From Flavivirga amylovorans (GTDB taxonomy: Bacteria; Bacteroidota; Bacteroidia; Flavobacteriales; Flavobacteriaceae): a stretch of DNA of 64,000 nucleotides. The translations under genes and the position numbers were made by a program. Below, piece after piece: positions 1 to 64,000 of this stretch. The DNA lies in contig NZ_JAUOEM010000003.1 in assembly GCF_030540875.1 (NCBI RefSeq), positions 434,001 to 498,000 of the forward strand. Reading direction: 5' to 3'. Numbering within the stretch: position 1 is the stretch's first letter; every line of letters begins with the position of its first letter. A model generated the notes under the pieces. It was not told where the DNA came from and searched no databases. It saw nothing but the letters and a program-made list of their open reading frames with translations.

Positions 1-444
1 CATGGTTTTCATGTAAATTAAAGGCAAACAAATATAGTTGTATCAGTCGTATTATAAAAGAGGAACTTATAAGTTTAGTTGAAATTTAACATTACAGTGT
101 GATATATAGAGGGGTGAATTAAAATTCTATTTTACATAATATTAATTATAGTACATTTTATAACAATTAGCGAAATATCTTTTGTCTTGAAACAAAAGAA
201 ACAAAAATTCAAGACTGCATATAATTTTGGAAACAATTACGGCTCGTTACGCTATATTTTAGGAAACAGGCTAACTTCTTAAGACTGCTTTTAGGTACAT
301 TTAAGATTAGAACTCTTAAGATTGTGTATTACTAGACCCCTAAAATATGGACGCTCCATTCACCTATTGTTTTAGCCAAAATTAGTATGAGGTCGTTTTA
401 ACATCCTGCTTCTATTGAACATTGAACTAATACAAGTCACAGGA
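1..444. other. non-coding stretch with family B repeat
   Basis: I see no gene here. Positions about 183-405 form the longer copy of an interspersed repeat (family B) whose second copy is at 17564-17705. It opens with a small inverted repeat (CTTGA ... TCAAG around an A-rich loop) and closes with a block containing TTTTAGCCAAAATT and TATGAGGTCG. Relative to the second copy it carries two extra segments of roughly 35 bases. The first 180 bases are AT-rich and unexplained. Confidence 0.55.
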
Positions 445-1564
445 TTATAAATCTCTAATCAAAGATGTTTTAATACTTGATTTAGAAAAATCTAAGTTAT
501 CTATAGACTCCTCGTGATCGTAGAATAATACTATATTTTTAGCGTTAGAATCCTTTGCAGAATTATATATCATACCATCAACATTTAAATCAGGATTGTA
601 TCTTATATATTCTGTAATTACCTGAGTCGGTAGATATTCTAGAACCGAATCTTTTTTAAGAACAGGAAGACTTACTTCGGTAACAAATGAATTCATAAAG
701 GAAATTATATCTATTGAATCGTTTTTTTCTTCATCAAAAATAGATGGTACATCTGGAAGTTTTGTTAAATCAACTAGCCTTAAAGCTTTTTTATTTCTGA
801 AATTGTTAATCCTTTATGTTTGCTACAATAAAATAATGATATTCCAGCAGCATTCATTCTTCCTGCTGTTTTATTTTGGGAGTTAGGTAATGAAGCTATT
901 TTAGATGCGTCACTAACTTCATTTTTTATTTTATAGTATGTTGTCTAGTTCTATATAATATTGTTTTAGTTTTGAGTATAGTTATCATATTATGCTTAAG
1001 TATAGTAGCTTCTACTTGATGTAAAATATCGGCAGGATCGGATAAATTCCATTGTTGAAATGTTTCAGAAAAGTGAAAAGCAAATCTAGCCTTATGCTTT
1101 AATACTTCTTTAAAGTGATTCCATAAATCATCTAAATATTCTTCGTGAGAGCCAAATTCATTTCGTTCACAATATAATTGACCTGTTGAAAGTTGATTAC
1201 TTACGTCTTCAAGTAATTTATCATCTTCTATCCTTAAATCAAATGGATCATCCCACCATATTTCCTCAAAAGGTTGTACGTTTCCATCAAAACCATACTC
1301 AGAATCTTTATTCAAATATCTGCCATTTGCAGGATCTTCATAAACATAATCTAAACCAACAGCAATTAAAGTTAAAACAGCTTCTAGTTCAATTACAATA
1401 AGTCTCTTATTACAATAAGAACAAATACCTTTTTCTCCTTGTTTTCCGATGTATTCATTTAAAAAACAATCGTTAAAGTGGTTTTTACAAACATATGTTC
1501 CTATATCAAAATAGTATCCTTCTTCTACATCTCCTGGTTTTAAATATCTTTTTGTCCACGTCAC
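445..1564 (-). pseudogene. HEPN/RES-domain toxin-like gene, broken by two frameshifts
   Basis: Reading on the minus strand from a GTG at 1564, the first frame gives an N-terminal module with paired cysteines (CKNHF ... CSYC), matching the HEPN/RES N-terminal domain, then the start of a RES domain (LYRTR). A stop follows at 926-928. Shifting frame at the A/T run near 922-934 restores RES-like sequence with GRMNAAGISLFY. A second shift at the run 787-792 restores ALRLVDL, EYLPTQV and IVLFYD to the stop at 445. Two single-base losses explain everything, since 1120 bases plus 2 gives 374 codons, a plausible full length. RES proteins are toxins, some of which degrade NAD+. The gene is probably inactive; a sequencing error is possible, but a third frameshift lies next door and none is seen in the following genes. 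Confidence 0.7.
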
Positions 1565-1592
1565 GTTTTAGCCAAAATTATATGAGGTTATT
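1565..1592. repeat. fragment of repeat family B
   Basis: About 28 bases containing TTTTAGCCAAAATTATATGA match the closing block of the family B repeats at 370-405 and 17681-17705. The fragment fills the gap between the HEPN/RES pseudogene start and the end of the small frameshifted gene, so its arrival may have separated or damaged that operon. Confidence 0.45.
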
Positions 1593-1846
1593 ACTTTAGT
1601 TTTTCAATCATGTTTTCTAGCGAATACTTTGCTAATTCTGGAATTGTATTAGCAGAAACATTAATCTCCCAATTAGACAAACTTGTCATTAAACTTACTT
1701 CGTTATGTGGTGTCTAAATCTATGGATTGTAGGTATAATTGATTATTTCCAATTAAAAAGTCAACTCCTTCCCTCCCATCAGTTTTGGCGGTTAATTCTA
1801 TGTTATGACTTTTTAATTCTGATTTTAGAAACTCTAACGCAGTCAT
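1591..1846 (-). pseudogene. small protein of the XRE/HEPN-RES cluster, frameshifted
   Basis: The ATG at 1846 overlaps the TGA of the upstream XRE gene (ATGA junction), so translation was probably coupled. The first frame begins MTALEFLKSELKSHN and ends at a stop at 1703-1705. The other frame continues HNEVSLMTSLSNWEI and ends KLK plus stop at 1591. Length 256 bases means one extra base, or two missing, relative to an 85-codon gene. I do not recognise the family. It sits between an XRE regulator and a HEPN/RES toxin-like gene, so a role in that module is inferred from position only. Confidence 0.5.
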
Positions 1847-2049
1847 TTTGTAGAAACTAAAAGCTCTCTAATATCTACATCTAAGATTTTTGCTATCTTT
1901 TTTAAATCTTTTAAATGTGGTTGAGATTTATTGTTGCAAAATGCAGTTACAGAAGTCGTACTTTTTCCAAGTTCTTCTGCAAGCCATACTTGCGATTTTC
2001 CTTGAATCACTAAAACTTCTTTTATTCTATTTATCCTATCTACTGCCAT
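1843..2049 (-). CDS. XRE-family helix-turn-helix regulator
   Basis: This 68-residue protein is almost entirely a Cro/C1-type helix-turn-helix: IKEVLVIQGKSQVWLAEEL followed by the recognition region STTSVTAFCNNK and the closing LKKIAKILDVDIRELL. Proteins of this size commonly act as antitoxins or autorepressors. It heads a minus-strand cluster with a small frameshifted gene (4-base overlap) and a broken HEPN/RES gene, so it is probably the surviving regulator of a decayed toxin-antitoxin-like module. Start chosen because the HTH begins a few residues after this ATG. Confidence 0.85.
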   Translation of the reverse strand: MAVDRINRIKEVLVIQGKSQVWLAEELGKSTTSVTAFCNNKSQPHLKDLKKIAKILDVDIRELLVSTK

Positions 2050-2058
2050 GATTGTATG

Positions 2059-2087
2059 ATGTATTCTACCTTAAATATATAATACAT
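2059..2087. promoter_or_regulatory. candidate XRE operator dyad
   Basis: Arms ATGTATT (2059-2065) and AATACAT (2081-2087) form an inverted repeat with a 15-base spacer, 10 bases upstream of the XRE start codon. Small XRE regulators usually bind such dyads and repress themselves. Sequence pattern plus inference only; the region is AT-rich, so chance is possible. Confidence 0.35.
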
Positions 2088-2131
2088 ACTTATTAAAACA
2101 TAAGTTTAAATTAAATTTTATTAATCCAAAC

Positions 2132-2162
2132 TTGCGTTTTTGAATTTTTTATTATAAGTTTG
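2132..2162 (+). promoter_or_regulatory. predicted Bacteroidota promoter of the 65-residue gene
   Basis: TTG (2132-2134), 20 bases, then TAAGTTTG (2155-2162) fits the Bacteroidota -33/-7 pattern (TTG, TAnnTTTG). It faces the small gene starting at 2244, leaving a leader of roughly 75 bases. Confidence 0.5.
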
Positions 2163-2243
2163 AATTAACTTTATGTAAGTTAAAATTATATAAATATAAT
2201 TTTTAGTTAAATTTTAATTGTTAATAACTTTATTTCAAATTTT

Positions 2244-2441
2244 ATGCCATATCCTAAATACACCAAAGCCGACCTTGAGAAAATCGTATATACTCAACTA
2301 GATAATTTAAACGCGATTCACGACTTATTACGCATTATGAAAATTCAGAATGAGCTAATTGATAATGCAAATAAGAAACTAAAGGATGAAGTGATTGATT
2401 TTAAGAAACGGGTTAATTATGGGACGGGAAAAAGAAGTTAA
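2244..2441 (+). CDS. small hypothetical protein, 65 residues
   Basis: I do not recognise this protein. It is hydrophilic, predicted largely helical, starts MPYPKYTKADLEKIV and ends in a basic tail (KKRVNYGTGKRS). It has no signal peptide or membrane segment. A good promoter-like sequence lies upstream at 2132-2162. It is divergent from the XRE gene and converges on the DUF2326 ATPase with only 10 bases between stop codons. Being a lone plus-strand gene inside a minus-strand defence-like cluster, it could belong to either module or to neither. Confidence 0.5.
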   Translation: MPYPKYTKADLEKIVYTQLDNLNAIHDLLRIMKIQNELIDNANKKLKDEVIDFKKRVNYGTGKRS

Positions 2442-2451
2442 TTTTAGTAGA

Positions 2452-4185
2452 TTAACCAATTTCTGAATATTTATCACCAATTATGAATCTATTTGATTTA
2501 GTGTAAATTGCCCTAGCGTAGTCGTGTATGTTAAAATCTAAGAACTTTTTAGAGCTATCATCATCTACTTTATCACTATTTAAAGTTAATATATACTGAA
2601 AGGAATTATTGTCCTCAATTGAATATAAAAAATTAAGGCTTCTTAGTAGTGTATCTTGGTCAACATCAAAAATATTATCGTGGATTAAAAGTCTTGGATG
2701 CTTAATCTTTGTAAATTGATTTAATAATAATGAGACATCATAAATGAAAACTTTTGCTCTTTCTACACTATGACTACCACCATAATCTATTGACATATTA
2801 AATTTCACTATGTCTCTATAAGTATCTCTATTAACAGTTTCAATAGTAAATGAACAACCTTTATTCCCCATAATATACTGATGAATATTAGCTATTGTTT
2901 TGTTAAAACTATCTATTTTACTATCATTATTAACAATCTCCTCGTCTACTTTTGTTACTAAATTAGACTTGTTTGATTTTAATCTATTTTTGTGTTGTTT
3001 ATTATAATCATAGCTCTTTAATTGTGTTCTAATATTACTTGATTCTTCACTTTTTCTATGATATATTGCTAAACTTTGTTTCAAATTTTTAAACACTCCT
3101 TTTTTATCAATTGCCTTTAATAATCCTGACCTGTTGTCATCTAGAGATCTAATCTTTTTATTAATTATTTTATGTTTTGCTAAAAGAGTTTTTAATTTCT
3201 CGTTGACTATATGATTTTGAAAATTTTCAATTTTTTCTTTGAAACTGTTAACTTGTTCAAAAGATTTTTTTAATTGATTACCTAATCCTTGCTTAAATTG
3301 CTCGTAAATAAATAAAACATCTGCCTCATCAATCTTTTCTATTTCTGGTAATAATCTTATTTTTTGAATACTAAGTTTTAAATATGTTTGTTGGGTTCTT
3401 AACTCGTTTAAAGCCAAATCTATACTAATTAAATCATCTTCTACTTTCTCAAATGATTCATATGTTTTTAATTCCTCTAAATCATTTTCTAGTTTTTCTA
3501 ATTCCTCTTCTTTAGAGTTAACTTCAGCTCTAACATCAGTTAGACTTTTTAGACCATTTTGAGTTAAACTTTTATTTAAATCGCTTATATAGCGAGAATA
3601 TTTATCAATTTCTGTTATAGTATTTTGAGCAAGACGATAAGCGGCAATATCAAAATCAAGTAAATAAAGTGTTGTTGTATGATCTGCAGGAACTCTATTT
3701 TTAGTATCAAAATAACTTACAATATCTTTAAATTCAGATCGCTCATCTCTGATACTCGGGTTTAATAACTCTCTAAATGAAGGATTCAAATTTATCTTTG
3801 ACTTATTAGTGTAAAATAAATCATTTAAATAATTTAAAGCATTTTCAATACTATCAAAAGTAACCGTATTCCCATCTAAAGTAATTTCTGGTTTATCATC
3901 TGTTGCAACTGTACGAATTATTGTTAAATCTTTATTGTTTATTTTTAAATCTAAACATATTTTGGTATCGGGATTTAAAATTGCTTTTGGGATTTTAAAA
4001 ACTCTGCTACCTGTTTTCTTTCTTAACAAGCAAAAGTTTAAAAATTCTATTGACATAGATTTTCCAACTCCATTAGTCTTATTAGAAGATTCGTCTTTTT
4101 CACCCAATATAAAGTTTAATCCTTTTTTAAAATAAATCGGCTTAATTATTTCTGGATAAGTGTATAACTTTTTTATTCTTATCAT
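2452..4185 (-). CDS. DUF2326 / ABC-three-component SMC-like ATPase
   Basis: This 577-residue protein has a split ATPase head separated by a long coiled coil, the Rad50/SMC plan. The Walker A region is at residues 35-43 (NKTNGVGKS). Residues about 190-420 are rich in Glu, Lys and Leu heptads. Near residue 500 RLLIHDNIFDV matches the Walker B region of DUF2326 proteins. DUF2326 ATPases are the ABC component of ABC-three-component (ABC-3C) predicted conflict systems, in which nucleic-acid sensing drives an effector. The ATG overlaps the stop of the small upstream gene by 4 bases, indicating translational coupling. Function here is by family and context. Confidence 0.85.
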   Translation of the reverse strand: MIRIKKLYTYPEIIKPIYFKKGLNFILGEKDESSNKTNGVGKSMSIEFLNFCLLRKKTGSRVFKIPKAILNPDTKICLDLKINNKDLTIIRTVATDDKPEITLDGNTVTFDSIENALNYLNDLFYTNKSKINLNPSFRELLNPSIRDERSEFKDIVSYFDTKNRVPADHTTTLYLLDFDIAAYRLAQNTITEIDKYSRYISDLNKSLTQNGLKSLTDVRAEVNSKEEELEKLENDLEELKTYESFEKVEDDLISIDLALNELRTQQTYLKLSIQKIRLLPEIEKIDEADVLFIYEQFKQGLGNQLKKSFEQVNSFKEKIENFQNHIVNEKLKTLLAKHKIINKKIRSLDDNRSGLLKAIDKKGVFKNLKQSLAIYHRKSEESSNIRTQLKSYDYNKQHKNRLKSNKSNLVTKVDEEIVNNDSKIDSFNKTIANIHQYIMGNKGCSFTIETVNRDTYRDIVKFNMSIDYGGSHSVERAKVFIYDVSLLLNQFTKIKHPRLLIHDNIFDVDQDTLLRSLNFLYSIEDNNSFQYILTLNSDKVDDDSSKKFLDFNIHDYARAIYTKSNRFIIGDKYSEIG

Positions 4186-4433
4186 TTTGAAAAAATATAG
4201 GGTTCTTCAAAATCAACAATATCTGTTGCATATAAAAGCATTAGTGAATAATTCAATTGTTCATTATTTAAAAGGTTTTCTTTTTTCAAAAGACTTGCAA
4301 TATCGTAAATAGAAATTTTTTTATCTTCTCTTTTACTCAATTCTTTTAAAATTAAATAACCAATATAGACTATAGATTTCTTTACCTTTTCATCTTTAGA
4401 TATTAATGAGCTCATATTAGTTTGGAAAAACAT
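4182..4433 (-). CDS. ABC-3C-like middle component, small protein
   Basis: This 83-residue protein has no signal peptide and looks all-helical, with IDKSL-type features absent and a central segment VYIGYLILKELSKREDK followed by a winged-helix-like ISIYDIASLLKKENLL. It overlaps the upstream SMEK gene by 17 bases and the downstream ATPase gene by 4 bases. In ABC-three-component systems a short middle component lies exactly here and is thought to link ATPase and effector; the sequence resembles the MC6 type, from memory. The assignment rests on position, size and overlaps more than on motifs. Confidence 0.7.
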   Translation of the reverse strand: MFFQTNMSSLISKDEKVKKSIVYIGYLILKELSKREDKKISIYDIASLLKKENLLNNEQLNYSLMLLYATDIVDFEEPYIFSK

Positions 4434-5370
4434 TGCATCTAATTAATTGATGTATTAAATAAAATTTCACAGCCATTTGATCAAAAGATAATCCTTCTTT
4501 TATAAAAAGATCGTTAAAAAAAGAACTTAAATTTTCTAATGCATCTTCTGGGTTATTATCACTACTCATTAGATGTTTATTACTAACATCTTTAAGGTAA
4601 GCACCTATTTTTCTTATTTTTACAGAAGAAATATCTGTATTGTTTTCTGCTAATTCTAATGCGTAAGCATAATCAAGATACAAATCCGAATATAGTTTTT
4701 TTAAAAAAGTTGCGTATTCCTTAAATCGTTTTTCAATTTTATATTTAGGGTCTGGTTCATCCTCTGTTTTAAAAGTTTTATGATTATCTTCATCACTAAT
4801 GAAATCAATTAAATTAATAAATGTTTTTACTTCATTTGGTTTAGACTCTATTTTAGATTTATAGTAAGGATGAACCAATTCATCACTTAACCATTTTTCA
4901 ATTTTAATGACCTTGTCTAAATCATCAATATCTTGAATTTTAGTTATAATATATGGAACATCTATTACATCTTTGCCCATATCAAAAGAAAAGTTATCAT
5001 TTTTAATAACATCATCTCTTTTAATCTTATCTTTTATTACAAGTATTTTAAGCTTGTTGTAGTGCTTATATAATTCTTTTTCGTTAAAAGCAGAAACAGT
5101 TTCTTTTATTTTATTTTTAGAATTATCTGATGTAACTTGAATAGCAATTTTATTTATTCTATCTCCTAAATCTATGACTGCAACATTCTGTTCAACAATA
5201 TTTATATTTTCCAAATTAATATCGAGAATGTCGTTTAGCATAATTTTATAAAACTGCTCAGCGTGTATATTAATGTCTTGCAGATTAACTTTACTACGCA
5301 AACTTACTTCTCCTTTAAGTATTGCTAAATGACTAATTATTTTTGTTATTAAAACTTCTCTATTACGCAT
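4417..5370 (-). CDS. SMEK domain-containing protein (ABC-3C effector-like component)
   Basis: The 317-residue product starts MRNREVLITKIISHLAIL and its first 120 residues show the SMEK pattern: a helical start, then AVIDLGDRINKIAIQVTSD followed by a Lys-containing helix (KIKETVSAF). The acidic residue then beta-strand with Q-V-T is reminiscent of restriction-endonuclease-fold cores, but that is inference. The C-terminal half is helical and unrecognised. SMEK proteins are known partners of ABC-three-component operons. It is the first gene of a three-gene overlapping operon with a TAAATTTG promoter box just upstream. It is the likely sensor or effector arm. Confidence 0.75.
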   Translation of the reverse strand: MRNREVLITKIISHLAILKGEVSLRSKVNLQDINIHAEQFYKIMLNDILDINLENINIVEQNVAVIDLGDRINKIAIQVTSDNSKNKIKETVSAFNEKELYKHYNKLKILVIKDKIKRDDVIKNDNFSFDMGKDVIDVPYIITKIQDIDDLDKVIKIEKWLSDELVHPYYKSKIESKPNEVKTFINLIDFISDEDNHKTFKTEDEPDPKYKIEKRFKEYATFLKKLYSDLYLDYAYALELAENNTDISSVKIRKIGAYLKDVSNKHLMSSDNNPEDALENLSSFFNDLFIKEGLSFDQMAVKFYLIHQLIRCNVFPN

Positions 5371-5392
5371 TAAGTTATCATAGTGTAGAAAT

Positions 5393-5430
5393 CAAATTTA
5401 GTAAATGTAAATATTTTATTACTAAAATTT
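5393..5430 (-). promoter_or_regulatory. promoter and dyad of the ABC-3C-like operon
   Basis: On the minus strand TAAATTTG (5400-5393) matches the TAnnTTTG -7 box and would give a leader of about 16 bases to the SMEK start. No clear -33 TTG is present. The box is one arm of an inverted repeat, AAATTTAGTAA (5394-5404) against TTACTAAAATTT (5419-5430), with one unpaired base. A repressor bound there would cover the promoter. Confidence 0.45.
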
Positions 5431-5524
5431 TAAATATTTATTTTTTTTATAAGTTTATTAATAAAGTGTTTCTTCACTCAAGTACTAATTGAAAATAGGA
5501 ACTCATAAACTCGAGGTTTAGTTT

Positions 5525-6607
5525 TTAACCAAAATTCAATAATGCTTCTATAGCTTTTTTTGAGCTATTTGTTAAATCATTTAAAGCTTTATCAATAGAT
5601 TCTACAGATTCATTTCTTTTTGAAATTAAACTATCTAATTGGTTCTTCTGATTTATATAATCGTTGTCATTTTCTGGAACACCTTTAGCTTTCAATGCTT
5701 TTAGAGAATCAGTAAGTTTATTAATTTCAGGGTCATAAAAATCCATTATTCTTTTGCGATTAGAACTTAATTTATTTTTATAACATTCGAACATAGCTTT
5801 TGCAGGTTCAATAACTTCTGCAACAATTCTTTCCTTAATAGCCATTCTTTTTTGTGCTGAAGCCATTTCAGCTTGAGAAGCTATTGATCCAGCTGCTTCA
5901 GCCATCTTTTTCCCTGCATCTTTGGCAAAACGGATAGTAATTGAAGGAATTCTGAATATCATGTCTTTCTGTTCAAGTTTTATTTCAGGTATATCAAAAA
6001 CTATTTTTTGCTCTTTCATTGTAACTTCAGGAACTCCAATTACAATTCTTTGTTTTCGATTTTCGTAAGTAGGCACATCTAAATATGTTTGTTCCCAAGT
6101 TATTGTTGTTTGTGGAACATCTAGACATACACGAAACATACCTGAACCAGTACATTTCGTTTTCATTCGAGTTGTACTATGAGGAATTTTAGGGCCTTTT
6201 TTTCTTTTCATCACCAAAGTTGGTACATCGAAGATAATATCATTGTCTTTGACTGTAACTTGCGGAACATCAAATTTCCAAGTTTCACTCCTCATTGTTA
6301 TAGTAGGTATATCCAATGAAATTCGTTCTTCAGAATAAGAAGTTTCAATCGTAAATAGTGAGCCTATTAATTTTCCAGTTGCGCCACCAATAACAGCTCC
6401 AGCTGGACCTCCTATGGTTCCACCAATAACTGTACCTGCCGTAACAGCAACACCATTTGCTAAATCACTTTCTTGTTCAAATTCTTGCTCTAATTCAATA
6501 GATTTTTCTTCTGCTTCTTGGGCTATTTTTGCTAATTCATTTTCTAAATCAATTTGGACACTTTTCAAAGCTTGGTTAAATTCTAATTCTTTTGTTTCAC
6601 AACTCAT
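5525..6607 (-). CDS. unrecognised protein with glycine zipper and 14-residue DVP repeats
   Basis: I do not recognise this 360-residue protein. Its parts in order are: an acidic helical/coiled-coil segment (1-48); a glycine-zipper hydrophobic stretch (55-83, GTVIGGTIGGPAGAVIGG), probably membrane-interacting; then beta-rich repeats of the form (F/L)D(V/I)P-x-(V/I)-T-(M/V)-K. The repeat prolines fall at 101, 115, 129, then after an insert 165, 179, 193, 207 and 221, an exact 14-residue period. A long helical, probably coiled-coil tail (230-350) follows. There is no signal peptide. The upstream minus-strand gene encodes a two-TM SLATT-like protein 142 bases away, so a membrane-associated complex is plausible. 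Confidence 0.7.
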   Translation of the reverse strand: MSCETKELEFNQALKSVQIDLENELAKIAQEAEEKSIELEQEFEQESDLANGVAVTAGTVIGGTIGGPAGAVIGGATGKLIGSLFTIETSYSEERISLDIPTITMRSETWKFDVPQVTVKDNDIIFDVPTLVMKRKKGPKIPHSTTRMKTKCTGSGMFRVCLDVPQTTITWEQTYLDVPTYENRKQRIVIGVPEVTMKEQKIVFDIPEIKLEQKDMIFRIPSITIRFAKDAGKKMAEAAGSIASQAEMASAQKRMAIKERIVAEVIEPAKAMFECYKNKLSSNRKRIMDFYDPEINKLTDSLKALKAKGVPENDNDYINQKNQLDSLISKRNESVESIDKALNDLTNSSKKAIEALLNFG

Positions 6608-6749
6608 AATATTTTGGTTTAAAAGTTATTTTTTCAATTTGCTGGTAAATACTTATATAATGTTTTTCGTTTTTTGGATATATGGTAATAATGTTATATT
6701 TTATAAGAGAATGATACTTGAACTTGAACATCAAATATTTTTAAGAAGA

Positions 6750-7214
6750 TTACTCTCTTTGAACATCTAAATCTGGAAGTTGTTCAGCTTTATCTAATAT
6801 TTCCATTTTGTCTTTTCTGCTAATCTCCTCTAAATCAGTAACAATTTTGACAAATCTTGATAAACTTTGTTCATCATCAAGCCCTTCATAGCCATCAGAT
6901 TTAAACTTGTATTTTCTATATTCAGATGACAAAGAAATATGAAATAATTCATAATTTTTCCATTGGCTTTTAAATTTAAATAATGTGTCAATGGCTGCTA
7001 ATACACCAATAAAAAAGCTTACCCAAGCAATGATTTTTGTTAAATTTTTACCTGCAAAAATAATTGCAAGACCAGGAATTACAGCTCCAACCACTACAAT
7101 TGACATTGCTTTTGTAAATAAAAAAAGAAATTTGTATAACTTATATCGTTGCCTATATTCCTCAATCTTAGAAATAATCTCCCCAATAAACAATTCTCTG
7201 GCTTTTGAACTCAT
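6750..7214 (-). CDS. DUF4231/SLATT-like two-TM membrane protein
   Basis: This 154-residue protein has a basic helical N-terminus (EEYRQRYKLYKFLFLF), two adjacent membrane helices (about 27-55 and 60-78) and a cytosolic C-terminal helix. The layout Arg/Tyr-rich helix, two TM segments, then a helix with a conserved Trp-x-x-Tyr matches DUF4231 and the SLATT superfamily. SLATT proteins are predicted pore-forming effectors coupled to nucleotide-sensing or other defence modules. No nucleotide cyclase is adjacent; the nearest partner is the 14-residue-repeat protein downstream on the same strand. Family assignment is moderate. Confidence 0.65.
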   Translation of the reverse strand: MSSKARELFIGEIISKIEEYRQRYKLYKFLFLFTKAMSIVVVGAVIPGLAIIFAGKNLTKIIAWVSFFIGVLAAIDTLFKFKSQWKNYELFHISLSSEYRKYKFKSDGYEGLDDEQSLSRFVKIVTDLEEISRKDKMEILDKAEQLPDLDVQRE

Positions 7215-7614
7215 AATAAAATTATAGAATTTGAAAATGCTAAAACATACCCAATAGTGGGTAATTATTAAAAACTGTGCTATTATTTTTGCTAAAAAGG
7301 AGAGTTAATCACTAAATATCAAATGATTGCAATAAATATAAGAAAAATATTTCAATTGCCATTCCACACACATTCCACTACTCTCCTATCGTCGTTTCGT
7401 AAAAAGCGTGTTCCATTAAGATTCTAGAGAAAATTTTTAGAAGAAAAAAATAAAGGAAATGATGTATTAAATTTCGCTTTTAGCCAAAGCAAAGTTACAT
7501 AACGCAGAACATTATAGAACGTTTATATATTCCATAATCAGTCATTATGTAAAATTGCTTAATAAACTTTAGTTTTATGAATTTTATTGTAAAAGGTTTA
7601 AGGAAAGTTATAAT
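7215..7614. other. non-coding stretch holding repeat family A copy 1
   Basis: No gene is seen. About 230 of the 400 bases belong to the family A repeat described separately (7358-7590). The rest is AT-rich promoter-side sequence of the SLATT-like gene and the 3' side of the ParE gene. Confidence 0.5.
7358..7590. repeat. interspersed repeat family A, copy 1
   Basis: This copy starts CATTCCACACACATTCCACT, continues with TTTCGTAAAAAGCGTGTTCC and GAAAATTTTTAGAAGAAAAA, and has a hairpin AATTTCGCTTT (7470-7480) / AAAGCAAAGTT (7486-7496). It ends with ACATAACGCAGAACATTATA and a tail CATTATGTAAAATTGCTT. Matching copies lie at 9921-10045, 22184-22407 and 29257-29401, all in the same orientation. Confidence 0.75.
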
Positions 7615-7905
7615 TTATAGATTATTTTCATAATCCATACTTTGACTTAATACACGAACAATTAAAATATCAATATCTGTAGATAAATAAAAAATGGTAT
7701 GAGATTTATAAGAAAATCTTTTTAATGACAGAATAAATTCAGATGCATCGCGTCCTAAAGTACTATTATCAGCTAAAATTTGAAATAGTGTATGCATTCC
7801 TGATAAATATGTTTGGGCTTGTTTTAATCCAAATGTTTCAATGCCGTACTCATACATTTTGGCAAGATCAATTTCGGCGCTTCTTGATACTTTATAAACG
7901 CCCAT
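7615..7905 (-). CDS. parE: ParE/RelE-family toxin
   Basis: The 96-residue product begins MGVYKVSRSAEIDLAKMYEYG, a typical ParE opening (a strand then a helix with D-L), and ends with the strand pair SYKSHTIFYLSTDIDILIVRVL that closes the RelE/ParE fold. ParE toxins poison DNA gyrase. I chose the ATG at 7905 rather than one at 7926 because it lies inside the end of the antitoxin gene with a 14-base overlap and matches the usual ParE N-terminus. It is the partner of the ParD-like gene upstream. Confidence 0.85.
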   Translation of the reverse strand: MGVYKVSRSAEIDLAKMYEYGIETFGLKQAQTYLSGMHTLFQILADNSTLGRDASEFILSLKRFSYKSHTIFYLSTDIDILIVRVLSQSMDYENNL

Positions 7906-8149
7906 CTGCCCGCAGACGGTCTTCAACTTCCTTCATGATATCTGGAACGGATTTATCACTAATACCACTTTCCATGCCTTCAGTTATAGCTGCTTTGAGT
8001 GCTGAAAATTTGGCGTTTTTTGCTTGATCTCGTCTTACTAAATCACGAATGTATTCACTATCATTAGTAAATTCTCCTATTGTAATTCGTGACTTTATCC
8101 ACTTATCCTGTTTTTCAGTAAATGTTATTGTTTTTCTAATTGTTGACAT
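7892..8149 (-). CDS. parD: ParD-family antitoxin
   Basis: This 85-residue protein begins with the short DNA-binding strand of ribbon-helix-helix antitoxins (STIRKTITFTEKQDKWIKSR), followed by a helix pair with SEYIRDLVRRDQ. The C-terminal half is the flexible toxin-binding tail. ParD represses the operon and neutralises ParE. The gene precedes and overlaps the toxin gene, the standard order. The pair looks intact. Confidence 0.88.
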   Translation of the reverse strand: MSTIRKTITFTEKQDKWIKSRITIGEFTNDSEYIRDLVRRDQAKNAKFSALKAAITEGMESGISDKSVPDIMKEVEDRLRADGRL

Positions 8150-8250
8150 AAATACATGCTTTAATAATCATACTATTGATGCAATTTAATGTGTTTAATT
8201 GAATATTACAAAAATGGAGAGTGCGAATTGCTGTAATTCAATATATATAC

Positions 8251-8766
8251 TTATATATTTTTTGAAAAAACTATATTTTCATATTCTTTTCCATTGACAA
8301 GAAAATTTAATTCTCCAACATTTATAAATTCATTTCTTTCATAGAATCTAATGGCTCTCTTATTTTTTATATAAACAGTTAGCCACATCGTATCTAATTG
8401 TAGTGCTTTAGCTTTTTCTTCAACAAAAGTTAGAAGTTGTTGTCCAATTTTTAAGGGTATAAACTCATTTTGGATGAAGATCCTTTCAAGACGACAATTG
8501 TTTTGAGAAGCAACATTTTCGTTTATAACGTTTACTACTAATTTTGCGTAACCAACAGGTAAATCATCGACATAAATAATATAGAAAAGATTCTTAGGAT
8601 TGTTTATCTCTTGTTTCGTTTTAGAAATTGAAAAATTCGAGTTTAGGTATTCTAATAGATTGTTTTTATCATCTATGTAGTGACCATGAGATTCTGCCCA
8701 TGTTAGTCTTCCTAAAAGTGCTAAAATGGCTATATCTGCTTCTTTAGCTATTTGTATTTTAATCAT
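8251..8766 (-). CDS. GNAT-family N-acetyltransferase
   Basis: The 171-residue protein has the GNAT plan: strand DDLPVGYAKLVV (about 66-78), strand CRLERIFIQNEF (about 91-102), the acetyl-CoA loop region PLKIGQQLL (degenerate Q/R-x-x-G-x-G/A), and motif B with NKRAIRFYERNEF (about 138-150). The substrate cannot be told; several homologues of this shape are spermidine/spermine or small-molecule acetyltransferases. Its start overlaps the end of the upstream membrane-protein gene by 8 bases, so the two are co-translated. Confidence 0.85.
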   Translation of the reverse strand: MIKIQIAKEADIAILALLGRLTWAESHGHYIDDKNNLLEYLNSNFSISKTKQEINNPKNLFYIIYVDDLPVGYAKLVVNVINENVASQNNCRLERIFIQNEFIPLKIGQQLLTFVEEKAKALQLDTMWLTVYIKNKRAIRFYERNEFINVGELNFLVNGKEYENIVFSKNI

Positions 8767-8995
8767 TACTGTTCTTTTTAATTTTTAATCGTCTTAGATG
8801 ATACCCATGCAGAAATACAGCAATAGTGCATCCTACAATTATTGGAGCTGCGCTAATTAATGCGCCATATAAAATGTAAATTATATTAGCAATTAGTGAG
8901 ATTAGCCTTAGTTTATATTCACCTTTAGTGGACATTGAATATAAGTTTATGACTAAACCTCCGTAACCAATACAATCAATTAAAATTGTGTTCAT
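8759..8995 (-). CDS. small membrane protein, YgjV/SemiSWEET-like
   Basis: This 78-residue protein has about three hydrophobic segments (IDCIGYGGLVINLYSM, ISLIANIIYILYGAL, PIIVGCTIAVFLHGYHL) and a basic C-terminus. The spacing, with a polar loop and a G-Y-x-G opening, resembles short YgjV-type or SemiSWEET-like membrane proteins, but no signature residue settles it. It overlaps the GNAT gene by 8 bases and probably shares its transcript. Function unknown. Confidence 0.6.
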   Translation of the reverse strand: MNTILIDCIGYGGLVINLYSMSTKGEYKLRLISLIANIIYILYGALISAAPIIVGCTIAVFLHGYHLRRLKIKKNSND

Positions 8996-9368
8996 TGTTT
9001 ATTTTTTAAAATTTATCCGTTTGGTTATTCACTTATAGTTGAAAAGTATATGTATACTTTAATTGGATACTTTTTGTATATACTTCGCTAAATCTTCTTT
9101 TGATATTAAATACCGATACAATCATAATATGAAGCTTTAATTATTTAACACTTCAAATTTAGGCTATATACTACATTATTATATTAATAATATAAGGTTT
9201 AAAGTGTTATATAATTAAACATATAATGTTTAATATATTTTATAAGTCATATAATTAATATTGGTTAATTATTTTAAGTTAATCATAATTATTACCGTGT
9301 AATAATTAGTTAAAATTCTATAATTCAAAATATATACATTATATTTATCGTATATAATAAAAGGTATC
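8996..9368. other. AT-rich divergent intergenic region
   Basis: No gene is seen in these 373 bases between the small membrane protein and the Lrp regulator. It contains a perfect dyad AAAGTATA-TG-TATACTTT at 9043-9060 and several loose AT palindromes around 9170-9340 (for example AATAATTA repeats), as expected of an autoregulated Lrp control region. No TAnnTTTG box was found facing the regulator. Confidence 0.45.
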
Positions 9369-9824
9369 ATGAAAATAGATAAATTGAATTGGGCAATTCT
9401 TACAGAGTTGCAAAAAGATGCAAGAATGGCTGTCAAGGATATTGCAAAAACTGTCGGCTTATCGTCGCCCGCAGTTTCAGAACGAATTCAAAAACTAGAG
9501 GATTTAGGTATTATAAAAGGTTATACCACCAAGATCAATATAGAAGCATTAGGATATCCTTTGGGAGTAATTATCTCAATTAAAGTAAGGTACGGACAGA
9601 CACAAAATTTCATGGACTTTATCAAAACCGTTCCTGAAATATTTGAGTGCTATCAACTAACGGGGCGTGATTGTATGCAGATGAAAGGCTATGTAAAAAA
9701 CCCTAGCCATCTTCAAAATCTCAATAGTAGGTTGGCCGCTTACGGTGAGATGACCACGTCACTTGTTTTATCCTCCGTGATTTCAGATAATGTATTGGAT
9801 GGTGAAATGCCATTTTCAAATTAA
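9369..9824 (+). CDS. Lrp/AsnC-family transcriptional regulator
   Basis: This 151-residue protein has the N-terminal helix-turn-helix of Lrp/AsnC (LNWAILTELQKDARMAVKDIA, then GLSSPAVSERIQKLEDLGIIKGY at about 30-55) and a C-terminal ligand-binding alpha/beta domain with ECYQLTGRDCMQMKGYV. Such proteins form octamers that sense amino acids. It stands alone, divergent from a two-gene cassette (small membrane protein and GNAT) that it may control. Ligand unknown. Confidence 0.9.
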   Translation: MKIDKLNWAILTELQKDARMAVKDIAKTVGLSSPAVSERIQKLEDLGIIKGYTTKINIEALGYPLGVIISIKVRYGQTQNFMDFIKTVPEIFECYQLTGRDCMQMKGYVKNPSHLQNLNSRLAAYGEMTTSLVLSSVISDNVLDGEMPFSN

Positions 9825-9920
9825 ATTTGCTAAAAACCCAATCTAATTTGGATACTAATATTTGGTTTCAATTTTCCTCAGTCACTTGATCGGATATTTC
9901 GAGTAACGATTTCCAGTTAA

Positions 9921-10045
9921 GGCATTCCACACACATTTCACTTCTCTCCTATCTTCGTTTCGTAAAAAGAGTGTTCCATTAACATGATTGAGAAACATTT
10001 GAGAAGAAAAAAATAAGTAAACGTAGTAGTTTAAACTTCGCTTTA
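9921..10045. repeat. interspersed repeat family A, copy 2 (truncated)
   Basis: It matches copy 1 from CATTCCACACACATTTCACT through CGTAAAAAGAGTGTTCCATT and GAGAAACATTTGAGAAGAAA to AACTTCGCTTT. It breaks off before the second hairpin arm, at the stop codon of the TonB receptor gene. It sits between two convergent genes. Confidence 0.7.
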
Positions 10046-12670
10046 AAAATTAAAACGAATGACTACATCTGGTGTCAGTCGTAATGACTTTCTTTCAAAA
10101 GTTTCTAAGATGATATCATTTTCCCCAGTTTTAAATGTGAACCCTTGATCAAGTGTATTCTTTCGATTATAAATATTGCGTAATGAGAAGCCAAACATCC
10201 CACCCCATGGATGTTTCGTTTTAAAATTAAACCGATATACAACAGAAGCATCTAATCGATGATACGCTTTAAATCTACTTGTATTAATTCCTTCGGGGTC
10301 AATTGTATTACCCAAAGCACCATTTTCGTCTGGTATAAGCTTCGTGTATGGGCTACCTGTAGCATAATTCCAGCCTAGAGCAAACTCAAAATCATTAACT
10401 TTTAGCGTTTGCGAGATATTAAGCACATGCCGTTGATCAAAATTTCCGGAAAAAGATTTCTGTTGTAATTTAGGAAAAGTAACCAGAGTTTTGCTTAATG
10501 AATATCCTATCCAAAATCGATAATTACGAATTCTTTTTTTTAACAGAAAATCAAAACCAATGCGTTCTTCTTTTCCTATACTTAAACCGGTATTATCCTC
10601 AGAAGGTACTACATCCAAAATAAGATCATTAATCGATGTTATATCGGTAAGCTTTTTATAATAGCCCTCCAGATCAAAATTCCAACCCTTATAGGTGTAC
10701 AAGGATCCAAAAGTAAATTGCCTGCTTTTTATCACAGGAATGAAATATGAATCTCCTTCATATAAAATATTCCCCGAAAGCAACCATTTATTATCGGCCA
10801 CTGGAAGCCCCCCTATCGACGGACTAATACTCCCAAAATCATTAAAACTATTAAGTTGTTGATTCTTTAATTCTGCAGAAGTCGTTATTCTAAAGTTTTT
10901 GAAAATTTCTATTGATGAAAACATACGAGGTTCTACAAAAAATTGATCTGTACTGCTTATATAAGATCCTCTAAGGCCAAAATTGGCATAGGTCTTTACT
11001 CCTTTATACATATACTCAGAATACACCGTGTGATTATTACTATACCCATTTGTAATATTATCAAAAACCGCTTCAAAATCTCCAGTAAAAACCTCTGCGA
11101 AATCATATTTTGTTTCATTATAGGCAAATTGATATCCTAATGCTAATGATTGTTTTTTGGCAATGGGAATATCTAATGAATATGCTATTCCAATATCTTT
11201 TACATCGTTATTTTGAGTGTAGTTAAAATTTTGATTTATATCTATGCCTTTTCTTTCGATTTTATATCTCGTATCATAAGAAGAGAAATAAAAGCTTGTT
11301 TTTTGGATACTATTATTCGAGTATTTTTTTTTCCAATTGAGACTAGCTCCTACATTCTTAATTTTATAAAAATCATTTGTGCTAAAAGAATTGGGACTAT
11401 TTATTTCTTGGGGAGGAGTATCATTATCCAATCTGTTTTGTGCAAAGATTGTGCTTAATTTCACCGTATTCTTTGCATTAGGGTTCCAAACTACCTTGAA
11501 ATTTATATCAGAAAAAGAGAAATTATCTTCTCTAGATTCTTCTTCCATAGTATCCACAAGGTTATCGTCAGAAATATCGCCCCTGGTATTCTGGAATACT
11601 TTTCTAGTAAGATTGTTAAAGGCTATATTTTGATAGATATCTGTAGTAGATCTACGGAAAGCTCCCATGACGCCAACTTTTTCTGATACAGGGGCTTTTA
11701 TAAAAAGATCTGCATGAGTAAAATTCACCCCACCTCCTATTTTAAGTGCTTCGGTTAAGTCATCATCTGATTCTATAATAATGACTCCAGAAATTCGATC
11801 TCCATAACGTGCACTGGTTCCTCCTCGATATACCTTTACATTTTTAACAATATAAGGGTTAAACGTTGATATTTGATTAAAAAAATGACCATTATGATAC
11901 ATTTTTATACCATCCCATAATACCAAATTTTGATCTGGAGTTCCTCCTCGAATATATAATCCGGCTGGATCTTCTGTAGGACTACTTATTCCTGGTACTA
12001 ATTGTAAGCTTTGTAAAACATCTGGCTCTACAAGCCCTGGAAGAATCCTAAGTTTTTTTGTAGATACGTTAATAGATGCATCTTTGTTTTTTTGTACACC
12101 TGTGGTAAGATATTCATTAATTATTATCTGACTTAAATTTTGAACTTCTGGTTTTAATTGAATCGTATCACAACGCGAAGCTGAAAAATTCGAGACTTTA
12201 ATTGTCTTGGTATCATATCCTAAATAAGAGATAGAAATTGAATCCCGCGGGCTTAATCGTAATCTAAAATATCCTTGTTCATCAGTACTCTTAATGGCAT
12301 TGATATCCTTTATAATAGTTGCCTGAGTTAGCTCAACAGTCGTTATTGAATCAATTACAAAACCACATATTTCTATAGTTTGATCATTTTTCACCAAAAT
12401 ATAACTACGATCGGCAACCTTCTGTAGAATAAACGGAGTCTGTTCTTTTAGTATATCTACTAATGAATCAATAGAAATCGAACTCTGACCTATTGTTAGT
12501 TTTATATTCTTAATCGCTTCAACATCATAAGAAAAGTTAAATTGATGTTGATTTTTGAACATTTCAAGAATCTCGAGTATAGACTGATTTTTAGCAGCAA
12601 CTATTTGCTGTGAATAACCGAATACATTCCAAAAACATAATACTACTACAACGAATTTAAAACGTATCAC
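10043..12670 (-). CDS. TonB-dependent receptor with STN and carboxypeptidase-like N-terminus
   Basis: The 875-residue outer-membrane receptor begins with a signal peptide (residues 1-21). Next come an STN domain (about 25-95, signalling/secretin N-domain), a carboxypeptidase-regulatory-like beta-sandwich (about 98-170), a TonB plug (about 205-300, with VEPDVLQSLQLVPGI and RGGTPDQNLVLWDG) and a 22-strand barrel ending in aromatic Phe (VVIRFNF). The STN domain contacts FecR-type anti-sigma factors. The FecR gene directly upstream overlaps by 4 bases and a FecI-type sigma gene precedes it, so this receptor likely both imports a substrate and signals. Substrate unknown; neighbouring genes give no polysaccharide utilisation context. 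Confidence 0.9.
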   Translation of the reverse strand: MIRFKFVVVVLCFWNVFGYSQQIVAAKNQSILEILEMFKNQHQFNFSYDVEAIKNIKLTIGQSSISIDSLVDILKEQTPFILQKVADRSYILVKNDQTIEICGFVIDSITTVELTQATIIKDINAIKSTDEQGYFRLRLSPRDSISISYLGYDTKTIKVSNFSASRCDTIQLKPEVQNLSQIIINEYLTTGVQKNKDASINVSTKKLRILPGLVEPDVLQSLQLVPGISSPTEDPAGLYIRGGTPDQNLVLWDGIKMYHNGHFFNQISTFNPYIVKNVKVYRGGTSARYGDRISGVIIIESDDDLTEALKIGGGVNFTHADLFIKAPVSEKVGVMGAFRRSTTDIYQNIAFNNLTRKVFQNTRGDISDDNLVDTMEEESREDNFSFSDINFKVVWNPNAKNTVKLSTIFAQNRLDNDTPPQEINSPNSFSTNDFYKIKNVGASLNWKKKYSNNSIQKTSFYFSSYDTRYKIERKGIDINQNFNYTQNNDVKDIGIAYSLDIPIAKKQSLALGYQFAYNETKYDFAEVFTGDFEAVFDNITNGYSNNHTVYSEYMYKGVKTYANFGLRGSYISSTDQFFVEPRMFSSIEIFKNFRITTSAELKNQQLNSFNDFGSISPSIGGLPVADNKWLLSGNILYEGDSYFIPVIKSRQFTFGSLYTYKGWNFDLEGYYKKLTDITSINDLILDVVPSEDNTGLSIGKEERIGFDFLLKKRIRNYRFWIGYSLSKTLVTFPKLQQKSFSGNFDQRHVLNISQTLKVNDFEFALGWNYATGSPYTKLIPDENGALGNTIDPEGINTSRFKAYHRLDASVVYRFNFKTKHPWGGMFGFSLRNIYNRKNTLDQGFTFKTGENDIILETFERKSLRLTPDVVIRFNF

Positions 12671-13587
12671 TTATTTTTTAAGACTATAATTTTTTGGCTT
12701 TCAAATGTATAACTAATATTCATAGGGTCAAAGCTAGTAAGCAGAGCGGTCTCTAGATTAGTATGATTGAAGAACCCTGTGAATATTCTTTTTACATCTA
12801 CGTTTCCTTTATGAATTTTAATATTGTACTGTCTTTCTAATTCTTTTATGAGTTGCTCAAGAGGTACTTCATAAAAACTACTTTTACCATCTAACCAATC
12901 TGGTTTTGAGTTCGTAATCTCAAATAGAGACAGATGTTCTTTTTCATTAGACCTAGCTCCTTTTCCTTGGGTAAGAATCACTTCATTTGTTTCTTTTTTT
13001 ATACGTACTTTACCTTCAAAACAATGTACTTCTAATGTCCGATCTCTAGAATACACATTAAATTCTGTCCCTAAAACAGTAATCTTACCATTTTTAGTAG
13101 TAACTGTAAATGTAGATCCTTTGCTGACATCAAAAAAAGCTTCTCCTTTTAAACGCAGTACTCGATTCTCTATGAAAGAATCTTTATCGTATTTTAAAGA
13201 AGAACCTGCATTTAGCGTCACCACAGAATTATCAGGTAATGTTATGACTTGGGTCTGTGCCATTTCAGTACGTATGGTTACATCTTGAAAAAATAGGGTT
13301 TTTAATCCAAAAATAAGCAGAACTACTGCCGCTACACGATACATCCAAGTACGAAGTTTAATTACTTTTGATGTTTTGGGTTCTTTGTATGAAGCATTAT
13401 AGATTTTTTGCTCTTTTAAACCCTTTTCTATATCAAAAACAGGTCTACTTAGTCGTTCTACGCCTCTTAATATATCATTATATGCTATGTAATCTTCTGA
13501 TTCTTCAAAGGTCTTACGCTCTTCATTAGAAAGATCCCCAGACAACCATTTTCCTAAAAAATTATCTTTATTTATATCACTTTTCAT
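12667..13587 (-). CDS. FecR-family anti-sigma factor
   Basis: This 306-residue inner-membrane protein has a cytoplasmic N-terminal sigma-binding part (1-80) and one membrane helix (81-100, WMYRVAAVVLLIFGLKTLFF). It then has a periplasmic FecR domain (TLPDNSVVTLNAGSSLKYD, GEAFFDV, TVLGTEFNVYS) and a C-terminal DUF4974 region (about 230-300, EVPLEQLIKELERQYNIKI) that meets the receptor STN. It overlaps the TonB receptor gene (ATGA) and follows the sigma gene by 161 bases. It completes a sigma/anti-sigma/receptor trans-envelope relay. Confidence 0.92.
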   Translation of the reverse strand: MKSDINKDNFLGKWLSGDLSNEERKTFEESEDYIAYNDILRGVERLSRPVFDIEKGLKEQKIYNASYKEPKTSKVIKLRTWMYRVAAVVLLIFGLKTLFFQDVTIRTEMAQTQVITLPDNSVVTLNAGSSLKYDKDSFIENRVLRLKGEAFFDVSKGSTFTVTTKNGKITVLGTEFNVYSRDRTLEVHCFEGKVRIKKETNEVILTQGKGARSNEKEHLSLFEITNSKPDWLDGKSSFYEVPLEQLIKELERQYNIKIHKGNVDVKRIFTGFFNHTNLETALLTSFDPMNISYTFESQKIIVLKNK

Positions 13588-13748
13588 ACGGTTTCTTTTA
13601 TAGGAACGCCATTGGATAAACTTGAAAGCACCAAATTTTTATATAGAGTTGAATTAACGAACGTATTAAGTTCTTTTGTTATAAGCACACCATATATCCT
13701 TTTAGTAAAAAACTTATTTTGATACTGCTGATCTAAAAAATTCATATA

Positions 13749-14267
13749 TTACAGATTAGGTGTTTTTATTTTTTTTCTTAAAATAACCAATGTCAAGTGC
13801 ATTCGTTTTTCTACCGCTTTTACCGAGATCCCTAACATTTCTGCAATCTCTTTGTATGTTTTCTTTTCGATTCGATTCAAAAGAAAAACTTCACGTTGCC
13901 CATTTTTTAAACCAGAAATAGCCCTATTTAATCGATGCAAAAATTCCTTTTCTTCCATCTGAAATTCTGGCGACTCATTAGTGTATGTTTTTTGAGCTAT
14001 TTCCTGATACTTTAGAATCGTCTTTTGATGTACAAGAGCATTGATCGAGGCATTATTAGCTATTTTATAAAGGAAACTTTTGGCTGCACCAAAAAGTATC
14101 TTGGAACAATTAACCCATAATTTGGCAAAACTATCTTGCACAATATCCTGCGCTTTTTCCATGTCACCATATTTATAATAGAGATAGTAACATATTTTTT
14201 CTGCGTGCTCACGATATAATTGTTCGTATATTTTCTCTTCACAAACACTAATTACTTTCTCTGGCAT
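13749..14267 (-). CDS. FecI-like ECF sigma factor
   Basis: The 172-residue protein has sigma region 2 (AEKICYYLYYKYGDMEKAQDIVQDSFAKLW, about 20-51) and region 4 (REVFLLNRIEKKTYKEIAEMLGISVKAVEKRMHLTL, about 126-161) without regions 1 and 3, as in ECF factors. With the downstream FecR and STN-receptor genes it forms a cell-surface signalling cassette. Upstream at 14402-14432 lies an element shared with two outer-membrane barrel genes, which suggests common control of all three. Confidence 0.93.
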   Translation of the reverse strand: MPEKVISVCEEKIYEQLYREHAEKICYYLYYKYGDMEKAQDIVQDSFAKLWVNCSKILFGAAKSFLYKIANNASINALVHQKTILKYQEIAQKTYTNESPEFQMEEKEFLHRLNRAISGLKNGQREVFLLNRIEKKTYKEIAEMLGISVKAVEKRMHLTLVILRKKIKTPNL

Positions 14268-14401
14268 TTTTAAAAAATTTAAATTAGTTTATATTTAATA
14301 TAAAATGTTAATCGTTTTATAACTAGTATCAATACAAATATCACAATCTAAAATTGTGATAGTAGGCTAAATCTAGCACTAAGAAACTTAATTTAATAAT
14401 C

Positions 14402-14432
14402 CTAAAACACATGAACTACTAAATACCCTACT
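14402..14432 (-). promoter_or_regulatory. shared upstream element, copy 1 (sigma gene)
   Basis: Reading toward the sigma gene: AGTAGGGTATTT (14432-14421), 11 bases, then TGTTTTAG (14409-14402). The same two blocks with the same spacing occur before the genes starting at 15020 and 15379. The flanks TTTTTAAA and TTATTAAA are also partly conserved with copy 2. It lies 134 bases before the sigma start codon. Confidence 0.6.
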
Positions 14433-14459
14433 AAAAAATTTAAAAAAGATAAATAAACA

Positions 14460-15020
14460 TTACCAAGAATATCCTACAGTAAAGTCTATAACCGAATTAA
14501 ATATAGTAAAAGTTCCATATTCTAAACCTCCTGCTACTTCGATAGCCATTCCTTTTAATGCATTTTTTAAGATCCATTGATGTCCTATTTTACCAGAAAT
14601 ACCACCCTGGATACGTTCAATATCGTTATTTTTAGATTCATTATTGAAATTAATATTAATATACTCTGCAAACAAAGCCCCACTAGCAAACCAACCTTCT
14701 GGTGCCTTTTTTCGTTTTGATAGATAACGTCTTACTCCTATTTCAAAAAACAGATAATAACTTCTTTCAGATAAGCTATTATAAAAACTTTGTTTATTAA
14801 ACCCTTGAGTCAGTATAAAATTTAATGATGCTTTAGGCTTAATAGCACGCTCATATCCTATACCAATCTCACCTGTAAGTGCATTTAGTGGAAATACTTT
14901 AATTATGCTTTTAAGTGTAAATGTGTTTTCTTCTTTCTTATTATCATGTACTGTTTCTTGAGCATTTAATGATACTATAGCTAGTAACCCTATAAGTATA
15001 CTCCAACCAATTTTTTTCAT
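14460..15020 (-). CDS. outer-membrane beta-barrel protein (DUF3575-like)
   Basis: This 186-residue protein has a signal peptide (1-20, cut after LNAQ). Alternating amphipathic strands follow: IIKVFPLNALTGEIGIGYERAI opens like DUF3575/small OMP proteins that stress the LNAL-G-x-I-G-I-G-Y-E pattern, and the chain ends in an aromatic strand FTVGYSW. It is probably an eight-strand barrel in the outer membrane with unknown role. Its upstream region carries the shared AGTAGGGT element, linking its expression to the sigma gene and to the second barrel gene. Confidence 0.75.
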   Translation of the reverse strand: MKKIGWSILIGLLAIVSLNAQETVHDNKKEENTFTLKSIIKVFPLNALTGEIGIGYERAIKPKASLNFILTQGFNKQSFYNSLSERSYYLFFEIGVRRYLSKRKKAPEGWFASGALFAEYININFNNESKNNDIERIQGGISGKIGHQWILKNALKGMAIEVAGGLEYGTFTIFNSVIDFTVGYSW

Positions 15021-15059
15021 AATTCTGTTTTATATTCTTGCATTTAGAATTTTACAACC

Positions 15060-15090
15060 CTAAAACAAATAGCAAGAAAAACACCCTACT
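15060..15090 (-). promoter_or_regulatory. shared upstream element, copy 3 (first barrel gene)
   Basis: AGTAGGGTGTTT (15090-15079), 11 bases, TGTTTTAG (15067-15060), followed by GGTTGTAAA. The end of the element is 39 bases before the start codon at 15020. This copy differs most between the blocks, so the two conserved blocks stand out. Confidence 0.6.
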
Positions 15091-15303
15091 ATGAATTTTT
15101 ATTTTATCTAAAAAAACATAATTATTTTATTATCAATTAATTAGTAGATGAAAAAATAATTTCAAAAAGCTAACCGCTTCAATTTTAAAAACTCGTGTAC
15201 AATATCTCACCTTATTTATAACTATGGTATGAGGTCTAGTATTCGAGCCATGAGACATTCATGTTTAAGTAATCTAAGCTTCTCTGTCTATTTTTAAATT
15301 TTT

Positions 15304-15334
15304 AGTAGGGTATTTGTGAGTTCATGTGTTTTAG
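15304..15334 (+). promoter_or_regulatory. shared upstream element, copy 2 (second barrel gene)
   Basis: AGTAGGGTATTT (15304-15315), 11 bases, TGTTTTAG (15327-15334). The end is 44 bases before the start codon at 15379. It agrees with copy 1 over roughly 44 of 49 aligned bases. In both copies TAGGGT recurs imperfectly as TAGrrT 26 bases later, like direct half-sites. Confidence 0.6.
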
Positions 15335-15378
15335 AGTTATCAAACGGTATTATTAATAACCTTTAAATACTATTTAAA

Positions 15379-15900
15379 ATGACTAAAGTAGTTTTCGCTT
15401 CCCTTTTAGTAATGAGTTCATACTTTGGGTTTTCTCAGAACACCACAGATGCATCAGTAGAGAAATCAGTTTTTGGTATTCAAGTTGGTCTTATTGGCAT
15501 ATGGGCTCACAATGAATTAAAATTATCAAATCAAGTTGTTTTACGAAGTGAAATTGGTTTAGCAGGTGTTAATACAGCAAATATTGAGCCCTTATTAGCA
15601 TTAGAACCTCGTTGGTATTACAATATAAACAAGCGTGCTAATAAGGGTAAAAGAATAGATGGTAATAGCGGGAATTACATCTCTTTTAGAACAAGTTATC
15701 GTTTCTTTGATAGTTCTGAAGCTGATAAAAATGAACAAAACTATTTATTTTTTACTCCCACTTGGGGCATTAGAAGAAATATAGGCAATCATTTTAATTA
15801 TGAAGCTGGAATTGGTGTAGGACTTGGATTTTTTAATAATAATGAAAAAAAAGTAGGTTACACATCTTATCTAAATCTTAAAATTGGTTATCGTTTTTAA
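15379..15900 (+). CDS. small outer-membrane beta-barrel protein
   Basis: The 173-residue product has a signal peptide (MTKVVFASLLVMSSYFGFSQ, about 20 residues). Amphipathic strands (VFGIQVGLIGIWAHNELKL, LALEPRWYYNI, FTPTWGIRR, YLNLKIGYRF) follow, and the final residues GYRF form a typical barrel C-terminus. The substrate or role is unknown. It shares an upstream element with the ECF sigma gene and the divergent barrel gene, and the S41 peptidase lipoprotein follows 65 bases downstream on the same strand. Confidence 0.75.
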   Translation: MTKVVFASLLVMSSYFGFSQNTTDASVEKSVFGIQVGLIGIWAHNELKLSNQVVLRSEIGLAGVNTANIEPLLALEPRWYYNINKRANKGKRIDGNSGNYISFRTSYRFFDSSEADKNEQNYLFFTPTWGIRRNIGNHFNYEAGIGVGLGFFNNNEKKVGYTSYLNLKIGYRF

Positions 15901-15965
15901 TACTATATAAAACAGACTTTACAATTTTTTAATTGTAGCAATAATTTAAAAAACTAAAACTATCA

Positions 15966-17375
15966 ATGAATTTATTTAGCAACATTAAAACTGAAACAAT
16001 AAAGCATTTTAAAGCGCATTTTCTACTATTGATTTTATTAATTTTTACTGCCTGTCAATCTGATGATGATACCACTACTCCACCAGAATATTCAACCAAT
16101 GGCTTTTGGTCAGTAGCAGAAAAAGGTTGGGTTTTTGAATTTACTGATGGTGATGATATATTTTATAATGTAAATGCTGTAGGGTGTGCAATCCAAGATA
16201 ATGACTTTATTCCTGCTGATTTTTATGGTTTTACAATAAATCAAACAAATGAAAATGAGTTGGTAGGAACCTCAGAATTATCAGATTCTGAAATAAAATT
16301 TGTCCGATTACCAAATCAAAATCCAAATTGCCTACCTAATCAAGTTTCTGCTACAGAAGATCCAATGGTGAATTTTGACCATTTCTGGAATATTTTTAAT
16401 GATTACTATGCTTTCTTTGAAACCAGAAATATTGATTGGTCTCAGTATGAAAGCTTAAGAGATCAAGTAACAGATGATAACTTATATGATATTTTAGAAG
16501 AACTAGCTTATTTGTTGGACGATGGACATGTAAGCATCTACGATGAAGAGATTGGTATTGATATTCAATCTGGGGATCCAACATTATTAGAAAGATTGAA
16601 TGTTAATCTAAGTGGAGATCTCATTATAGAAAATGAAGATGATTTTTTTGATCTTAGAAATCAAAAATTGATAACAATAATCACAAAATATTTAGGAGGA
16701 GAATTTGAAATTGATGAAAGAGATAATATTATATGGGGATTAATTAATGATGATACCGGGTACATTAATATTTTAACGATGGAAGGATATGGTACCAATT
16801 TTAGTAATGAGTTATCAACATTGAATACGGTATTAGATGCCATTATGGATGATCTTGAAGTCTCTGGAGTTTCTAAACTAATTATCGATATACGTTTTAA
16901 TGATGGCGGGTATGATACTGTAGCTTTGAACATGGTATCTCGTTTTATAGATCAAGAACGAACTTCATATTTTAAAAAAGCTAGATTAGGTGATACCTTT
17001 ACAGAAAATAAATCCTTTTCTGTAGGACCTCGCGGAAATTTTCAATTCACAGACGATATTGTATTGCTTACGAGTCCCTATACCGTAAGTGCAGCAGAAC
17101 TTTTTACACTATGTGTAAAAGATTTACCGTATGTGACCATTGTAGGAGAGAATACAACTGGTGCCTTTTCTACTATTCTAACACATGTATTGCCGAATGG
17201 TGCAGAAGTAGGGCTATCTAATGAAATATATAGTGATGCACAAGGAATAGTTTTTGAAGTAGTTGGAATAGGGGCTGAAAATCAAGAAAACCAAGTACCG
17301 TTTTTATCAACTTCAGATTTTGAAGAAGAAAAAGATAGTGGAATAGATCATGCTTTAGAAGTGCTAGATAATTAG
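15966..17375 (+). CDS. S41-family peptidase lipoprotein
   Basis: This 469-residue protein has a lipoprotein signal with lipobox FTAC (Cys30), then an acidic, Thr-rich linker. Residues about 130-200 form the N-terminal helical part (FDHFWNIFNDYYAFFETRNIDW, LLDDGHVSIYD), as in tricorn-like S41 proteases. The catalytic core has LIIDIRFNDGGYD (about 305) and PYTVSAAELF with the predicted nucleophile Ser375, then GENTTGAFS. It is probably anchored in the outer membrane or periplasm and cleaves C-terminal or misfolded peptides. It follows the barrel gene on the same strand. Confidence 0.85.
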   Translation: MNLFSNIKTETIKHFKAHFLLLILLIFTACQSDDDTTTPPEYSTNGFWSVAEKGWVFEFTDGDDIFYNVNAVGCAIQDNDFIPADFYGFTINQTNENELVGTSELSDSEIKFVRLPNQNPNCLPNQVSATEDPMVNFDHFWNIFNDYYAFFETRNIDWSQYESLRDQVTDDNLYDILEELAYLLDDGHVSIYDEEIGIDIQSGDPTLLERLNVNLSGDLIIENEDDFFDLRNQKLITIITKYLGGEFEIDERDNIIWGLINDDTGYINILTMEGYGTNFSNELSTLNTVLDAIMDDLEVSGVSKLIIDIRFNDGGYDTVALNMVSRFIDQERTSYFKKARLGDTFTENKSFSVGPRGNFQFTDDIVLLTSPYTVSAAELFTLCVKDLPYVTIVGENTTGAFSTILTHVLPNGAEVGLSNEIYSDAQGIVFEVVGIGAENQENQVPFLSTSDFEEEKDSGIDHALEVLDN

Positions 17376-17384
17376 ACGGTTTCT

Positions 17385-17413
17385 AAGCTATACACTTGTT
17401 TTATGTATAGCTT
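17385..17413 (+). terminator. terminator-like hairpin after the S41 peptidase
   Basis: Arms AAGCTATACA (17385-17394) and TGTATAGCTT (17404-17413) are perfectly complementary around a 9-base loop, 10 bases after the stop codon. There is no strong T-run after it. Confidence 0.5.
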
Positions 17414-17563
17414 CGATTAAACTAATTTTGTTTAGCATTTCTAACATTATGTCAAATACGACAGAAATTTTAGAGATTTAGTATCTCTGAAATTTTGTGC
17501 GAGTTGGTGCGTTGGCATCGACTACTAGATCTTTATTAAAAGGTTTCATTATATCTTTTTTTC

Positions 17564-17705
17564 TTGATAAAAAAAGAAACAAAAAAAATCAAGACTGCAT
17601 ATAATTTTGGAAACAGGCTAACTCTTAAAATTGTGTATTACTAGCTCCCTAAAATATGGACGCTCCACTCACCTATTGTTTTAGCCAAAATTTTATGAGA
17701 TCGTT
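17564..17705. repeat. interspersed repeat family B, copy 2
   Basis: It shares long blocks with 183-405: the CTTGA ... TCAAG hairpin with an A-rich loop, AAGACTGCATATAATTTTGG, ATTGTGTATTACTAG, CTAAAATATGGACGCTCC, CACCTATTGTTTTAGCCAAA and ATGAGATCGTTTA. It lacks the two inserted segments of the first copy. Same orientation as copy 1. Confidence 0.75.
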
Positions 17706-17816
17706 TAGCATACCGCTTACCTAAATAAAAGATAAACTTAGAGCATATATAAAAAATTACTACTTTTAGCTTAACAAATATGAGCTACTTTAATAGCCTA
17801 GTATCTAAATTAAATA

Positions 17817-18743
17817 ATGAATAAAATTCTTCTTTTTATATTCTTGAGCTTAATCAGCATTGAGCTTAATGCTCAAACTAATATATCAGGGTATATATCA
17901 ATAGATGACAGTATCGTAGATAAACAACTAATTTTTTTATCTATAAAAAGCATCAATTCGACTGAGGAATCAAATATTATAACAAGTGGTCAATTAGATA
18001 AAAATGGCTTTTTTAATATTAATCATGGGCTTTTAAATGAAAATAAATTATATACCCTTTCTATAAATAATAATAAGCGCTCTTCTAAAAGTTTTATTTT
18101 ATCAAATAATGATTCTCTTTTTTTTCAAAAAAGCAATACCCCATTTACAGTATTTACAAACACCAATAATGCAGATAAGGAATGGCAAAAGTTGAAAAAA
18201 ATCATAGAAAAACAAGATGCTGGTATAAATGAAATTCACAATTACACTAAGGACTCTCTTAAAATTTTAGCAATTAAATTATTAAGTATAAAAGAGCTCA
18301 AAAACAGAAAGTTGCTTAAAAAAGATATATATCTTAATCCAGAATATTACTCAAACCTGCTTAAAGAATTAAAACAAAGTGAAATTGATGCAAATGAATA
18401 TATCTTTCTCGAAACAGAATTGGAATTTCATAATTTAAAATCAATAGAAAATAAATATTCTATTAGTAGGCTGATTAATTTCATTCTTGGATTTCTGTTA
18501 CTAACATTAATAGTATATAAATTTTCATCAAAACTATTGATAACGAAAAAAGAAAACTACGAATTAGAATTAAGCAAACAGGAATTAAATGTCAAAAAGC
18601 TTATACTTGATGGGAAAAGCAATAAAGATATAGCCGAAGACTTATTCATTAGTTTAAGTACTGTAAAAACACATATCACTAATATTTACAACAAACTTAA
18701 TGTTTCAAATAGGTCTGAGTTAATTGCGAAATTCAAAAATTAA
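17817..18743 (+). CDS. membrane-tethered LuxR-family regulator
   Basis: The 308-residue protein starts with a signal peptide (1-19). A beta-rich region follows (about 22-115, NISGYISIDDS, similar in feel to DUF4369 domains), then a helical segment (120-210), one membrane helix (217-235) and a cytoplasmic LuxR helix-turn-helix at the end (LILDGKSNKDIAEDLFISLSTVKTH, about 262-286). The topology suggests one-step sensing: a periplasmic domain controls a membrane-bound DNA-binding domain. Its target is unknown; the neighbouring barrel/sigma genes with a shared upstream element are candidates only by position. Confidence 0.8.
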   Translation: MNKILLFIFLSLISIELNAQTNISGYISIDDSIVDKQLIFLSIKSINSTEESNIITSGQLDKNGFFNINHGLLNENKLYTLSINNNKRSSKSFILSNNDSLFFQKSNTPFTVFTNTNNADKEWQKLKKIIEKQDAGINEIHNYTKDSLKILAIKLLSIKELKNRKLLKKDIYLNPEYYSNLLKELKQSEIDANEYIFLETELEFHNLKSIENKYSISRLINFILGFLLLTLIVYKFSSKLLITKKENYELELSKQELNVKKLILDGKSNKDIAEDLFISLSTVKTHITNIYNKLNVSNRSELIAKFKN

Positions 18744-18849
18744 TACTGGTACTAGTACTTTAATCCTACCCTAATCAGACCAGCCTCTCCTCTTTATTTC
18801 TGTTCTTTTATAGAAATTTTACTATAAATAAACAGAATAAAAATCTATA

Positions 18850-21800
18850 ATGAAAGATTCTAGCTTTAAAATGTGGAATACTGTTTTAGGGTGGAGTGTT
18901 TTTTTAATAGCACTTATAACCTATAGTTTAACTGTAGAACCTACTGTGAGTTTTTGGGATTCTGGAGAATATATTTTAACATCATCAAAACTACAAATTG
19001 GCCATCCACCTGGAGCACCATTATATCAAATGATGGGTGCTTTTTTTTCTATGTTTGCTCTTGAACCTTCTCAAATTGCTTTTATGATGAATTTGATGAG
19101 TGCTACTGCTAGTGCATTTACTATTTCATTTATGTTTTGGACAATTACTCTTTTATTAAAAAAAATAGCTAGTTGTAAAAAAGAAACTACCAAAGAAGAA
19201 TATCAAGCTATTTTAGGAGGTGGTTTGGTTGGTAGTTTAGCTTTTACATTTACGGATTCATTTTGGTTTAATGCGGTTGAAACCGAAGTTTATGCTATGG
19301 CAACCTTAATTATGGCTGTGTTGTTTTATTTAGGATTACGCTGGGAACAAGAGATGGATAAACATCGTGGTAATCGTTGGCTTATTTTAATTGCATTTGT
19401 TATTGGGTTATCTTTTGGGGTTCATTTTATGGGGTTATTGACTATTCCCGCTATAGGATTAATCTATTATTTCAAAAATCACAAAACAATTACGCTTAAA
19501 AGTTTTATAACTGCAAATGTAGTTTCTGTTGCTATTTTATTATTCATTTTTAAATTTTTAACTCCTAATATTCTTAGCTTTTTTAGTTATCTAGAGATAT
19601 TTTTAGTAAATAATATAGGATTACCTTTTAATTCAGGTTACATCATTGCTGGAATTATTCTTGTAACAGCAATTTATTTCTCATTACAATACACAATAAG
19701 AAAGCAATATAAACACCTAAATACAAGTGTTTTGTGTGTCACTTTTATAATTATTGGTTTTTCAAGCTGGTTGATGCTTCCTATAAGAGCTAACGCCAAT
19801 GTGGTCGTTAATGAAAATAATCCATCAAATGCTAGAGATCTATTAAGCTATTATAATTTAGAACAATATCCTGAAACTCATCTATTTTATGGACCTTTAT
19901 TTACAGATCAATATGCTTATCTTGATAATAATAATCCTTATGTTGATGGCAAACCGAAGTATGAAAAAGACAAAGAAAAAGGTAAGTATATTATTATAAA
20001 TGACTATAAAAACGCCAAACAAAATTACAATTCGAAACATGCTTCTATTCTTCCCAGAATGTGGAGTACTGAACATGCAGAAAACTATATGATGTTTACT
20101 GGTTACTTAAATTTCAAATTGAAACCTGAATATCAAATGAAAAATGAATTACGTAAGGTAGTTTTGGATTTTAAAAATCAAGTAGCCAAAGGTCTTATAG
20201 ATCATAATGATTATAACAATTTCTTAAAACGTTATCAAGATTATATTGAGGTTGAAAAACCGTCATTAATGAGCAATATATCCTATATGCTTGAATATCA
20301 ATTAGGTTATATGTATTGGCGTTATTTTATGTGGAATTTTGCTGGGAGACAAGACGATATTCAAGGTAGATATGATAATCATGGAAACTGGATAAGTGGT
20401 ATTAAACCTCTTGATGAATGGAATTTAGGCTACTCGCAAGATAATTTGCCAAGTGATGTTAAAAATAACAAAGCTAGAAATACCTATTATTTATTGCCAT
20501 TTACATTAGGGCTTATTGGTTTTTTCTTTCTGTTTAATAAAAATAAAAAGCGCTTCTGGGTCATGTTAGTATTTTTCTTATTTACCGGAATAGCAATTCA
20601 AGTATACACCAATGTACGCCCATTTGAACCTAGAGAACGTGATTATTCTGTGGTCGGATCGTTTTACGTATTTGCGCTGTGGATTGGTTTTGGAGTTTAT
20701 GGAATTTATGGCACTTTAAAATCTTTCATGCCTAAAAAGTTAGCTGCCCCAATAATTACAATTGTTTGCCTAATACTCGTTCCTAGCATTTTAGCTGCTA
20801 ACAATTGGGATGACCATAATCGTTCTGATAGGTATACTGCACAATCTATGGCTAAAAAATATTTAGATTCTTGTGCTGAAAATGCCATATTGTTTACTAT
20901 AGGAGATAATGATACATTTCCACTCTGGTATGCACAAGAAATTGAAGGTTATAGAACTGATGTTAGAATTGTTTGTACTAGTCTCTTTCAAACAGATTGG
21001 TACATAGACCAAATGAAACGAAAAGTTTACGAAAGTGACCCAATACCATCTCAATTAACTCATGATGACTATAAAATGGGTACTAATGAGTATGTTAGAA
21101 TTAAACCTATTACAAAAGACACTATAGAAATTAAAAAGGTTTTAAATTTTATTACTAGTAATAACCCAAAAGCCAGATTTAAGTTTTTTTTACAGCAATT
21201 TACAGATGCTGATATTAATATGTTTCCTTCAAGAGAACTAAATGCTAGATATATACCAACAGAGTTTTTAAGGCTTCCTGTTAACAAAAATAATGCTGTT
21301 AAATTTGGTACAGTAAAAGAAAAAGATTTCGATAAAATAGTTCCTTATATTGATATTAATATTAAAGAAGATGCTATTAACAAAAACAGATTACTAATGT
21401 TAGATATTCTTGCTAATAATGAATGGAAGCGTCCAATATATTTTAGCGGTGGTGCCTTTGCGGAAGAAGATTATCTTTGGATGAAAGATTATTTACAACT
21501 TGATGGCATGTGCTATAAATTGGTTCCGATTAAAACACCAATGGATAGTAGAGCCAGTTTTTTGGATATGGGTAGAATTGATAGTGAATTAATGTACGAA
21601 AAAGTAAAAAAATGGGATTGGGGAAATAGTGGTAGTACTACCATTTATCATGACGTAGAAACACGTAGAAATTCAATGACTGATAGAATTAACTTGGCAC
21701 GTTTAATAGAACAACTTATAAGTGAAGGCAAGCTAGATAAAGCTGAAGAAATTACGAATCTAGCTATGACCAATATGCCAGTTAATTACTTTGGTTATTA

Positions 21801-22140
21801 TCCTCTTTTAGAACCGTATATTAGTGCTTATTATGAAGTTGGAAACAAAGAAAAGGCACAACAATTATTTAAGGATGTTGTTAAGAAATATCAGGAAAAC
21901 TTAAAATATTACGGGAGCTTAAAACTACAAAACCAAGAGCGAGTATTTGAAGAAATCTATACAGATATTCAACGATATAAAGCACTTGTTGATATTTTAA
22001 TTGAATATGATATAGAATTTGCTAATTCTGAAAGTAATATGTTTAACGATTATTTAAGTTTATTTAAACATTTTTATAGTGATGAAAATGAAGAAAAACC
22101 AAAAGAAACTTTTATTGATAGTATTTCAAAACTTGAATAA
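18850..22140 (+). CDS. DUF2723 / GT117 multi-pass membrane protein
   Basis: The 1096-residue protein opens with a membrane helix and the DUF2723 hallmark TVEPTVSFWDSGEYI (acidic D-x-G-E), then GHPPGAPLYQMMG. About a dozen membrane helices run to residue 640, and a soluble C-terminal half ends in TPR-like helices (KLDKAEEITNLAM, NKEKAQQLFKDVV). DUF2723 is classed as glycosyltransferase family 117, a PMT-like fold, and in Bacteroidota is linked to O-glycosylation of exported proteins. Length is normal for the longer flavobacterial forms. It stands alone, with no glycan genes adjacent. Confidence 0.9.
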   Translation: MKDSSFKMWNTVLGWSVFLIALITYSLTVEPTVSFWDSGEYILTSSKLQIGHPPGAPLYQMMGAFFSMFALEPSQIAFMMNLMSATASAFTISFMFWTITLLLKKIASCKKETTKEEYQAILGGGLVGSLAFTFTDSFWFNAVETEVYAMATLIMAVLFYLGLRWEQEMDKHRGNRWLILIAFVIGLSFGVHFMGLLTIPAIGLIYYFKNHKTITLKSFITANVVSVAILLFIFKFLTPNILSFFSYLEIFLVNNIGLPFNSGYIIAGIILVTAIYFSLQYTIRKQYKHLNTSVLCVTFIIIGFSSWLMLPIRANANVVVNENNPSNARDLLSYYNLEQYPETHLFYGPLFTDQYAYLDNNNPYVDGKPKYEKDKEKGKYIIINDYKNAKQNYNSKHASILPRMWSTEHAENYMMFTGYLNFKLKPEYQMKNELRKVVLDFKNQVAKGLIDHNDYNNFLKRYQDYIEVEKPSLMSNISYMLEYQLGYMYWRYFMWNFAGRQDDIQGRYDNHGNWISGIKPLDEWNLGYSQDNLPSDVKNNKARNTYYLLPFTLGLIGFFFLFNKNKKRFWVMLVFFLFTGIAIQVYTNVRPFEPRERDYSVVGSFYVFALWIGFGVYGIYGTLKSFMPKKLAAPIITIVCLILVPSILAANNWDDHNRSDRYTAQSMAKKYLDSCAENAILFTIGDNDTFPLWYAQEIEGYRTDVRIVCTSLFQTDWYIDQMKRKVYESDPIPSQLTHDDYKMGTNEYVRIKPITKDTIEIKKVLNFITSNNPKARFKFFLQQFTDADINMFPSRELNARYIPTEFLRLPVNKNNAVKFGTVKEKDFDKIVPYIDINIKEDAINKNRLLMLDILANNEWKRPIYFSGGAFAEEDYLWMKDYLQLDGMCYKLVPIKTPMDSRASFLDMGRIDSELMYEKVKKWDWGNSGSTTIYHDVETRRNSMTDRINLARLIEQLISEGKLDKAEEITNLAMTNMPVNYFGYYPLLEPYISAYYEVGNKEKAQQLFKDVVKKYQENLKYYGSLKLQNQERVFEEIYTDIQRYKALVDILIEYDIEFANSESNMFNDYLSLFKHFYSDENEEKPKETFIDSISKLE

Positions 22141-22183
22141 TCTACAAACTTCTATTAATTGTTTAGATATAAGTTAATTTATA

Positions 22184-22407
22184 CCCATTCAACTACACTC
22201 CTATCACCGCTTCGTAAAAAGAGTATTCCATTACATTTTTAAAGAAACATTTTAGAAGAAAAAAATCAAAAAAAAATTTGAGTTAAGAACTTCGCTTTTA
22301 CCAAAGCAAAGTTACATAACGCAGAACATTATAATTCATTTTCATATTATAATCTGACATTATATAAAATTGCTTTATAAACTTTAGTTTTTTGAGTTTG
22401 ATTGTAA
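22184..22407. repeat. interspersed repeat family A, copy 3
   Basis: It has the blocks CCATTCAACTACACTCCTAT, CTTCGTAAAAAGAGTATTCC, GAAACATTTTAGAAGAAAAA, the hairpin AACTTCGCTTT (22288-22298) / AAAGCAAAGTT (22303-22313) with loop TACC, ACATAACGCAGAACATTATA and a tail CATTATATAAAATTGCTTTA. This and copy 1 are the full-length versions. Confidence 0.75.
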
Positions 22408-22609
22408 TGAAGATCATGTAGGACAATATTAGAATTAAATATTTTAGAGCTTTTATAGCGTTCAGTATTGTCAACAACAAAACGACTGTATGTAGTACAC
22501 CATCCATATCTGCGTCTCCAGATGGGTCTACTCCCAGACTATTCATCATTTACTAAAATCTATTTTAATTTCACAAAATACTTAACGCAACATAATTGCA
22601 TTAAACTTA

Positions 22610-22638
22610 TTGTATAAAAATATTTTTATTTAGTTTTG
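22610..22638 (+). promoter_or_regulatory. strong Bacteroidota-type promoter before the Cys/His small protein
   Basis: TTG (22610-22612), 18 bases, TAGTTTTG (22631-22638) is a full match to the TTG / TAnnTTTG pattern. The start codon follows only 6 bases after the -7 box, so the transcript may begin at or next to the ATG. Confidence 0.6.
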
Positions 22639-22644
22639 CATTTT

Positions 22645-22950
22645 ATGGGAAAAAGCAGCAAGAATTTCGTTACTCTGTTTTTTGTCACTTTGTTTTTACT
22701 ATTCAAGGTGACAGGATTGCATGCGCTTTCTCATCATGATGATGATTCAAATATTCAACATTGTGAAGTTTGTGAAATTTCAACTGCAGTTAATTTTACA
22801 CCACTTCTAGAAATAGAAACTACTGTTTTACCAAATACAGACTTTTTTTTCGTAAAACAACAATTAAACGATAAAGCACTTGTTGCTATTTATAACAACA
22901 AATATCTTTCAGGTTATCTCTTTACAAGGCCTCCTCCACAATCCTTATAG
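22645..22950 (+). CDS. small exported Cys/His protein, possible metal-related
   Basis: This 101-residue protein has a basic start and a hydrophobic segment (FVTLFFVTLFLLFKVTGLHA, a likely signal peptide or anchor). Next comes a candidate metal-binding cluster LSHHDDDSNIQHCEVCE with three His, three Asp and two Cys in 17 residues. The remainder is featureless, ending TRPPPQSL. Similar short secreted Cys/His proteins occur next to TonB receptors in flavobacteria. It precedes an ABC/TonB locus on the same strand by 250 bases. A role in metal handling is inferred. I took the ATG at 22645 because an upstream TTG lies inside the promoter box. Confidence 0.65.
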   Translation: MGKSSKNFVTLFFVTLFLLFKVTGLHALSHHDDDSNIQHCEVCEISTAVNFTPLLEIETTVLPNTDFFFVKQQLNDKALVAIYNNKYLSGYLFTRPPPQSL

Positions 22951-23200
22951 TCCATTCTGTATATTTTACCAGTGCTTATTATATTAGGTAGGCATATACT
23001 TATTTTTTACTGTTTTTATAATACAAGCCTATTTGTAATTGGCATGTATTAAGCGTTATATAAAGTATTCTATATATACACCGGGCTAAAGTCCTTTTCT
23101 TAGGACAACTCTGCAGTACATTCAAACACCTCATTATTGTTAACTACAATAAATATTGGCGTTTGTACTATTTACAAATAATTTTAATTCATTAAACGTT

Positions 23201-23890
23201 ATGTTAAAAGCAACTAACATAAGTAAGTCTTACAATGGAAAGACAGCTTTAAAAGATGTTTCCTTTGAAGTTTCTAAAGGCGAGATATTTTGTCTTTTGG
23301 GTCAGAACGGAGCAGGAAAAACAACAACCATCAATATTTTTTTAGGCTTTATTACTAAAGATGGCGGACAGGCATTTGTGAACGATAAAGAAGTTGGAAA
23401 AGACAACACCAACAACCTTACAGCATATATCCCTGAAACTGTGCAACTCTATGGTAACCTTAGTAGTGTAGAGAATCTTAATTTCTTTAGCCGTTTGGCG
23501 GGATTCAAATACACCACATTAGAGCTAGAAGGGTTTCTAACTAAAACCGGACTGCAATCAGAAGCACTACACAAAAGGCTTTCATCTTACTCTAAAGGAA
23601 TGCGCCAAAAAGTAGGTATTGCAGTAGCATTGGCTAAAAATGCCGAAGTTATTTTTATGGATGAGCCTACTTCTGGTTTAGATCCCAAAGCGACGGCAGA
23701 ATTCACTAAAACCTGTAAAGAATTAGCCAATATGGGTAAAGTCATTTTTATGGCAACACACGATATTTTTAATGCTGTAGAACTAGCTACTACAATCGGT
23801 ATTATGAAAGAAGGTGTATTAGCGCAGCAGCTAAAAGCTAGTGAAATAGACGCAGGAAAATTAAATCAACTTTACTTAGAAACAATATAA
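23201..23890 (+). CDS. ABC transporter ATP-binding protein (ABC-2/NosF-like)
   Basis: The 229-residue ATPase has Walker A GQNGAGKTTT (about 33-42), signature SYSKGMRQKVGIAVAL (about 132-147), Walker B VIFMDEPTSGLDP and the H-loop MATHD. It resembles the CcmA/NosF group that works with ABC-2 permeases. It begins a tight four-gene run: 5 bases to a TonB receptor gene, then two permease genes at 2 and 0 bases. I chose the ATG at 23201 because the ABC fold starts there (MLKATNISKSY); an earlier TTG at 23156 adds no family sequence. Confidence 0.9.
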   Translation: MLKATNISKSYNGKTALKDVSFEVSKGEIFCLLGQNGAGKTTTINIFLGFITKDGGQAFVNDKEVGKDNTNNLTAYIPETVQLYGNLSSVENLNFFSRLAGFKYTTLELEGFLTKTGLQSEALHKRLSSYSKGMRQKVGIAVALAKNAEVIFMDEPTSGLDPKATAEFTKTCKELANMGKVIFMATHDIFNAVELATTIGIMKEGVLAQQLKASEIDAGKLNQLYLETI

Positions 23891-23895
23891 AAAAC

Positions 23896-26397
23896 ATGAA
23901 AAATTATATAATAATTATACTAACACTATTTACTGTAAACATAACATTCTCTCAAATTTCAGTTAAAGGTAAAATTACCGATAATAAAGGGCTACCAATC
24001 GTTGGTGCAACCATTTCTTATTCAAATGAAAATTCTACAAAAAAAGATGGTACAGTAAGCCAAGAAAACGGAACATTTACTTTTAACCTTACGGAAACAG
24101 GAACTTACCAAATTAATATAAGCTACATAGGAATGAAATCCTTACAGCTACAAAAGTCTTTTGACCAAAATCAAGTCTACGATTTAGGAACATTGACATT
24201 ACAGGAAGATCTTGAGCAATTACAATCTGTTGAAATATTAGGACGTGTAAGAAAAGATTATAATAGTGATTATTCTTTCTCTGCGACCAAAACAGCTATC
24301 AAAAATAAAGAATTACCACAAGCAGTGTCTACTGTAACCAAAGAGCTTATTGACGACCGTATAGCATTTCAGTTACCAGATGCTGTAAAAACAGTAAGTA
24401 GTGTATCAGCTACGGGGTTATATAATCATTATAATATTAGAGGTATTACGCAAGCTGATGATGGACAAATGCTTAATGGAATGCGCACACGCCAATATTA
24501 CTTTTTACAACCAATTACGTCTCATTTAGAACGTGTAGAAGTTATTAAAGGACCGTCTTCGGTAACCTTTTCTAGTGCAGATCCTGGTGGAACTGTAAAC
24601 ATGGTAACTAAAAAACCGCTGACTGAAAAAAGAAATTCAATAGGTTTTACAACTGGGAGTTTTGGAACTCTTAGAGCTACAGCAGATTTTACAGGCCCAT
24701 TAAATGATTCTAAAACCTTGTTATATCGTTTCAATGCTGCGTTTCAGGAAGCAGATTCTTTTAGAGATGTCGTTAATAACAATGCTATTTTAATTTCACC
24801 TTCATTCAGTTATGTCCCTAACGAAAACACATCGCTTAACGTGGAAATGATTTACAATGATGCTAAAGGAAATTTAGACAGAGGTCAGCCAATTTTTGGA
24901 GCAATTAATGGTGAGTTTGATTTAAATAGTACACCAATCACAAGGAATGTTGGTGCATCAAATGACCATTACAAAACTAAAGAAGTCATATTTATGGCCA
25001 ACTTTACTCAAAAGTTTACTGAAAATTTTGGTTTCAATGCCCAGTTTATGAAACAAACTTGGGATGAAGATTTAGCTGAGCACAGAGTTGACGGTACAGC
25101 TGTTGATATTGACGGTAACGTGATTCCTACACTTGCTAGAATGCGATACGATAAAAGACAACAATTTTGGGAAACAGATAACTTTAGTGCCTTTTTTAAT
25201 TATGACATCAAAAAAGGTAACATTACCAATAAATTATTAGTTGGATATGATGCTACACGATGGGAGAGACAAATTGGAGCCGGATTCCTTCGTGCTAGAA
25301 GATATTTAACAGTTAACGGTGGGCAGGCTAATTATGACTCAAGTAATCCTGGGAACTTTCAACAAATGGTTGTAGATGGTGTCACCATGCCGGTACCAGC
25401 TGTTCCGCATTTTAATTTAGAAGACCCTTTTAATGGAGCTAGAAATACAGATAATTATAACCTTGCTGAATTAACAATACCTGCTAATTTAAATACGTCA
25501 AGTGGTATCTATATTCAAAATCAATTTAAGGTTGGGAAATTTTCAGCTTTAGTAAACTTAAGGTATGAGTGGTTTACAGATATTTTTGATTATAAAGGTG
25601 ATGAAGAAGAATTTGAAACTAGTGCTTTTGTACCTAGACTAGGTTTAACCTATGAAGTTACTAATGATATTAGTGCTTATGCCACTTATTTAGGAGGTTT
25701 TCAGCCACATACTAACACCGTGTCGTTGTCACCTACAGCAGAGGGATTCTTCTGGGCAGCTTCTCCAAGTAGATTTGATCCTTTAGAAAGTAGCTTAATA
25801 GAAGTAGGTGCTAAAGGAGAGTTCTTAAATGGAAGAATATTTGCAAACTTGGCAATTTTTAATGTTACACAAAAAAACATCTTACTTGGTGATACTTATG
25901 ATTTAGATAACTTAACAACAAGAGGAGAGCAAAGAAGTAGAGGTTTTGAAACTGATATTTCTGGTTACGTACTACCTAATTTACAATTAACAGCTTCTTA
26001 TTCTTATACAGATGCTACAATTGAAGAAGATACCGTTAAAGAATTTATAGGCGAACGAATAGGAGGAGCACCAAAACATAACGCAAATTTTTGGGGCAGA
26101 TACGATTTTACTTCAAGCTCTATATTAAAAGGAATAGGACTTGGTTTAGGTGCTCAATATGTAGACGAGAGATATACTTGGTATAACCCAACATATGCTA
26201 CCGATAGAGTATTATTACCAGAATATACAGTGTTTGAGGGAGCTATATATTACAAGCCAAATAATACAAACATGCAGTTGACACTAAAAGTAAACAACTT
26301 ATTTAATGAAACGTATTGGCTAGGTGGTCTTAATCCTTCTAGGTTAGGTCCAGGTGCACCAAGAAATGTTTTGTTAAATGCAACATATAAATTTTAG
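23896..26397 (+). CDS. TonB-dependent siderophore-type receptor
   Basis: The 833-residue protein has a signal peptide (1-19) and a carboxypeptidase-regulatory-like domain (about 22-105, SVKGKITDNKGLPIVGATISY). A plug follows (about 130-235, AVSTVTKELIDDRIAFQLPDAVKTV and VEVIKGPSSVTFSSADPGG), typical of FhuA/FepA-like siderophore receptors, then a barrel ending NATYKF. It lies between an ABC ATPase gene and two ABC-2 permease genes within one operon, so import of a metal chelate or a related compound is likely. The chelate cannot be named from sequence. Confidence 0.9.
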   Translation: MKNYIIIILTLFTVNITFSQISVKGKITDNKGLPIVGATISYSNENSTKKDGTVSQENGTFTFNLTETGTYQINISYIGMKSLQLQKSFDQNQVYDLGTLTLQEDLEQLQSVEILGRVRKDYNSDYSFSATKTAIKNKELPQAVSTVTKELIDDRIAFQLPDAVKTVSSVSATGLYNHYNIRGITQADDGQMLNGMRTRQYYFLQPITSHLERVEVIKGPSSVTFSSADPGGTVNMVTKKPLTEKRNSIGFTTGSFGTLRATADFTGPLNDSKTLLYRFNAAFQEADSFRDVVNNNAILISPSFSYVPNENTSLNVEMIYNDAKGNLDRGQPIFGAINGEFDLNSTPITRNVGASNDHYKTKEVIFMANFTQKFTENFGFNAQFMKQTWDEDLAEHRVDGTAVDIDGNVIPTLARMRYDKRQQFWETDNFSAFFNYDIKKGNITNKLLVGYDATRWERQIGAGFLRARRYLTVNGGQANYDSSNPGNFQQMVVDGVTMPVPAVPHFNLEDPFNGARNTDNYNLAELTIPANLNTSSGIYIQNQFKVGKFSALVNLRYEWFTDIFDYKGDEEEFETSAFVPRLGLTYEVTNDISAYATYLGGFQPHTNTVSLSPTAEGFFWAASPSRFDPLESSLIEVGAKGEFLNGRIFANLAIFNVTQKNILLGDTYDLDNLTTRGEQRSRGFETDISGYVLPNLQLTASYSYTDATIEEDTVKEFIGERIGGAPKHNANFWGRYDFTSSSILKGIGLGLGAQYVDERYTWYNPTYATDRVLLPEYTVFEGAIYYKPNNTNMQLTLKVNNLFNETYWLGGLNPSRLGPGAPRNVLLNATYKF

Positions 26398-26399
26398 AT

Positions 26400-27839
26400 A
26401 TGAGAAAAAGGATCATCTATTTATTGGCTGGTCAACTATGGAAGGATGCCTTTAGATCCAAAGTTATGAGTGTAACTTTGGGTTTAATGATATTTTTATT
26501 GATTTTCTCTACCTATAGTGGTTGGGAAAATTATCATGACCAAAATTATACGCGAGACATAATTCAGGATCAAGTGCAGCAAAGTTGGGAGAATAATCCT
26601 GATAAACATCCGCACAGAATGGCACATTATGGTTCTTTTGCTTTACGATTAAAACACATATTAAGCGTTTTTGATTTAGGCATGGAAAATTTTGTAGGCA
26701 ATGCTGTGTTCTTGGAAGCGCATAAGCAGAATACTGTTAACTTTTCTGAAGCTAGCATGTCCACAGGTTTATTGCGCTTTGGAGACGTTAGTTTAGCGAT
26801 GTTATTGAAAGTCATTGTACCACTTTTGATTTTCTACCTAGGTTTTGCAAGTATAGCTAGAGAGCGCCAAAACGGCACTTTAAAACTTTTAATAGGTCAA
26901 GGTATTAGTAGAAAAGAAATTGTTTTTGGGAAATGGTTAGGACTTTGGGGCTTATCCTTGATATTTCTTTTTTCGATTTTTTTAGTTGTATTAGTTTTTC
27001 TACTTATGGAATCACATGATACTAGTTACAAGGATAGCATGTTGCGGTTTGGTGTACTAGTCATTTCTTATATTATATTTTTTGCTATTCTAAGCGCTAT
27101 TACCATTTTGGTATCCGCCTTTAGTAAAACTGCTAAAGGAGCATTAATAAAACTTTTAGGAATTTGGTTACTATTTGTAATAATTTTGCCAAAATCACTT
27201 CAAGCTATAGGTTATTACCTCTACCCTACGCCCTCTAAAATAGAAATGGAAACTGCCGTAGAATATGATTTAGTTAAACAAGGAGATAGTCATAATCCGG
27301 ACGACCCACATTTTAATGCCTTAAAAGATTCTGTGCTTTTAGCACATAATGTAAAAAAGGTAGGAGACCTTCCTTTTAATTATGGTGGATTTGTAATGGC
27401 TAAAGGAGAAGCTTTAAGTACAGCTATTTATTTAGAGCACCAAGAACGTCTTTATAAAGTCTATAATAAGCAGAATAATTTAGAGCGTAGTTCTGCTTTT
27501 CTAAACCCATATACGGCAATAAAAAACTTATCTATGGGGTTCTCAGGAACCGATTTTAAGTCGTTTCTTCATTTTAAAGATAAAGCAGAAGCCTATCGCT
27601 ATAAATTAGCACAAGACATGAATCAATTGCAAATGGATTTTATTCCCAATAAAGGAAAAGAGGGGCCAAATAAAATCTCCAATGATTATTGGAAAAAATT
27701 TCCACCGTTTGAATATCAGTTTTTGAGTATTAGCAAGGTATTTAAAAATGAGTTGATTTCCATATTAGCCTTATTACTATGGAGTATATTGACAGTTTTT
27801 GGGCTGCTAAGATTATCTACTAACCTAAAAGCCATTTAG
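26400..27839 (+). CDS. ABC-2 type permease with DUF3526-like region, subunit 1
   Basis: The 479-residue membrane protein has a first helix near residues 20-40 and a large periplasmic loop (about 45-135, with NYHDQNYTRDIIQDQVQQSW). A cluster of five helices (about 140-290, with FASIARERQNGTLKLLIGQG, the ABC-2 coupling helix) follows, then a second large loop and a final helix near 455. The layout, with ER-x-x-G-T-L-K-L-L, is that of DUF3526 ABC-2 permeases. It starts 2 bases after the receptor gene and abuts the second permease. Confidence 0.85.
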   Translation: MRKRIIYLLAGQLWKDAFRSKVMSVTLGLMIFLLIFSTYSGWENYHDQNYTRDIIQDQVQQSWENNPDKHPHRMAHYGSFALRLKHILSVFDLGMENFVGNAVFLEAHKQNTVNFSEASMSTGLLRFGDVSLAMLLKVIVPLLIFYLGFASIARERQNGTLKLLIGQGISRKEIVFGKWLGLWGLSLIFLFSIFLVVLVFLLMESHDTSYKDSMLRFGVLVISYIIFFAILSAITILVSAFSKTAKGALIKLLGIWLLFVIILPKSLQAIGYYLYPTPSKIEMETAVEYDLVKQGDSHNPDDPHFNALKDSVLLAHNVKKVGDLPFNYGGFVMAKGEALSTAIYLEHQERLYKVYNKQNNLERSSAFLNPYTAIKNLSMGFSGTDFKSFLHFKDKAEAYRYKLAQDMNQLQMDFIPNKGKEGPNKISNDYWKKFPPFEYQFLSISKVFKNELISILALLLWSILTVFGLLRLSTNLKAI

Positions 27840-29180
27840 ATGTATCATTTATTATTAAAATCGTTTTTTAGAACTAAGATTTTTTGGCTAAGTCTTGTAT
27901 TACTAATATCTGTTGGAATAATTAGCATACTCATTGGTAAGCAGTATTTGGTAAAACAGGAAAAAACCATTGTTGCTGCGCAAGCATTTCAAAAAGAAAG
28001 TATTAAAAGAAATTTAGAATATCACAATGACGATCTTGGCTTGTTATTATATTATTTACGATTTACATTAATAAAAAAACCAGAAAATATAAGCGCTATT
28101 TCTATAGGACAGAGTGATGTTAACCCGCTACTGCAAACAGTTACTATTCGTGGATTAGAGGGGCAGAAATATGATGCTAATTTTGAAAACCCATCCTTGT
28201 TGATGTCTGGTAATTTAGATCTAGGATTTGTTATTATATATTTATTTCCATTGGTGTTAATCGCCATGACTTTCAATTTATATTCAGAAGAAGAAGAATT
28301 AGGCACTTGGCGGATATTATCCGCACAAACCTCTGCAAAAGCTAAATTTTTGTTCAAAAAGTTAGTAGTAAGAATAGGTTTTGTTTTTGCTATTTTAATT
28401 TTTTTAATGCTTATGGCTAGTGCTATTCTTCAAATACCTTATAGCGCAAACTTTTGGGCTATTTTCATGCAAAGCTTACTGTATTTATTGTTTTGGAGTG
28501 TGCTTTGCTTTTTTATGGTTTCATTATTAAAAAACTCTAGTTTTAATGCGTTAGCATTAATTTCCATTTGGGTGACGTTGACCATTTTATTTCCTGCACT
28601 AGTAAACAACTATGTACTAAATAAATACCAAGTACCGGAAGCATTAGATGCCATGGTAGAACAACGTGATGGCTATCACGAAAAATGGGACTTAGAAAAG
28701 GATGCTACGATGACGGGGTTTTATGAAGCTTATCCACAGTTTAAAAAGTACGATGTACCTGAAGATAAATTTAGTTGGATATGGTACTATGGAATGCAAC
28801 ATATGGGAGATTTAGCTGCGAAAAATAAAAGTGCTGAAATGAAGGAAAAGATAATGATGCGTAATACTATAAGTGAAAAAATTGCGCTTTTTGTACCTAC
28901 CATGCATGCTCAGCTAAGCTTCAATAATTTAGCAGGAACAGATATGGTTAGCCATTTGAATTTTTTAAAGGCACTAACGGAATACCATGAGACCTTAAGA
29001 CTAAGTTTTTACACTAAAATCTTTGATTACAATCCAGCCGATGTAATTGATTGGGAAACTCATGAAGCTAAATTTTATAAATCAAAACGTGATTTTAGCT
29101 GGTTATATTTGATGCTTCCGACGCTGCTTATCACTTTAATAATAACAATTTTTGGTGGATTAAACCTTCGGAAATTATGA
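27840..29180 (+). CDS. ABC-2 type permease with DUF3526-like region, subunit 2
   Basis: The 446-residue paralogue of the upstream gene has the same plan: a first helix (about 12-35), a periplasmic loop, the coupling motif EEEELGTWRILSAQTSAKAKFLFKK (about 150) and helices to 270. A Trp-rich loop (KFSWIWYYGMQHMGD) and a last helix at 425-446 complete it. Its ATG directly follows the stop of the first permease. With the ATPase it would form a heterodimeric transporter; whether it exports or imports is open. Confidence 0.85.
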   Translation: MYHLLLKSFFRTKIFWLSLVLLISVGIISILIGKQYLVKQEKTIVAAQAFQKESIKRNLEYHNDDLGLLLYYLRFTLIKKPENISAISIGQSDVNPLLQTVTIRGLEGQKYDANFENPSLLMSGNLDLGFVIIYLFPLVLIAMTFNLYSEEEELGTWRILSAQTSAKAKFLFKKLVVRIGFVFAILIFLMLMASAILQIPYSANFWAIFMQSLLYLLFWSVLCFFMVSLLKNSSFNALALISIWVTLTILFPALVNNYVLNKYQVPEALDAMVEQRDGYHEKWDLEKDATMTGFYEAYPQFKKYDVPEDKFSWIWYYGMQHMGDLAAKNKSAEMKEKIMMRNTISEKIALFVPTMHAQLSFNNLAGTDMVSHLNFLKALTEYHETLRLSFYTKIFDYNPADVIDWETHEAKFYKSKRDFSWLYLMLPTLLITLIITIFGGLNLRKL

Positions 29181-29187
29181 ATAATAT

Positions 29188-29217
29188 AAAAGGGTTAGAT
29201 GCTATTTCTAGCCCTTA
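29188..29217 (+). terminator. terminator-like hairpin after the ABC/TonB operon
   Basis: AAGGGTTAGA and TCTAGCCCTT pair (one G-U) around a 7-base loop, a few bases after the last permease stop codon. Confidence 0.5.
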
Positions 29218-29256
29218 TTATAATACTATTTACAGAATAAAATTCATAACTTATTT

Positions 29257-29401
29257 TCATTCCACTGCTCTACTCTTTCAGTAAAAATCGTATTCCATTA
29301 ACATCGTAGAGAAACATTTGAGAAGAATAAATCAAAAAAAGCAGTGGTATAAACTTCGCTTTTACCAAAGCAAAGTTGCATAACATAGCCCATTATAGCA
29401 C
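29257..29401. repeat. interspersed repeat family A, copy 4
   Basis: It contains CATTCCACTGCTCTACTC, GTAAAAATCGTATTCCATTA, GAGAAACATTTGAGAAGAAT, the hairpin AACTTCGCTTT (29352-29362) / AAAGCAAAGTT (29367-29377) with loop TACC, and GCATAACATAGCCCATTATA. It is shorter at the right end than copies 1 and 3. It lies between convergent genes. Confidence 0.75.
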
Positions 29402-29448
29402 ATTTTGTATTTTAGGTTTAGCTGGTGACTGAAGCTAAAATCAAGAGA

Positions 29449-30855
29449 TTAATTTATCCAACATCCGTCCCAGGGTATGTTTTCTTGTAATGGTATATCA
29501 AAAGCATCTCCGTTATATGTGTTATCGTTAGCACTTCCCGAAACTTCTAAAAAACGATATGCCCAGCATTTTTGAGGATGTTCTACCCTATTATTTTCTA
29601 ATGTTAGATTTGTCATTTCTTTAAATACCAAATGCCCATTGTTTAGATAATTATCTTTAACCACTAAATCGGCTCCTTTATACATGTAAAATCCACAGTT
29701 GTTACAAGTATTATTATAAATATAAGTTGTTGCTGGGTTTGTTTTTGGGCTGTCATTAGAATACATAATAATACCATTCCAGTTGTTTACAGAAACTGTT
29801 GTCATTGTTATATCATTATTTCTAATGGTTAGGTCTCCTTTTTTCCAATAAACTATAGGGCCGTCTATATATTGGCTTTCTTCTCCTTGTAACAAAATAT
29901 TGTTTTCAATAATTACATTTTTTCCATCCGTGTTAACAATATCGCCTCCTCTATTATGGTGAAAATAATTATTTCTTATAGTAATATCTTGGCTGTTATA
30001 GCTTAAGCTTTCTACATCAATTCCAAACTGAGGTGCTGTTCCTTTGGTATGATGAATTTCATTATTTTCAATTAGAATATCTGTGCCTCCAACAATTGAA
30101 ACGCCTTGTCTTCGGTTATCAACCATATTATTTCTTCTAATATCAATATGTTTAACAGAAGACCCCGCACCTTTTTGTCCCACCAAAAGAATGGCATCTC
30201 CATTTGCTTTTCCTAAAGTGACATTTTCTACTGTTACATATTCGCTTTCGTTCTGAATACAAATTAAATGACCTTCATCGTGAACTACGGATCCATCACT
30301 TTTTCTAGGGGTATATTCATGGTTTTCCTTATCTCCTAAAATAGTTCCACCAGAAATAATAACATGCACTTTCTCTGTTACAGCAATAGCACAGTAATTC
30401 CACTTATTATTAGGCGCCATTTCTATAATGGCATTTTGGTCTATTAAAAATGCCATATTACTTTTTAGTTCTATACCAGCTTGATAAATATCATTCCCAT
30501 ATTTACCAATGAGATAATGACCTTCTGGTAAACAAATTTGACCATATCCTTCAGATACCGCCCAGTCAATGGCTTGCTGAATATTATCTGTTGTTTTTTC
30601 AGGATCTTTTCTATCATTTGGAATATCCCATCTTTCTAATTCTATAATATACTTTTTGGCTGGAATTTCATTATAGGGCATTGTTTCTACAGGATTCATT
30701 ACTCCCATAAAAGGATTGGGGTTATTAGAATCTGTAGAACTTAATTCCGAATTAACAAATATTTGAGAGTCATTTGAATCTTCGAAACATGAATACATGC
30801 AAAGTGTTAAACAAAAAAGAAGAATGTTCCTTTTTATACTAAAATGAGCTATCAT
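29449..30855 (-). CDS. right-handed beta-helix lipoprotein (polysaccharide-active or binding)
   Basis: The 468-residue protein has a lipobox (MYSC, Cys about 22). A motif-rich start (NIQQAIDWAVSEGYGQICLPEG, pectate-lyase-3/glycosidase-28-like) leads into many parallel beta-helix rungs with Asn ladders: ILIENNEIHH, ITIRNNYFHHN, VIIENNILLQ, LTIRNNDI. Such folds occur in polysaccharide lyases, epimerases and GH28-like enzymes; candidate catalytic residues cannot be fixed from sequence alone. It has no glycan-utilisation neighbours. It is likely displayed on the cell surface or in the periplasm. Confidence 0.8.
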   Translation of the reverse strand: MIAHFSIKRNILLFCLTLCMYSCFEDSNDSQIFVNSELSSTDSNNPNPFMGVMNPVETMPYNEIPAKKYIIELERWDIPNDRKDPEKTTDNIQQAIDWAVSEGYGQICLPEGHYLIGKYGNDIYQAGIELKSNMAFLIDQNAIIEMAPNNKWNYCAIAVTEKVHVIISGGTILGDKENHEYTPRKSDGSVVHDEGHLICIQNESEYVTVENVTLGKANGDAILLVGQKGAGSSVKHIDIRRNNMVDNRRQGVSIVGGTDILIENNEIHHTKGTAPQFGIDVESLSYNSQDITIRNNYFHHNRGGDIVNTDGKNVIIENNILLQGEESQYIDGPIVYWKKGDLTIRNNDITMTTVSVNNWNGIIMYSNDSPKTNPATTYIYNNTCNNCGFYMYKGADLVVKDNYLNNGHLVFKEMTNLTLENNRVEHPQKCWAYRFLEVSGSANDNTYNGDAFDIPLQENIPWDGCWIN

Positions 30856-30930
30856 TAATTAATAGAGTTTGGGGTTATTAATAAATTAATTTACGTAATA
30901 AAACAGAGAAAAGATTATAATTTATAAAAC

Positions 30931-30960
30931 AAAAGGTATTAGAGTTTTCTAATACCTTTT
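30931..30960. terminator. terminator hairpin, usable on both strands
   Basis: Perfect arms AAAAGGTATTAGA (30931-30943) and TCTAATACCTTTT (30948-30960) with a 4-base loop. It lies after the stop of the 115-residue gene on the minus strand (gene end 30984), so it would end the his-region transcript. Confidence 0.8.
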
Positions 30961-30983
30961 GTTTTAATATTTATTAGGAGTTA

Positions 30984-31331
30984 TTAACTTTTATGAGCAT
31001 TATAAGCTTCCAATTGTTTTGGAGTTAATAAACTTCTTTTGTAAGCCATAGTTTCACTAAGTATAGGTGTCATAGCTTCTCTATACGCTTCTTTTTTCCT
31101 TTTCTTTGATCTTGGTAAGTCATTTTCAAAAAGAACAAGTTTTTTATAAGCTTCTTTAAGTTTTAATGTTTGTTCTTCCGTTAGTTTTAATGATTTATCA
31201 TTTTCTGTTAACATAACATTATCTTTCTTTATTAATTCATTTACCTGATTATCAATATCTTGCTGGGAAAATGTAGCTGATGAAGCTGTTATGAAAAATA
31301 ATAACGATAGGATTGTTTTTTGTAGGTTCAT
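30984..31331 (-). CDS. small exported protein, unrecognised
   Basis: The 115-residue protein has a signal peptide (MNLQKTILSLLFFITASSATFS, cut near Q23). The mature part is helical and charged (NQVNELIKKDNVMLTENDKSLKLTEEQTLKL), with LTPKQLEAYN near the end. That pattern recalls the LT-x-x-Q motifs of Spy/CpxP-like periplasmic proteins but is too weak to assign. It lies 44 bases downstream of hisIE on the same strand and may share its transcript. Confidence 0.6.
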   Translation of the reverse strand: MNLQKTILSLLFFITASSATFSQQDIDNQVNELIKKDNVMLTENDKSLKLTEEQTLKLKEAYKKLVLFENDLPRSKKRKKEAYREAMTPILSETMAYKRSLLTPKQLEAYNAHKS

Positions 31332-31375
31332 GGGTGCAATAATTTAAATTATAGAGTAAATATAATAAATTTTAA

Positions 31376-31972
31376 TTATTTGTGCCTTCCTTTTAATTCT
31401 TCCTCTATATCATTTAATGTAAATCCTTTAGCTTGTAACAGCATTAAATAGTGAAATAATAAGTCTGCAGACTCATATAAAAACAAATCATCATTAGTAT
31501 CCATAGCTTCAATAACGGTCTCTACAGCCTCCTCTCCTACTTTTTGAGCTATTTTATTGATTCCTTTATCAAATAAGCTGGCTACATACGATTTTTTAGT
31601 GTCTTTATTAGAAACACGTTCTGTTATAACGTCTTCTAAAGTAGAGAAAAAACCGTAAGTTGATGTGTTTTTGGTTTGCCAGCAGGTATCTGTTCCTTTG
31701 TGACATGTGGGACCAACTGGATTTACTTGTAGTAAAAGCGTATCATTATCGCAATCATTTTTTATATCAATCAAGTTTAGAAAATTCCCGCTTTCTTCAC
31801 CTTTGGTCCATAAACGTTGCTTACTTCTGCTAAAAAAAGTAACCTGTTTAGTTTCAATTGTTTTTTGATAGGCTTCCTCGTTCATATAGCCCAACATTAA
31901 TACGTTTTTTGTTGTAGCATCTTGAATTATTGCTGGTACAAGTCCGTTTGTATCGTATTTAATAGTCATCAT
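31376..31972 (-). CDS. hisIE: HisIE: phosphoribosyl-AMP cyclohydrolase / phosphoribosyl-ATP pyrophosphatase
   Basis: The 198-residue fused enzyme carries out steps 2 and 3 of histidine synthesis. The HisI half (1-105) shows VLMLGYMNEEAYQKT, SRSKQRLWTKGE and the zinc/Mg site DCDNDTLLLQV-x-P-x-G-P-T-CHKG-x-x-x-C. The HisE half (about 110-198) has KKSYVASLFDKGINKIAQKVGEEAVETVIEA with the E-E-x-x-E metal motif. It is the last gene of the his operon; hisF lies 63 bases upstream, with a palindromic insert between them. Confidence 0.97.
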   Translation of the reverse strand: MMTIKYDTNGLVPAIIQDATTKNVLMLGYMNEEAYQKTIETKQVTFFSRSKQRLWTKGEESGNFLNLIDIKNDCDNDTLLLQVNPVGPTCHKGTDTCWQTKNTSTYGFFSTLEDVITERVSNKDTKKSYVASLFDKGINKIAQKVGEEAVETVIEAMDTNDDLFLYESADLLFHYLMLLQAKGFTLNDIEEELKGRHK

Positions 31973-31995
31973 TTTATTTTTGAATATTGAAAAGA

Positions 31996-32044
31996 CCCTT
32001 CGACTACGCTCAGGGAGACATTCTCACTTTAACGACTAAAGTCG
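31996..32044. repeat. REP-like palindromes at the hisF/hisIE junction
   Basis: CCCTTCGACTACGCTCAGGG (31996-32015) is a small hairpin-forming element of a kind I recall as common in flavobacterial intergenic DNA. Next to it CGACTAAAGTCG (32033-32044) is a near-perfect palindrome that contains the hisF stop codon (32036-32038). Confidence 0.5.
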
Positions 32045-32791
32045 CACTTCTATATTATTTTCTTTTAACTCTTTTTTTAAATTTGAAATTGGTATTTCAC
32101 CAAAATGAAACACACTAGCAGCTAAGGCTGCATCAGATTTCCCTTCTTTAAAGGTATCTATAAAATGTTGTGTGTTTCCAGCCCCGCCAGAGGCGATGAT
32201 AGGGATATTCAGTTCTTCAGATAATCTAGCTAATGCTTTATTAGCAAATCCATTTTTAGTACCATCATGATTCATAGATGTAAATAGAATTTCTCCTGCA
32301 CCACGCTTCTCAACTTCTTTTGCCCATTCAAACAAATCGATCTCGGTTGGAATGCTTCCACCTGCTAAATGTACTTTCCATTGACCATCGATTTCTTTTG
32401 CATCTATAGCAACAACAACACATTGACTTCCAAACTTATCTGATAATTCATTGACTAGCTCTGGTCTTTTAACAGCTGATGAATTTATCGATACTTTATC
32501 TGCACCGCATTGCAATAGCGCATCAACATCTTTAATAGACGAGATACCTCCTCCAACTGTAAAAGGGATGTTTACTTGCTCTGCTACGCGTAATACCATA
32601 TCTAGAGTGGTTGCACGTGCCTCAAGAGTAGCAGAAATATCAAGAAAGACTAATTCGTCTGCTCCAATATCTGCATATTGTTTTGCTAATTCAACAGGAT
32701 CGCCAGCGTCACGCAAATCAACAAAATTAATGCCTTTAACGGTTCTCCCATCTTTAATATCTAAGCAGGGTATGATTCTTTTTGTTAGCAT
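32036..32791 (-). CDS. hisF: HisF: imidazole glycerol phosphate synthase cyclase subunit
   Basis: The 251-residue TIM barrel has the HisF marks: [15 protein letters not shown] near the start (catalytic Asp about 11), [32 protein letters not shown] (about 75-106), the second catalytic Asp in [11 protein letters not shown] (about 130) and [16 protein letters not shown]. It closes the imidazole ring with ammonia from HisH. It starts 4 bases after the hisA stop. Confidence 0.97.
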
Positions 32792-32795
32792 TTTA

Positions 32796-33530
32796 CTATA
32801 AAAATTTTTCTAATTCAAATAAGCTGATTCTGTTTTCATAGATGGCTTTACCAATAATGACGCCTTCGCAGCCAATCTCTTTTAAAATTGGTAATTCTTC
32901 AATAGATGAAATACCTCCTGAAGCTATTAACCTTATGGATTGGTCATTGCTACTATTTGAACATTCTGAAATGATTTGTTTATACAATTCTACTGATGGC
33001 CCTTCAAGCATCCCATCTTTTGAAATATCTGTACAAATAACATATTTAATCCTTTTCTTTTGGTATGATTTAATAAACGGGATAACATCTTCTTTACTTT
33101 GTTCCATCCAACCACTAATTGAGACCTTTCCATTGTTACTATCTGCTCCTAATATAATTTTCTCGGAACCGTATTTATTGATCCAACCTTCAAAAGTTTC
33201 TGGGTCTTTAACAGCAATACTTCCACCAGTGATCTGTTTCGCACCAGAATTAAAAGCAATATGTAAATCTTCGTTTGCTTTTAAACCACCACCAAAATCA
33301 ATTTTAAGATTTGTTTTTGAAGCTATTTGTTCCAATACTTTATAATTTACTATATGTTTTGCTTTTGCTCCATCTAAATCAACTAAATGCAAGTATTCGA
33401 TACCAGAAGCTTCAAACATTTTAGCAACCTCTAAAGGATTTTCATTATACACTTTTTTGGTTTCGTAATCTCCTTTTGTTAATCGGACACATTTGCCGTC
33501 TATAATATCTATGGCTGGTATAATTCTCAT
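32796..33530 (-). CDS. hisA: HisA: ProFAR isomerase
   Basis: The 244-residue TIM barrel isomerase begins [21 protein letters not shown] (catalytic Asp about 8). It has [33 protein letters not shown] and the second catalytic Asp in [16 protein letters not shown], then LIASGGISS. It catalyses the Amadori rearrangement of ProFAR. The spacing to hisF (4 bases) is normal; the spacing to hisH upstream (about 294 bases) is unusually long for this operon and contains an unannotated open frame. Confidence 0.97.
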
Positions 33531-33637
33531 AATATTCCCTGCAAATGCAGAAATCTTTTAATTAATATTTATTTTTAAACAGAAGCATTTTGAGAACCTA
33601 TTGCTTACTATTTTCATAGCAAAATATACTTTGTTGT

Positions 33638-33832
33638 TCAACAATGCTCAGTGTGATATATCAAATATTTTTTAACTACATCTCTTATTTTACCAATCAA
33701 AAATGTAGTTTCCTCTACGTGATCGTGATGCTTTTCTAATTTTTTATTACGTTCTTCCCATGATAAACTTTCGTTATCAATATAGCTTTTTACTTTAATC
33801 CATTCATAGTTTAATGAGTGAAAATTATAAAT
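33638..33832 (-). pseudogene. open frame without usual start codon between hisH and hisA
   Basis: On the minus strand 64 sense codons run from ATT (33832) to TGA (33638), giving a protein-like sequence with SLNYEWIKVKSYIDNESL, SWEERNKKLEKHH and TTFLIGKIRDVVKKY. Its first codon follows a TAG and overlaps the hisH end by 8 bases; no ATG, GTG or TTG is near its beginning. The amino-acid mix (helical, charged, aromatic) looks coding. It may be a decayed gene that lost its start, or one using ATT. I do not recognise the family. Confidence 0.4.
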
Positions 33833-34406
33833 CTAAAAAATTTTGTAAAATTTTTGCTCCCGCTAAACTACTCTTTTCTGGGTGAAATTGCACGCCATAA
33901 AAATTATTGTGTTGTAATGCAGAGGCATAGTTAATACCATAATCCGTTTTTGCGATGGTTTCATTACAATGTTCTGCATAATAGCTATGTACCAAATACA
34001 TATATTCATTGTCTTTAATTCCGGAAAACAGATCAGATTTTAAGTCTTTTATAACATTCCATCCCATTTGAGGGACTTTTACATCATTTGTAAAACGTTT
34101 TACTTTTGTTCTGAATATTCCCAGACCTTTTGTGTTTCCTTCTTCAGTTGATTCACATAATAATTGCATGCCTAAGCAGATACCTAAAACGGGTTGTTTT
34201 AGTTTGGGAATGAGTTTGTCTAATCCACTGTTTTCTAACATGGCCATAGCTGAACTTGCTTCTCCAACACCAGGGAAAATAATTTTATCTGCTGCTAAAA
34301 TTTCATCAGGATCATTTGATAAAACAGCATTTATTCCTAAACGTTTAAAGGCAAATTGAATGCTCTTAATGTTTCCTGCTCCGTAATTAATAATTACAAG
34401 TTTCAA
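33825..34406 (-). CDS. hisH: HisH: glutamine amidotransferase subunit of IGP synthase
   Basis: The 193-residue class I amidotransferase has the oxyanion strand PGVGEASSAM (about 47-56), the nucleophile Cys in VLGICLGMQLL (Cys about 77), and the catalytic His/Glu in FYGVQFHPEKS (about 170-180). It delivers ammonia to HisF. hisB lies 51 bases upstream in the operon. Confidence 0.97.
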   Translation of the reverse strand: MKLVIINYGAGNIKSIQFAFKRLGINAVLSNDPDEILAADKIIFPGVGEASSAMAMLENSGLDKLIPKLKQPVLGICLGMQLLCESTEEGNTKGLGIFRTKVKRFTNDVKVPQMGWNVIKDLKSDLFSGIKDNEYMYLVHSYYAEHCNETIAKTDYGINYASALQHNNFYGVQFHPEKSSLAGAKILQNFLDL

Positions 34407-34457
34407 ATCTTTAATTTTACTTTAATTAATTCTTTTAGGGATTTAGTTTTTAATAAT

Positions 34458-35591
34458 TTACAAAACACCTTTTGTGCTTGGTAAAATCATCTTTTCCACA
34501 TCTCTTTTAACTGCCATCTTTATGGCTTTTGCAAAGGCTTTAAAAATGGCCTCTATTTTATGGTGTTCATTTTGTCCTTCTGCTTTTATGTTTAGATTAC
34601 ATTTAGCACCATCTGTAAACGATTTAAAGAAATGGTAAAACATTTCTGTTGGCATTTTTCCAATCATTTCGCGTTTAAAGTCTGCTTCCCAAACCAGCCA
34701 GTTTCTACCTCCAAAATCAATGGCAGCTTGTGCATAACAATCATCCATTGGTAAACAAAAACCATAGCGTTCTATACCTAATTTGTTACCTAAAGCGGTG
34801 TTAAATAGCTCACCTAATGCGATGGCAGTATCTTCAATAGTGTGATGTTCGTCAACTTCTAAATCACCATCAACCTTTATGTTTAAATCTAACTGTCCGT
34901 GTCGCGCTATTTGGTCTAGCATATGGTCAAAAAAAGCAATGCCAGTATCTATATTACTTTTCCCTGATCCATCCAGGTTTACTTGAATAGCTATCTTTGT
35001 CTCATTAGTATTTCTAATAATTTCCCCGGTACGGGCACTGGTTTTTAAAAAGGCATAGATGGCTTCCCAGTCGTTGCTCTCTAATGCAATATAAGCATCT
35101 AATTGCTCTCTTTTTACAGTGATTTCATCAGTTCCTAAATGGGTTTCGTCATTTATAAAAATGCCTTTAGCTTCTAAGTTTTTTGCTAATTCTATGTCTG
35201 TTAACCTATCACCTATTACAAACGAATTTTCTAAATCGTAATCATCAGAAAAATATTTTGTTAGTAAACCTGTATTAGGCTTTCTTGTTGGTGCATTGTC
35301 TTTTGCAAAGGTTCTGTCTATAAATTGTTCTTTAAAAACAATCCCTTGATCTTCAAAACATTTGATAATGAAGTTATGTATGGGCCAAAAATCCGTTTCT
35401 GGAAACGCCTCGGTTCCTAATCCATCTTGATTAGTAATCATGACGATTTCATAATCTAATTCTTTAGCTATTTTCCCTAAGTATTGAAATACTTTAGGGT
35501 AGAATTCCAACTTATCTAATGAATCTATTTGCTCATCAGCAGGTTCTCTGATAATAGTTCCGTCTCTATCAATAAAAAGGACTTTTTGCAT
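34458..35591 (-). CDS. hisB: HisB: histidinol-phosphatase / IGP dehydratase fusion
   Basis: The 377-residue bifunctional enzyme has an N-terminal HAD phosphatase (1-165) with [24 protein letters not shown] and [15 protein letters not shown]. The C-terminal imidazoleglycerol-phosphate dehydratase (about 180-377) has metal-binding His motifs [27 protein letters not shown] and [11 protein letters not shown]. The ATG shares one base with the hisC stop, so translation is coupled. Confidence 0.97.
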
Positions 35592-36640
35592 TATATTGAT
35601 TTTAAAGTGTTTATTAATATCTCATTTTCCTCAGAAGTGCCAACCGTTAATCTTAAACAATTTTCACATCCTGGCTGCGTGGTTCTGTTTCTTATAACAA
35701 TGCCCTTCTCTATAAGTTGATCATAACGTTTTGATGCATCATCCACTTTTACTAAAACAAAGTTGGCATCAGATGGATAAATTTTTGAAATATAGCTAAC
35801 AGATTCCAATTCTGATATTAGCAGTGTGCGTTCTTCTAAAATGCTGTTGATTTGATTTGTTGCTAAATCTTTTATGCTTAGCTGTTGAACAGCTTTTTGC
35901 TGTGTTAGCTCATTAACATTATACGGTGGCTTTATTCGATTTAAAACTGAAATAATATCGGATGATGCATAACATATTCCTAGCCTAATCCCAGCCATTC
36001 CGTAAGCTTTAGATAAGGTTTGAGTGACTATTAAGTTTGGAAATTCTTCTAAGCGGTCAATCCAGCTATTTTCTTTAGAGAAATCGATATAAGCTTCATC
36101 AATAACAACTAAACCTTCAAATTTGTTTAGCAATGTTTCTATTGATTTACTTGAGAAACTGTTACCTGTAGGATTGTTTGGTGAGCATAGGAAAAGAATT
36201 TTACTATTATTATCCACTACATTTAATATGGTTTCAACTTGCGGTTGAAAACTGTTTGATAATTGTACTTCTTTAATGTCTATAGCATTGATATTAGCTA
36301 ATACACTGTACATACCATACGTTGGCGGTAATATGATGATATTATCTTTGTTTGGTTCGCAAAAAGCTCTAAAAATGAGATCTAAGACTTCATCACTTCC
36401 ATTTCCTAAAAGGATGTTTTTTGAGTTAATACTTTTTATTTTAGAAAGTATAGTCTTCAAGTTTCCTTGTTGTGGGTCTGGATAGCGGTTTACACCATTG
36501 TTAAATGGATTTTCATTGGCATCCAAAAACACCATAGCATTACTATTACCTTGAAATTCGTCTCTTGCAGACGAATAGGGTTTTAATGCCTTAACGTTAG
36601 AACGCGTTAGGTTGTCTATATTGAAATTTGTTGTTTTCAT
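35591..36640 (-). CDS. hisC: HisC: histidinol-phosphate aminotransferase
   Basis: The 349-residue fold-type I PLP enzyme has [57 protein letters not shown] and the PLP lysine in [14 protein letters not shown] (about 210). It transfers an amino group to imidazole-acetol phosphate. It overlaps hisB by one base, and hisD ends 20 bases upstream. Confidence 0.97.
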
Positions 36641-36659
36641 TTTTATTTTAGAACTAAAT

Positions 36660-37964
36660 TCATGAGATTCCTGCCTTCGTAGGAATAATATCTTTTAATC
36701 TAATTGAAACCGCATTTTTATGTGCTTGTAAACCTTCTGCTTCTGCCATTAATTCAATGGTTTCACCAATGTTTAACAAACCTTCTTTTGATATTTTTTG
36801 AAAGGTCATGCTCTTTAAAAAGCTATCTAAATTCACTCCAGAATAGGCTTTTGAAAATCCATTGGTGGGCAACGTATGATTTGTTCCAGAAGCATAGTCA
36901 CCTGCACTTTCTGGTGTATAATCCCCTATAAAAACAGAGCCTGCATTGGCTATTCCATTTACATAAAAATCTTCATTCTCAGTACAGATAATAAAGTGTT
37001 CTGGTCCGTATTCATTAATTAAATCAAGCGCTAATTCATTATTTTCTATATAGATTAGCTTAGAGTTAGCAATGGCTTTTTCTGCAATAGCTTGTCTTGG
37101 TAATTCCCTAATTTGTTTTTCAATTTCTTCTGAAACGGAGTTAATTAAATTTTTAGATGTAGAGACCAAAAGAACTTGGCTATCTGCTCCGTGTTCTGCT
37201 TGACTCAATAAATCTGAAGCTATATATGATGCATTAGCACTATTATCTGCAACTACCAATAATTCACTTGGCCCAGCAGGCATATCAATAGCCACTCCAA
37301 ATTTTGTAGCAAGTTGTTTTGCAACAGTAACAAATTGATTTCCTGGCCCGAAAATTTTATAAACCTTTGGAATAACTTCAGTTCCAAACGTTAACCCCGC
37401 AATAGCTTGTATTCCACCTACTGTAATAACTTTTGTAACGCCACAAAGTTGTGCAGCAAAGAGAATTTCTGGTGCTAACTTGCCTTCTTTATTTGGAGGC
37501 GAACATAATACAATCTCTTTACAACCTGCAATTTGAGCAGGAACAGCTAACATAAGGACGGTTGAAAATAAAGGAGCTGTACCCCCAGGAATATATAAGC
37601 CCACTTTTTCAATGGGACGTTTTTCTTGCCAGCATTGTACGCCATTGGTCGTTTCAATGTTTATTTTAGAAGTCTTTTGAGCTATATGAAATGTTTCAAT
37701 GTTTTTCTTGGCCTCTTTAATAGCATTTTGAAGTTTTTTAGGAACAATTAAAACCGCTTTTTTAATGTCTTCTTCGGTAACTATATTGGATTGTAAATCG
37801 ATTCCATCAAAACGTGTTGTATATTCTTTTATGGCTGTATCACCATTTTTAATAACATTATTAAAAACTTCACTTACAATACCTTCAATATCATCAACAG
37901 TCTGTGTTGGTCGTTTTAAAATTTGCGACCAGCTTTCTCTATTAGGATTATCTATAATTTGCAT
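36660..37964 (-). CDS. hisD: HisD: histidinol dehydrogenase
   Basis: The 434-residue enzyme oxidises histidinol to histidine. It has KVGLYIPGGTAPLFSTVLMLAVPA (about 105), PAGPSELLVVAD, the zinc-site region LLSQAEHGADSQ, EHFIICTEN and GDYASGTNHTLPT. I chose the ATG at 37964 (MQIIDNPNRESW) because the upstream in-frame ATG at 38030 would overlap hisG and adds non-homologous residues. Oddly, the last codons (TKAGIS-stop) are formed by a REP-like palindrome. Confidence 0.95.
   Translation of the reverse strand: MQIIDNPNRESWSQILKRPTQTVDDIEGIVSEVFNNVIKNGDTAIKEYTTRFDGIDLQSNIVTEEDIKKAVLIVPKKLQNAIKEAKKNIETFHIAQKTSKINIETTNGVQCWQEKRPIEKVGLYIPGGTAPLFSTVLMLAVPAQIAGCKEIVLCSPPNKEGKLAPEILFAAQLCGVTKVITVGGIQAIAGLTFGTEVIPKVYKIFGPGNQFVTVAKQLATKFGVAIDMPAGPSELLVVADNSANASYIASDLLSQAEHGADSQVLLVSTSKNLINSVSEEIEKQIRELPRQAIAEKAIANSKLIYIENNELALDLINEYGPEHFIICTENEDFYVNGIANAGSVFIGDYTPESAGDYASGTNHTLPTNGFSKAYSGVNLDSFLKSMTFQKISKEGLLNIGETIELMAEAEGLQAHKNAVSIRLKDIIPTKAGIS
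36667..36686. repeat. REP-like palindrome forming the hisD C-terminus
   Basis: ATTCCT (36667-36672) and AGGAAT (36681-36686) enclose GCCTTCGT. It belongs to the GAGATTCCTGCCTTCG...AGGAAT type that I recall from other flavobacterial genomes. It lies inside the 3' end of hisD and encodes part of the last five residues. Confidence 0.5.
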
Positions 37965-37982
37965 ATCGTATCTATTTAAAAG

Positions 37983-38003
37983 ATACTGAAACGAGTTCAG
38001 TAT
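37983..38003. repeat. REP-like hairpin at the hisG/hisD junction
   Basis: Arms ATACTGAA (37983-37990) and TTCAGTAT (37996-38003) are perfect around ACGAG. The last base of the element is in the hisG stop codon. Confidence 0.5.
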
Positions 38004-38860
38004 TAAAGAACCATTTTTTCTATAGGACAAACTAAAATGCCTTGAGCACCGTTGTTCTTTAATTCATCAATAACATCCCAAAATTCATTTTTGCTTATTA
38101 CTGAGTGAACAGAACTCCATCCTTCTTGAGCTAATGGTAAAACTGTTGGGCTTTTCATACCTGGCAATACATTTATAATATCTTGAATTTTTTCATTAGG
38201 AGCGTTAAGCAGAATGTACTTTGATTCACGTCCTTTTAATACGGACTGAATTCTAAACTGAATCTTGTCAAGAATAGCTTGTTTATCTTCACTAAGAACA
38301 GGTGAAACAGCTAGCACTGCTTCAGATTTCAAAATCATTTCTACCTCTTTTAAGTTGTTCTTAAATAAAGTGCTACCACTAGAAACAATATCACATATCG
38401 CATCGGCTAATCCAATATTTGGAGCAATCTCTACCGATCCATTAATAATGTGAAGGTTCGCTGAAATATTATTTTTTTCTAAATAGCTTTTAACAGTATT
38501 TGGATATGAAGTAGCTATACGTTTTCCTTCTAAATCCTGTATGCTTTTATAGTCTACAGACTTTGGTACTGCAATACAAACTCTACAGGTAGAAAATCCT
38601 AGTTTTTCAGCAACTCGAATGTCATTACCTTTTTCTATTAGAACATTTTCACCAATAATTGCTGCATCTACGACACCATCTTTAAGATATTGAGGAATGT
38701 CTCCATTTCTTAAGTAAAACACTTCTACAGGAAAGTTTCTGGCTGATGCTTTTAATTGATCTTTTCCGTTATCGATAGAAATACCGATATCTTTTAAAAT
38801 TTTCATCGAATCTTGGTTTAAACGACCCGACTTTTGTACTGCAATTCTTAATTTACTCAT
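38003..38860 (-). CDS. hisG: HisG: ATP phosphoribosyltransferase (long form)
   Basis: The 285-residue enzyme makes the first, committed step from ATP and PRPP. It has LRIAVQKSGRL at the start, DAAIIGENVL, RIATSYPNTVKSYLEK, GSVEIAPNIGLADAICDIVSSGSTL (PRPP-binding loop) and a C-terminal regulatory ACT-like domain (KYILLNAPNEKIQDIINVLPG). The length is that of the long, self-contained form that does not need HisZ and is feedback-inhibited by histidine. The ATG at 38860 fits the family start (MSKLRIAVQ). A leader peptide and attenuator lie upstream. Confidence 0.96.
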   Translation of the reverse strand: MSKLRIAVQKSGRLNQDSMKILKDIGISIDNGKDQLKASARNFPVEVFYLRNGDIPQYLKDGVVDAAIIGENVLIEKGNDIRVAEKLGFSTCRVCIAVPKSVDYKSIQDLEGKRIATSYPNTVKSYLEKNNISANLHIINGSVEIAPNIGLADAICDIVSSGSTLFKNNLKEVEMILKSEAVLAVSPVLSEDKQAILDKIQFRIQSVLKGRESKYILLNAPNEKIQDIINVLPGMKSPTVLPLAQEGWSSVHSVISKNEFWDVIDELKNNGAQGILVCPIEKMVL

Positions 38861-38909
38861 TTTGTTGTTTTTATGAGTTCGAAACAATCAATTTGGAATT
38901 AAAATTAAA

Positions 38910-38938
38910 AAACCCGCTTGATTGTCTCAAACGGGTTT
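38910..38938 (-). terminator. his attenuator terminator
   Basis: On the minus strand AAACCCG (38938-38932) pairs with CGGGTTT (38916-38910), and the loop can extend pairing. A T-rich run follows toward hisG. The 5' arm overlaps CGTTTGAGA (38933-38925), which can pair instead with TCTCAAGCG in leader codons 15-17 (38984-38976) in nine base pairs including one G-U. The two structures exclude each other. Confidence 0.75.
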
Positions 38939-38969
38939 AAAAAATATGTTGATTTTATTCAATACATCT

Positions 38970-39026
38970 TCAGTTCGCTTGAGAGCAAATATGAAAATGA
39001 TGATGATGTAATTGAATAAAGTTCAT
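38970..39026 (-). CDS. hisL: his leader peptide
   Basis: The minus-strand ATG at 39026 opens an 18-codon frame, MNFIQLHHHHFHICSQAN, ending with TGA at 38970. Five of six consecutive residues (7-12) are histidine. It lies upstream of hisG, followed by a terminator/antiterminator pair. By analogy with the his leaders of enteric bacteria, ribosomes starved of His-tRNA would stall at codons 7-12 and leave codons 15-17 free to form the antiterminator. With histidine present the ribosome would cover them and let the terminator form. The mechanism is inferred; the peptide and pairings are read directly. Confidence 0.8.
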   Translation of the reverse strand: MNFIQLHHHHFHICSQAN

Positions 39027-39186
39027 GACTTATTTTATTTATGCAATTTTATAATATATTTTTTTATTACACAAGTATTACATAACATAATTAAGAATCT
39101 CTTAATATTATAATATCTTAAATTGCTATAATATAATTGATCACACTTATTAATGTAAATACAATAAATACAATTTAGTCCTTATC

Positions 39187-39570
39187 CTATTTTTTCTTTT
39201 TATTGGTTGTTAATTCAAAATTAGTCGAATCTGACGTAGTTACCTTCCCTATTAATTTCCCTTTAATATTCTTTAAAGAAACATATATTGAATTTCCTTC
39301 AATATATAATTCAAAATGTAAAGTTCCATTCTTCAATCTAGTGTTGGTGGCTGTTAACTTTGTGTCATCAACAAACTTAACGGAAGTTATTATTTTATTT
39401 TCTTTTTTTATAATTTTAATTTCTCCTGTATAGTATGTATAATATGCATATTCTGCACCATGACATACATACTCCCAAGTTCCTAAAAAATCTTTTTCTG
39501 TGTTTTGTGCAGCTCCAGTAAAAGCTGCAGATAATGTTAAAATTAATGTTACGATAATTTTTTCTTTCAT
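39187..39570 (-). CDS. small exported lipocalin-like protein
   Basis: The 127-residue protein has a signal peptide (1-21, ending GAA-Q). A short beta-rich domain follows with DFLGTWEYVCHG (G-x-W opening of small lipocalin-like folds) and alternating strands (IKIIKKENKIITSVKFVDD, LHFELYIEG, IYVSLKNIKGKLIGKV). It is probably periplasmic. Role unknown. It stands alone on the minus strand between hisL and the GH5 gene. Confidence 0.6.
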   Translation of the reverse strand: MKEKIIVTLILTLSAAFTGAAQNTEKDFLGTWEYVCHGAEYAYYTYYTGEIKIIKKENKIITSVKFVDDTKLTATNTRLKNGTLHFELYIEGNSIYVSLKNIKGKLIGKVTTSDSTNFELTTNKKKK

Positions 39571-39664
39571 AATAGATTATAATTTAAAGTTAATATTTCA
39601 AGAGGGTTTATCATTTTTTGTTGGTATATTTATCTAAAAAATTAGAAGCCAACTTTTTTTGTTT

Positions 39665-41212
39665 TTAGGATGTATCTTTGATTTTGATTGACCATGGTCC
39701 ACCAATAGCGGGAGCATAAAACAGTGAGCCTTTAAACCACGGTGTTGATTGAATCATACCAAGACCAGAAGCCTTTACTTGTATTAATTTAGGGTTGGTA
39801 GTAGGTACAAATACTTCAATAAGGTTACCTGTTTGGGATTTACTTCCGTATGCTGAAATTTCCGTATCATCCATAGACCATTTAACCTGATCAAGAGGCC
39901 CAGGAGCAAAACGTATCGCCATTTTTTGGATCACATCTACATACTCGATCCGCATCCCTTGATACGAATTATCTTCACAATTTTGGTTAAAGAACCCCCA
40001 TACATTTGCTACATTGCCATTACGTGCTGCATAATAATAGGCATGTGGATCTCCACAAGATGTATGCCATGACCATATGGTAGCACCAAACTGGTTGTGA
40101 TCCTGCTCATATAAATGACGTTTGAAGTAATCGTCTTTAGCGTCTTTAGCACGGCTGGGACTACCGCCCCACTCTCCAGTAACTACTGGTGCCCCATTGT
40201 AGAGCTCGATAGTTTCCTTTACCGCTCGAGCGAATCCTTCTTCAAGAGTACCGTCGTTAATCCCCTCTTGATAGATATGTGGAGAGAAAACTACCTGATC
40301 GTCATGATTAAATGGCTCTGGTGCAGGAAAACCGACAGCTTGCCAAGCAATAGTCGGCTCAAAAAAGAAAAGCCGTTTTGGGGCACCTATTTCTTTTTCG
40401 GCCTGACGCATTGCTTTCAAAGCTTTTTCGTAAAACTGTGACAATGATTTGTAGGTTTCTTCTAGAAACTGATTAGGTTCGTTCATAATATCATAGCCTG
40501 CCACCGAATTTTCGTGAGCAAAACGCTTCACAAGATGCGCAAACATATTTATGTATCGGGTTTGAATTCCTATATCACCAGGCCCTATCTTATTTTTAAA
40601 AAAATTAACCCATGCGGCTCTAACAGCTGGTGTGAGCTCACGAGGTCCTTTTTCACACCGTGGCTCTCCATCATCAAAGGTTGCCCATTCAGGAGCTCCA
40701 TCCCAACCTTGAGCCGGCTTTCCTTCTGTGCATATTGTTCCGGGGAGTGCAGCAAGAGATGCTCCCCAAGCATCTTGATGTAAGTCTATTAAAGTATAGA
40801 TGCCACGCTTACTAAGCATATCAACAGATACTGCTACTTCATCTAGATAAGACTCGTCATATTCGCCCGGTTTAGGTTCTACACGAGACCAACTTATTGC
40901 AAGACGGACCATATTCCACCCCATTGAAGCAATTAAGTCAGCATCGTTATCTGTAAATGGGTAGTTTGTAGCTATATTTGGATCATATTGCCAATATTCA
41001 ATATGTGAATTCACATTTACACCACGGAGCAGAACCTGACGGCCTGAGGAATCAACAATAATGCCAGGTTCGGTTCCATTTACCACCGCTTTCAGGGATG
41101 GTAATGGATTGCTTGGTATTGGATGATTATGATTATTCTTTGTATCGCATCCCAAAACAATTATCAAAGAGACTAATAGTGTCGTTACAATAATGATAAT
41201 TTCTTTTTTCAT
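39665..41212 (-). CDS. GH5-family glycoside hydrolase lipoprotein, endoglycoceramidase-like
   Basis: The 515-residue enzyme has a lipobox (IVLGC, Cys22). A GH5 TIM barrel runs to about residue 410: VLLRGVNVNSH, GWNMVRLAISWSRVEP, IDLHQDAWG, YDIMNEPNQ with the acid/base Glu245, PHIYQEG, and VVTGEWGG with the nucleophile Glu347. A beta-sandwich tail follows. The HQDAW and EP context and the long Cys-bearing loop after it match the endoglycoceramidase-like branch. The substrate may be a glycolipid or beta-glucan. The gene looks richer in G and C than its neighbours, a hint of acquisition. Confidence 0.85.
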   Translation of the reverse strand: MKKEIIIIVTTLLVSLIIVLGCDTKNNHNHPIPSNPLPSLKAVVNGTEPGIIVDSSGRQVLLRGVNVNSHIEYWQYDPNIATNYPFTDNDADLIASMGWNMVRLAISWSRVEPKPGEYDESYLDEVAVSVDMLSKRGIYTLIDLHQDAWGASLAALPGTICTEGKPAQGWDGAPEWATFDDGEPRCEKGPRELTPAVRAAWVNFFKNKIGPGDIGIQTRYINMFAHLVKRFAHENSVAGYDIMNEPNQFLEETYKSLSQFYEKALKAMRQAEKEIGAPKRLFFFEPTIAWQAVGFPAPEPFNHDDQVVFSPHIYQEGINDGTLEEGFARAVKETIELYNGAPVVTGEWGGSPSRAKDAKDDYFKRHLYEQDHNQFGATIWSWHTSCGDPHAYYYAARNGNVANVWGFFNQNCEDNSYQGMRIEYVDVIQKMAIRFAPGPLDQVKWSMDDTEISAYGSKSQTGNLIEVFVPTTNPKLIQVKASGLGMIQSTPWFKGSLFYAPAIGGPWSIKIKDTS

Positions 41213-41326
41213 AAAAAATTTAAAGATTAAAAATTAATGTATACAAATGGTATGTATAGATACCTCATAGCTTGAACAAAGCTAATCGTTACTTTAAATT
41301 CATTAAAAAAAATGTGGTGAATAATG

Positions 41327-42151
41327 CTATTTAGGGATGGATGAAATAATTAATTCAAATGCTGTGTTATAGTTGCGTGATACAGGGATAACAGTTGTTG
41401 TGTTTTTTAGATGTAAATATAATTTACTTGATTTTTTTTGTGCCATCTTGATCATATTTATATTAACGATATATGACCGATGGCATCGTTTAAGTCTCGT
41501 GTCTGTGAAAATGGCCTCAATAGTTTTAAGAGTGTTTCTAATTAAAGTATTCTTTATTTGGTCATCATCTAAATAATATACCGCGATATAATTATCTGCA
41601 GATTCTATGTATAATATGTTTGAAAGCAATAAAGATAATTTTACAATACCATTTTCATCAGGAATACCTATTAAACCTGTTTCTTTACTAGAAATAACAG
41701 AAGAAGCTAACTCTTTTTGTTGCCGTAAATATATAATGAGTATACCCAAAGAATACGGAAGTAATATTCCCAAAAAGGTATAGCGAAGTGAATGCCAATA
41801 CTCTGACCAAAAAGATAACGTAAAGCTGCCATACACCAGATAGAAGATGAGTGAAATAACAATAACTTCTCCCAAAAACCAAAATAGAAAACTTTTCCAA
41901 AAAAATGAATTTATATTAAAGAGTTTCCTAACTAAAAATTGAGAGCAAGCTATTATAATAGCTGCAATAAAACCAAAACTTGATAATCTAAAAAACTGTT
42001 GAATTCCTGAATCTTTTTCCCAAAGATTAATATTAAAAGGAAGAAATATATTAATAAAAATCACACCAAAAACAGAGCAAAAGCTAATTAAAATTAACTT
42101 TTGCTTTGTGCTATTTAGAAATGTAAAAGGTTGTGATAAAAAGTGTCTCAT
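41327..42151 (-). CDS. membrane LytTR-family regulator
   Basis: The 274-residue protein has four membrane helices in its first 150 residues (LILISFCSVFGVIFINIFL, LSSFGFIAAIIIACSQFLV, SFLFWFLGEVIVISLIFYLV, FLGILLPYSLGILIIYL). A LytTR DNA-binding domain follows (about 165-274, ILYIESADNYIAVYYL, NTLKTIEAIF, KRCHRSYIVNINMI, VSRNYN). It lacks a receiver domain, so control is probably direct from membrane state or another signal. It follows the SPFH gene by 24 bases on the same strand. Confidence 0.85.
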   Translation of the reverse strand: MRHFLSQPFTFLNSTKQKLILISFCSVFGVIFINIFLPFNINLWEKDSGIQQFFRLSSFGFIAAIIIACSQFLVRKLFNINSFFWKSFLFWFLGEVIVISLIFYLVYGSFTLSFWSEYWHSLRYTFLGILLPYSLGILIIYLRQQKELASSVISSKETGLIGIPDENGIVKLSLLLSNILYIESADNYIAVYYLDDDQIKNTLIRNTLKTIEAIFTDTRLKRCHRSYIVNINMIKMAQKKSSKLYLHLKNTTTVIPVSRNYNTAFELIISSIPK

Positions 42152-42175
42152 ACACTTTTTTTAATAACTTATTTA

Positions 42176-42991
42176 CTATTGATTACCTAAAATAATAGGC
42201 ATTCCGCTATCTCCAGAACCAATAACGATAACCTTACTGTTTGGTGATTCTGATAATTTAATAGTTGCTTCAATACCTTTGTCTTGAAGAATTTTATCTG
42301 TTAAAGAAGCGCTTAAAATACGGTTCGCATCTGCTTTACCTTGTGCTTCGATGATTACTTTTTCCGCTTCTTTAGCTGCTGTAACCAATCTAAATTCGTA
42401 TTCTAAAGACTCTTGTTCTTGTCTTAGTTTACGTTCAATAGCTTCTTTTATTGTATTTGGCAATGTGACATCTCTAACTAATACTTCATTTAATTGAACA
42501 TATTGTTTTTCAAGTATCTTTTTTGTTTCAGCAAAAATTTCATCTTGAATGGCATCGCGTTTACTAGAATATAATTGTTCTGGTGTATAACGTCCAACAA
42601 CACTACGAGCTGCACTACGAATAGCTGGCTGTATAACACGTTGCAAATAGTTCTGCCCAAGAGACTGATGTAAATTCCCTAAATTGTTATAAACTGGCTC
42701 GTACCAAGCAGATGCATCAATTTGAATCTCTAATCCATTTGAAGATAGCACTTTCATCTTTTCAAAAAGCTCTTGTTGACGTACTTCATATACATATACT
42801 TTATTCCAAGGAGCAACCACATGAAACCCTTCTCCCATTGGAGGCTCGTCGGTAACAACCCCTTCTCCGAAGGTCTTAAACAATACGCCTGCTTCACCAG
42901 AATCTATAGTTACAGCAGATTTAGCTAGTATTACAACAAGTATAATAGCAACAATAATTACAGGTAATGCAATTTTTGGTAATTTTTCCAT
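42176..42991 (-). CDS. SPFH/prohibitin-family membrane protein
   Basis: The 271-residue protein has an N-terminal membrane anchor (ALPVIIVAIILVVILAKSAV). An SPFH domain follows (about 28-190, TIDSGEAGVLFKTFGEG, YEVRQQELFEKMKVLSSNGLEIQIDASAWYEP, IQPAIRSAARSVVGRYTPEQLYSSKRDAIQDEI), then a coiled coil (EYEFRLVTAAKEAEKVIIEAQGKADANR). Prohibitin-like proteins make membrane scaffolds that modulate FtsH-type proteases. It follows the VWA-type gene by 13 bases, implying co-transcription. Confidence 0.9.
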   Translation of the reverse strand: MEKLPKIALPVIIVAIILVVILAKSAVTIDSGEAGVLFKTFGEGVVTDEPPMGEGFHVVAPWNKVYVYEVRQQELFEKMKVLSSNGLEIQIDASAWYEPVYNNLGNLHQSLGQNYLQRVIQPAIRSAARSVVGRYTPEQLYSSKRDAIQDEIFAETKKILEKQYVQLNEVLVRDVTLPNTIKEAIERKLRQEQESLEYEFRLVTAAKEAEKVIIEAQGKADANRILSASLTDKILQDKGIEATIKLSESPNSKVIVIGSGDSGMPIILGNQ

Positions 42992-43004
42992 TATTTATTT
43001 TAAT

Positions 43005-45038
43005 TTAAATTAATCCGTTATATTTTCTAATAAACCACTCTAAACCTAGGCTTAAAGCTAGTATAATGAGCAGATATTTCCAATCTATCAAAGGTATGAT
43101 ATTTTTATTGCTTTTCTGGATAGATACGTAACGATTGTCGTTTAATAGATCGTTTATCAAATCGCCCGTGTTATCAATAAAATAACTCTTGCCTCCACTG
43201 TTAGTAGCTAATTGTTGCAACTTTGTTACATTGGCATTTAAAAATTGTTGTTCAACATTATATTCTAAAATTTGAAACCCCCCTGATTTTGATATATTAC
43301 CATTGGTTGCTCGAACTGTAAAGCTATATTCTGAAGGCGGTAAACTACTTAAATCTACTTGAAAATTATTGTTTTTAAGAATAAGAGGGAACACTTTTTT
43401 TTCTTTTGAAATATTGTCTGTCACAGAAATATTAAGTGTTTCTCGTGCATCGAAAACATAATTTTTATTAAAAAATTCAGCTTTAATTATGATATTGCTA
43501 CTACCATTATAAAAAGATTCATAATCAATATTCAATCGATCTTTTCTTTTGTTTGAAGCTAGATACTGAACAAGCTTTCCTGTAAAATCATCAAATTGAT
43601 TAAATGATTTATTGTTCATATAGCTTTGTGCTCTCCATTGCCAAATGTTTTCTCCAAATAAGACGCCCTCTCTCCTACCGTTAGTTTCATAGGTAACTAA
43701 TAACGGCTCATTTGTTGAAATTCCATTAATGCTTTTATTTAAAATGGATTCGAACGGGATGGTAAAAGATACCGCTCCATAATTAGAATTTAAAGGCGGA
43801 AATGATTCAAAATCAATATTATCAACTATAAAAGGTGTGTAACTGGTATTTAACTCTGCTTGATAACTTTCGGTTTGATTTGTTATTTCGCTTGTGAATC
43901 CTAGTTTATTATTGTTTATAAAATTTAAATCCGTTTTAGTTCCTATAATGGAGAAATAATTTCTATTTTCTTTTTTTAAAACTTCGAATAACTTCTTAAA
44001 CTTATAGTTTGGCTGATTAATTATAATTAATTGAAAATCATTTATTTGATTTATTATCTTTTTTAAATTAACAACTGTAACTGAGCGTTGCTCGTTACTT
44101 TCTATACTCTTTTTTAAAGCTCCTATATCTGGATGTGGGAAATCACTAACTAGTGCAATTTTTGTTTTCTGATCGATAACTTCTACGGCAAAATTTTTAA
44201 AATTATTAATCTTGTTTTTTTCATTATCAATAGGAAGAATTGTCGCTTTATAACTATTCACACCTACTCCATTTGCTGGTAATGTAAAGTTAACAACCTT
44301 TGAGTTGTTTTCTTTTGAAAAACGAATTGGTTTAGAATAAACCGTAGTATTTCCTTTTGTTACTATAAAACGAGAGTTTATAGTATTATTGCCATTGTAA
44401 ACGAGTATGGTTTCAATAGGAAATCTGTTTTTTAAATAGGCATACTTATTTACATTTAATTGCTGTATTTTTAAATCGGTATAGGTTACGGTATCTCCCA
44501 GTATTATTGGAAAAATATTTTGCTTGTAGATTGATGTTGCAAATTGATAATCGTTACCATAGGTTTGATTACCGTCTGAAATTATTAATGTGGGTGTCGT
44601 AGTTTGCCTATACACTTGAGATAACTGCTTAAAAGCGTTGTCTATATTTGTTTGCTTTTCTGAGAAAGTAGTTGAATCGGACGTTTTTAGTGATTCTCCA
44701 AACGTATATAGATCTATATTAAATTTGTCATTTAGTTTATCATTATTAGATAATGTTTCAACTAAACTAGTGGTTTGAGTATCTTGATTAAGGTGCTTAA
44801 TAGAACTTGAGTTGTCTATGGCTACCACTAGGTTTGGTTTTTCAACGGAAAAACTATGTTGTTCAAACTTTGGGTTTATAAGTAATAGAAGTATAGAAAA
44901 AATACTAAGAAATCTTAAAAAAAAGAAAAGCATGTTTAATTTAGACATGCTTTTCTTTTTATTATAATACTGGAATAAGGCTAATAAAATAGCTCCTATT
45001 CCAGCGATAATTATATAAATAAGAGTTTCTGTTTGCAT
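43005..45038 (-). CDS. VWA-like membrane protein, BatA/DUF-type
   Basis: The 677-residue protein has two membrane helices at the start (6-24 and 36-54), then a VWA-like domain with a MIDAS-type VAIDNSSSI (Asp75, Ser77, Ser79) and TLIISDGNQTYGND. Beta-sandwich and Gln-amidotransferase-like segments follow, with a C-terminal membrane helix (WKYLLIILALSLGLEWFIRKY). Such proteins are typical of Bacteroidota and of unknown function; membrane assembly or stress roles are guesses. A strong hairpin lies in codons 27-40 (44920-44960). Confidence 0.8.
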   Translation of the reverse strand: MQTETLIYIIIAGIGAILLALFQYYNKKKSMSKLNMLFFFLRFLSIFSILLLLINPKFEQHSFSVEKPNLVVAIDNSSSIKHLNQDTQTTSLVETLSNNDKLNDKFNIDLYTFGESLKTSDSTTFSEKQTNIDNAFKQLSQVYRQTTTPTLIISDGNQTYGNDYQFATSIYKQNIFPIILGDTVTYTDLKIQQLNVNKYAYLKNRFPIETILVYNGNNTINSRFIVTKGNTTVYSKPIRFSKENNSKVVNFTLPANGVGVNSYKATILPIDNEKNKINNFKNFAVEVIDQKTKIALVSDFPHPDIGALKKSIESNEQRSVTVVNLKKIINQINDFQLIIINQPNYKFKKLFEVLKKENRNYFSIIGTKTDLNFINNNKLGFTSEITNQTESYQAELNTSYTPFIVDNIDFESFPPLNSNYGAVSFTIPFESILNKSINGISTNEPLLVTYETNGRREGVLFGENIWQWRAQSYMNNKSFNQFDDFTGKLVQYLASNKRKDRLNIDYESFYNGSSNIIIKAEFFNKNYVFDARETLNISVTDNISKEKKVFPLILKNNNFQVDLSSLPPSEYSFTVRATNGNISKSGGFQILEYNVEQQFLNANVTKLQQLATNSGGKSYFIDNTGDLINDLLNDNRYVSIQKSNKNIIPLIDWKYLLIILALSLGLEWFIRKYNGLI
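44920..44960 (-). promoter_or_regulatory. strong hairpin with U-run inside the VWA-like gene
   Basis: Arms AAAAAGAAAAGCATGT (44920-44935) and ACATGCTTTTCTTTTT (44945-44960) are perfect 16-base complements with a 9-base loop, in codons 27-40. In the transcript the hairpin is followed directly by more U residues, the form of an intrinsic terminator. It may cap expression or may simply follow from a Lys-rich then Phe-rich peptide. Confidence 0.45.
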
Positions 45039-45087
45039 TTAAGATTATTGATTTTAGAATTAAAAATCGTGATTCATAAATCTAAAA

Positions 45088-45834
45088 TTAAGTCAGCATA
45101 CCTCCATCAACATTTAGAGTCTGTCCTGTTACATAGGCACTCATATCACTCCCTAAAAACACACAAACATTTGCAATATCTTCTGGAGTTCCGCCACGTT
45201 TTAATGGAATTCCAGCACGCCATCCTTTTACAATTTCCTCATCTAGTTTAGCGGTCATCTCTGTTTCAATAAATCCAGGAGCGACTACATTACTTCTTAT
45301 ATTTCTTGAACCAAGTTCTAAGGCTACTGATTTAGAAAAGCCAATAATACCAGCTTTTGAAGCTGCATAATTAGTTTGTCCTGCATTTCCTTTAACCCCA
45401 ACCACAGAACTCATATTAATAATAGAACCTTTGCGTTGTTTTAACATGGTACGTTGTACTGCTTTTGTCATATTGAAAACAGACTTTAAGTTAACTTCTA
45501 TAACGGTATCAAAGTCTTCTTCACTAATCCGCATTAATAAGTTATCCTTTGTGATACCAGCATTATTTACTAAGATATCAATAGATCCAAATTCAGAAAC
45601 AACGTCTTCAGTTAGCTTTTGAGCATCGTCAAAACTAGCGGCATTACTTTGGTACCCTTTTGCTTTTATGCCCAAGGCATTCAATTCTGCTTCTAATGCA
45701 TTTGCAGCTTCTACAGACGAGCTGTATGTGAATGCTACATTAGCTCCTTGTTCGGCAAATACTTTCGCAATTCCTTTACCAATTCCACGGCTAGCACCAG
45801 TAACTATAGCCGTTTTTCCTTGTAATAATTTCAT
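45088..45834 (-). CDS. fabG: FabG: 3-oxoacyl-ACP reductase
   Basis: The 248-residue short-chain dehydrogenase has the NADP-binding TGASRGIGKGIA (about 11-22), NNAGITKDNLLMRI (about 88), catalytic Ser in INMSSVVG and YAASKAGIIGFSKSVALEL (Tyr/Lys about 154-158), and VAPGFIETEMT. It reduces 3-oxoacyl-ACP in fatty acid synthesis. A promoter-like TATATTTG box lies upstream at 45917-45924. The VWA-like, SPFH and LytTR genes follow on the same strand. Confidence 0.95.
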   Translation of the reverse strand: MKLLQGKTAIVTGASRGIGKGIAKVFAEQGANVAFTYSSSVEAANALEAELNALGIKAKGYQSNAASFDDAQKLTEDVVSEFGSIDILVNNAGITKDNLLMRISEEDFDTVIEVNLKSVFNMTKAVQRTMLKQRKGSIINMSSVVGVKGNAGQTNYAASKAGIIGFSKSVALELGSRNIRSNVVAPGFIETEMTAKLDEEIVKGWRAGIPLKRGGTPEDIANVCVFLGSDMSAYVTGQTLNVDGGMLT

Positions 45835-45916
45835 TTAGATATTTTTAATTTAACACAAAAACACAATGGTACACATTGCGTATTTCATTCTTGAAGTTAT
45901 TAATAAATTCGATATT

Positions 45917-45924
45917 CAAATATA
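45917..45924 (-). promoter_or_regulatory. predicted -7 box of fabG
   Basis: TATATTTG on the minus strand fits TAnnTTTG and predicts a leader of about 76 bases. A matching -33 TTG at proper distance was not found. Confidence 0.4.
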
Positions 45925-46063
45925 GGAAATACAATGTTGTATCATATAAAAAATGATATAAAATCATATTTAAATAATAATTAAAAAAATCTTTTTTACG
46001 CAACCTTTATTTATTGACTGCATCTAATAATTGAACTTAATTAAATATAAAACCCAAAATACT

Positions 46064-46759
46064 ATGAAGTACACTTTTCTTTTTTTATTATTAGTATCAT
46101 TTTTAGGGTGTCATGAAACTGATGATGGTAATTCTTCTTCTAAAATATGCTCAGTAGATCCCCTTGAAAACATTGATTGGTTAAAAGAATTGTTAAACAA
46201 TACAGATTCTAACGGTTTAGAAATTATACAATATGATTATAAAGGACAAATTGTTTTTTCAATAAACAATTGCTTAAACTGTGCTGACAACCTTATTGCA
46301 GTTTACGACTGTGAAAGAAATAAAGTTTGTGAGTTTGGAGGCATCGCTGGTCTAAATACTTGTCCTGATTTTGATACAGAAGCCACTAATAAAACTGTCA
46401 TATTCACAGATAGATATTGTGAAAAGGGTACTATAGTTAGCCCTAAACTCTACAAAGAAATAAAGTCCTCACCTATTACATCTGCTGAAATTAATGGTAA
46501 TTGCTTGGATGTAACGTTTAGCATTCTTTCTACTCAAGATAGAATTGAGGATGTTAAATTGGTAGATTCTGGAGAAGTATTAGAAAGTATGCCTATACAG
46601 AGGCGCATCAAATTTTATATTGAAGAAAACTTAACCAAACCAACTTCTATATCTGTTACAACCTCTTTTGATGTTTCTAACCTTGCAGAGGAAGGAGAAA
46701 CGATTATATTAAACATTGATGGATTTGATACTTCGATTGAATATACTAGAGTACCTTAA
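46064..46759 (+). CDS. lipoprotein, unrecognised
   Basis: The 231-residue protein has a lipobox (FLGC, Cys about 16). A Cys-rich middle segment (NNCLNCADNLIAVYDCERNKVCEFGGIAGLNTCPDFDT read in pieces) suggests disulfides, and the C-terminal half is beta-rich. I do not recognise the family. The ATG at 46064 is chosen because the lipoprotein signal begins there; an upstream TTG at 46031 only lengthens it. A bidirectional terminator lies downstream. Confidence 0.65.
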   Translation: MKYTFLFLLLVSFLGCHETDDGNSSSKICSVDPLENIDWLKELLNNTDSNGLEIIQYDYKGQIVFSINNCLNCADNLIAVYDCERNKVCEFGGIAGLNTCPDFDTEATNKTVIFTDRYCEKGTIVSPKLYKEIKSSPITSAEINGNCLDVTFSILSTQDRIEDVKLVDSGEVLESMPIQRRIKFYIEENLTKPTSISVTTSFDVSNLAEEGETIILNIDGFDTSIEYTRVP

Positions 46760-46814
46760 ATAGATATGTTTAAAGCTATGTAGCGAAGCTTATCTGGAAG
46801 AATCCCATCATAAT

Positions 46815-46852
46815 GAGATGTCTCGTCACTCATGCTTCGCTCTGTCGACATG
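46815..46852. repeat. REP-like element after the lipoprotein gene
   Basis: GAGATGTCTCGTCACTCATG and CTTCGCTCTGTCGACATGAC are joined with ATGTC and GACAT as loose complementary ends. This is another of the short flavobacterial intergenic palindromes; it lies in the 228-base gap between convergent genes. Confidence 0.45.
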
Positions 46853-46923
46853 ACAAACACTTGTATTTCAAATAATTAATTTGGTTCTCTTGAATAGTAT
46901 TTACGTTCAACTGACGTTAAATT

Positions 46924-46957
46924 AAAATCCGCCAACTAATATTAGTTGGCGGATTTT
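46924..46957. terminator. 34-base perfect palindromic terminator
   Basis: AAAATCCGCCAACTAAT (46924-46940) and ATTAGTTGGCGGATTTT (46941-46957) are exact complements. It lies between convergent genes ending at 46759 (+) and 46988 (-) and can end transcription from both. Confidence 0.85.
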
Positions 46958-46987
46958 TCATATTTCTTCTTTTTCATTTTGTAAGCA

Positions 46988-47572
46988 TTAATTATTGGAT
47001 ATAAACTTAATATCTACCATTCCAAGATAAGATACTTCCGAAAATGTACTTGGTAGTGTTTGACTTGCACCAAAGTTAGATCCATAACCAGAAATTAGAA
47101 CATCTCCCATTTCAATAGGAAATAAGTCGTTTCCAGCGTTAGTAAACTGGTAATAATCGTTCGTATTAACAGAAACAAAATATGGTGTGCCTGAATCTAT
47201 AACTATAGGTTCTATATCTTCAAAAGATAAAAGTCCAGAACTTGACGTCACCATTGCTGTTGCTAAAATGGTTTCTGTTTCTACATTCCACAGTGTTACC
47301 CGATACGTCTCATTATTTGGTACTCTAATACCTAGCGCTGTAATTTTTCCACTTTTAAATGTCTTAAATTTATATCCCATCTCGAAGGTGCTAGGACTAT
47401 TTATTTTTTGATAGTTTACTTGCATATGCCCACTTTCTATTAACGATTTCATTGGATATTGTGGCGTAGTTTCTTCTACTTCTACAACTTCTATGTCACC
47501 ATCATCCTTCGAACAACTGTTAAAAAATAGTCCTATGATAATTAATCCCCAAATTAGTTTTTGTGCTTTCAT
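46988..47572 (-). CDS. DUF4082-like lipoprotein
   Basis: The 194-residue protein has a lipobox (FFNSC, Cys about 20) and an acidic linker. A beta-sandwich follows, starting EMGYKFKTFKSGKITALGIRVPNNETYRVTLWNVETETILATA, which matches DUF4082 (read in pieces: GYKF, GKITALGIRVPNN, VTLWN). It is likely an extracellular binding module. Role unknown. Confidence 0.7.
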   Translation of the reverse strand: MKAQKLIWGLIIIGLFFNSCSKDDGDIEVVEVEETTPQYPMKSLIESGHMQVNYQKINSPSTFEMGYKFKTFKSGKITALGIRVPNNETYRVTLWNVETETILATAMVTSSSGLLSFEDIEPIVIDSGTPYFVSVNTNDYYQFTNAGNDLFPIEMGDVLISGYGSNFGASQTLPSTFSEVSYLGMVDIKFISNN

Positions 47573-47654
47573 GATCTTTGTTTTTTTAGCTTTATACTAG
47601 TATATCAATATGATCACATTTTTGTTACCCTCTATTTTTAATTTAATACAAAAA

Positions 47655-47686
47655 AAATCCGTTAACTAATAAAAGTTAACGGATTT
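47655..47686 (-). terminator. terminator of sucD
   Basis: Arms AAATCCGTTAACT (47655-47667) and AGTTAACGGATTT (47674-47686), loop of 6. On the minus strand it is followed by a T-run, 22 bases after the sucD stop. It resembles the palindrome at 46924-46957 with paired changes (CC to TT, GG to AA). Confidence 0.85.
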
Positions 47687-47708
47687 ATATTTTAAAGAAC
47701 TATTAAGG

Positions 47709-48581
47709 TTACCCTAATACTTCCGCTATTTTCTTACCTATTTCAGCAGGAGAATCAACTACATGAATTCCACAGGCTCTCATAATTTTCTTTTTAGCTT
47801 GGGCTGTGTCGTCACTTCCTCCAACTATAGCACCAGCATGTCCCATAGTTCGGCCTGCAGGAGCTGTTTCTCCAGCTATAAAACCAACAACAGGTTTTTT
47901 ACTACCACTTTCTTTATACCAGTTTGCAGCATCGGCTTCTAATTGACCTCCTATTTCGCCAATCATTACAACGGCTTCAGTTTCTGGGTCATTAATTAGT
48001 AATTCAACGGCTTCTTTAGTTGTAGTCCCTATTATTGGATCTCCACCAATACCAATTGCTGTAGTAATCCCTAATCCTTGTTTTACAACTTGATCTGCTG
48101 CTTCATAAGTTAATGTTCCTGATTTAGAAACAATACCTACTTTACCTTTTTTGAAAACAAATCCTGGCATAATACCAACTTTAGCTTCTTCTGGAGTAAT
48201 AACTCCTGGACAGTTAGGGCCAATTAATCGGCAATCTTTATTTTTTATATAATTGGATGCAGTAATCATATCTGCAACTGGAATACCTTCTGTAATGGTA
48301 ATAATAACTTTTATACCAGCATCTGCTGCTTCCATAATAGCATCTGCAGCAAAAGCAGGCGGCACAAAAATAATAGTTGTATCTGCTCCTACCTCTTTAA
48401 CGGCATCTAAAACCGTATTAAAAACTGGTTTGTCCAAATGTGTTTGACCACCTTTTCCTGGAGTAACACCTCCAACAACATTGGTTCCATATTCAATCAT
48501 TTGACCAGCGTGAAATGTCCCTTCACTACCTGTAAATCCTTGAACTATAATTTTTGAATCTTTATTTACTAAAACACTCAT
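47709..48581 (-). CDS. sucD: SucD: succinyl-CoA ligase alpha subunit
   Basis: The 290-residue TCA-cycle subunit has the CoA-binding start [73 protein letters not shown] and the phosphorylated His region [18 protein letters not shown]. It is typically paired with SucC elsewhere. A TACATTTG box at 48616-48623 is upstream and a terminator follows. Confidence 0.97.
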
Positions 48582-48615
48582 AGGAGATTATTTGTCTTTT
48601 ATTAATTTAATTGAG

Positions 48616-48623
48616 CAAATGTA
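48616..48623 (-). promoter_or_regulatory. predicted -7 box of sucD
   Basis: TACATTTG on the minus strand fits TAnnTTTG and predicts a leader of roughly 28 bases. No confident -33 box. Confidence 0.5.
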
Positions 48624-48682
48624 ATTTTTTGTATCAAAATTTTAAAGTAAAAACGTACTTTTCTTTTTAGAATTACTATGTG

Positions 48683-49627
48683 CTATTTTTTGTCTTGTTC
48701 CTTTAATTTATCAAGTATTTCAGGAATCTTTCTTATGGATGCAATTTCTTTATATTTTGATCGAAAATCATCTGCAGGGATTCCAAAGTAACTTTTTCCA
48801 CCCTCTAATGATTTACTAACGCCAGCCTTTGCCGATATGACAGCTTTTTTTCCAATTGTTATTCCGCTTGTAATTCCAACTTGCCCCCAAATAGTTACTT
48901 CATCTTCAATAACAACGCAGCCTGCAATTCCAACCTGAGATGCTATTAAACATTTTTTACCAATAACCGTATCATGGCCTATTTGTACTAAATTATCAAT
49001 TTTAGTACCTTCTTTAATCCTAGTATCAGCGGTAACACCTCGATCTATGGTACAGCCAGACCCAATATCTACATGATCTTCTAAAACAACACGTCCACTG
49101 GATTTTAAGCGGTCATAACCTTCAGGTCTGTTTTTATAATAGAAAGCGTTTCCTCCTAAAACTGATCCAGCATGAATGGTAACATTATTTCCTATTATGG
49201 CATCATCATAAATACTTACGTTAGAATGGATCGTACAATTATCACCGATTACGACATTATGACCAATAAAAGTATTGGGTTGTATTACTGAGTTTTTGCC
49301 AATGATTGCACTGCTAGATATTTGACTATTAGCAGATTGAAAGGGTTTAAAATGCTTAGTGAGTTTATTAAAGTCTCTGAAGGGATCATCACTAATTAAT
49401 AATACTTTTCCTTGAGGACATGTCACTTCTTTGTTAATAAGAATGATCGTTGCAGCAGAATCAAGTGCTTTATCGTAATATTTAGGATGATCTACAAAAA
49501 CAATGTCTCCTGGTTCTACGACATGAATTTCATTCATTCCCAGAACAGAGAAATCATCATCACCAACAAAACTACAACCAATTAATTGCGCTATGTTTTT
49601 TAAAGTGTGTGGCTTAGGAAATTTCAT
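48683..49627 (-). CDS. LpxD-like hexapeptide acyltransferase (paralogue)
   Basis: The 314-residue protein has an LpxD-type N-terminal domain (about 1-95, TLKNIAQLIGCSFVGDDDFSVLGMNEI, GDIVFVDHPKY). A left-handed beta-helix of hexapeptide repeats (SSAIIGKNSVIQPNTFIGHNVVIGDNC onward) follows with the catalytic-His region VQIGHDTVIG, and a helical tail. It is shorter than the main LpxD (340 residues). Second LpxD-like genes beside efp and sucD are common in flavobacteria; its acceptor may differ from lipid A. It follows efp by 7 bases. Confidence 0.85.
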   Translation of the reverse strand: MKFPKPHTLKNIAQLIGCSFVGDDDFSVLGMNEIHVVEPGDIVFVDHPKYYDKALDSAATIILINKEVTCPQGKVLLISDDPFRDFNKLTKHFKPFQSANSQISSSAIIGKNSVIQPNTFIGHNVVIGDNCTIHSNVSIYDDAIIGNNVTIHAGSVLGGNAFYYKNRPEGYDRLKSSGRVVLEDHVDIGSGCTIDRGVTADTRIKEGTKIDNLVQIGHDTVIGKKCLIASQVGIAGCVVIEDEVTIWGQVGITSGITIGKKAVISAKAGVSKSLEGGKSYFGIPADDFRSKYKEIASIRKIPEILDKLKEQDKK

Positions 49628-49634
49628 TTATACA

Positions 49635-50201
49635 TTATTCCTTTACACGTTCTTTATAGGTTCCTTTATCTGTTTCAACCTTTATTTTGTCTCCTTCATT
49701 AATAAATAAAGGGACATTAACAGTTGCTCCAGTTTCAACAGTAGCAGGTTTTGTTGCATTGGTTGCTGTGTTTCCTTTTACTCCTGGTTCTGTTGCTGTT
49801 ACTTCTAATATAACACTTGCAGGCATTTCTACTGAAAGTGGCATATTGTCTTCAGAATTAATAATAACCGTTACAACTTCTCCTTCTTTCATTAAGCCAG
49901 GATTATCTAATGCAGATTCCACCAATTGAATTTGCGTATAATCTTCAGTGTTCATAAAATGATAATACTCACCATCATTATATAAAAATTGAAATTTATG
50001 GGTTTCAACACGTACATCATCTAGTTTGTGACCAGCAGAAAAGGTGTTGTCTAAAACTTTACCACTAGTAACACTTTTCATTTTCGTTCTAACAAAAGCA
50101 GGGCCTTTACCAGGTTTTACGTGTAAAAATTCTATTATTTTATAAATATCATTATTATATTTAATGCATAATCCATTCCTAATATCACTTGTAGTTGCCA
50201 T
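49635..50201 (-). CDS. efp: EF-P: translation elongation factor P
   Basis: The 188-residue protein has three beta-barrel domains: KOW-like start ATTSDIRNGLCIKYNNDIYKIIEFLHVKPGKGPAFVRTKMKS with the modified-loop region KPGKG (Lys about 33), and a C-terminal domain ending GDKIKVETDKGTYKERVKE. EF-P relieves ribosome stalling at proline runs. It sits between lpxA (25 bases upstream) and the LpxD paralogue, in the lpx operon. Confidence 0.97.
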   Translation of the reverse strand: MATTSDIRNGLCIKYNNDIYKIIEFLHVKPGKGPAFVRTKMKSVTSGKVLDNTFSAGHKLDDVRVETHKFQFLYNDGEYYHFMNTEDYTQIQLVESALDNPGLMKEGEVVTVIINSEDNMPLSVEMPASVILEVTATEPGVKGNTATNATKPATVETGATVNVPLFINEGDKIKVETDKGTYKERVKE

Positions 50202-50226
50202 AAAATATTTTTTGTGTAATCGTTAA

Positions 50227-51012
50227 TTAATTTGATTTGAAATATCCTTTCATGATACCTCTATGTGAATTTTTAATAAACTGAAGAATTTCATCACGTT
50301 CTGGTGTTGCTTCCATTTCTGCTTCAATAATTTCTGAAGCTTGTGTATTATTATAATTCTTTTGATAAAGGATTCTAAAAATATTTTGAATCTCTCTTAT
50401 TTTTTCTGTTGTAAATCCACGTCTTCTTAAGCCTACTGAATTTATACCAACATATGATAAAGGTTCACGAGCTGCTTTTACATAAGGAGGCACATCTTTT
50501 CTTACCAAAGATCCTCCGGTAACAAAGGCATGATTACCTACAGATACAAATTGATGTACAGCAGTCATACCTGCTAAAACAACATAGTCTCCTATTGTTA
50601 TATGACCTGCTAGTGTGCTGTTATTAGAGAAAATGCAATTATCACCAACAATACAATCGTGAGCAATATGGCAATATGCCATTATTAAACAGTTGTTACC
50701 GATAACTGTTTTCATTCTATCGGTTGTACCTCTGTTAATAGTTACACATTCTCTTATAGTAACATTGTTCCCTATTTCTACAGTCGTGTCTTCGTCATTA
50801 TATTTTAAATCTTGTGGAACTGCAGAAATAACTGAACCAGGAAAAATATTGCAATTTTTACCAATACGGGCACCTTCCATAATGGTTACGTTACTTCCTA
50901 TCCAAGTTCCTTCACCTATTATTACATTATTATTAATGGTTGTAAATGGTTCTATTACAACGTTTTTAGCAATTTTGGCTCCTGGGTGAACGTAAGCTAG
51001 TGGTTGGTTCAT
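50227..51012 (-). CDS. lpxA: LpxA: UDP-GlcNAc acyltransferase
   Basis: The 261-residue enzyme starts lipid A synthesis. It has hexapeptide rungs from residue 6 (VHPGAKIAKNVVIEPFTTI), the catalytic His region MAYCHIAHDCIVGDNC (His about 124) and GHITIGDYVVLAGMTAVHQFV, and the helical C-terminal cap (RRRGFTTEKIREIQNIFRILYQK). One base separates it from lpxC-fabZ. Confidence 0.96.
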   Translation of the reverse strand: MNQPLAYVHPGAKIAKNVVIEPFTTINNNVIIGEGTWIGSNVTIMEGARIGKNCNIFPGSVISAVPQDLKYNDEDTTVEIGNNVTIRECVTINRGTTDRMKTVIGNNCLIMAYCHIAHDCIVGDNCIFSNNSTLAGHITIGDYVVLAGMTAVHQFVSVGNHAFVTGGSLVRKDVPPYVKAAREPLSYVGINSVGLRRRGFTTEKIREIQNIFRILYQKNYNNTQASEIIEAEMEATPERDEILQFIKNSHRGIMKGYFKSN

Positions 51013-51013
51013 A

Positions 51014-52423
51014 TTATTTTTTAACTTTAGAGATTTGAGCCATTAGTTCTGCTTCTGCACAAAGTTTACCGTTAGAATAGGCGTAACCTTGCATGTGACA
51101 AATACCGCGGCGAATAGGAGTAATTAACGAACATTTAAATATTAGCGTATCTCCTGGGATTACTTTTTGTTTAAACTTAACATTATCCATTTTCATGAAA
51201 AAGGTTAAATAATTTTCCGGATCCGGAACGGTATTAAGCACTAGAATACCTCCTGTTTGCGCCATGGCTTCTACGATTAAAACACCAGGCATTACTGGAG
51301 CTCCTGGGAAGTGACCAGCAAAAAACTGCTCGTTCATAGTCACGTTTTTCATAGCAATAACAGCGTTGTCTGTAAGCTCAAAAACTTTATCTATTAACAA
51401 AAAAGGCTGTCTGTGAGGTAACATTGCCATAATTTGATTAACATCCATTAGAGGCGGCTGATTCAAATCTATATTTGGCACGTTATTACGACGTTCATTT
51501 TTAATTATTTTAGACAGCTTCTTAGCAAATTGTGTATTTACAAAATGGCCAGGTTTATTAGCTATTACTTTACCACGAATTCTTGTTCCTATAAGAGCTA
51601 AATCTCCTAAAACGTCAAGTAATTTATGTCTCGCTGCTTCATTTGGGTAATGCAAAGTCAGGTTATCTAAAATACCATTTGGCTTTACAGCAATAGAATC
51701 TTTATTAAAAGCAACTCTTAATTTCTCCATTGTTTCTGGAGATAATGCTTTGTCTACATAAACAATGGCATTATTAAGATCGCCTCCTTTAATTAACCCA
51801 TGCTCTAAAAGCATTTCTATTTCATGCAAAAAACTAAACGTACGTGAATTTGAAATATCTTTTTTGAAATCTGAAATTTTATTTAAAGTAGCATTTTGTG
51901 TTCCTAAAACTTTAGTACCAAAATCTACCATAGTAGTTATTTGGTATTCTTTAGAAGGCATAACTAAAATTTCACTCCCTGTTTCTTCATCAGTATATGA
52001 AACAATATTAGTAATTACAAACTCTTCTCTAAAAGCATCAAGTTCTATGATACCAGCTTTTTCAATAGCATCAACAAAAAACTTAGATGATCCGTCCATA
52101 ATTGGAGGTTCTGAAGCATTCAACTCAATAATAGCATTATCAACATCTAATCCTACTAATGCAGCAAGTACATGCTCTGAAGTTTGAATTGTTACACCAT
52201 TTTTCTCTAAACAGGTACCTCGTTGTGTATTGGTAACATAATTAGCGTCTGCTTCAATTATTGGTGTCCCTTCTAAATCAACTCTTCTAAAAGCTAATCC
52301 AGAATTTGCAGGAGCTGGTTTAAAAGTTAAAGTAACATCTTTTCCTGTATGTAAGCCGACACCTGTTAAAGAGATTTCACCTTTAATGGTTCTTTGCTTT
52401 ATTTCAGTATTAACTATTCCCAT
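51014..52423 (-). CDS. lpxC-fabZ: LpxC-FabZ fusion: UDP-acyl-GlcNAc deacetylase / 3-hydroxyacyl-ACP dehydratase
   Basis: The 469-residue bifunctional protein is the form typical of Bacteroidota. The LpxC half (1-305) has [16 protein letters not shown]-type opening, [20 protein letters not shown] (zinc His about 80), [14 protein letters not shown] and [12 protein letters not shown] (other metal ligands). The FabZ half (about 320-469) has [17 protein letters not shown], and [22 protein letters not shown] with catalytic His and Glu. It ties lipid A to fatty acid synthesis. It overlaps lpxD by 10 bases. Confidence 0.97.
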
Positions 52424-53436
52424 TTATTTTTTTCTAAATCATTAATATTTTTTACAATCTTAGGTAAGTTTTTAAAATGCACATATGATTTGTTATAATC
52501 ACTTAATGCTAATGCTGGAGATCCTTGCAGTATTTCGTCATCTTTTACATTTCTTGCAATTCCAGATTGAGCTTGTATTTTAACATTATTACCAATAATG
52601 ATATGTCCAGCGATGCCTACTTGGCCTCCAATTTGACAATATTCACCAATTTTAGTGGAACCCGCAACACCAGATTGTGCTGCTATAACGGTATGTTTAC
52701 CTATTTCTACGTTATGTGCAATTTGAATTTGATTATCTAATTTAACACCTTCTCGTATTATTGTAGATCCCATAGTTGCTCTATCTATAGTGGTTCCAGC
52801 TCCCACATCAACATGATCTTCTAAAATAACATTCCCAATTTGAGGGATTTTGCTATAACTACCATCTTGATTTGGAGCAAAACCAAATCCGTCAGCTCCA
52901 ATGATTGCACCAGAGTTTATGACGCATGCATCTCCCATAATAGTATCTGAATAAACTTTGGCTCCAGAAAAAACAATGGAATTATCTCCAATAGTCACAT
53001 TATCTCCTATATATGCATTTGGAAAAATCTTAACATTATTTCCTATTGAAACACTTTTACCTATATATGAGAATGCTCCAACATAGACGTTATCACCATA
53101 TATTGCAGATTCCGATATGTAGGAAGGTTGCTCAATGCCTACTTTGTTAAGTTTAACCATATTGTAATACTCAAGTACTTTAGAAAAAGCAGCATAAGCA
53201 TCTTCAACTTTGATTAATGTGGTATTAATATCATTTTCGGGAACAAAGCTTTTGTTTACTATTGCTACAGAAGCTTTTGTTGAGTATATATATGGCGTAT
53301 ATTTTGGATTAGATAGAAATGTCAAAGATCCTTGAGTTCCTTCTTCAATTTTAGATAATTTTGAAACTTCCATATTTGGGTCGCCAACAATATCACCTTC
53401 TAATATTTCCGCTATTTGTTGTGCTGTAAATTTCAC
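52414..53436 (-). CDS. lpxD: LpxD: UDP-3-O-acyl-glucosamine N-acyltransferase
   Basis: The 340-residue enzyme has the N-terminal nucleotide/acyl-binding domain ([24 protein letters not shown]), hexapeptide rungs ([23 protein letters not shown]) and the catalytic His region [23 protein letters not shown]. The end is a helical tail. I chose the GTG at 53436 because the family start (V/M-K-F-T-A) is there, the length fits LpxD, and a promoter -7 box lies just upstream at 53470-53477, inside a longer frame that begins at an ATG at 53541. Confidence 0.93.
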
Positions 53437-53469
53437 ACTGAAAAGTTTGTAGTTTTTGTTTGATTGACG

Positions 53470-53477
53470 CAAAAATA
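53470..53477 (-). promoter_or_regulatory. predicted -7 box of the lpx operon
   Basis: TATTTTTG on the minus strand fits TAnnTTTG and would start transcription near 53463, 27 bases before the GTG. It lies within the extended open frame, which argues against the ATG at 53541. Confidence 0.5.
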
Positions 53478-53545
53478 GGAAAAATGTACTAAAGTTTTTC
53501 ATGTACAGATGCTTATTGTTTTCTGTAAACATTTGTAGCATTTTG

Positions 53546-53584
53546 CTGTAGTAATTTTTTTAAATAATAAAAAAATTACTACAG
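53546..53584 (-). terminator. terminator of the HD-domain gene
   Basis: Arms CTGTAGTAATTTTTTT (53546-53561) and AAAAAAATTACTACAG (53569-53584) are perfect with a 7-base loop. It begins 4 bases after the stop codon of the HD-domain gene. Confidence 0.8.
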
Positions 53585-53587
53585 TGT

Positions 53588-54799
53588 TTATTTAGGGCAA
53601 CATATATAATATTTTGTCACTGGTTTAGATAAAGCCTTAAGGTTTAGTTGATCTGAAGCCTTAACAATATCTTCAATTTTTCCAGATTTGTGCAAAATGT
53701 TTATTCCTTGATGTTTTAATCGATAAGCTTGATTAGAGATTTTACCCGTAAATACAAAATATTCTGCCTCCTCTTCACTTATATTATGGGCGTTAATTAA
53801 ATTTTGAATATGTTTTTCAAGGCTTTTTTGTTTTATTTCTTTCTTTTTTAATTTTACTTTCAACAAATCTCGATTAATTATCATTTTGCTTAGATGATTA
53901 AGAACAAAATCATTATGATATTGCCAGTTTTTCATAGCTGATATAATATCGTAATCATCTAATTGAGAAAAAACGTCAAGTATATCGTTACTAAAATCAT
54001 CAATAGATATTTTATTTTCTAAAAAGAACAGTAAAGCCTTGCTGGCTTCCAGCTTAACCCCTCTATTGTATAACTCTTTAGCGCGCTTTAAAACTCGAAT
54101 TAATAATTGTTCTGCTGCTAATCCGGTTTTATGTAAATAAACCTGCCAATACATAAGGCGTCTTGCAACAATAAATTTTTCGACACTATAAATTCCTTTT
54201 TCTTCAACAACTAATTCATCATTAACAACGTTAAGCATTGTTATTAATCGCTCACTATTTATATTGCCTTCTGCAACTCCTGTATAAAAACTATCTCTTT
54301 TTAAATAATCAGCTCTGTCCATATCTAGTTGCCCGGAAATAAGCTGACACATGAATTTTCTAGGGTACTCACCTTTGAAAATTTGAATAGCAAGCGTTAA
54401 ACTTCCGTTAAATTCTTTATTTAATCGCTCCATAAAAAGCAAAGAAATATCTTCATGAGACACGTTATTTACAATACTATGTTCCATGGCATGAGAGAAA
54501 GGACCATGACCAATATCGTGTAATAATATAGCGACGTAAAGTCCTTTTTCTTCTTCTTCAGAAATCATAACTCCCTTAAAACGAAGTACATTAACAGCTT
54601 GCTGCATTAAATGTACACATCCTATGGCATGATGAAATCTGGTATGGTGAGCGCCTGGATAAACCAAATAAGACATTCCCATTTGGGTAATCCTTCTTAA
54701 ACGCTGAAAGTATTTGTGTTGAATTAAATCGAAAATAAGCGAATTTGGAATGGTAATAAATCCGTAAATTGGGTCGTTTAAGATTTTAAGTTTATTCAA
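53588..54799 (-). CDS. HD-domain phosphohydrolase
   Basis: The 403-residue protein has the HD metal motif: His in RFHHAIGCVHLM (about 55), HD in AILLHDIGHGPFSHAME (about 90-106) and the distal Asp in QLDMDRADYLKRDS (about 160). Substrates of this dGTPase-like group include nucleotides. The C-terminal part is helical. It is divergent from porX and ends at a strong terminator, separate from the lpx operon. Confidence 0.92.
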   Translation of the reverse strand: MNKLKILNDPIYGFITIPNSLIFDLIQHKYFQRLRRITQMGMSYLVYPGAHHTRFHHAIGCVHLMQQAVNVLRFKGVMISEEEEKGLYVAILLHDIGHGPFSHAMEHSIVNNVSHEDISLLFMERLNKEFNGSLTLAIQIFKGEYPRKFMCQLISGQLDMDRADYLKRDSFYTGVAEGNINSERLITMLNVVNDELVVEEKGIYSVEKFIVARRLMYWQVYLHKTGLAAEQLLIRVLKRAKELYNRGVKLEASKALLFFLENKISIDDFSNDILDVFSQLDDYDIISAMKNWQYHNDFVLNHLSKMIINRDLLKVKLKKKEIKQKSLEKHIQNLINAHNISEEEAEYFVFTGKISNQAYRLKHQGINILHKSGKIEDIVKASDQLNLKALSKPVTKYYICCPK

Positions 54800-54817
54800 A
54801 CTTGAAAAGTTAATGTT

Positions 54818-54854
54818 TATATAGACACAAATATAATTATATGTAGTCTATATA
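54818..54854. promoter_or_regulatory. dyad in the porX/HD-hydrolase intergenic region
   Basis: TATATAGAC (54818-54826) and GTCTATATA (54846-54854) are perfect arms 19 bases apart. The minus-strand -7 box TATATTTG (54835-54828) of the HD gene lies between them, so a protein bound to the dyad would cover that promoter; it could also affect porX. Confidence 0.4.
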
Positions 54855-54907
54855 TAAGAACATTATTAAAAACAATTACTAATACAAGACTATTTAAAAA
54901 CACTTAA

Positions 54908-56461
54908 ATGAATACAATACAAATACTTTGGGTAGATGATGAGATCGATTTGCTAAAACCTCATATTCTGTTTTTAGAACAACGTAATTATAAAGTTACA
55001 AAATGCATGAGTGGTACAGAAGCTATTGATGTTATAGATGAAAAAAGTTTCGATATTGTATTTTTAGATGAAAATATGCCTGGACTTACTGGTCTTGAAA
55101 CTTTAAATGAAATAAAAGAAAAGCAAGACAACCTTCCTGTGGTTATGATTACTAAAAGTGAGGAAGAGTATATTATGGAAGAGGCCATTGGTAATAAAAT
55201 AGCAGATTACCTTATCAAGCCCGTAAATCCTAATCAAATATTATTAAGTTTAAAGAAAAACTTAGATAATTCTCGGTTAGTATCTGAAAAAACGACTTCA
55301 AACTATCAACAGGAATTTAGAAAAATAGCCATGGATTTATCTATGGTTAATTCTTACGAGGAATGGGTGAATCTGTATCAAAAACTTATTTATTGGGAAA
55401 TTCAGTTAGAAGACATTGAGGATCCTGGCATGTTTGAAATTTTAGAGTCTCAAAAAAATGAGGCAAACATTCAGTTTGGGAAATTTATAGAAAAGAATTA
55501 TGCTGATTGGTTTGAGCCAAACACAGAATCTCCAATAATGTCACATACTCTTTTTAAAGAAAAAATCGCTCCTGAGATAAGTAAAGAGCAGCCTACGGTT
55601 TTAATTGTTATTGACAATTTACGCTATGACCAATGGAAAGTTTTTGAACCCATTATTAACAATTATTATAAAAAGATTAAAGAGGACGCATTTTTTAGTA
55701 TTTTGCCAACGGCAACTCAGTATGCCCGTAATGCCATTTTTTCTGGATTAATGCCTAGTGATATGGAAAAATTATTTCCAGAATATTGGAAAAATGACAC
55801 TGATGATGGTGGAAAAAACATGCATGAAGCCGACTTTTTAGATACACAGATGAAACGATTAGGGTTAACTCATTTGAATTATGACTATCACAAAATCACA
55901 AATCTAAAAAATGGTAAAAAACTAGCTGATAATTTCAAATCACTTAAAAACAATGATTTAACTGTTGTTGTCTACAATTTTGTTGATATGTTATCACATT
56001 CTAAAACAGAAATGGAAGTTGTTAAAGAACTAGCTTCAAATGATAAAGCATATAGGTCTTTAACATTAAGTTGGTTTAAAAATTCCCCTCTTCTGGATAT
56101 GATACAGCAGGCTCAACAATTAGGATTTAAACTTATTCTAACAACGGATCATGGTACTATTAATGTTAAGAACCCTTCCAAAGTCATTGGAGATAGAGAC
56201 ACAAGTTTAAATCTTCGTTATAAAACCGGGAGGAGTTTGACCTATGATGACAAGGATGTGTTGGTCTTTAAAAACCCAAAAGAAGCTCACTTACCTTCTA
56301 TTAATATGAGTAGTTCTTATATTTTTGCAAAAAGTGATTTGTTTTTTGCTTATCCTAATAACTACAATCATTATGTTAGTTATTTTAGAAATACGTATCA
56401 GCATGGAGGCGTGTCGCTTGAAGAAATGATTATTCCCTTTGTCGTATTTAACCCAAAATAA
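54908..56461 (+). CDS. porX: PorX: type IX secretion response regulator
   Basis: The 517-residue protein has a receiver domain (1-120) with the phospho-acceptor Asp54 in FDIVFLDENMPGL and DD at 10-11. A helical linker follows (about 125-200), then an alkaline-phosphatase/PglZ-like domain with VLIVIDNLRYDQW, FSILPTATQYARNAIFSGLMP and LILTTDHGTINV. PorX works with PorY and SigP to control genes for type IX secretion, and the PglZ part has phosphodiesterase activity toward oligonucleotides in studied homologues. tsaE follows on the same strand. Confidence 0.95.
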   Translation: MNTIQILWVDDEIDLLKPHILFLEQRNYKVTKCMSGTEAIDVIDEKSFDIVFLDENMPGLTGLETLNEIKEKQDNLPVVMITKSEEEYIMEEAIGNKIADYLIKPVNPNQILLSLKKNLDNSRLVSEKTTSNYQQEFRKIAMDLSMVNSYEEWVNLYQKLIYWEIQLEDIEDPGMFEILESQKNEANIQFGKFIEKNYADWFEPNTESPIMSHTLFKEKIAPEISKEQPTVLIVIDNLRYDQWKVFEPIINNYYKKIKEDAFFSILPTATQYARNAIFSGLMPSDMEKLFPEYWKNDTDDGGKNMHEADFLDTQMKRLGLTHLNYDYHKITNLKNGKKLADNFKSLKNNDLTVVVYNFVDMLSHSKTEMEVVKELASNDKAYRSLTLSWFKNSPLLDMIQQAQQLGFKLILTTDHGTINVKNPSKVIGDRDTSLNLRYKTGRSLTYDDKDVLVFKNPKEAHLPSINMSSSYIFAKSDLFFAYPNNYNHYVSYFRNTYQHGGVSLEEMIIPFVVFNPK

Positions 56462-56546
56462 TCTATAAAAAGCAAAAAACAACGATTAAATGCGTATTTT
56501 TGTTGCTTTTTTAATTTTTTATGATTATAATTGTGTGTAAAATTTT

Positions 56547-56957
56547 ATGAAATTGGAAATTAATTTTGGATTAAATGATGTCGAAAATATTGCAAAACAA
56601 GTAGTTAAAAATGCAAAAACTAAGACATTATTATTTTATGGAGATATGGGAGTTGGAAAAACAACACTAATAAAAACCATCGTAAAAGTTTTAGGTAGTG
56701 ATGATGAAGTTAGTAGTCCAACATTTTCTATTGTTAACGAATATCAGTTAAATAATGATAAAATATATCATTTCGATTTATATAGAATACATGATTTAGA
56801 GGAAGCCTACAATTTTGGAATAGAAGATTATTTAGATTCTGAACATTGGAAATTAATTGAATGGCCAGAAAAAATAGAACCCATTCTAAATGATCGTTTT
56901 GATAGAATTAATTTAAAATTAGATTCTGATAATCATAGAATTATAAAATTAAATTAA
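56547..56957 (+). CDS. tsaE: TsaE: tRNA t6A synthesis ATPase
   Basis: The 136-residue protein has Walker A YGDMGVGKTTLIK (about 32-44), SSPTFSIVNEYQLN (switch) and FDLYRIHDLEEAYNFGIEDYL. It supports threonylcarbamoyl-adenosine modification of tRNA with TsaB and TsaD. Length is standard. It follows porX by 85 bases. Confidence 0.96.
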   Translation: MKLEINFGLNDVENIAKQVVKNAKTKTLLFYGDMGVGKTTLIKTIVKVLGSDDEVSSPTFSIVNEYQLNNDKIYHFDLYRIHDLEEAYNFGIEDYLDSEHWKLIEWPEKIEPILNDRFDRINLKLDSDNHRIIKLN

Positions 56958-57117
56958 CAAGCAAATTACTAACATAACATTAGCTTAAACAAATAAATAG
57001 CAGAAAAAGTACTCCGAATTTTGAAGTTTTACGGGAAAACCACATTGTAAATTTAAACAATGTTTGATTTTAACATTTTTTTAACATTTCGCGACATACT
57101 TCAAAATAGCCTTTAGT

Positions 57118-57125
57118 TACATTTG
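57118..57125 (+). promoter_or_regulatory. predicted -7 box of the small exported-protein gene
   Basis: TACATTTG fits TAnnTTTG, 28 bases before the ATG at 57154. Confidence 0.45.
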
Positions 57126-57153
57126 GGTATATTAATTAATAAATCCCTTTAAA

Positions 57154-57297
57154 ATGAAAACTAAAAAGTACTTAATCGCAATCGCGATTTTCGGAGGAAT
57201 GTTGTTTATGGCTCAAGCTGCTGATGCTTACAACCAAGATGGAGAACAAACAGCAAAAATTGACAAATCGAAAATCAAAGCAACGAACGTCAGATAA
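57154..57297 (+). CDS. small exported protein overlapping the next gene
   Basis: The 47-codon frame starts MKTKKYLIAIAIFGGMLF, a convincing signal peptide cut near AQAADA. A short polar tail follows with KIDKSKIKATNVR. A promoter-like box lies just upstream. Its last 74 bases (from 57224) also encode the N-terminus of the next gene in another frame, an unusual overlap. I recall similar short exported proteins in flavobacteria but cannot name a function. Confidence 0.55.
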   Translation: MKTKKYLIAIAIFGGMLFMAQAADAYNQDGEQTAKIDKSKIKATNVR

Positions 57298-57781
57298 TAA
57301 GAATATAGTAACTGGTAGTATAATTGCTACTTTAATAGCTATAACCCCTTATTTATTTTATTTGCATGAAAGTGTTCCAAATACAAAAATTTGGAACACT
57401 TTTTTGTTTACATATAACAGTGGACATTTTGAGAGTGCAAATGTTGCTATGTGGATTTTCACAGGCAAGCTAATACCTTTATTTTTATTGTTTATTTGGT
57501 TTTTCACATGTCGACATTGGTGGTATCATGCTCTTTTGGTGCCTATTGCAATGTTTACGTATCAAATATTTGGTACTTTAAATGAAGAGATAAAGTATAT
57601 AGATACTAATCAGTTGATTTATTTAATACCAATAATGGCCATTATTATACCATCAATTTACCTCATTAGAGCTCGTATTTTTAATAAAATTAATGAAGCA
57701 AATAAATCTCTGGAAGAGTTGGAAGAAGAATTTAAAATATCCCCTAAAAACTTTTGGGGCAAAATAAAAGAATATTTTTAG
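57224..57781 (+). CDS. multi-pass membrane protein, unrecognised
   Basis: The 185-residue protein has a basic start (KQQKLTNRKSKQR) and four hydrophobic segments (IVTGSIIATLIAITPYLFYL, IFTGKLIPLFLLFIWFFTC, HALLVPIAMFTYQIFG, LIYLIPIMAIIIPSIYLI). It ends with an acidic helix (EELEEEFKIS). The ATG at 57224 or a second at 57239 lies inside the preceding small gene. The function is unknown. Confidence 0.7.
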   Translation: MLTTKMENKQQKLTNRKSKQRTSDNKNIVTGSIIATLIAITPYLFYLHESVPNTKIWNTFLFTYNSGHFESANVAMWIFTGKLIPLFLLFIWFFTCRHWWYHALLVPIAMFTYQIFGTLNEEIKYIDTNQLIYLIPIMAIIIPSIYLIRARIFNKINEANKSLEELEEEFKISPKNFWGKIKEYF

Positions 57782-60204
57782 TTATTATTTAGTCTATCTC
57801 TTTCTTGTAATTCAATTTCTTTTTTATTGGTATTTAATCTGAAGTTTCCAAAGTTGTAATGAAACCCTAATGTAAACAATCTATTTTCTATCCTGGAATT
57901 TAAAAATATATCTTGATTTAAATATTTGGTCATTTTTGTAAAGTTTTGTGTATTAAAAATGTCCGTTACACCAATACTTAAAGCCGCTCTATTGTCTAAA
58001 AATATTTTTCTCAAATTAATATTTAATCCAGATCTATTGCTTGTTATGGATGGGCCATCAGCCACTGGAGAAATATATAAAAAAGAAACGTCTGCAGTTA
58101 AACTCTTATCTTTTAAAAAGGAAAAATAATTAACGAATTGTCCATATAAAGACCATTTATCGTTAGTAGTTATTTCATTATTGCTTTCTAATGCAAAAAA
58201 TCGATTGTCATAATAAAAAAACGATGATAATATATATAAATTCCAACGATTAGCCAACCTCGTATAGGTTGTGAAGTCCAATCCATAAGAAACACTTTTA
58301 TTAATATTTGTGTTAATGTATTTTAAGACATTGTCATCATTATCTTGAAATACAATTTCTAAGGTTGGGTTATTTTCAGTACGATAGTAAATCTCAAAAG
58401 TATATTTGGCATTTAATGTATATCCAAGAGTGAAAACATCATCAATTTGAGGTTTTAAATCTGGATCCCCTGTATTATATGCATTATCATTTAAGAAATA
58501 TTTAAAGGGGTTTAATTGATTATATCTAGGTCGATGAATGCGCTTGTTATAATTAAAATACAACTTATTATCATCATTTAATTTATGTAATAAATAAAAC
58601 GATGGAAACAATTTCAGATAATCATTATCACTGTTTTGATTCGTTGACAATGAATTTCCTTTAATATCAGTATACTCTGCTCTTAATCCAGATTTAAAAC
58701 TCCAATGCTCCCAATCTTTTGAATAACTTATATAGGCTGCATAATTAGTTTCGTCGTATAAAAAGGTGTCTGAATTTTGAAAGTCTTCTATCTTTTCGTC
58801 ATTTTCAAAAATAAACTGATTTAAAACACTTTCTGAATTAATATTAGAGACCTTCCCTCCTGCTTCAAATTGTGATGAACCACTTATTGGCAATTCATAG
58901 TCTACTTGACCTGTGTATAATTTTATGACTTGACTCGAAAACGTTTGAAACCTATTACTTCTTATAGGTGTATTATCAGGGAATCGATAATCGGTATCGA
59001 CGTTTTGGAAACTCGAAAAATCGTAGTTCGTATGATGTGCACTAATAGAAAGCTTCTCCCCTTCTTTTTTAAATTTATGAACATAATCAAGTGTAAAGGC
59101 TAGGTTAAAAGTTTCATCGACTAATTTATTAATAGTATTAAAAGTAGAATCTAAAACTTCATTTGAATTAAAAACTTCAGTTAATGAGTTAATAGATGTT
59201 TTGGTTTGGTCTCTAGGAGCAATGAGCATGCTTGTTGAAAAAGCTAGGCTATTACGCTCATTTATATTATAGTCAATATTACCATTAATGTTTTGGTTAG
59301 AAGTTTTGCGCACTCTTTTATAATCTGTTTCCCAACTTGAAGTATTTTGATTATTGTTATCTATAAAATTTATAGATTCATTATTATGCCTAAAATCTTT
59401 TCTAGGATTAACATTGTAGTTTATATAAGTACTAAGCTTTTTTGTTTTAAAAAAATGACTAGTCCCTAGTGAATATTTAGGAAATTCAGAACCTTGTTTA
59501 TAATTTCCAAATACACTTCCGTGATAACCTGCAATAATGTTTTTACTGGTTATTATATTAAGTACAGCGCCACCTTCTGCTTCGTATTTTGCAGGCGGAT
59601 TTGTAATAACTTCAATAGATTTTACATTAGTAGCGGAGGTGCCTTCTAAAAGTTGTTGTACTTCACTTGGAGATAAGTGAACCCTCCTATCGTTTATATA
59701 TATCGTGGGTGTCGATTGTTTTATGGTTATAGCCCCATCATGAACCAATACACCTGGAGTATGTTTTAAAACATCTAAAACATTATCATTTGATAGTGTA
59801 GAGTTTTCAACATTAAAAACCAAACGATCTACCATGCGCTTAACGGTTGGTCTTTTTGCAACTACAGTTACTCCTTCGAGTGTTTCTAAATTATCTTCAA
59901 GTATTATAGTATCAAAATGAATGTTTCTATCAAGTTCAACTCTGGTAGAATACGCTTTAAACCCAAGGAAGCTAACCTTTAATATATAATCCCCCGCTTT
60001 TAGGTTTTCTATTATAAAATAACCTTTTTCATCTGTAGAAGTTCCATTCGCCATTTTCGAACTACCTAAGCTGGTAATTAGAACATTAGAATATGCTATT
60101 GGTTTATTATTACCATCTTTAACATATCCATTTAATCTATATTCTTGGGAAAAAGAAGAGAGAGAAAGTAGCAGAATAAAATGATAAAATAAATTTTTAA
60201 TCAT
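57778..60204 (-). CDS. TonB-dependent-receptor-family outer membrane protein
   Basis: The 808-residue protein has a signal peptide (1-19) and a carboxypeptidase-regulatory-like domain (about 22-105, LNGYVKDGNNKPIAYSNVLI). A plug-like domain follows (about 120-215, VLDVLKHTPGVLVHDGAITI) and a long barrel (OMP_b-brl_3 type). It ends within a Glu/Gln/Arg-rich tail after the last strand (TLGFHYNFG). No ligand can be named. Its 3' end overlaps the neighbouring gene on the opposite strand by 4 bases. Confidence 0.85.
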   Translation of the reverse strand: MIKNLFYHFILLLSLSSFSQEYRLNGYVKDGNNKPIAYSNVLITSLGSSKMANGTSTDEKGYFIIENLKAGDYILKVSFLGFKAYSTRVELDRNIHFDTIILEDNLETLEGVTVVAKRPTVKRMVDRLVFNVENSTLSNDNVLDVLKHTPGVLVHDGAITIKQSTPTIYINDRRVHLSPSEVQQLLEGTSATNVKSIEVITNPPAKYEAEGGAVLNIITSKNIIAGYHGSVFGNYKQGSEFPKYSLGTSHFFKTKKLSTYINYNVNPRKDFRHNNESINFIDNNNQNTSSWETDYKRVRKTSNQNINGNIDYNINERNSLAFSTSMLIAPRDQTKTSINSLTEVFNSNEVLDSTFNTINKLVDETFNLAFTLDYVHKFKKEGEKLSISAHHTNYDFSSFQNVDTDYRFPDNTPIRSNRFQTFSSQVIKLYTGQVDYELPISGSSQFEAGGKVSNINSESVLNQFIFENDEKIEDFQNSDTFLYDETNYAAYISYSKDWEHWSFKSGLRAEYTDIKGNSLSTNQNSDNDYLKLFPSFYLLHKLNDDNKLYFNYNKRIHRPRYNQLNPFKYFLNDNAYNTGDPDLKPQIDDVFTLGYTLNAKYTFEIYYRTENNPTLEIVFQDNDDNVLKYINTNINKSVSYGLDFTTYTRLANRWNLYILSSFFYYDNRFFALESNNEITTNDKWSLYGQFVNYFSFLKDKSLTADVSFLYISPVADGPSITSNRSGLNINLRKIFLDNRAALSIGVTDIFNTQNFTKMTKYLNQDIFLNSRIENRLFTLGFHYNFGNFRLNTNKKEIELQERDRLNNN

Positions 60205-60221
60205 AGTTATATTTGATAGTG

Positions 60222-60250
60222 CAAACTTATAAATAATTAATTTAAAACAA
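60222..60250 (-). promoter_or_regulatory. strong promoter of the TonB-family gene
   Basis: TTG (60250-60248), 18 bases, TAAGTTTG (60229-60222) is a full TTG / TAnnTTTG match, giving a leader of about 11 bases. Confidence 0.65.
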
Positions 60251-60309
60251 TTTAAGGAAAATTATAATTATTATATTTTTTTTCTTACAAAAACTCAAAA
60301 CTATATATC

Positions 60310-60317
60310 TATTTTTG
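60310..60317 (+). promoter_or_regulatory. candidate -7 box of the alanine dehydrogenase gene
   Basis: TATTTTTG fits TAnnTTTG, about 93 bases before the ATG. No matching -33 box. Confidence 0.35.
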
Positions 60318-60410
60318 ACAACTGTTAAAAAACTAAAATAATTATTTTCAGTTTGCATTAACAATAGAAAATTTATTTGTAATTTGATTTTTTATTAATT
60401 AAATCTAACC

Positions 60411-61610
60411 ATGTCAAAACCACTCTCGCCTTTTACAAAGCAGCAGCTTTTACCGCAAGAAGAAACCCTTGAATTACTAAAGCGTAAGGGAGAATTATTT
60501 ATAGGCATACCTAAAGAGACTGCTTTTCAAGAAAAACGTGTATGTTTAACACCAGATGCCGTGTTTGCTTTGGTAAGTAATGGGCATAAAGTATTACTTG
60601 AATCTGGAGCAGGACATGGTGCTAGTTTTAGTGATAAAGACTATAGTGAAGCGGGTGCTGAGATCACAAAAGACACAGCTAAAGTTTTTGCATGCCCTAT
60701 GATTCTTAAAGTGGAGCCCCCCAGCATAGATCAAATTAAGCTTATTAATCCTCAAACGATATTAATATCTGCGCTTCAAATTAAAACGCAGTCAAAAAAA
60801 TATTTTGAAGCACTGGCATCAAAACGTGTCACTGCGTTAGCCTTTGAGTTTATAAGAGACGGAGACGGAACCTACCCTGCTGTGAAATCGTTAAGTGAAA
60901 TTGCTGGAACTGCCTCTGTTTTAATTGCTTCAGAGTTATTATCTGATGCTAAAGATGGCAATGGACTCATGTTTGGTAATATTAGTGGTGTTCCTCCTAT
61001 AAAAGTTGTTATACTAGGAGCAGGGACTGTTGGTGAGTTTGCGACTAGAAGTTCTATAGGACTTGGAGCAGATGTAAAAGTCTTCGATAATTCTATTACA
61101 AAATTAAGAAGAATACAAGCCAATTTGGGTAGGCCGTTTTTCACATCTACACTAACACCAAAAAATTTAACCAAAGCCTTAAAACGTTGCGATGTTGTTA
61201 TTGGAGCAATACGCGGAACAAATAGAGCGCCAGTAATAGTTTCTGATGCTATGGTACAATCTATGAAAAAAGGTGCTATCATAATAGATGTAAGTATAGA
61301 TATGGGAGGTTGTTTTGAAACTAGCGAAGTGACCACACATAAAAAACCTACATTTATAAAACATGATGTGATTCATTATTGTGTTCCTAATATTCTTGCC
61401 AGATATTCTCGTACAGCATCTGTTTCCATAAGCAATATTTTCACACCTTATTTATTGAAAATAGCCGAGGATGGTGGTATAGAAAATTCTTTAAGATTTG
61501 ATAGAGGTTTAAAAAATGGGTTGTATTTTTACCACGGAATTTTAACTAGTAAATCTGTTGGTGATTGGTTTGATTTAGATTTTAGCGATGTTAATTTGCT
61601 TATATTTTAA
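60411..61610 (+). CDS. ald: alanine dehydrogenase
   Basis: The 399-residue protein has the AlaDH/PntA N-terminal domain (FIGIPKETAFQEKRVCLTPDAV, SGAGHGASFSDKDY, ILKVEPPS) and an NAD-binding Rossmann core (VVILGAGTVGEFATRSSIGLGADVKVFD). It then has IDVSIDMGGCFETS and the family end. It interconverts alanine and pyruvate. A promoter-like box is near 60310; the DUF4258 gene follows 44 bases later. Confidence 0.92.
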   Translation: MSKPLSPFTKQQLLPQEETLELLKRKGELFIGIPKETAFQEKRVCLTPDAVFALVSNGHKVLLESGAGHGASFSDKDYSEAGAEITKDTAKVFACPMILKVEPPSIDQIKLINPQTILISALQIKTQSKKYFEALASKRVTALAFEFIRDGDGTYPAVKSLSEIAGTASVLIASELLSDAKDGNGLMFGNISGVPPIKVVILGAGTVGEFATRSSIGLGADVKVFDNSITKLRRIQANLGRPFFTSTLTPKNLTKALKRCDVVIGAIRGTNRAPVIVSDAMVQSMKKGAIIIDVSIDMGGCFETSEVTTHKKPTFIKHDVIHYCVPNILARYSRTASVSISNIFTPYLLKIAEDGGIENSLRFDRGLKNGLYFYHGILTSKSVGDWFDLDFSDVNLLIF

Positions 61611-61654
61611 TTGATTACGATTCTGATCTTGATTTATTTCACTAAACACATTAA

Positions 61655-62026
61655 ATGAAACTTATACAACGCGTTGGCTATTATCTAGGCGGGTTTTCTA
61701 TTGGATTAATAATTTTAGCTTTCTTTTTAAACGGTAAAAAAACCTCATGCAGCTATGGTCCAGACGCCAGAGTTTTAAAAAATATTAGACAAAAGAAAAT
61801 TATTTACAGTGATCATATCCAATCTGGTTTAAAACTTAATAATTTAGACTCTACAGCAATAAATTATGTTTTAAAAAAGGGAAATATTAATTTTTCCGAA
61901 AGTAATGCAAGACAAAAGCCATGTGGCACATATAATGTTGAAGGAGAGTTCAAAAAGAAAGCCATTATTCTCATTGTTGAAAATTGTGATAGCATTGCTA
62001 CCATTACTAATTTAAAAATAGATTAG
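61655..62026 (+). CDS. DUF4258 membrane-anchored protein
   Basis: The 123-residue protein has an N-terminal membrane anchor (VGYYLGGFSIGLIILAFFL). A DUF4258 fold follows: IIYSDHIQSGLKLNNLDSTAINYVLKKGNINF, then a strand pair (CGTYNVEGEFKKKAIILIVENC). It is 3 bases from the sugar transferase start, so co-expression is likely. Function unknown. Confidence 0.75.
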   Translation: MKLIQRVGYYLGGFSIGLIILAFFLNGKKTSCSYGPDARVLKNIRQKKIIYSDHIQSGLKLNNLDSTAINYVLKKGNINFSESNARQKPCGTYNVEGEFKKKAIILIVENCDSIATITNLKID

Positions 62027-62029
62027 ATA

Positions 62030-62626
62030 ATGATCCTTAAACGTAGTTTTGATGTTGTTTTTTCTATATTAGGATTATTAATCCTCTCCCCTTTTTTAAT
62101 ACTAATAGCTCTTTTAATTAAATTAGATTCAAAAGGTTCTGTTCTTTTTGTTCAAGGGCGTGTTGGCAAAAATAATATAGATTTCAATATTTTTAAGTTT
62201 CGTACTATGCACGTGCAATCTCAAAATAAAGGATTGCTTACTTTAGGAAATAATGATTCCAGAATAACCAAAGTAGGCTATTTTTTAAGACGCTATAAAA
62301 TTGATGAATTTCCTCAGCTTATAAATATTTTAAAAGGAGATATGAGTTTTGTAGGGCCTAGACCAGAATTAAGGTATTATGTGAATTTTTATAATGAAGA
62401 TGATATGCGGATTTTTTCTGTCAGACCAGGTATTACAGGGTTAGCTTCGCTAAAATACAGGAATGAGGTAGAGCTTTTAAAAGCAGCAGAAGACCCTGAA
62501 GATTTCTTCATTAATACCATTATTCCAGATAAATTAAAATACAATAAAGAATATATTAGAAAACAAACCTTCTTTTTTGATTTGAAACTTATATGTATTA
62601 CCATTATTAAGGTTATTACTAAATAG
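62030..62626 (+). CDS. undecaprenyl-phosphate sugar transferase (WcaJ/PglC-like)
   Basis: The 198-residue protein is a minimal phosphoglycosyl transferase: one re-entrant helix (FDVVFSILGLLILSPFLILIALLI), then the catalytic core with GRVGKNNIDFNIFKFRTM, RRYKIDEFPQLINILKGDMSFVGPRPEL and FSVRPGITGLASL. It transfers a sugar phosphate to the lipid carrier, starting a glycan. The SDR gene follows. Confidence 0.93.
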   Translation: MILKRSFDVVFSILGLLILSPFLILIALLIKLDSKGSVLFVQGRVGKNNIDFNIFKFRTMHVQSQNKGLLTLGNNDSRITKVGYFLRRYKIDEFPQLINILKGDMSFVGPRPELRYYVNFYNEDDMRIFSVRPGITGLASLKYRNEVELLKAAEDPEDFFINTIIPDKLKYNKEYIRKQTFFFDLKLICITIIKVITK

Positions 62627-62731
62627 TTGAATGAGATCTGCTTTTTTCAATGTATTTGGCATAAAACTTTATTATTCATACTTTGCAAGTATAACCTAAA
62701 AACACACACATTTAAGTGAAGTTAAAGCCAA

Positions 62732-63793
62732 ATGAATAAATCTACCTCTAATTATATAGATCAATTATTAATTGAATCAGGTTTATTTCCTACTAAAAAA
62801 GCACCACAAAGGCCTTTAAATAATTTTGACTTTTCTAATGAAACTATTTTAATTACTGGAGCCGCAGGTTCTGTAGGGAGTGAACTCTCAAAACAATTAT
62901 TAGCATGCGACTATAAAAAACTTATTCTTGTTGATGTTGCAGAATCACCGCTTTATGATCTTATAAATGACTTAAAACTTGAAAACATTACCACGGTTGA
63001 TTTCTTCCTTCTAAATATTACAGACGAAGAAACATTAAGACACCTTTTTGAAACTTATAAACCTACACTTATTTTCCATACTGCAGCTTATAAGCATGTG
63101 CCTTTAATGGAAAAAATCCCTTATGAAGCAGTCAAACTTAATGTTTTTGGAACAAAAATACTAGCCGATTTATCTATGGAATATAATGTTAAAAAATTCA
63201 TCTTTATTTCTACAGATAAAGCGGTGAATCCTATAGGTATTATGGGAATGTCTAAACGTGTTGCTGAAAGTTATTTATCAACTAAATCAACGACCAGATT
63301 TATTATTACTCGATTCGGTAATATATTAGGATCTAACGGATCCGTTTTACTCCTTTTTAAAAAGCAAATAGAATTAGGTGTCCCCCTTACAGTAACAGAC
63401 AACGATATTTCTCGTTATTTTATTAATAAAAGAAAAGCTTGTAGCCTAATATTGGAAGTTGCTACATTAAATAGTAAAGAAAGTAATATTTACACTTTTA
63501 ATATGGGGCAACCCATCAAAATAATAGATTTAGCAGAAAGACTGGCTTCTTTTTACAATAGTATTCAAACAAAAATTGAAATAAAAATTACTGAATTACG
63601 TCCAGGAGAAAAACTTCATGAGCATCTTATTTCAAAAAATGAAATATTAATACCAACTAAAAATAAAGATATTTTATTAGTGCAATCAAAAAATAATTTT
63701 AAAACTAAAAGGAGTGACTTTTCAGAATTAACAAGTGTCAATCCAAGTATGTCAAATTCTGAAATCAAATCTATTTTAGAAAAATATATCTGA
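62732..63793 (+). CDS. SDR nucleotide-sugar dehydratase (FlaA1/CapD family)
   Basis: The 353-residue protein has a cofactor loop ITGAAGSVGSELSKQLL (about 37), HTAAYKHVPLMEKIP, ISTDKAVNPIGIMGMSKRVAES (Met in place of the usual Tyr, as in FlaA1-type 4,6-dehydratases) and FGNILGSNGSVL. It lacks the N-terminal membrane domain of long homologues, so it is a soluble short form. It probably acts on a UDP-HexNAc to supply the sugar transferase. It follows that gene by 105 bases. Confidence 0.9.
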   Translation: MNKSTSNYIDQLLIESGLFPTKKAPQRPLNNFDFSNETILITGAAGSVGSELSKQLLACDYKKLILVDVAESPLYDLINDLKLENITTVDFFLLNITDEETLRHLFETYKPTLIFHTAAYKHVPLMEKIPYEAVKLNVFGTKILADLSMEYNVKKFIFISTDKAVNPIGIMGMSKRVAESYLSTKSTTRFIITRFGNILGSNGSVLLLFKKQIELGVPLTVTDNDISRYFINKRKACSLILEVATLNSKESNIYTFNMGQPIKIIDLAERLASFYNSIQTKIEIKITELRPGEKLHEHLISKNEILIPTKNKDILLVQSKNNFKTKRSDFSELTSVNPSMSNSEIKSILEKYI

Positions 63794-63794
63794 A

Positions 63795-64000
63795 TTATAA
63801 TGTTTTCCGACGCTTCTTTTCTTTAGTTAAAAGTGACAATTCTCTGCCTGTTTGACCAGCAACAGATGTATTCTCTTCTGCTCTTCTAATTAAATAAGGC
63901 ATAACATCTTTTACAGGTCCAAACGGAATATATTTAGCAACATTATAGCCTTTGTCTGCTAAATTAAAACTGATATGATCACTCATACCATATAATTGAC
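63795..64000 (-). CDS. proline dehydrogenase, C-terminal end (runs off window)
   Basis: The minus-strand frame ends at 63795 and continues past 64000. The visible 67 residues are QLYGMSDHISFNLADKGYN, then AKYIPFGPVKDVMPYLIRRAEEN and a Gly/Arg/Lys tail, matching the FAD-binding C-terminal barrel end of proline dehydrogenase. It converges on the SDR gene, 1 base apart. Confidence 0.85.
   Translation of the reverse strand, partial: QLYGMSDHISFNLADKGYNVAKYIPFGPVKDVMPYLIRRAEENTSVAGQTGRELSLLTKEKKRRKTL

Follow-up and report, generated by a model that had tools for sequence, protein, structure and literature searches.

The window analysed here is a stretch of 64,000 nucleotides from Flavivirga amylovorans (contig NZ_JAUOEM010000003.1, positions 434,001 to 498,000), and the features of the his region described below lie on its minus strand. 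Their order is leader frame (39026-38970), terminator (38938-38910), hisG (38860-38003) and hisD, after which comes a gene for an aminotransferase, occupying the position of hisC. The hisG gene encodes an ATP phosphoribosyltransferase with a HisG_C domain (Pfam HisG, 8e-51; HisG_C, 1e-28), and hisD, with a predicted start, occupies 36660-37964 (Pfam Histidinol_dh, 5.2e-165). The leader is an ATG frame of 18 codons plus TGA that encodes MNFIQLHHHHFHICSQAN and reads ATG AAC TTT ATT CAA TTA CAT CAT CAT CAT TTT CAT ATT TGC TCT CAA GCG AAC TGA. Its putative regulatory codons are codons 7-12 (CAT CAT CAT CAT TTT CAT, 38991-39008), which supply five His among six residues. An earlier note on this DNA had described both this His-rich frame before hisG and a stem with a T-run after it, and both are present as it said. 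The leader region is single-copy in its own genome, and its fold is unusually stable (z = -5.93; 0 of 200 shuffles as stable).

The stem is an intrinsic terminator, AAACCCGUUUGA-GACAA-UCAAGCGGGUUU, with 12 pairs, the loop GACAA and a T-run that continues to 38907. It is the sole terminator-like site on either strand within 38600-39300, where shuffled sequences predict 0.2. Leader codons 15-17, UCUCAAGCG (Ser-Gln-Ala, 38976-38984), form a candidate antiterminator strand whose partner is CGUUUGAGA (38925-38933); the two can form nine pairs, eight Watson-Crick and one G-U. The nine-position pairing claimed by the earlier note thus stands, except that the last two partner bases sit in the terminator loop, outside the arm to which that note had assigned them. 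The start of the leader can also fold with the stretch that follows its stop codon (UUUAUUCAAU/AUUGAAUAAA, 38950-39025), enclosing the hairpin UUUGCU-CUCA-AGCGAA, which involves codons 13-18; this fold binds only 2-5 of the nine antiterminator bases, and its role as a protector is plausible. Finally, a segment of the 5' arm and loop, GUUUGAGACAAUCA (38919-38932), is complementary to a downstream element that we call DN, UGAUUGUUUCGAAC (38877-38890), located 16 nt before the hisG ATG, and the two strands covary. This third, covarying partner beside the hisG start was absent from the earlier note, whose description of a two-state attenuator was not borne out, as at least four pairings compete.

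Upstream of the leader lies a possible, weak -7 promoter box, TAAAATTG (39044-39051), which differs at one base from the consensus TAnnTTTG that PMC9723704 quotes. Exact boxes occur in 0 of the 80 loci of the close set described below, against 4.6 in shuffles, and in 40 of 128 other genomes, against 6.1. A sigma-70 scan found sites no more often than in shuffled sequences (6 vs 5.0).

Conservation was assessed in sets of increasing distance. The close set comprises the window and 79 named relatives from the best 80 of 554 confirmed, L025 having been dropped since its contig begins at hisG; its loci are mutually related and do not amount to 80 independent observations. Three of the four named loci whose HisG is 95-96% identical belong to Flavivirga. 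A further 140 genomes each encode a HisG with 38% identity or more. Of these, 104 represent the family, at roughly one per genus, and the remaining 36 come from the order, class and phylum, with one more family genome (G315) among them. The 104 were taken from 131 family matches after exclusion of the window's own match, G002 and the 24 next closest, together with G134.

An orthologous His-run ATG frame precedes hisG in 79 of the 80 named relatives, the sole miss being the locus at a contig edge without upstream DNA. The frame is 17-18 codons long in these relatives and occupies the same place, although a few end early or differ. Similarly, at 128 of the 140 further Bacteroidota loci the 500 nt before hisG contain a short frame in which three or more of seven residues are His. 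When the same criterion was applied to the last 300 nt before hisG with reverse-strand and shuffled controls, the frame was found in 80 of 80 close-set loci (reverse 0, shuffled 1.3), 98 of 104 family loci (2 and 2.5) and 30 of the set of 36 (1 and 1.6). By a single rule, the leader was recovered in 80/80 close, 99/105 family, 4/4 order, 14/14 class and 11/17 phylum loci; it is missing at 6 of the 105 family loci, one of which has only 119 nt upstream, and at 6 of the 35 wider loci. Among genomes with a related HisG, His-rich leaders therefore extend to members of the order and class and to some of the phylum.

Beyond that range the leader disappears. The phylum search returned 138 matches, 56 of them with HisG only 26-34% identical, and among the 40 of these 56 that were examined (L229-L268) the last 300 nt held a His-rich frame at one locus on the forward strand, none on the reverse and 1.3 in shuffles, which is chance level; over the whole 700 nt, the counts were one forward and one reverse. 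A phylum-wide spread is ruled out by this result, so that the form which the earlier note placed in Bacteroidota is not common to the whole phylum. The initial impression of such a spread arose because none of the wider loci first compared had a HisG below 38% identity. On the sequences compared, the His leader goes with one HisG lineage, and in the distant-HisG genomes, 39 of 40 of which lack it, hisG regulation must be of another kind.

One script found the terminator in 80/80 close, 99/105 family, 3/4 order, 7/14 class and 9/17 phylum loci. Pairing was evaluated on a MAFFT alignment (A1) of 53 of the 80 close loci, selected by a distance of at most 60 nt from terminator to hisG and not by outcome. 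None of the 53 sequences has a broken terminator pair (636 of 636 cells paired), and 10 cells are doubly changed against 1.6 in shuffles. At ten order, class or phylum loci (L187, L190, L191, L201, L204, L208, L210, L211, L215 and L217) a His-rich frame is present and the script found no terminator; these may be versions that act on translation or depend on Rho, or their hairpins may have been missed.

The antiterminator pairing holds in 93.1% of cells in the 53 sequences, compared with at most 50.3% when the strands are slid. Its covariation support is modest, with 10 doubly changed cells against 5.6 shuffled, confined to one pair, and bases 1 and 2 of the strand are unpaired in 20 and 12 of the 53 sequences, respectively. 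Positions 3-8 are paired in 151-153 of the 153 leaders with a Gln-Ala pair, with no more than two failures per pair, and the first base of codon 15 pairs loop base 2 in 64.1% of cases, against 42.7% for permuted partners (maximum 54.2%). Codon choice adds a further line of evidence. Of the 155 leaders with the Gln-Ala pair, 147 encode this alanine by GCG, a codon that is otherwise rare, accounting for 16 of 194 Ala codons in eight genes of the window. This bias argues for selection on the RNA and not only on the peptide, and for a nucleotide-level constraint on codons 15-17. The protector fold is paired in 88.4% of cells of the same alignment, with 29 doubly changed cells against 9.5 shuffled. 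RNAalifold, applied to the 53 rows, recovered the terminator and two short helices but neither the protector nor the DN helix, and so lends no support to those two. The earlier note had held that the absence of a His-run frame or of paired stems in close relatives would speak against it; this comparison favours it, as frame, terminator and antiterminator are conserved in the Flavobacteriaceae examined.

When the 80 upstream regions were listed, a strand mirroring the terminator 5' arm and loop was seen between terminator and hisG. In one group of genera the two strands read GUUUGAGACAAUC/GAUUGUUUCAAAC, in another GUUUGAGUAAAUC/GAUUUACUCAAAC and in L059 GUUUGAGCUAAU/AUUAGCUCAGGC, with further versions elsewhere. 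Compared with shuffled downstream regions, DN reached p<=0.01 at 114 of 197 loci, where about 2 would be expected (62/80 close, 49/99 family, 2/3 order, 0/6 class and 1/9 phylum); the other 83, including all six class-level loci, did not reach this threshold. On the 53-sequence alignment the helix is paired in 90.8% of cells against at most 50.5% when slid, and it carries 42 doubly changed cells against 11.8 shuffled, a count matched by 0 of 500 shuffles and lost when the alignment is slid by one column. The weakest measure is the number of pairs with two-sided change, four against 2.9 shuffled, with 38 of 500 shuffles as high.

Mapped onto a HisG tree, the 13 DN pairs show 17 two-sided changes that keep the pair, 31 one-sided changes that keep it and 28 that break it, counted over 66 of the 80 loci chosen by DN p<=0.05 and an anchor. 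Loop pairing in these 66 loci is 95.8% against 66.5% for permuted loops, values inflated by that selection. The test was therefore repeated in a register defined only by the arm, without the loop, on all 80 close loci and 86 others (166 of 197 usable). Own loops paired in 82.5% against 57.7% for permuted loops (maximum 65.6%) in the close loci, and in 66.9% against 55.3% (maximum 61.9%) in the others; the four loop positions in the 80 close loci underwent 14 two-sided changes and 49 breaks. Among the 143 loci with an arm score of at least 9, the 3' end of DN lies 14-17 nt before the hisG ATG in 80, and this preferred spacing suggests a link to initiation. Eight loci (L031, L035, L003, L012, L039, L050, L052 and L055) have extra sequence inserted between terminator and hisG start; several of these inserts contain a local hairpin, e.g., CCCGCTTTCTCGGG, and they are possibly mobile repeats.

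The genome of F. amylovorans contains analogous leaders before other amino-acid genes. A Trp-run leader, MNIILNNTWWWSFRNLRS (L223:688-744), precedes an ORF at 898, a chorismate-binding gene taken as trpE, and is accompanied by a terminator-like hairpin, GGCTTGTC/GACAAGCC, with a T-run; it is a probable trp attenuator. Similarly, the Ile/Val-rich leader MKKQILNIVSIIVIVIISQR (L225:1036-1098) before ilvD (1396) is probably a branched-chain attenuator, and the Phe/Tyr-rich leader MTTVYYTYFNNWFYFFFSKRDEALYV (L226:1292-1372) before the prephenate dehydratase gene (pheA) is probably a phe attenuator, each with a terminator-like hairpin; all three hairpins were identified by eye. PMC9723704 also lists a pheA element. 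The leader script gave no convincing leader at the two homoserine dehydrogenase loci of the same genome, and neither the trpE nor the ilvD leader showed a DN-like strand on inspection by eye. We counted the trpE, ilvD and pheA leaders as support for attenuation at hisG.

Taken with leader conservation, the terminator, antiterminator complementarity and the covarying DN pairing, all of which are sequence evidence, these observations make it highly probable that the region is a ribosome-mediated transcription attenuator of the his operon, and they support the earlier note in this reading, since a His-run frame, a terminator and a codon 15-17 antiterminator are conserved before hisG. From this arrangement we infer stalling, read-through and a role for DN as follows. 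With ample charged His-tRNA, the ribosome would reach the leader stop codon and cover codons 15-17, whereupon the terminator hairpin would form and RNA polymerase would halt before hisG. When His-tRNA is scarce, the ribosome would stall in the His run and open the protector fold, freeing codons 15-17 to pair with the terminator 5' arm, and transcription would go on. The close-set median energies are -16.5 kcal/mol for the terminator, -12.8 for the DN helix and -8.1 for the antiterminator; as the weakest helix, the antiterminator would therefore have to win by timing, being made first.

In read-through RNA, the same arm, together with the terminator loop, could pair with DN, which ends 16 nt before the hisG start. 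While the arm is held by codons 15-17 most of the loop would be free, so that DN could enter there and displace them; once the terminator has formed, the loop would be closed to DN. The DN helix would thus be a mark of read-through RNA. Since DN is made after the T-run, it cannot act on that termination event, and would therefore act on the translation, stability or structure of the read-through RNA. The reading we favour is that DN forms a post-termination layer near the hisG translation start. In its specific form, which we put forward tentatively and at somewhat below even confidence, DN takes the arm from codons 15-17, bars the terminator from re-forming and is itself kept off the hisG start, leaving the read-through RNA translatable. 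Just as tentatively, the whole could be a two-layer switch in which one arm has three rival partners and the choice made by the stalled ribosome is passed on to non-Shine-Dalgarno translation initiation. The trp leader of Bacillus subtilis, on which TRAP acts, is a precedent for a single leader that acts on termination and then on translation initiation; it differs in that its sensor is a protein and not a translating ribosome.

Two other roles for DN have to be weighed, each of them rather unlikely in our estimate. DN could be a device that turns translation off, its helix with the arm and loop covering the ribosome standby region of hisG and silencing leakage when histidine is plentiful. The 14-17 nt spacing seen at 80 of 143 loci places the end of DN beside the adenines at -12/-13 (PMC9976891), and this role needs no complementarity to the hisG start, which is absent in many lineages; however, the helix leaves positions -14 to -1 open, and the antiterminator of the starved cell (-8.1) would also lose to DN (-12.8), so that the wrong state would be silenced. 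Equally doubtful is a DN without any translational role, which would stabilise or process the 5' end of the read-through mRNA, or form a pseudoknot with the lower stem of the terminator. Such a role would fit the retention of the pairing in lineages with unrelated hisG starts, and the lower stem AAACCC/GGGUUU could, judging from a drawing, coexist with part of the DN helix, but the preferred spacing to the start codon points to initiation instead.

Explanations that dispense with attenuation altogether fare far worse. Control of hisG by another RNA sensor, a T-box or metabolite riboswitch beside which the leader frame would be incidental, has a precedent in the T-boxes that control his genes in Firmicutes (PMC9413887), but is very improbable given that no Rfam family reached its gathering threshold in the whole window and that the 15 weak matches at E<=10 within 38800-39120 include no T-box or riboswitch family, the T-box covariance model itself having no match at either level. 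It is just as improbable that the His run is a chance occurrence or an ordinary small gene and that the hairpin merely ends an upstream transcript, as the frame is conserved before hisG in nearly all relatives examined, with controls near zero, and codons 15-17 are constrained at the nucleotide level.

Other roles for the DN region were tried and rejected. The sequence ACUCAU (38874-38879) can pair with the hisG start AUGAGU (38860-38855), a weak candidate with 0 doubly changed cells on the 53-sequence alignment. At p<=0.05, a downstream region pairing with the hisG start was detected at 61 of 197 loci. Accessibility of the start was computed only for the 114 loci with DN p<=0.01, of which 86 have a hisG beginning with ATGAGTAAA and 28 do not: it was 0.456 with free DN against 0.557 with shuffled DN in the former, and 0.533 against 0.563 in the latter. 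When DN was blocked, accessibility of the start rose by more than 0.15 at 50 of the 86 loci, but at only 4 of the 28. With no covarying cell and hardly any effect outside the ATGAGTAAA lineages, occlusion of the start was rejected as a general role of DN, and a lineage-restricted occlusion is a possibility. We also set aside action of the terminated leader RNA in trans on DN, since each mRNA would have its own arm at a higher local concentration, and a reading of the arm and DN strands as a DNA operator, because the spacing between them varies with the inserts.

Comparison with known systems places the attenuator among classical leaders. Unlike in the enteric his leader, the antiterminator strand is here part of the final codons of the leader, and hisG is preceded by an additional strand that can pair. 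The enteric attenuator (RF00514) shares a short tandem-His leader, a terminator and a competing antiterminator (PMC9413887). The Rfam His_leader model RF00514 gave no match at the gathering threshold, nor any at E<=10, and the nearest amino-acid leader in Rfam was Trp_leader RF00513, with 20.2 bits against the 41 required. The earlier note had called the element independent or very diverged; the lack of any RF00514 match even at E 10 agrees with this, but falls short of establishing independence because short leaders keep little sequence.

According to PMC9413887, Proteobacteria and some Firmicutes possess His-leader attenuators; those of the Bacillus cereus group, Eubacteriales and Erysipelotrichales likewise combine three to five consecutive His codons with a terminator and an antiterminator, but belong to another phylum, and the sections of that paper on them mention no third partner. 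PMC2965389 describes leader-peptide systems, the ermC leader aside, as limited to Proteobacteria and Actinobacteria before its own Firmicutes case. For Bacteroidota, PMC7366714 describes leader-like small frames in Bacteroides thetaiotaomicron, with hisG and histidine absent from its main text, and PMC8305728, on his genes of the phylum, mentions attenuation, in the parts available, for S. enterica and E. coli. The closest report is the 2021 transcriptome of F. psychrophilum (PMC9723704), which describes a structured 5' element of hisG that has no Rfam hits and also occurs in further genera of the Flavobacteriaceae, and sees "strong clues" that leader peptides control amino-acid operons by attenuation. 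That element concerns the same gene in the same family and is very probably the same as the leader described here; the passages of that report on the element give no peptide, alignment or pairing scheme, part of which its supplement (Table S7) may hold. In the literature searched, we found neither a peptide alignment nor a third strand described, although a 2010 survey by Lopatovskaya and others may cover part of this. The attenuator itself is therefore of a known kind and its hisG element has already been reported (PMC9723704); it is the third strand that sets this variant apart.

Our alignment could seed an RNA family that, according to PMC9723704, is missing from Rfam. In PMC9976891, initiation in Bacteroidia is reported to use adenines at -12/-13 and low structure, and the ribosomes of this group are reported to fail to use Shine-Dalgarno pairing. 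The comparison, which spans 80 close relatives and roughly a hundred more genera of the family, provides aligned evidence for classical attenuation, which would imply that translation is coupled to transcription in a group that does without Shine-Dalgarno pairing. The covarying third strand, in turn, offers a mutable target for asking whether an attenuator that senses the ribosome can also set the translation of the first gene of its operon.
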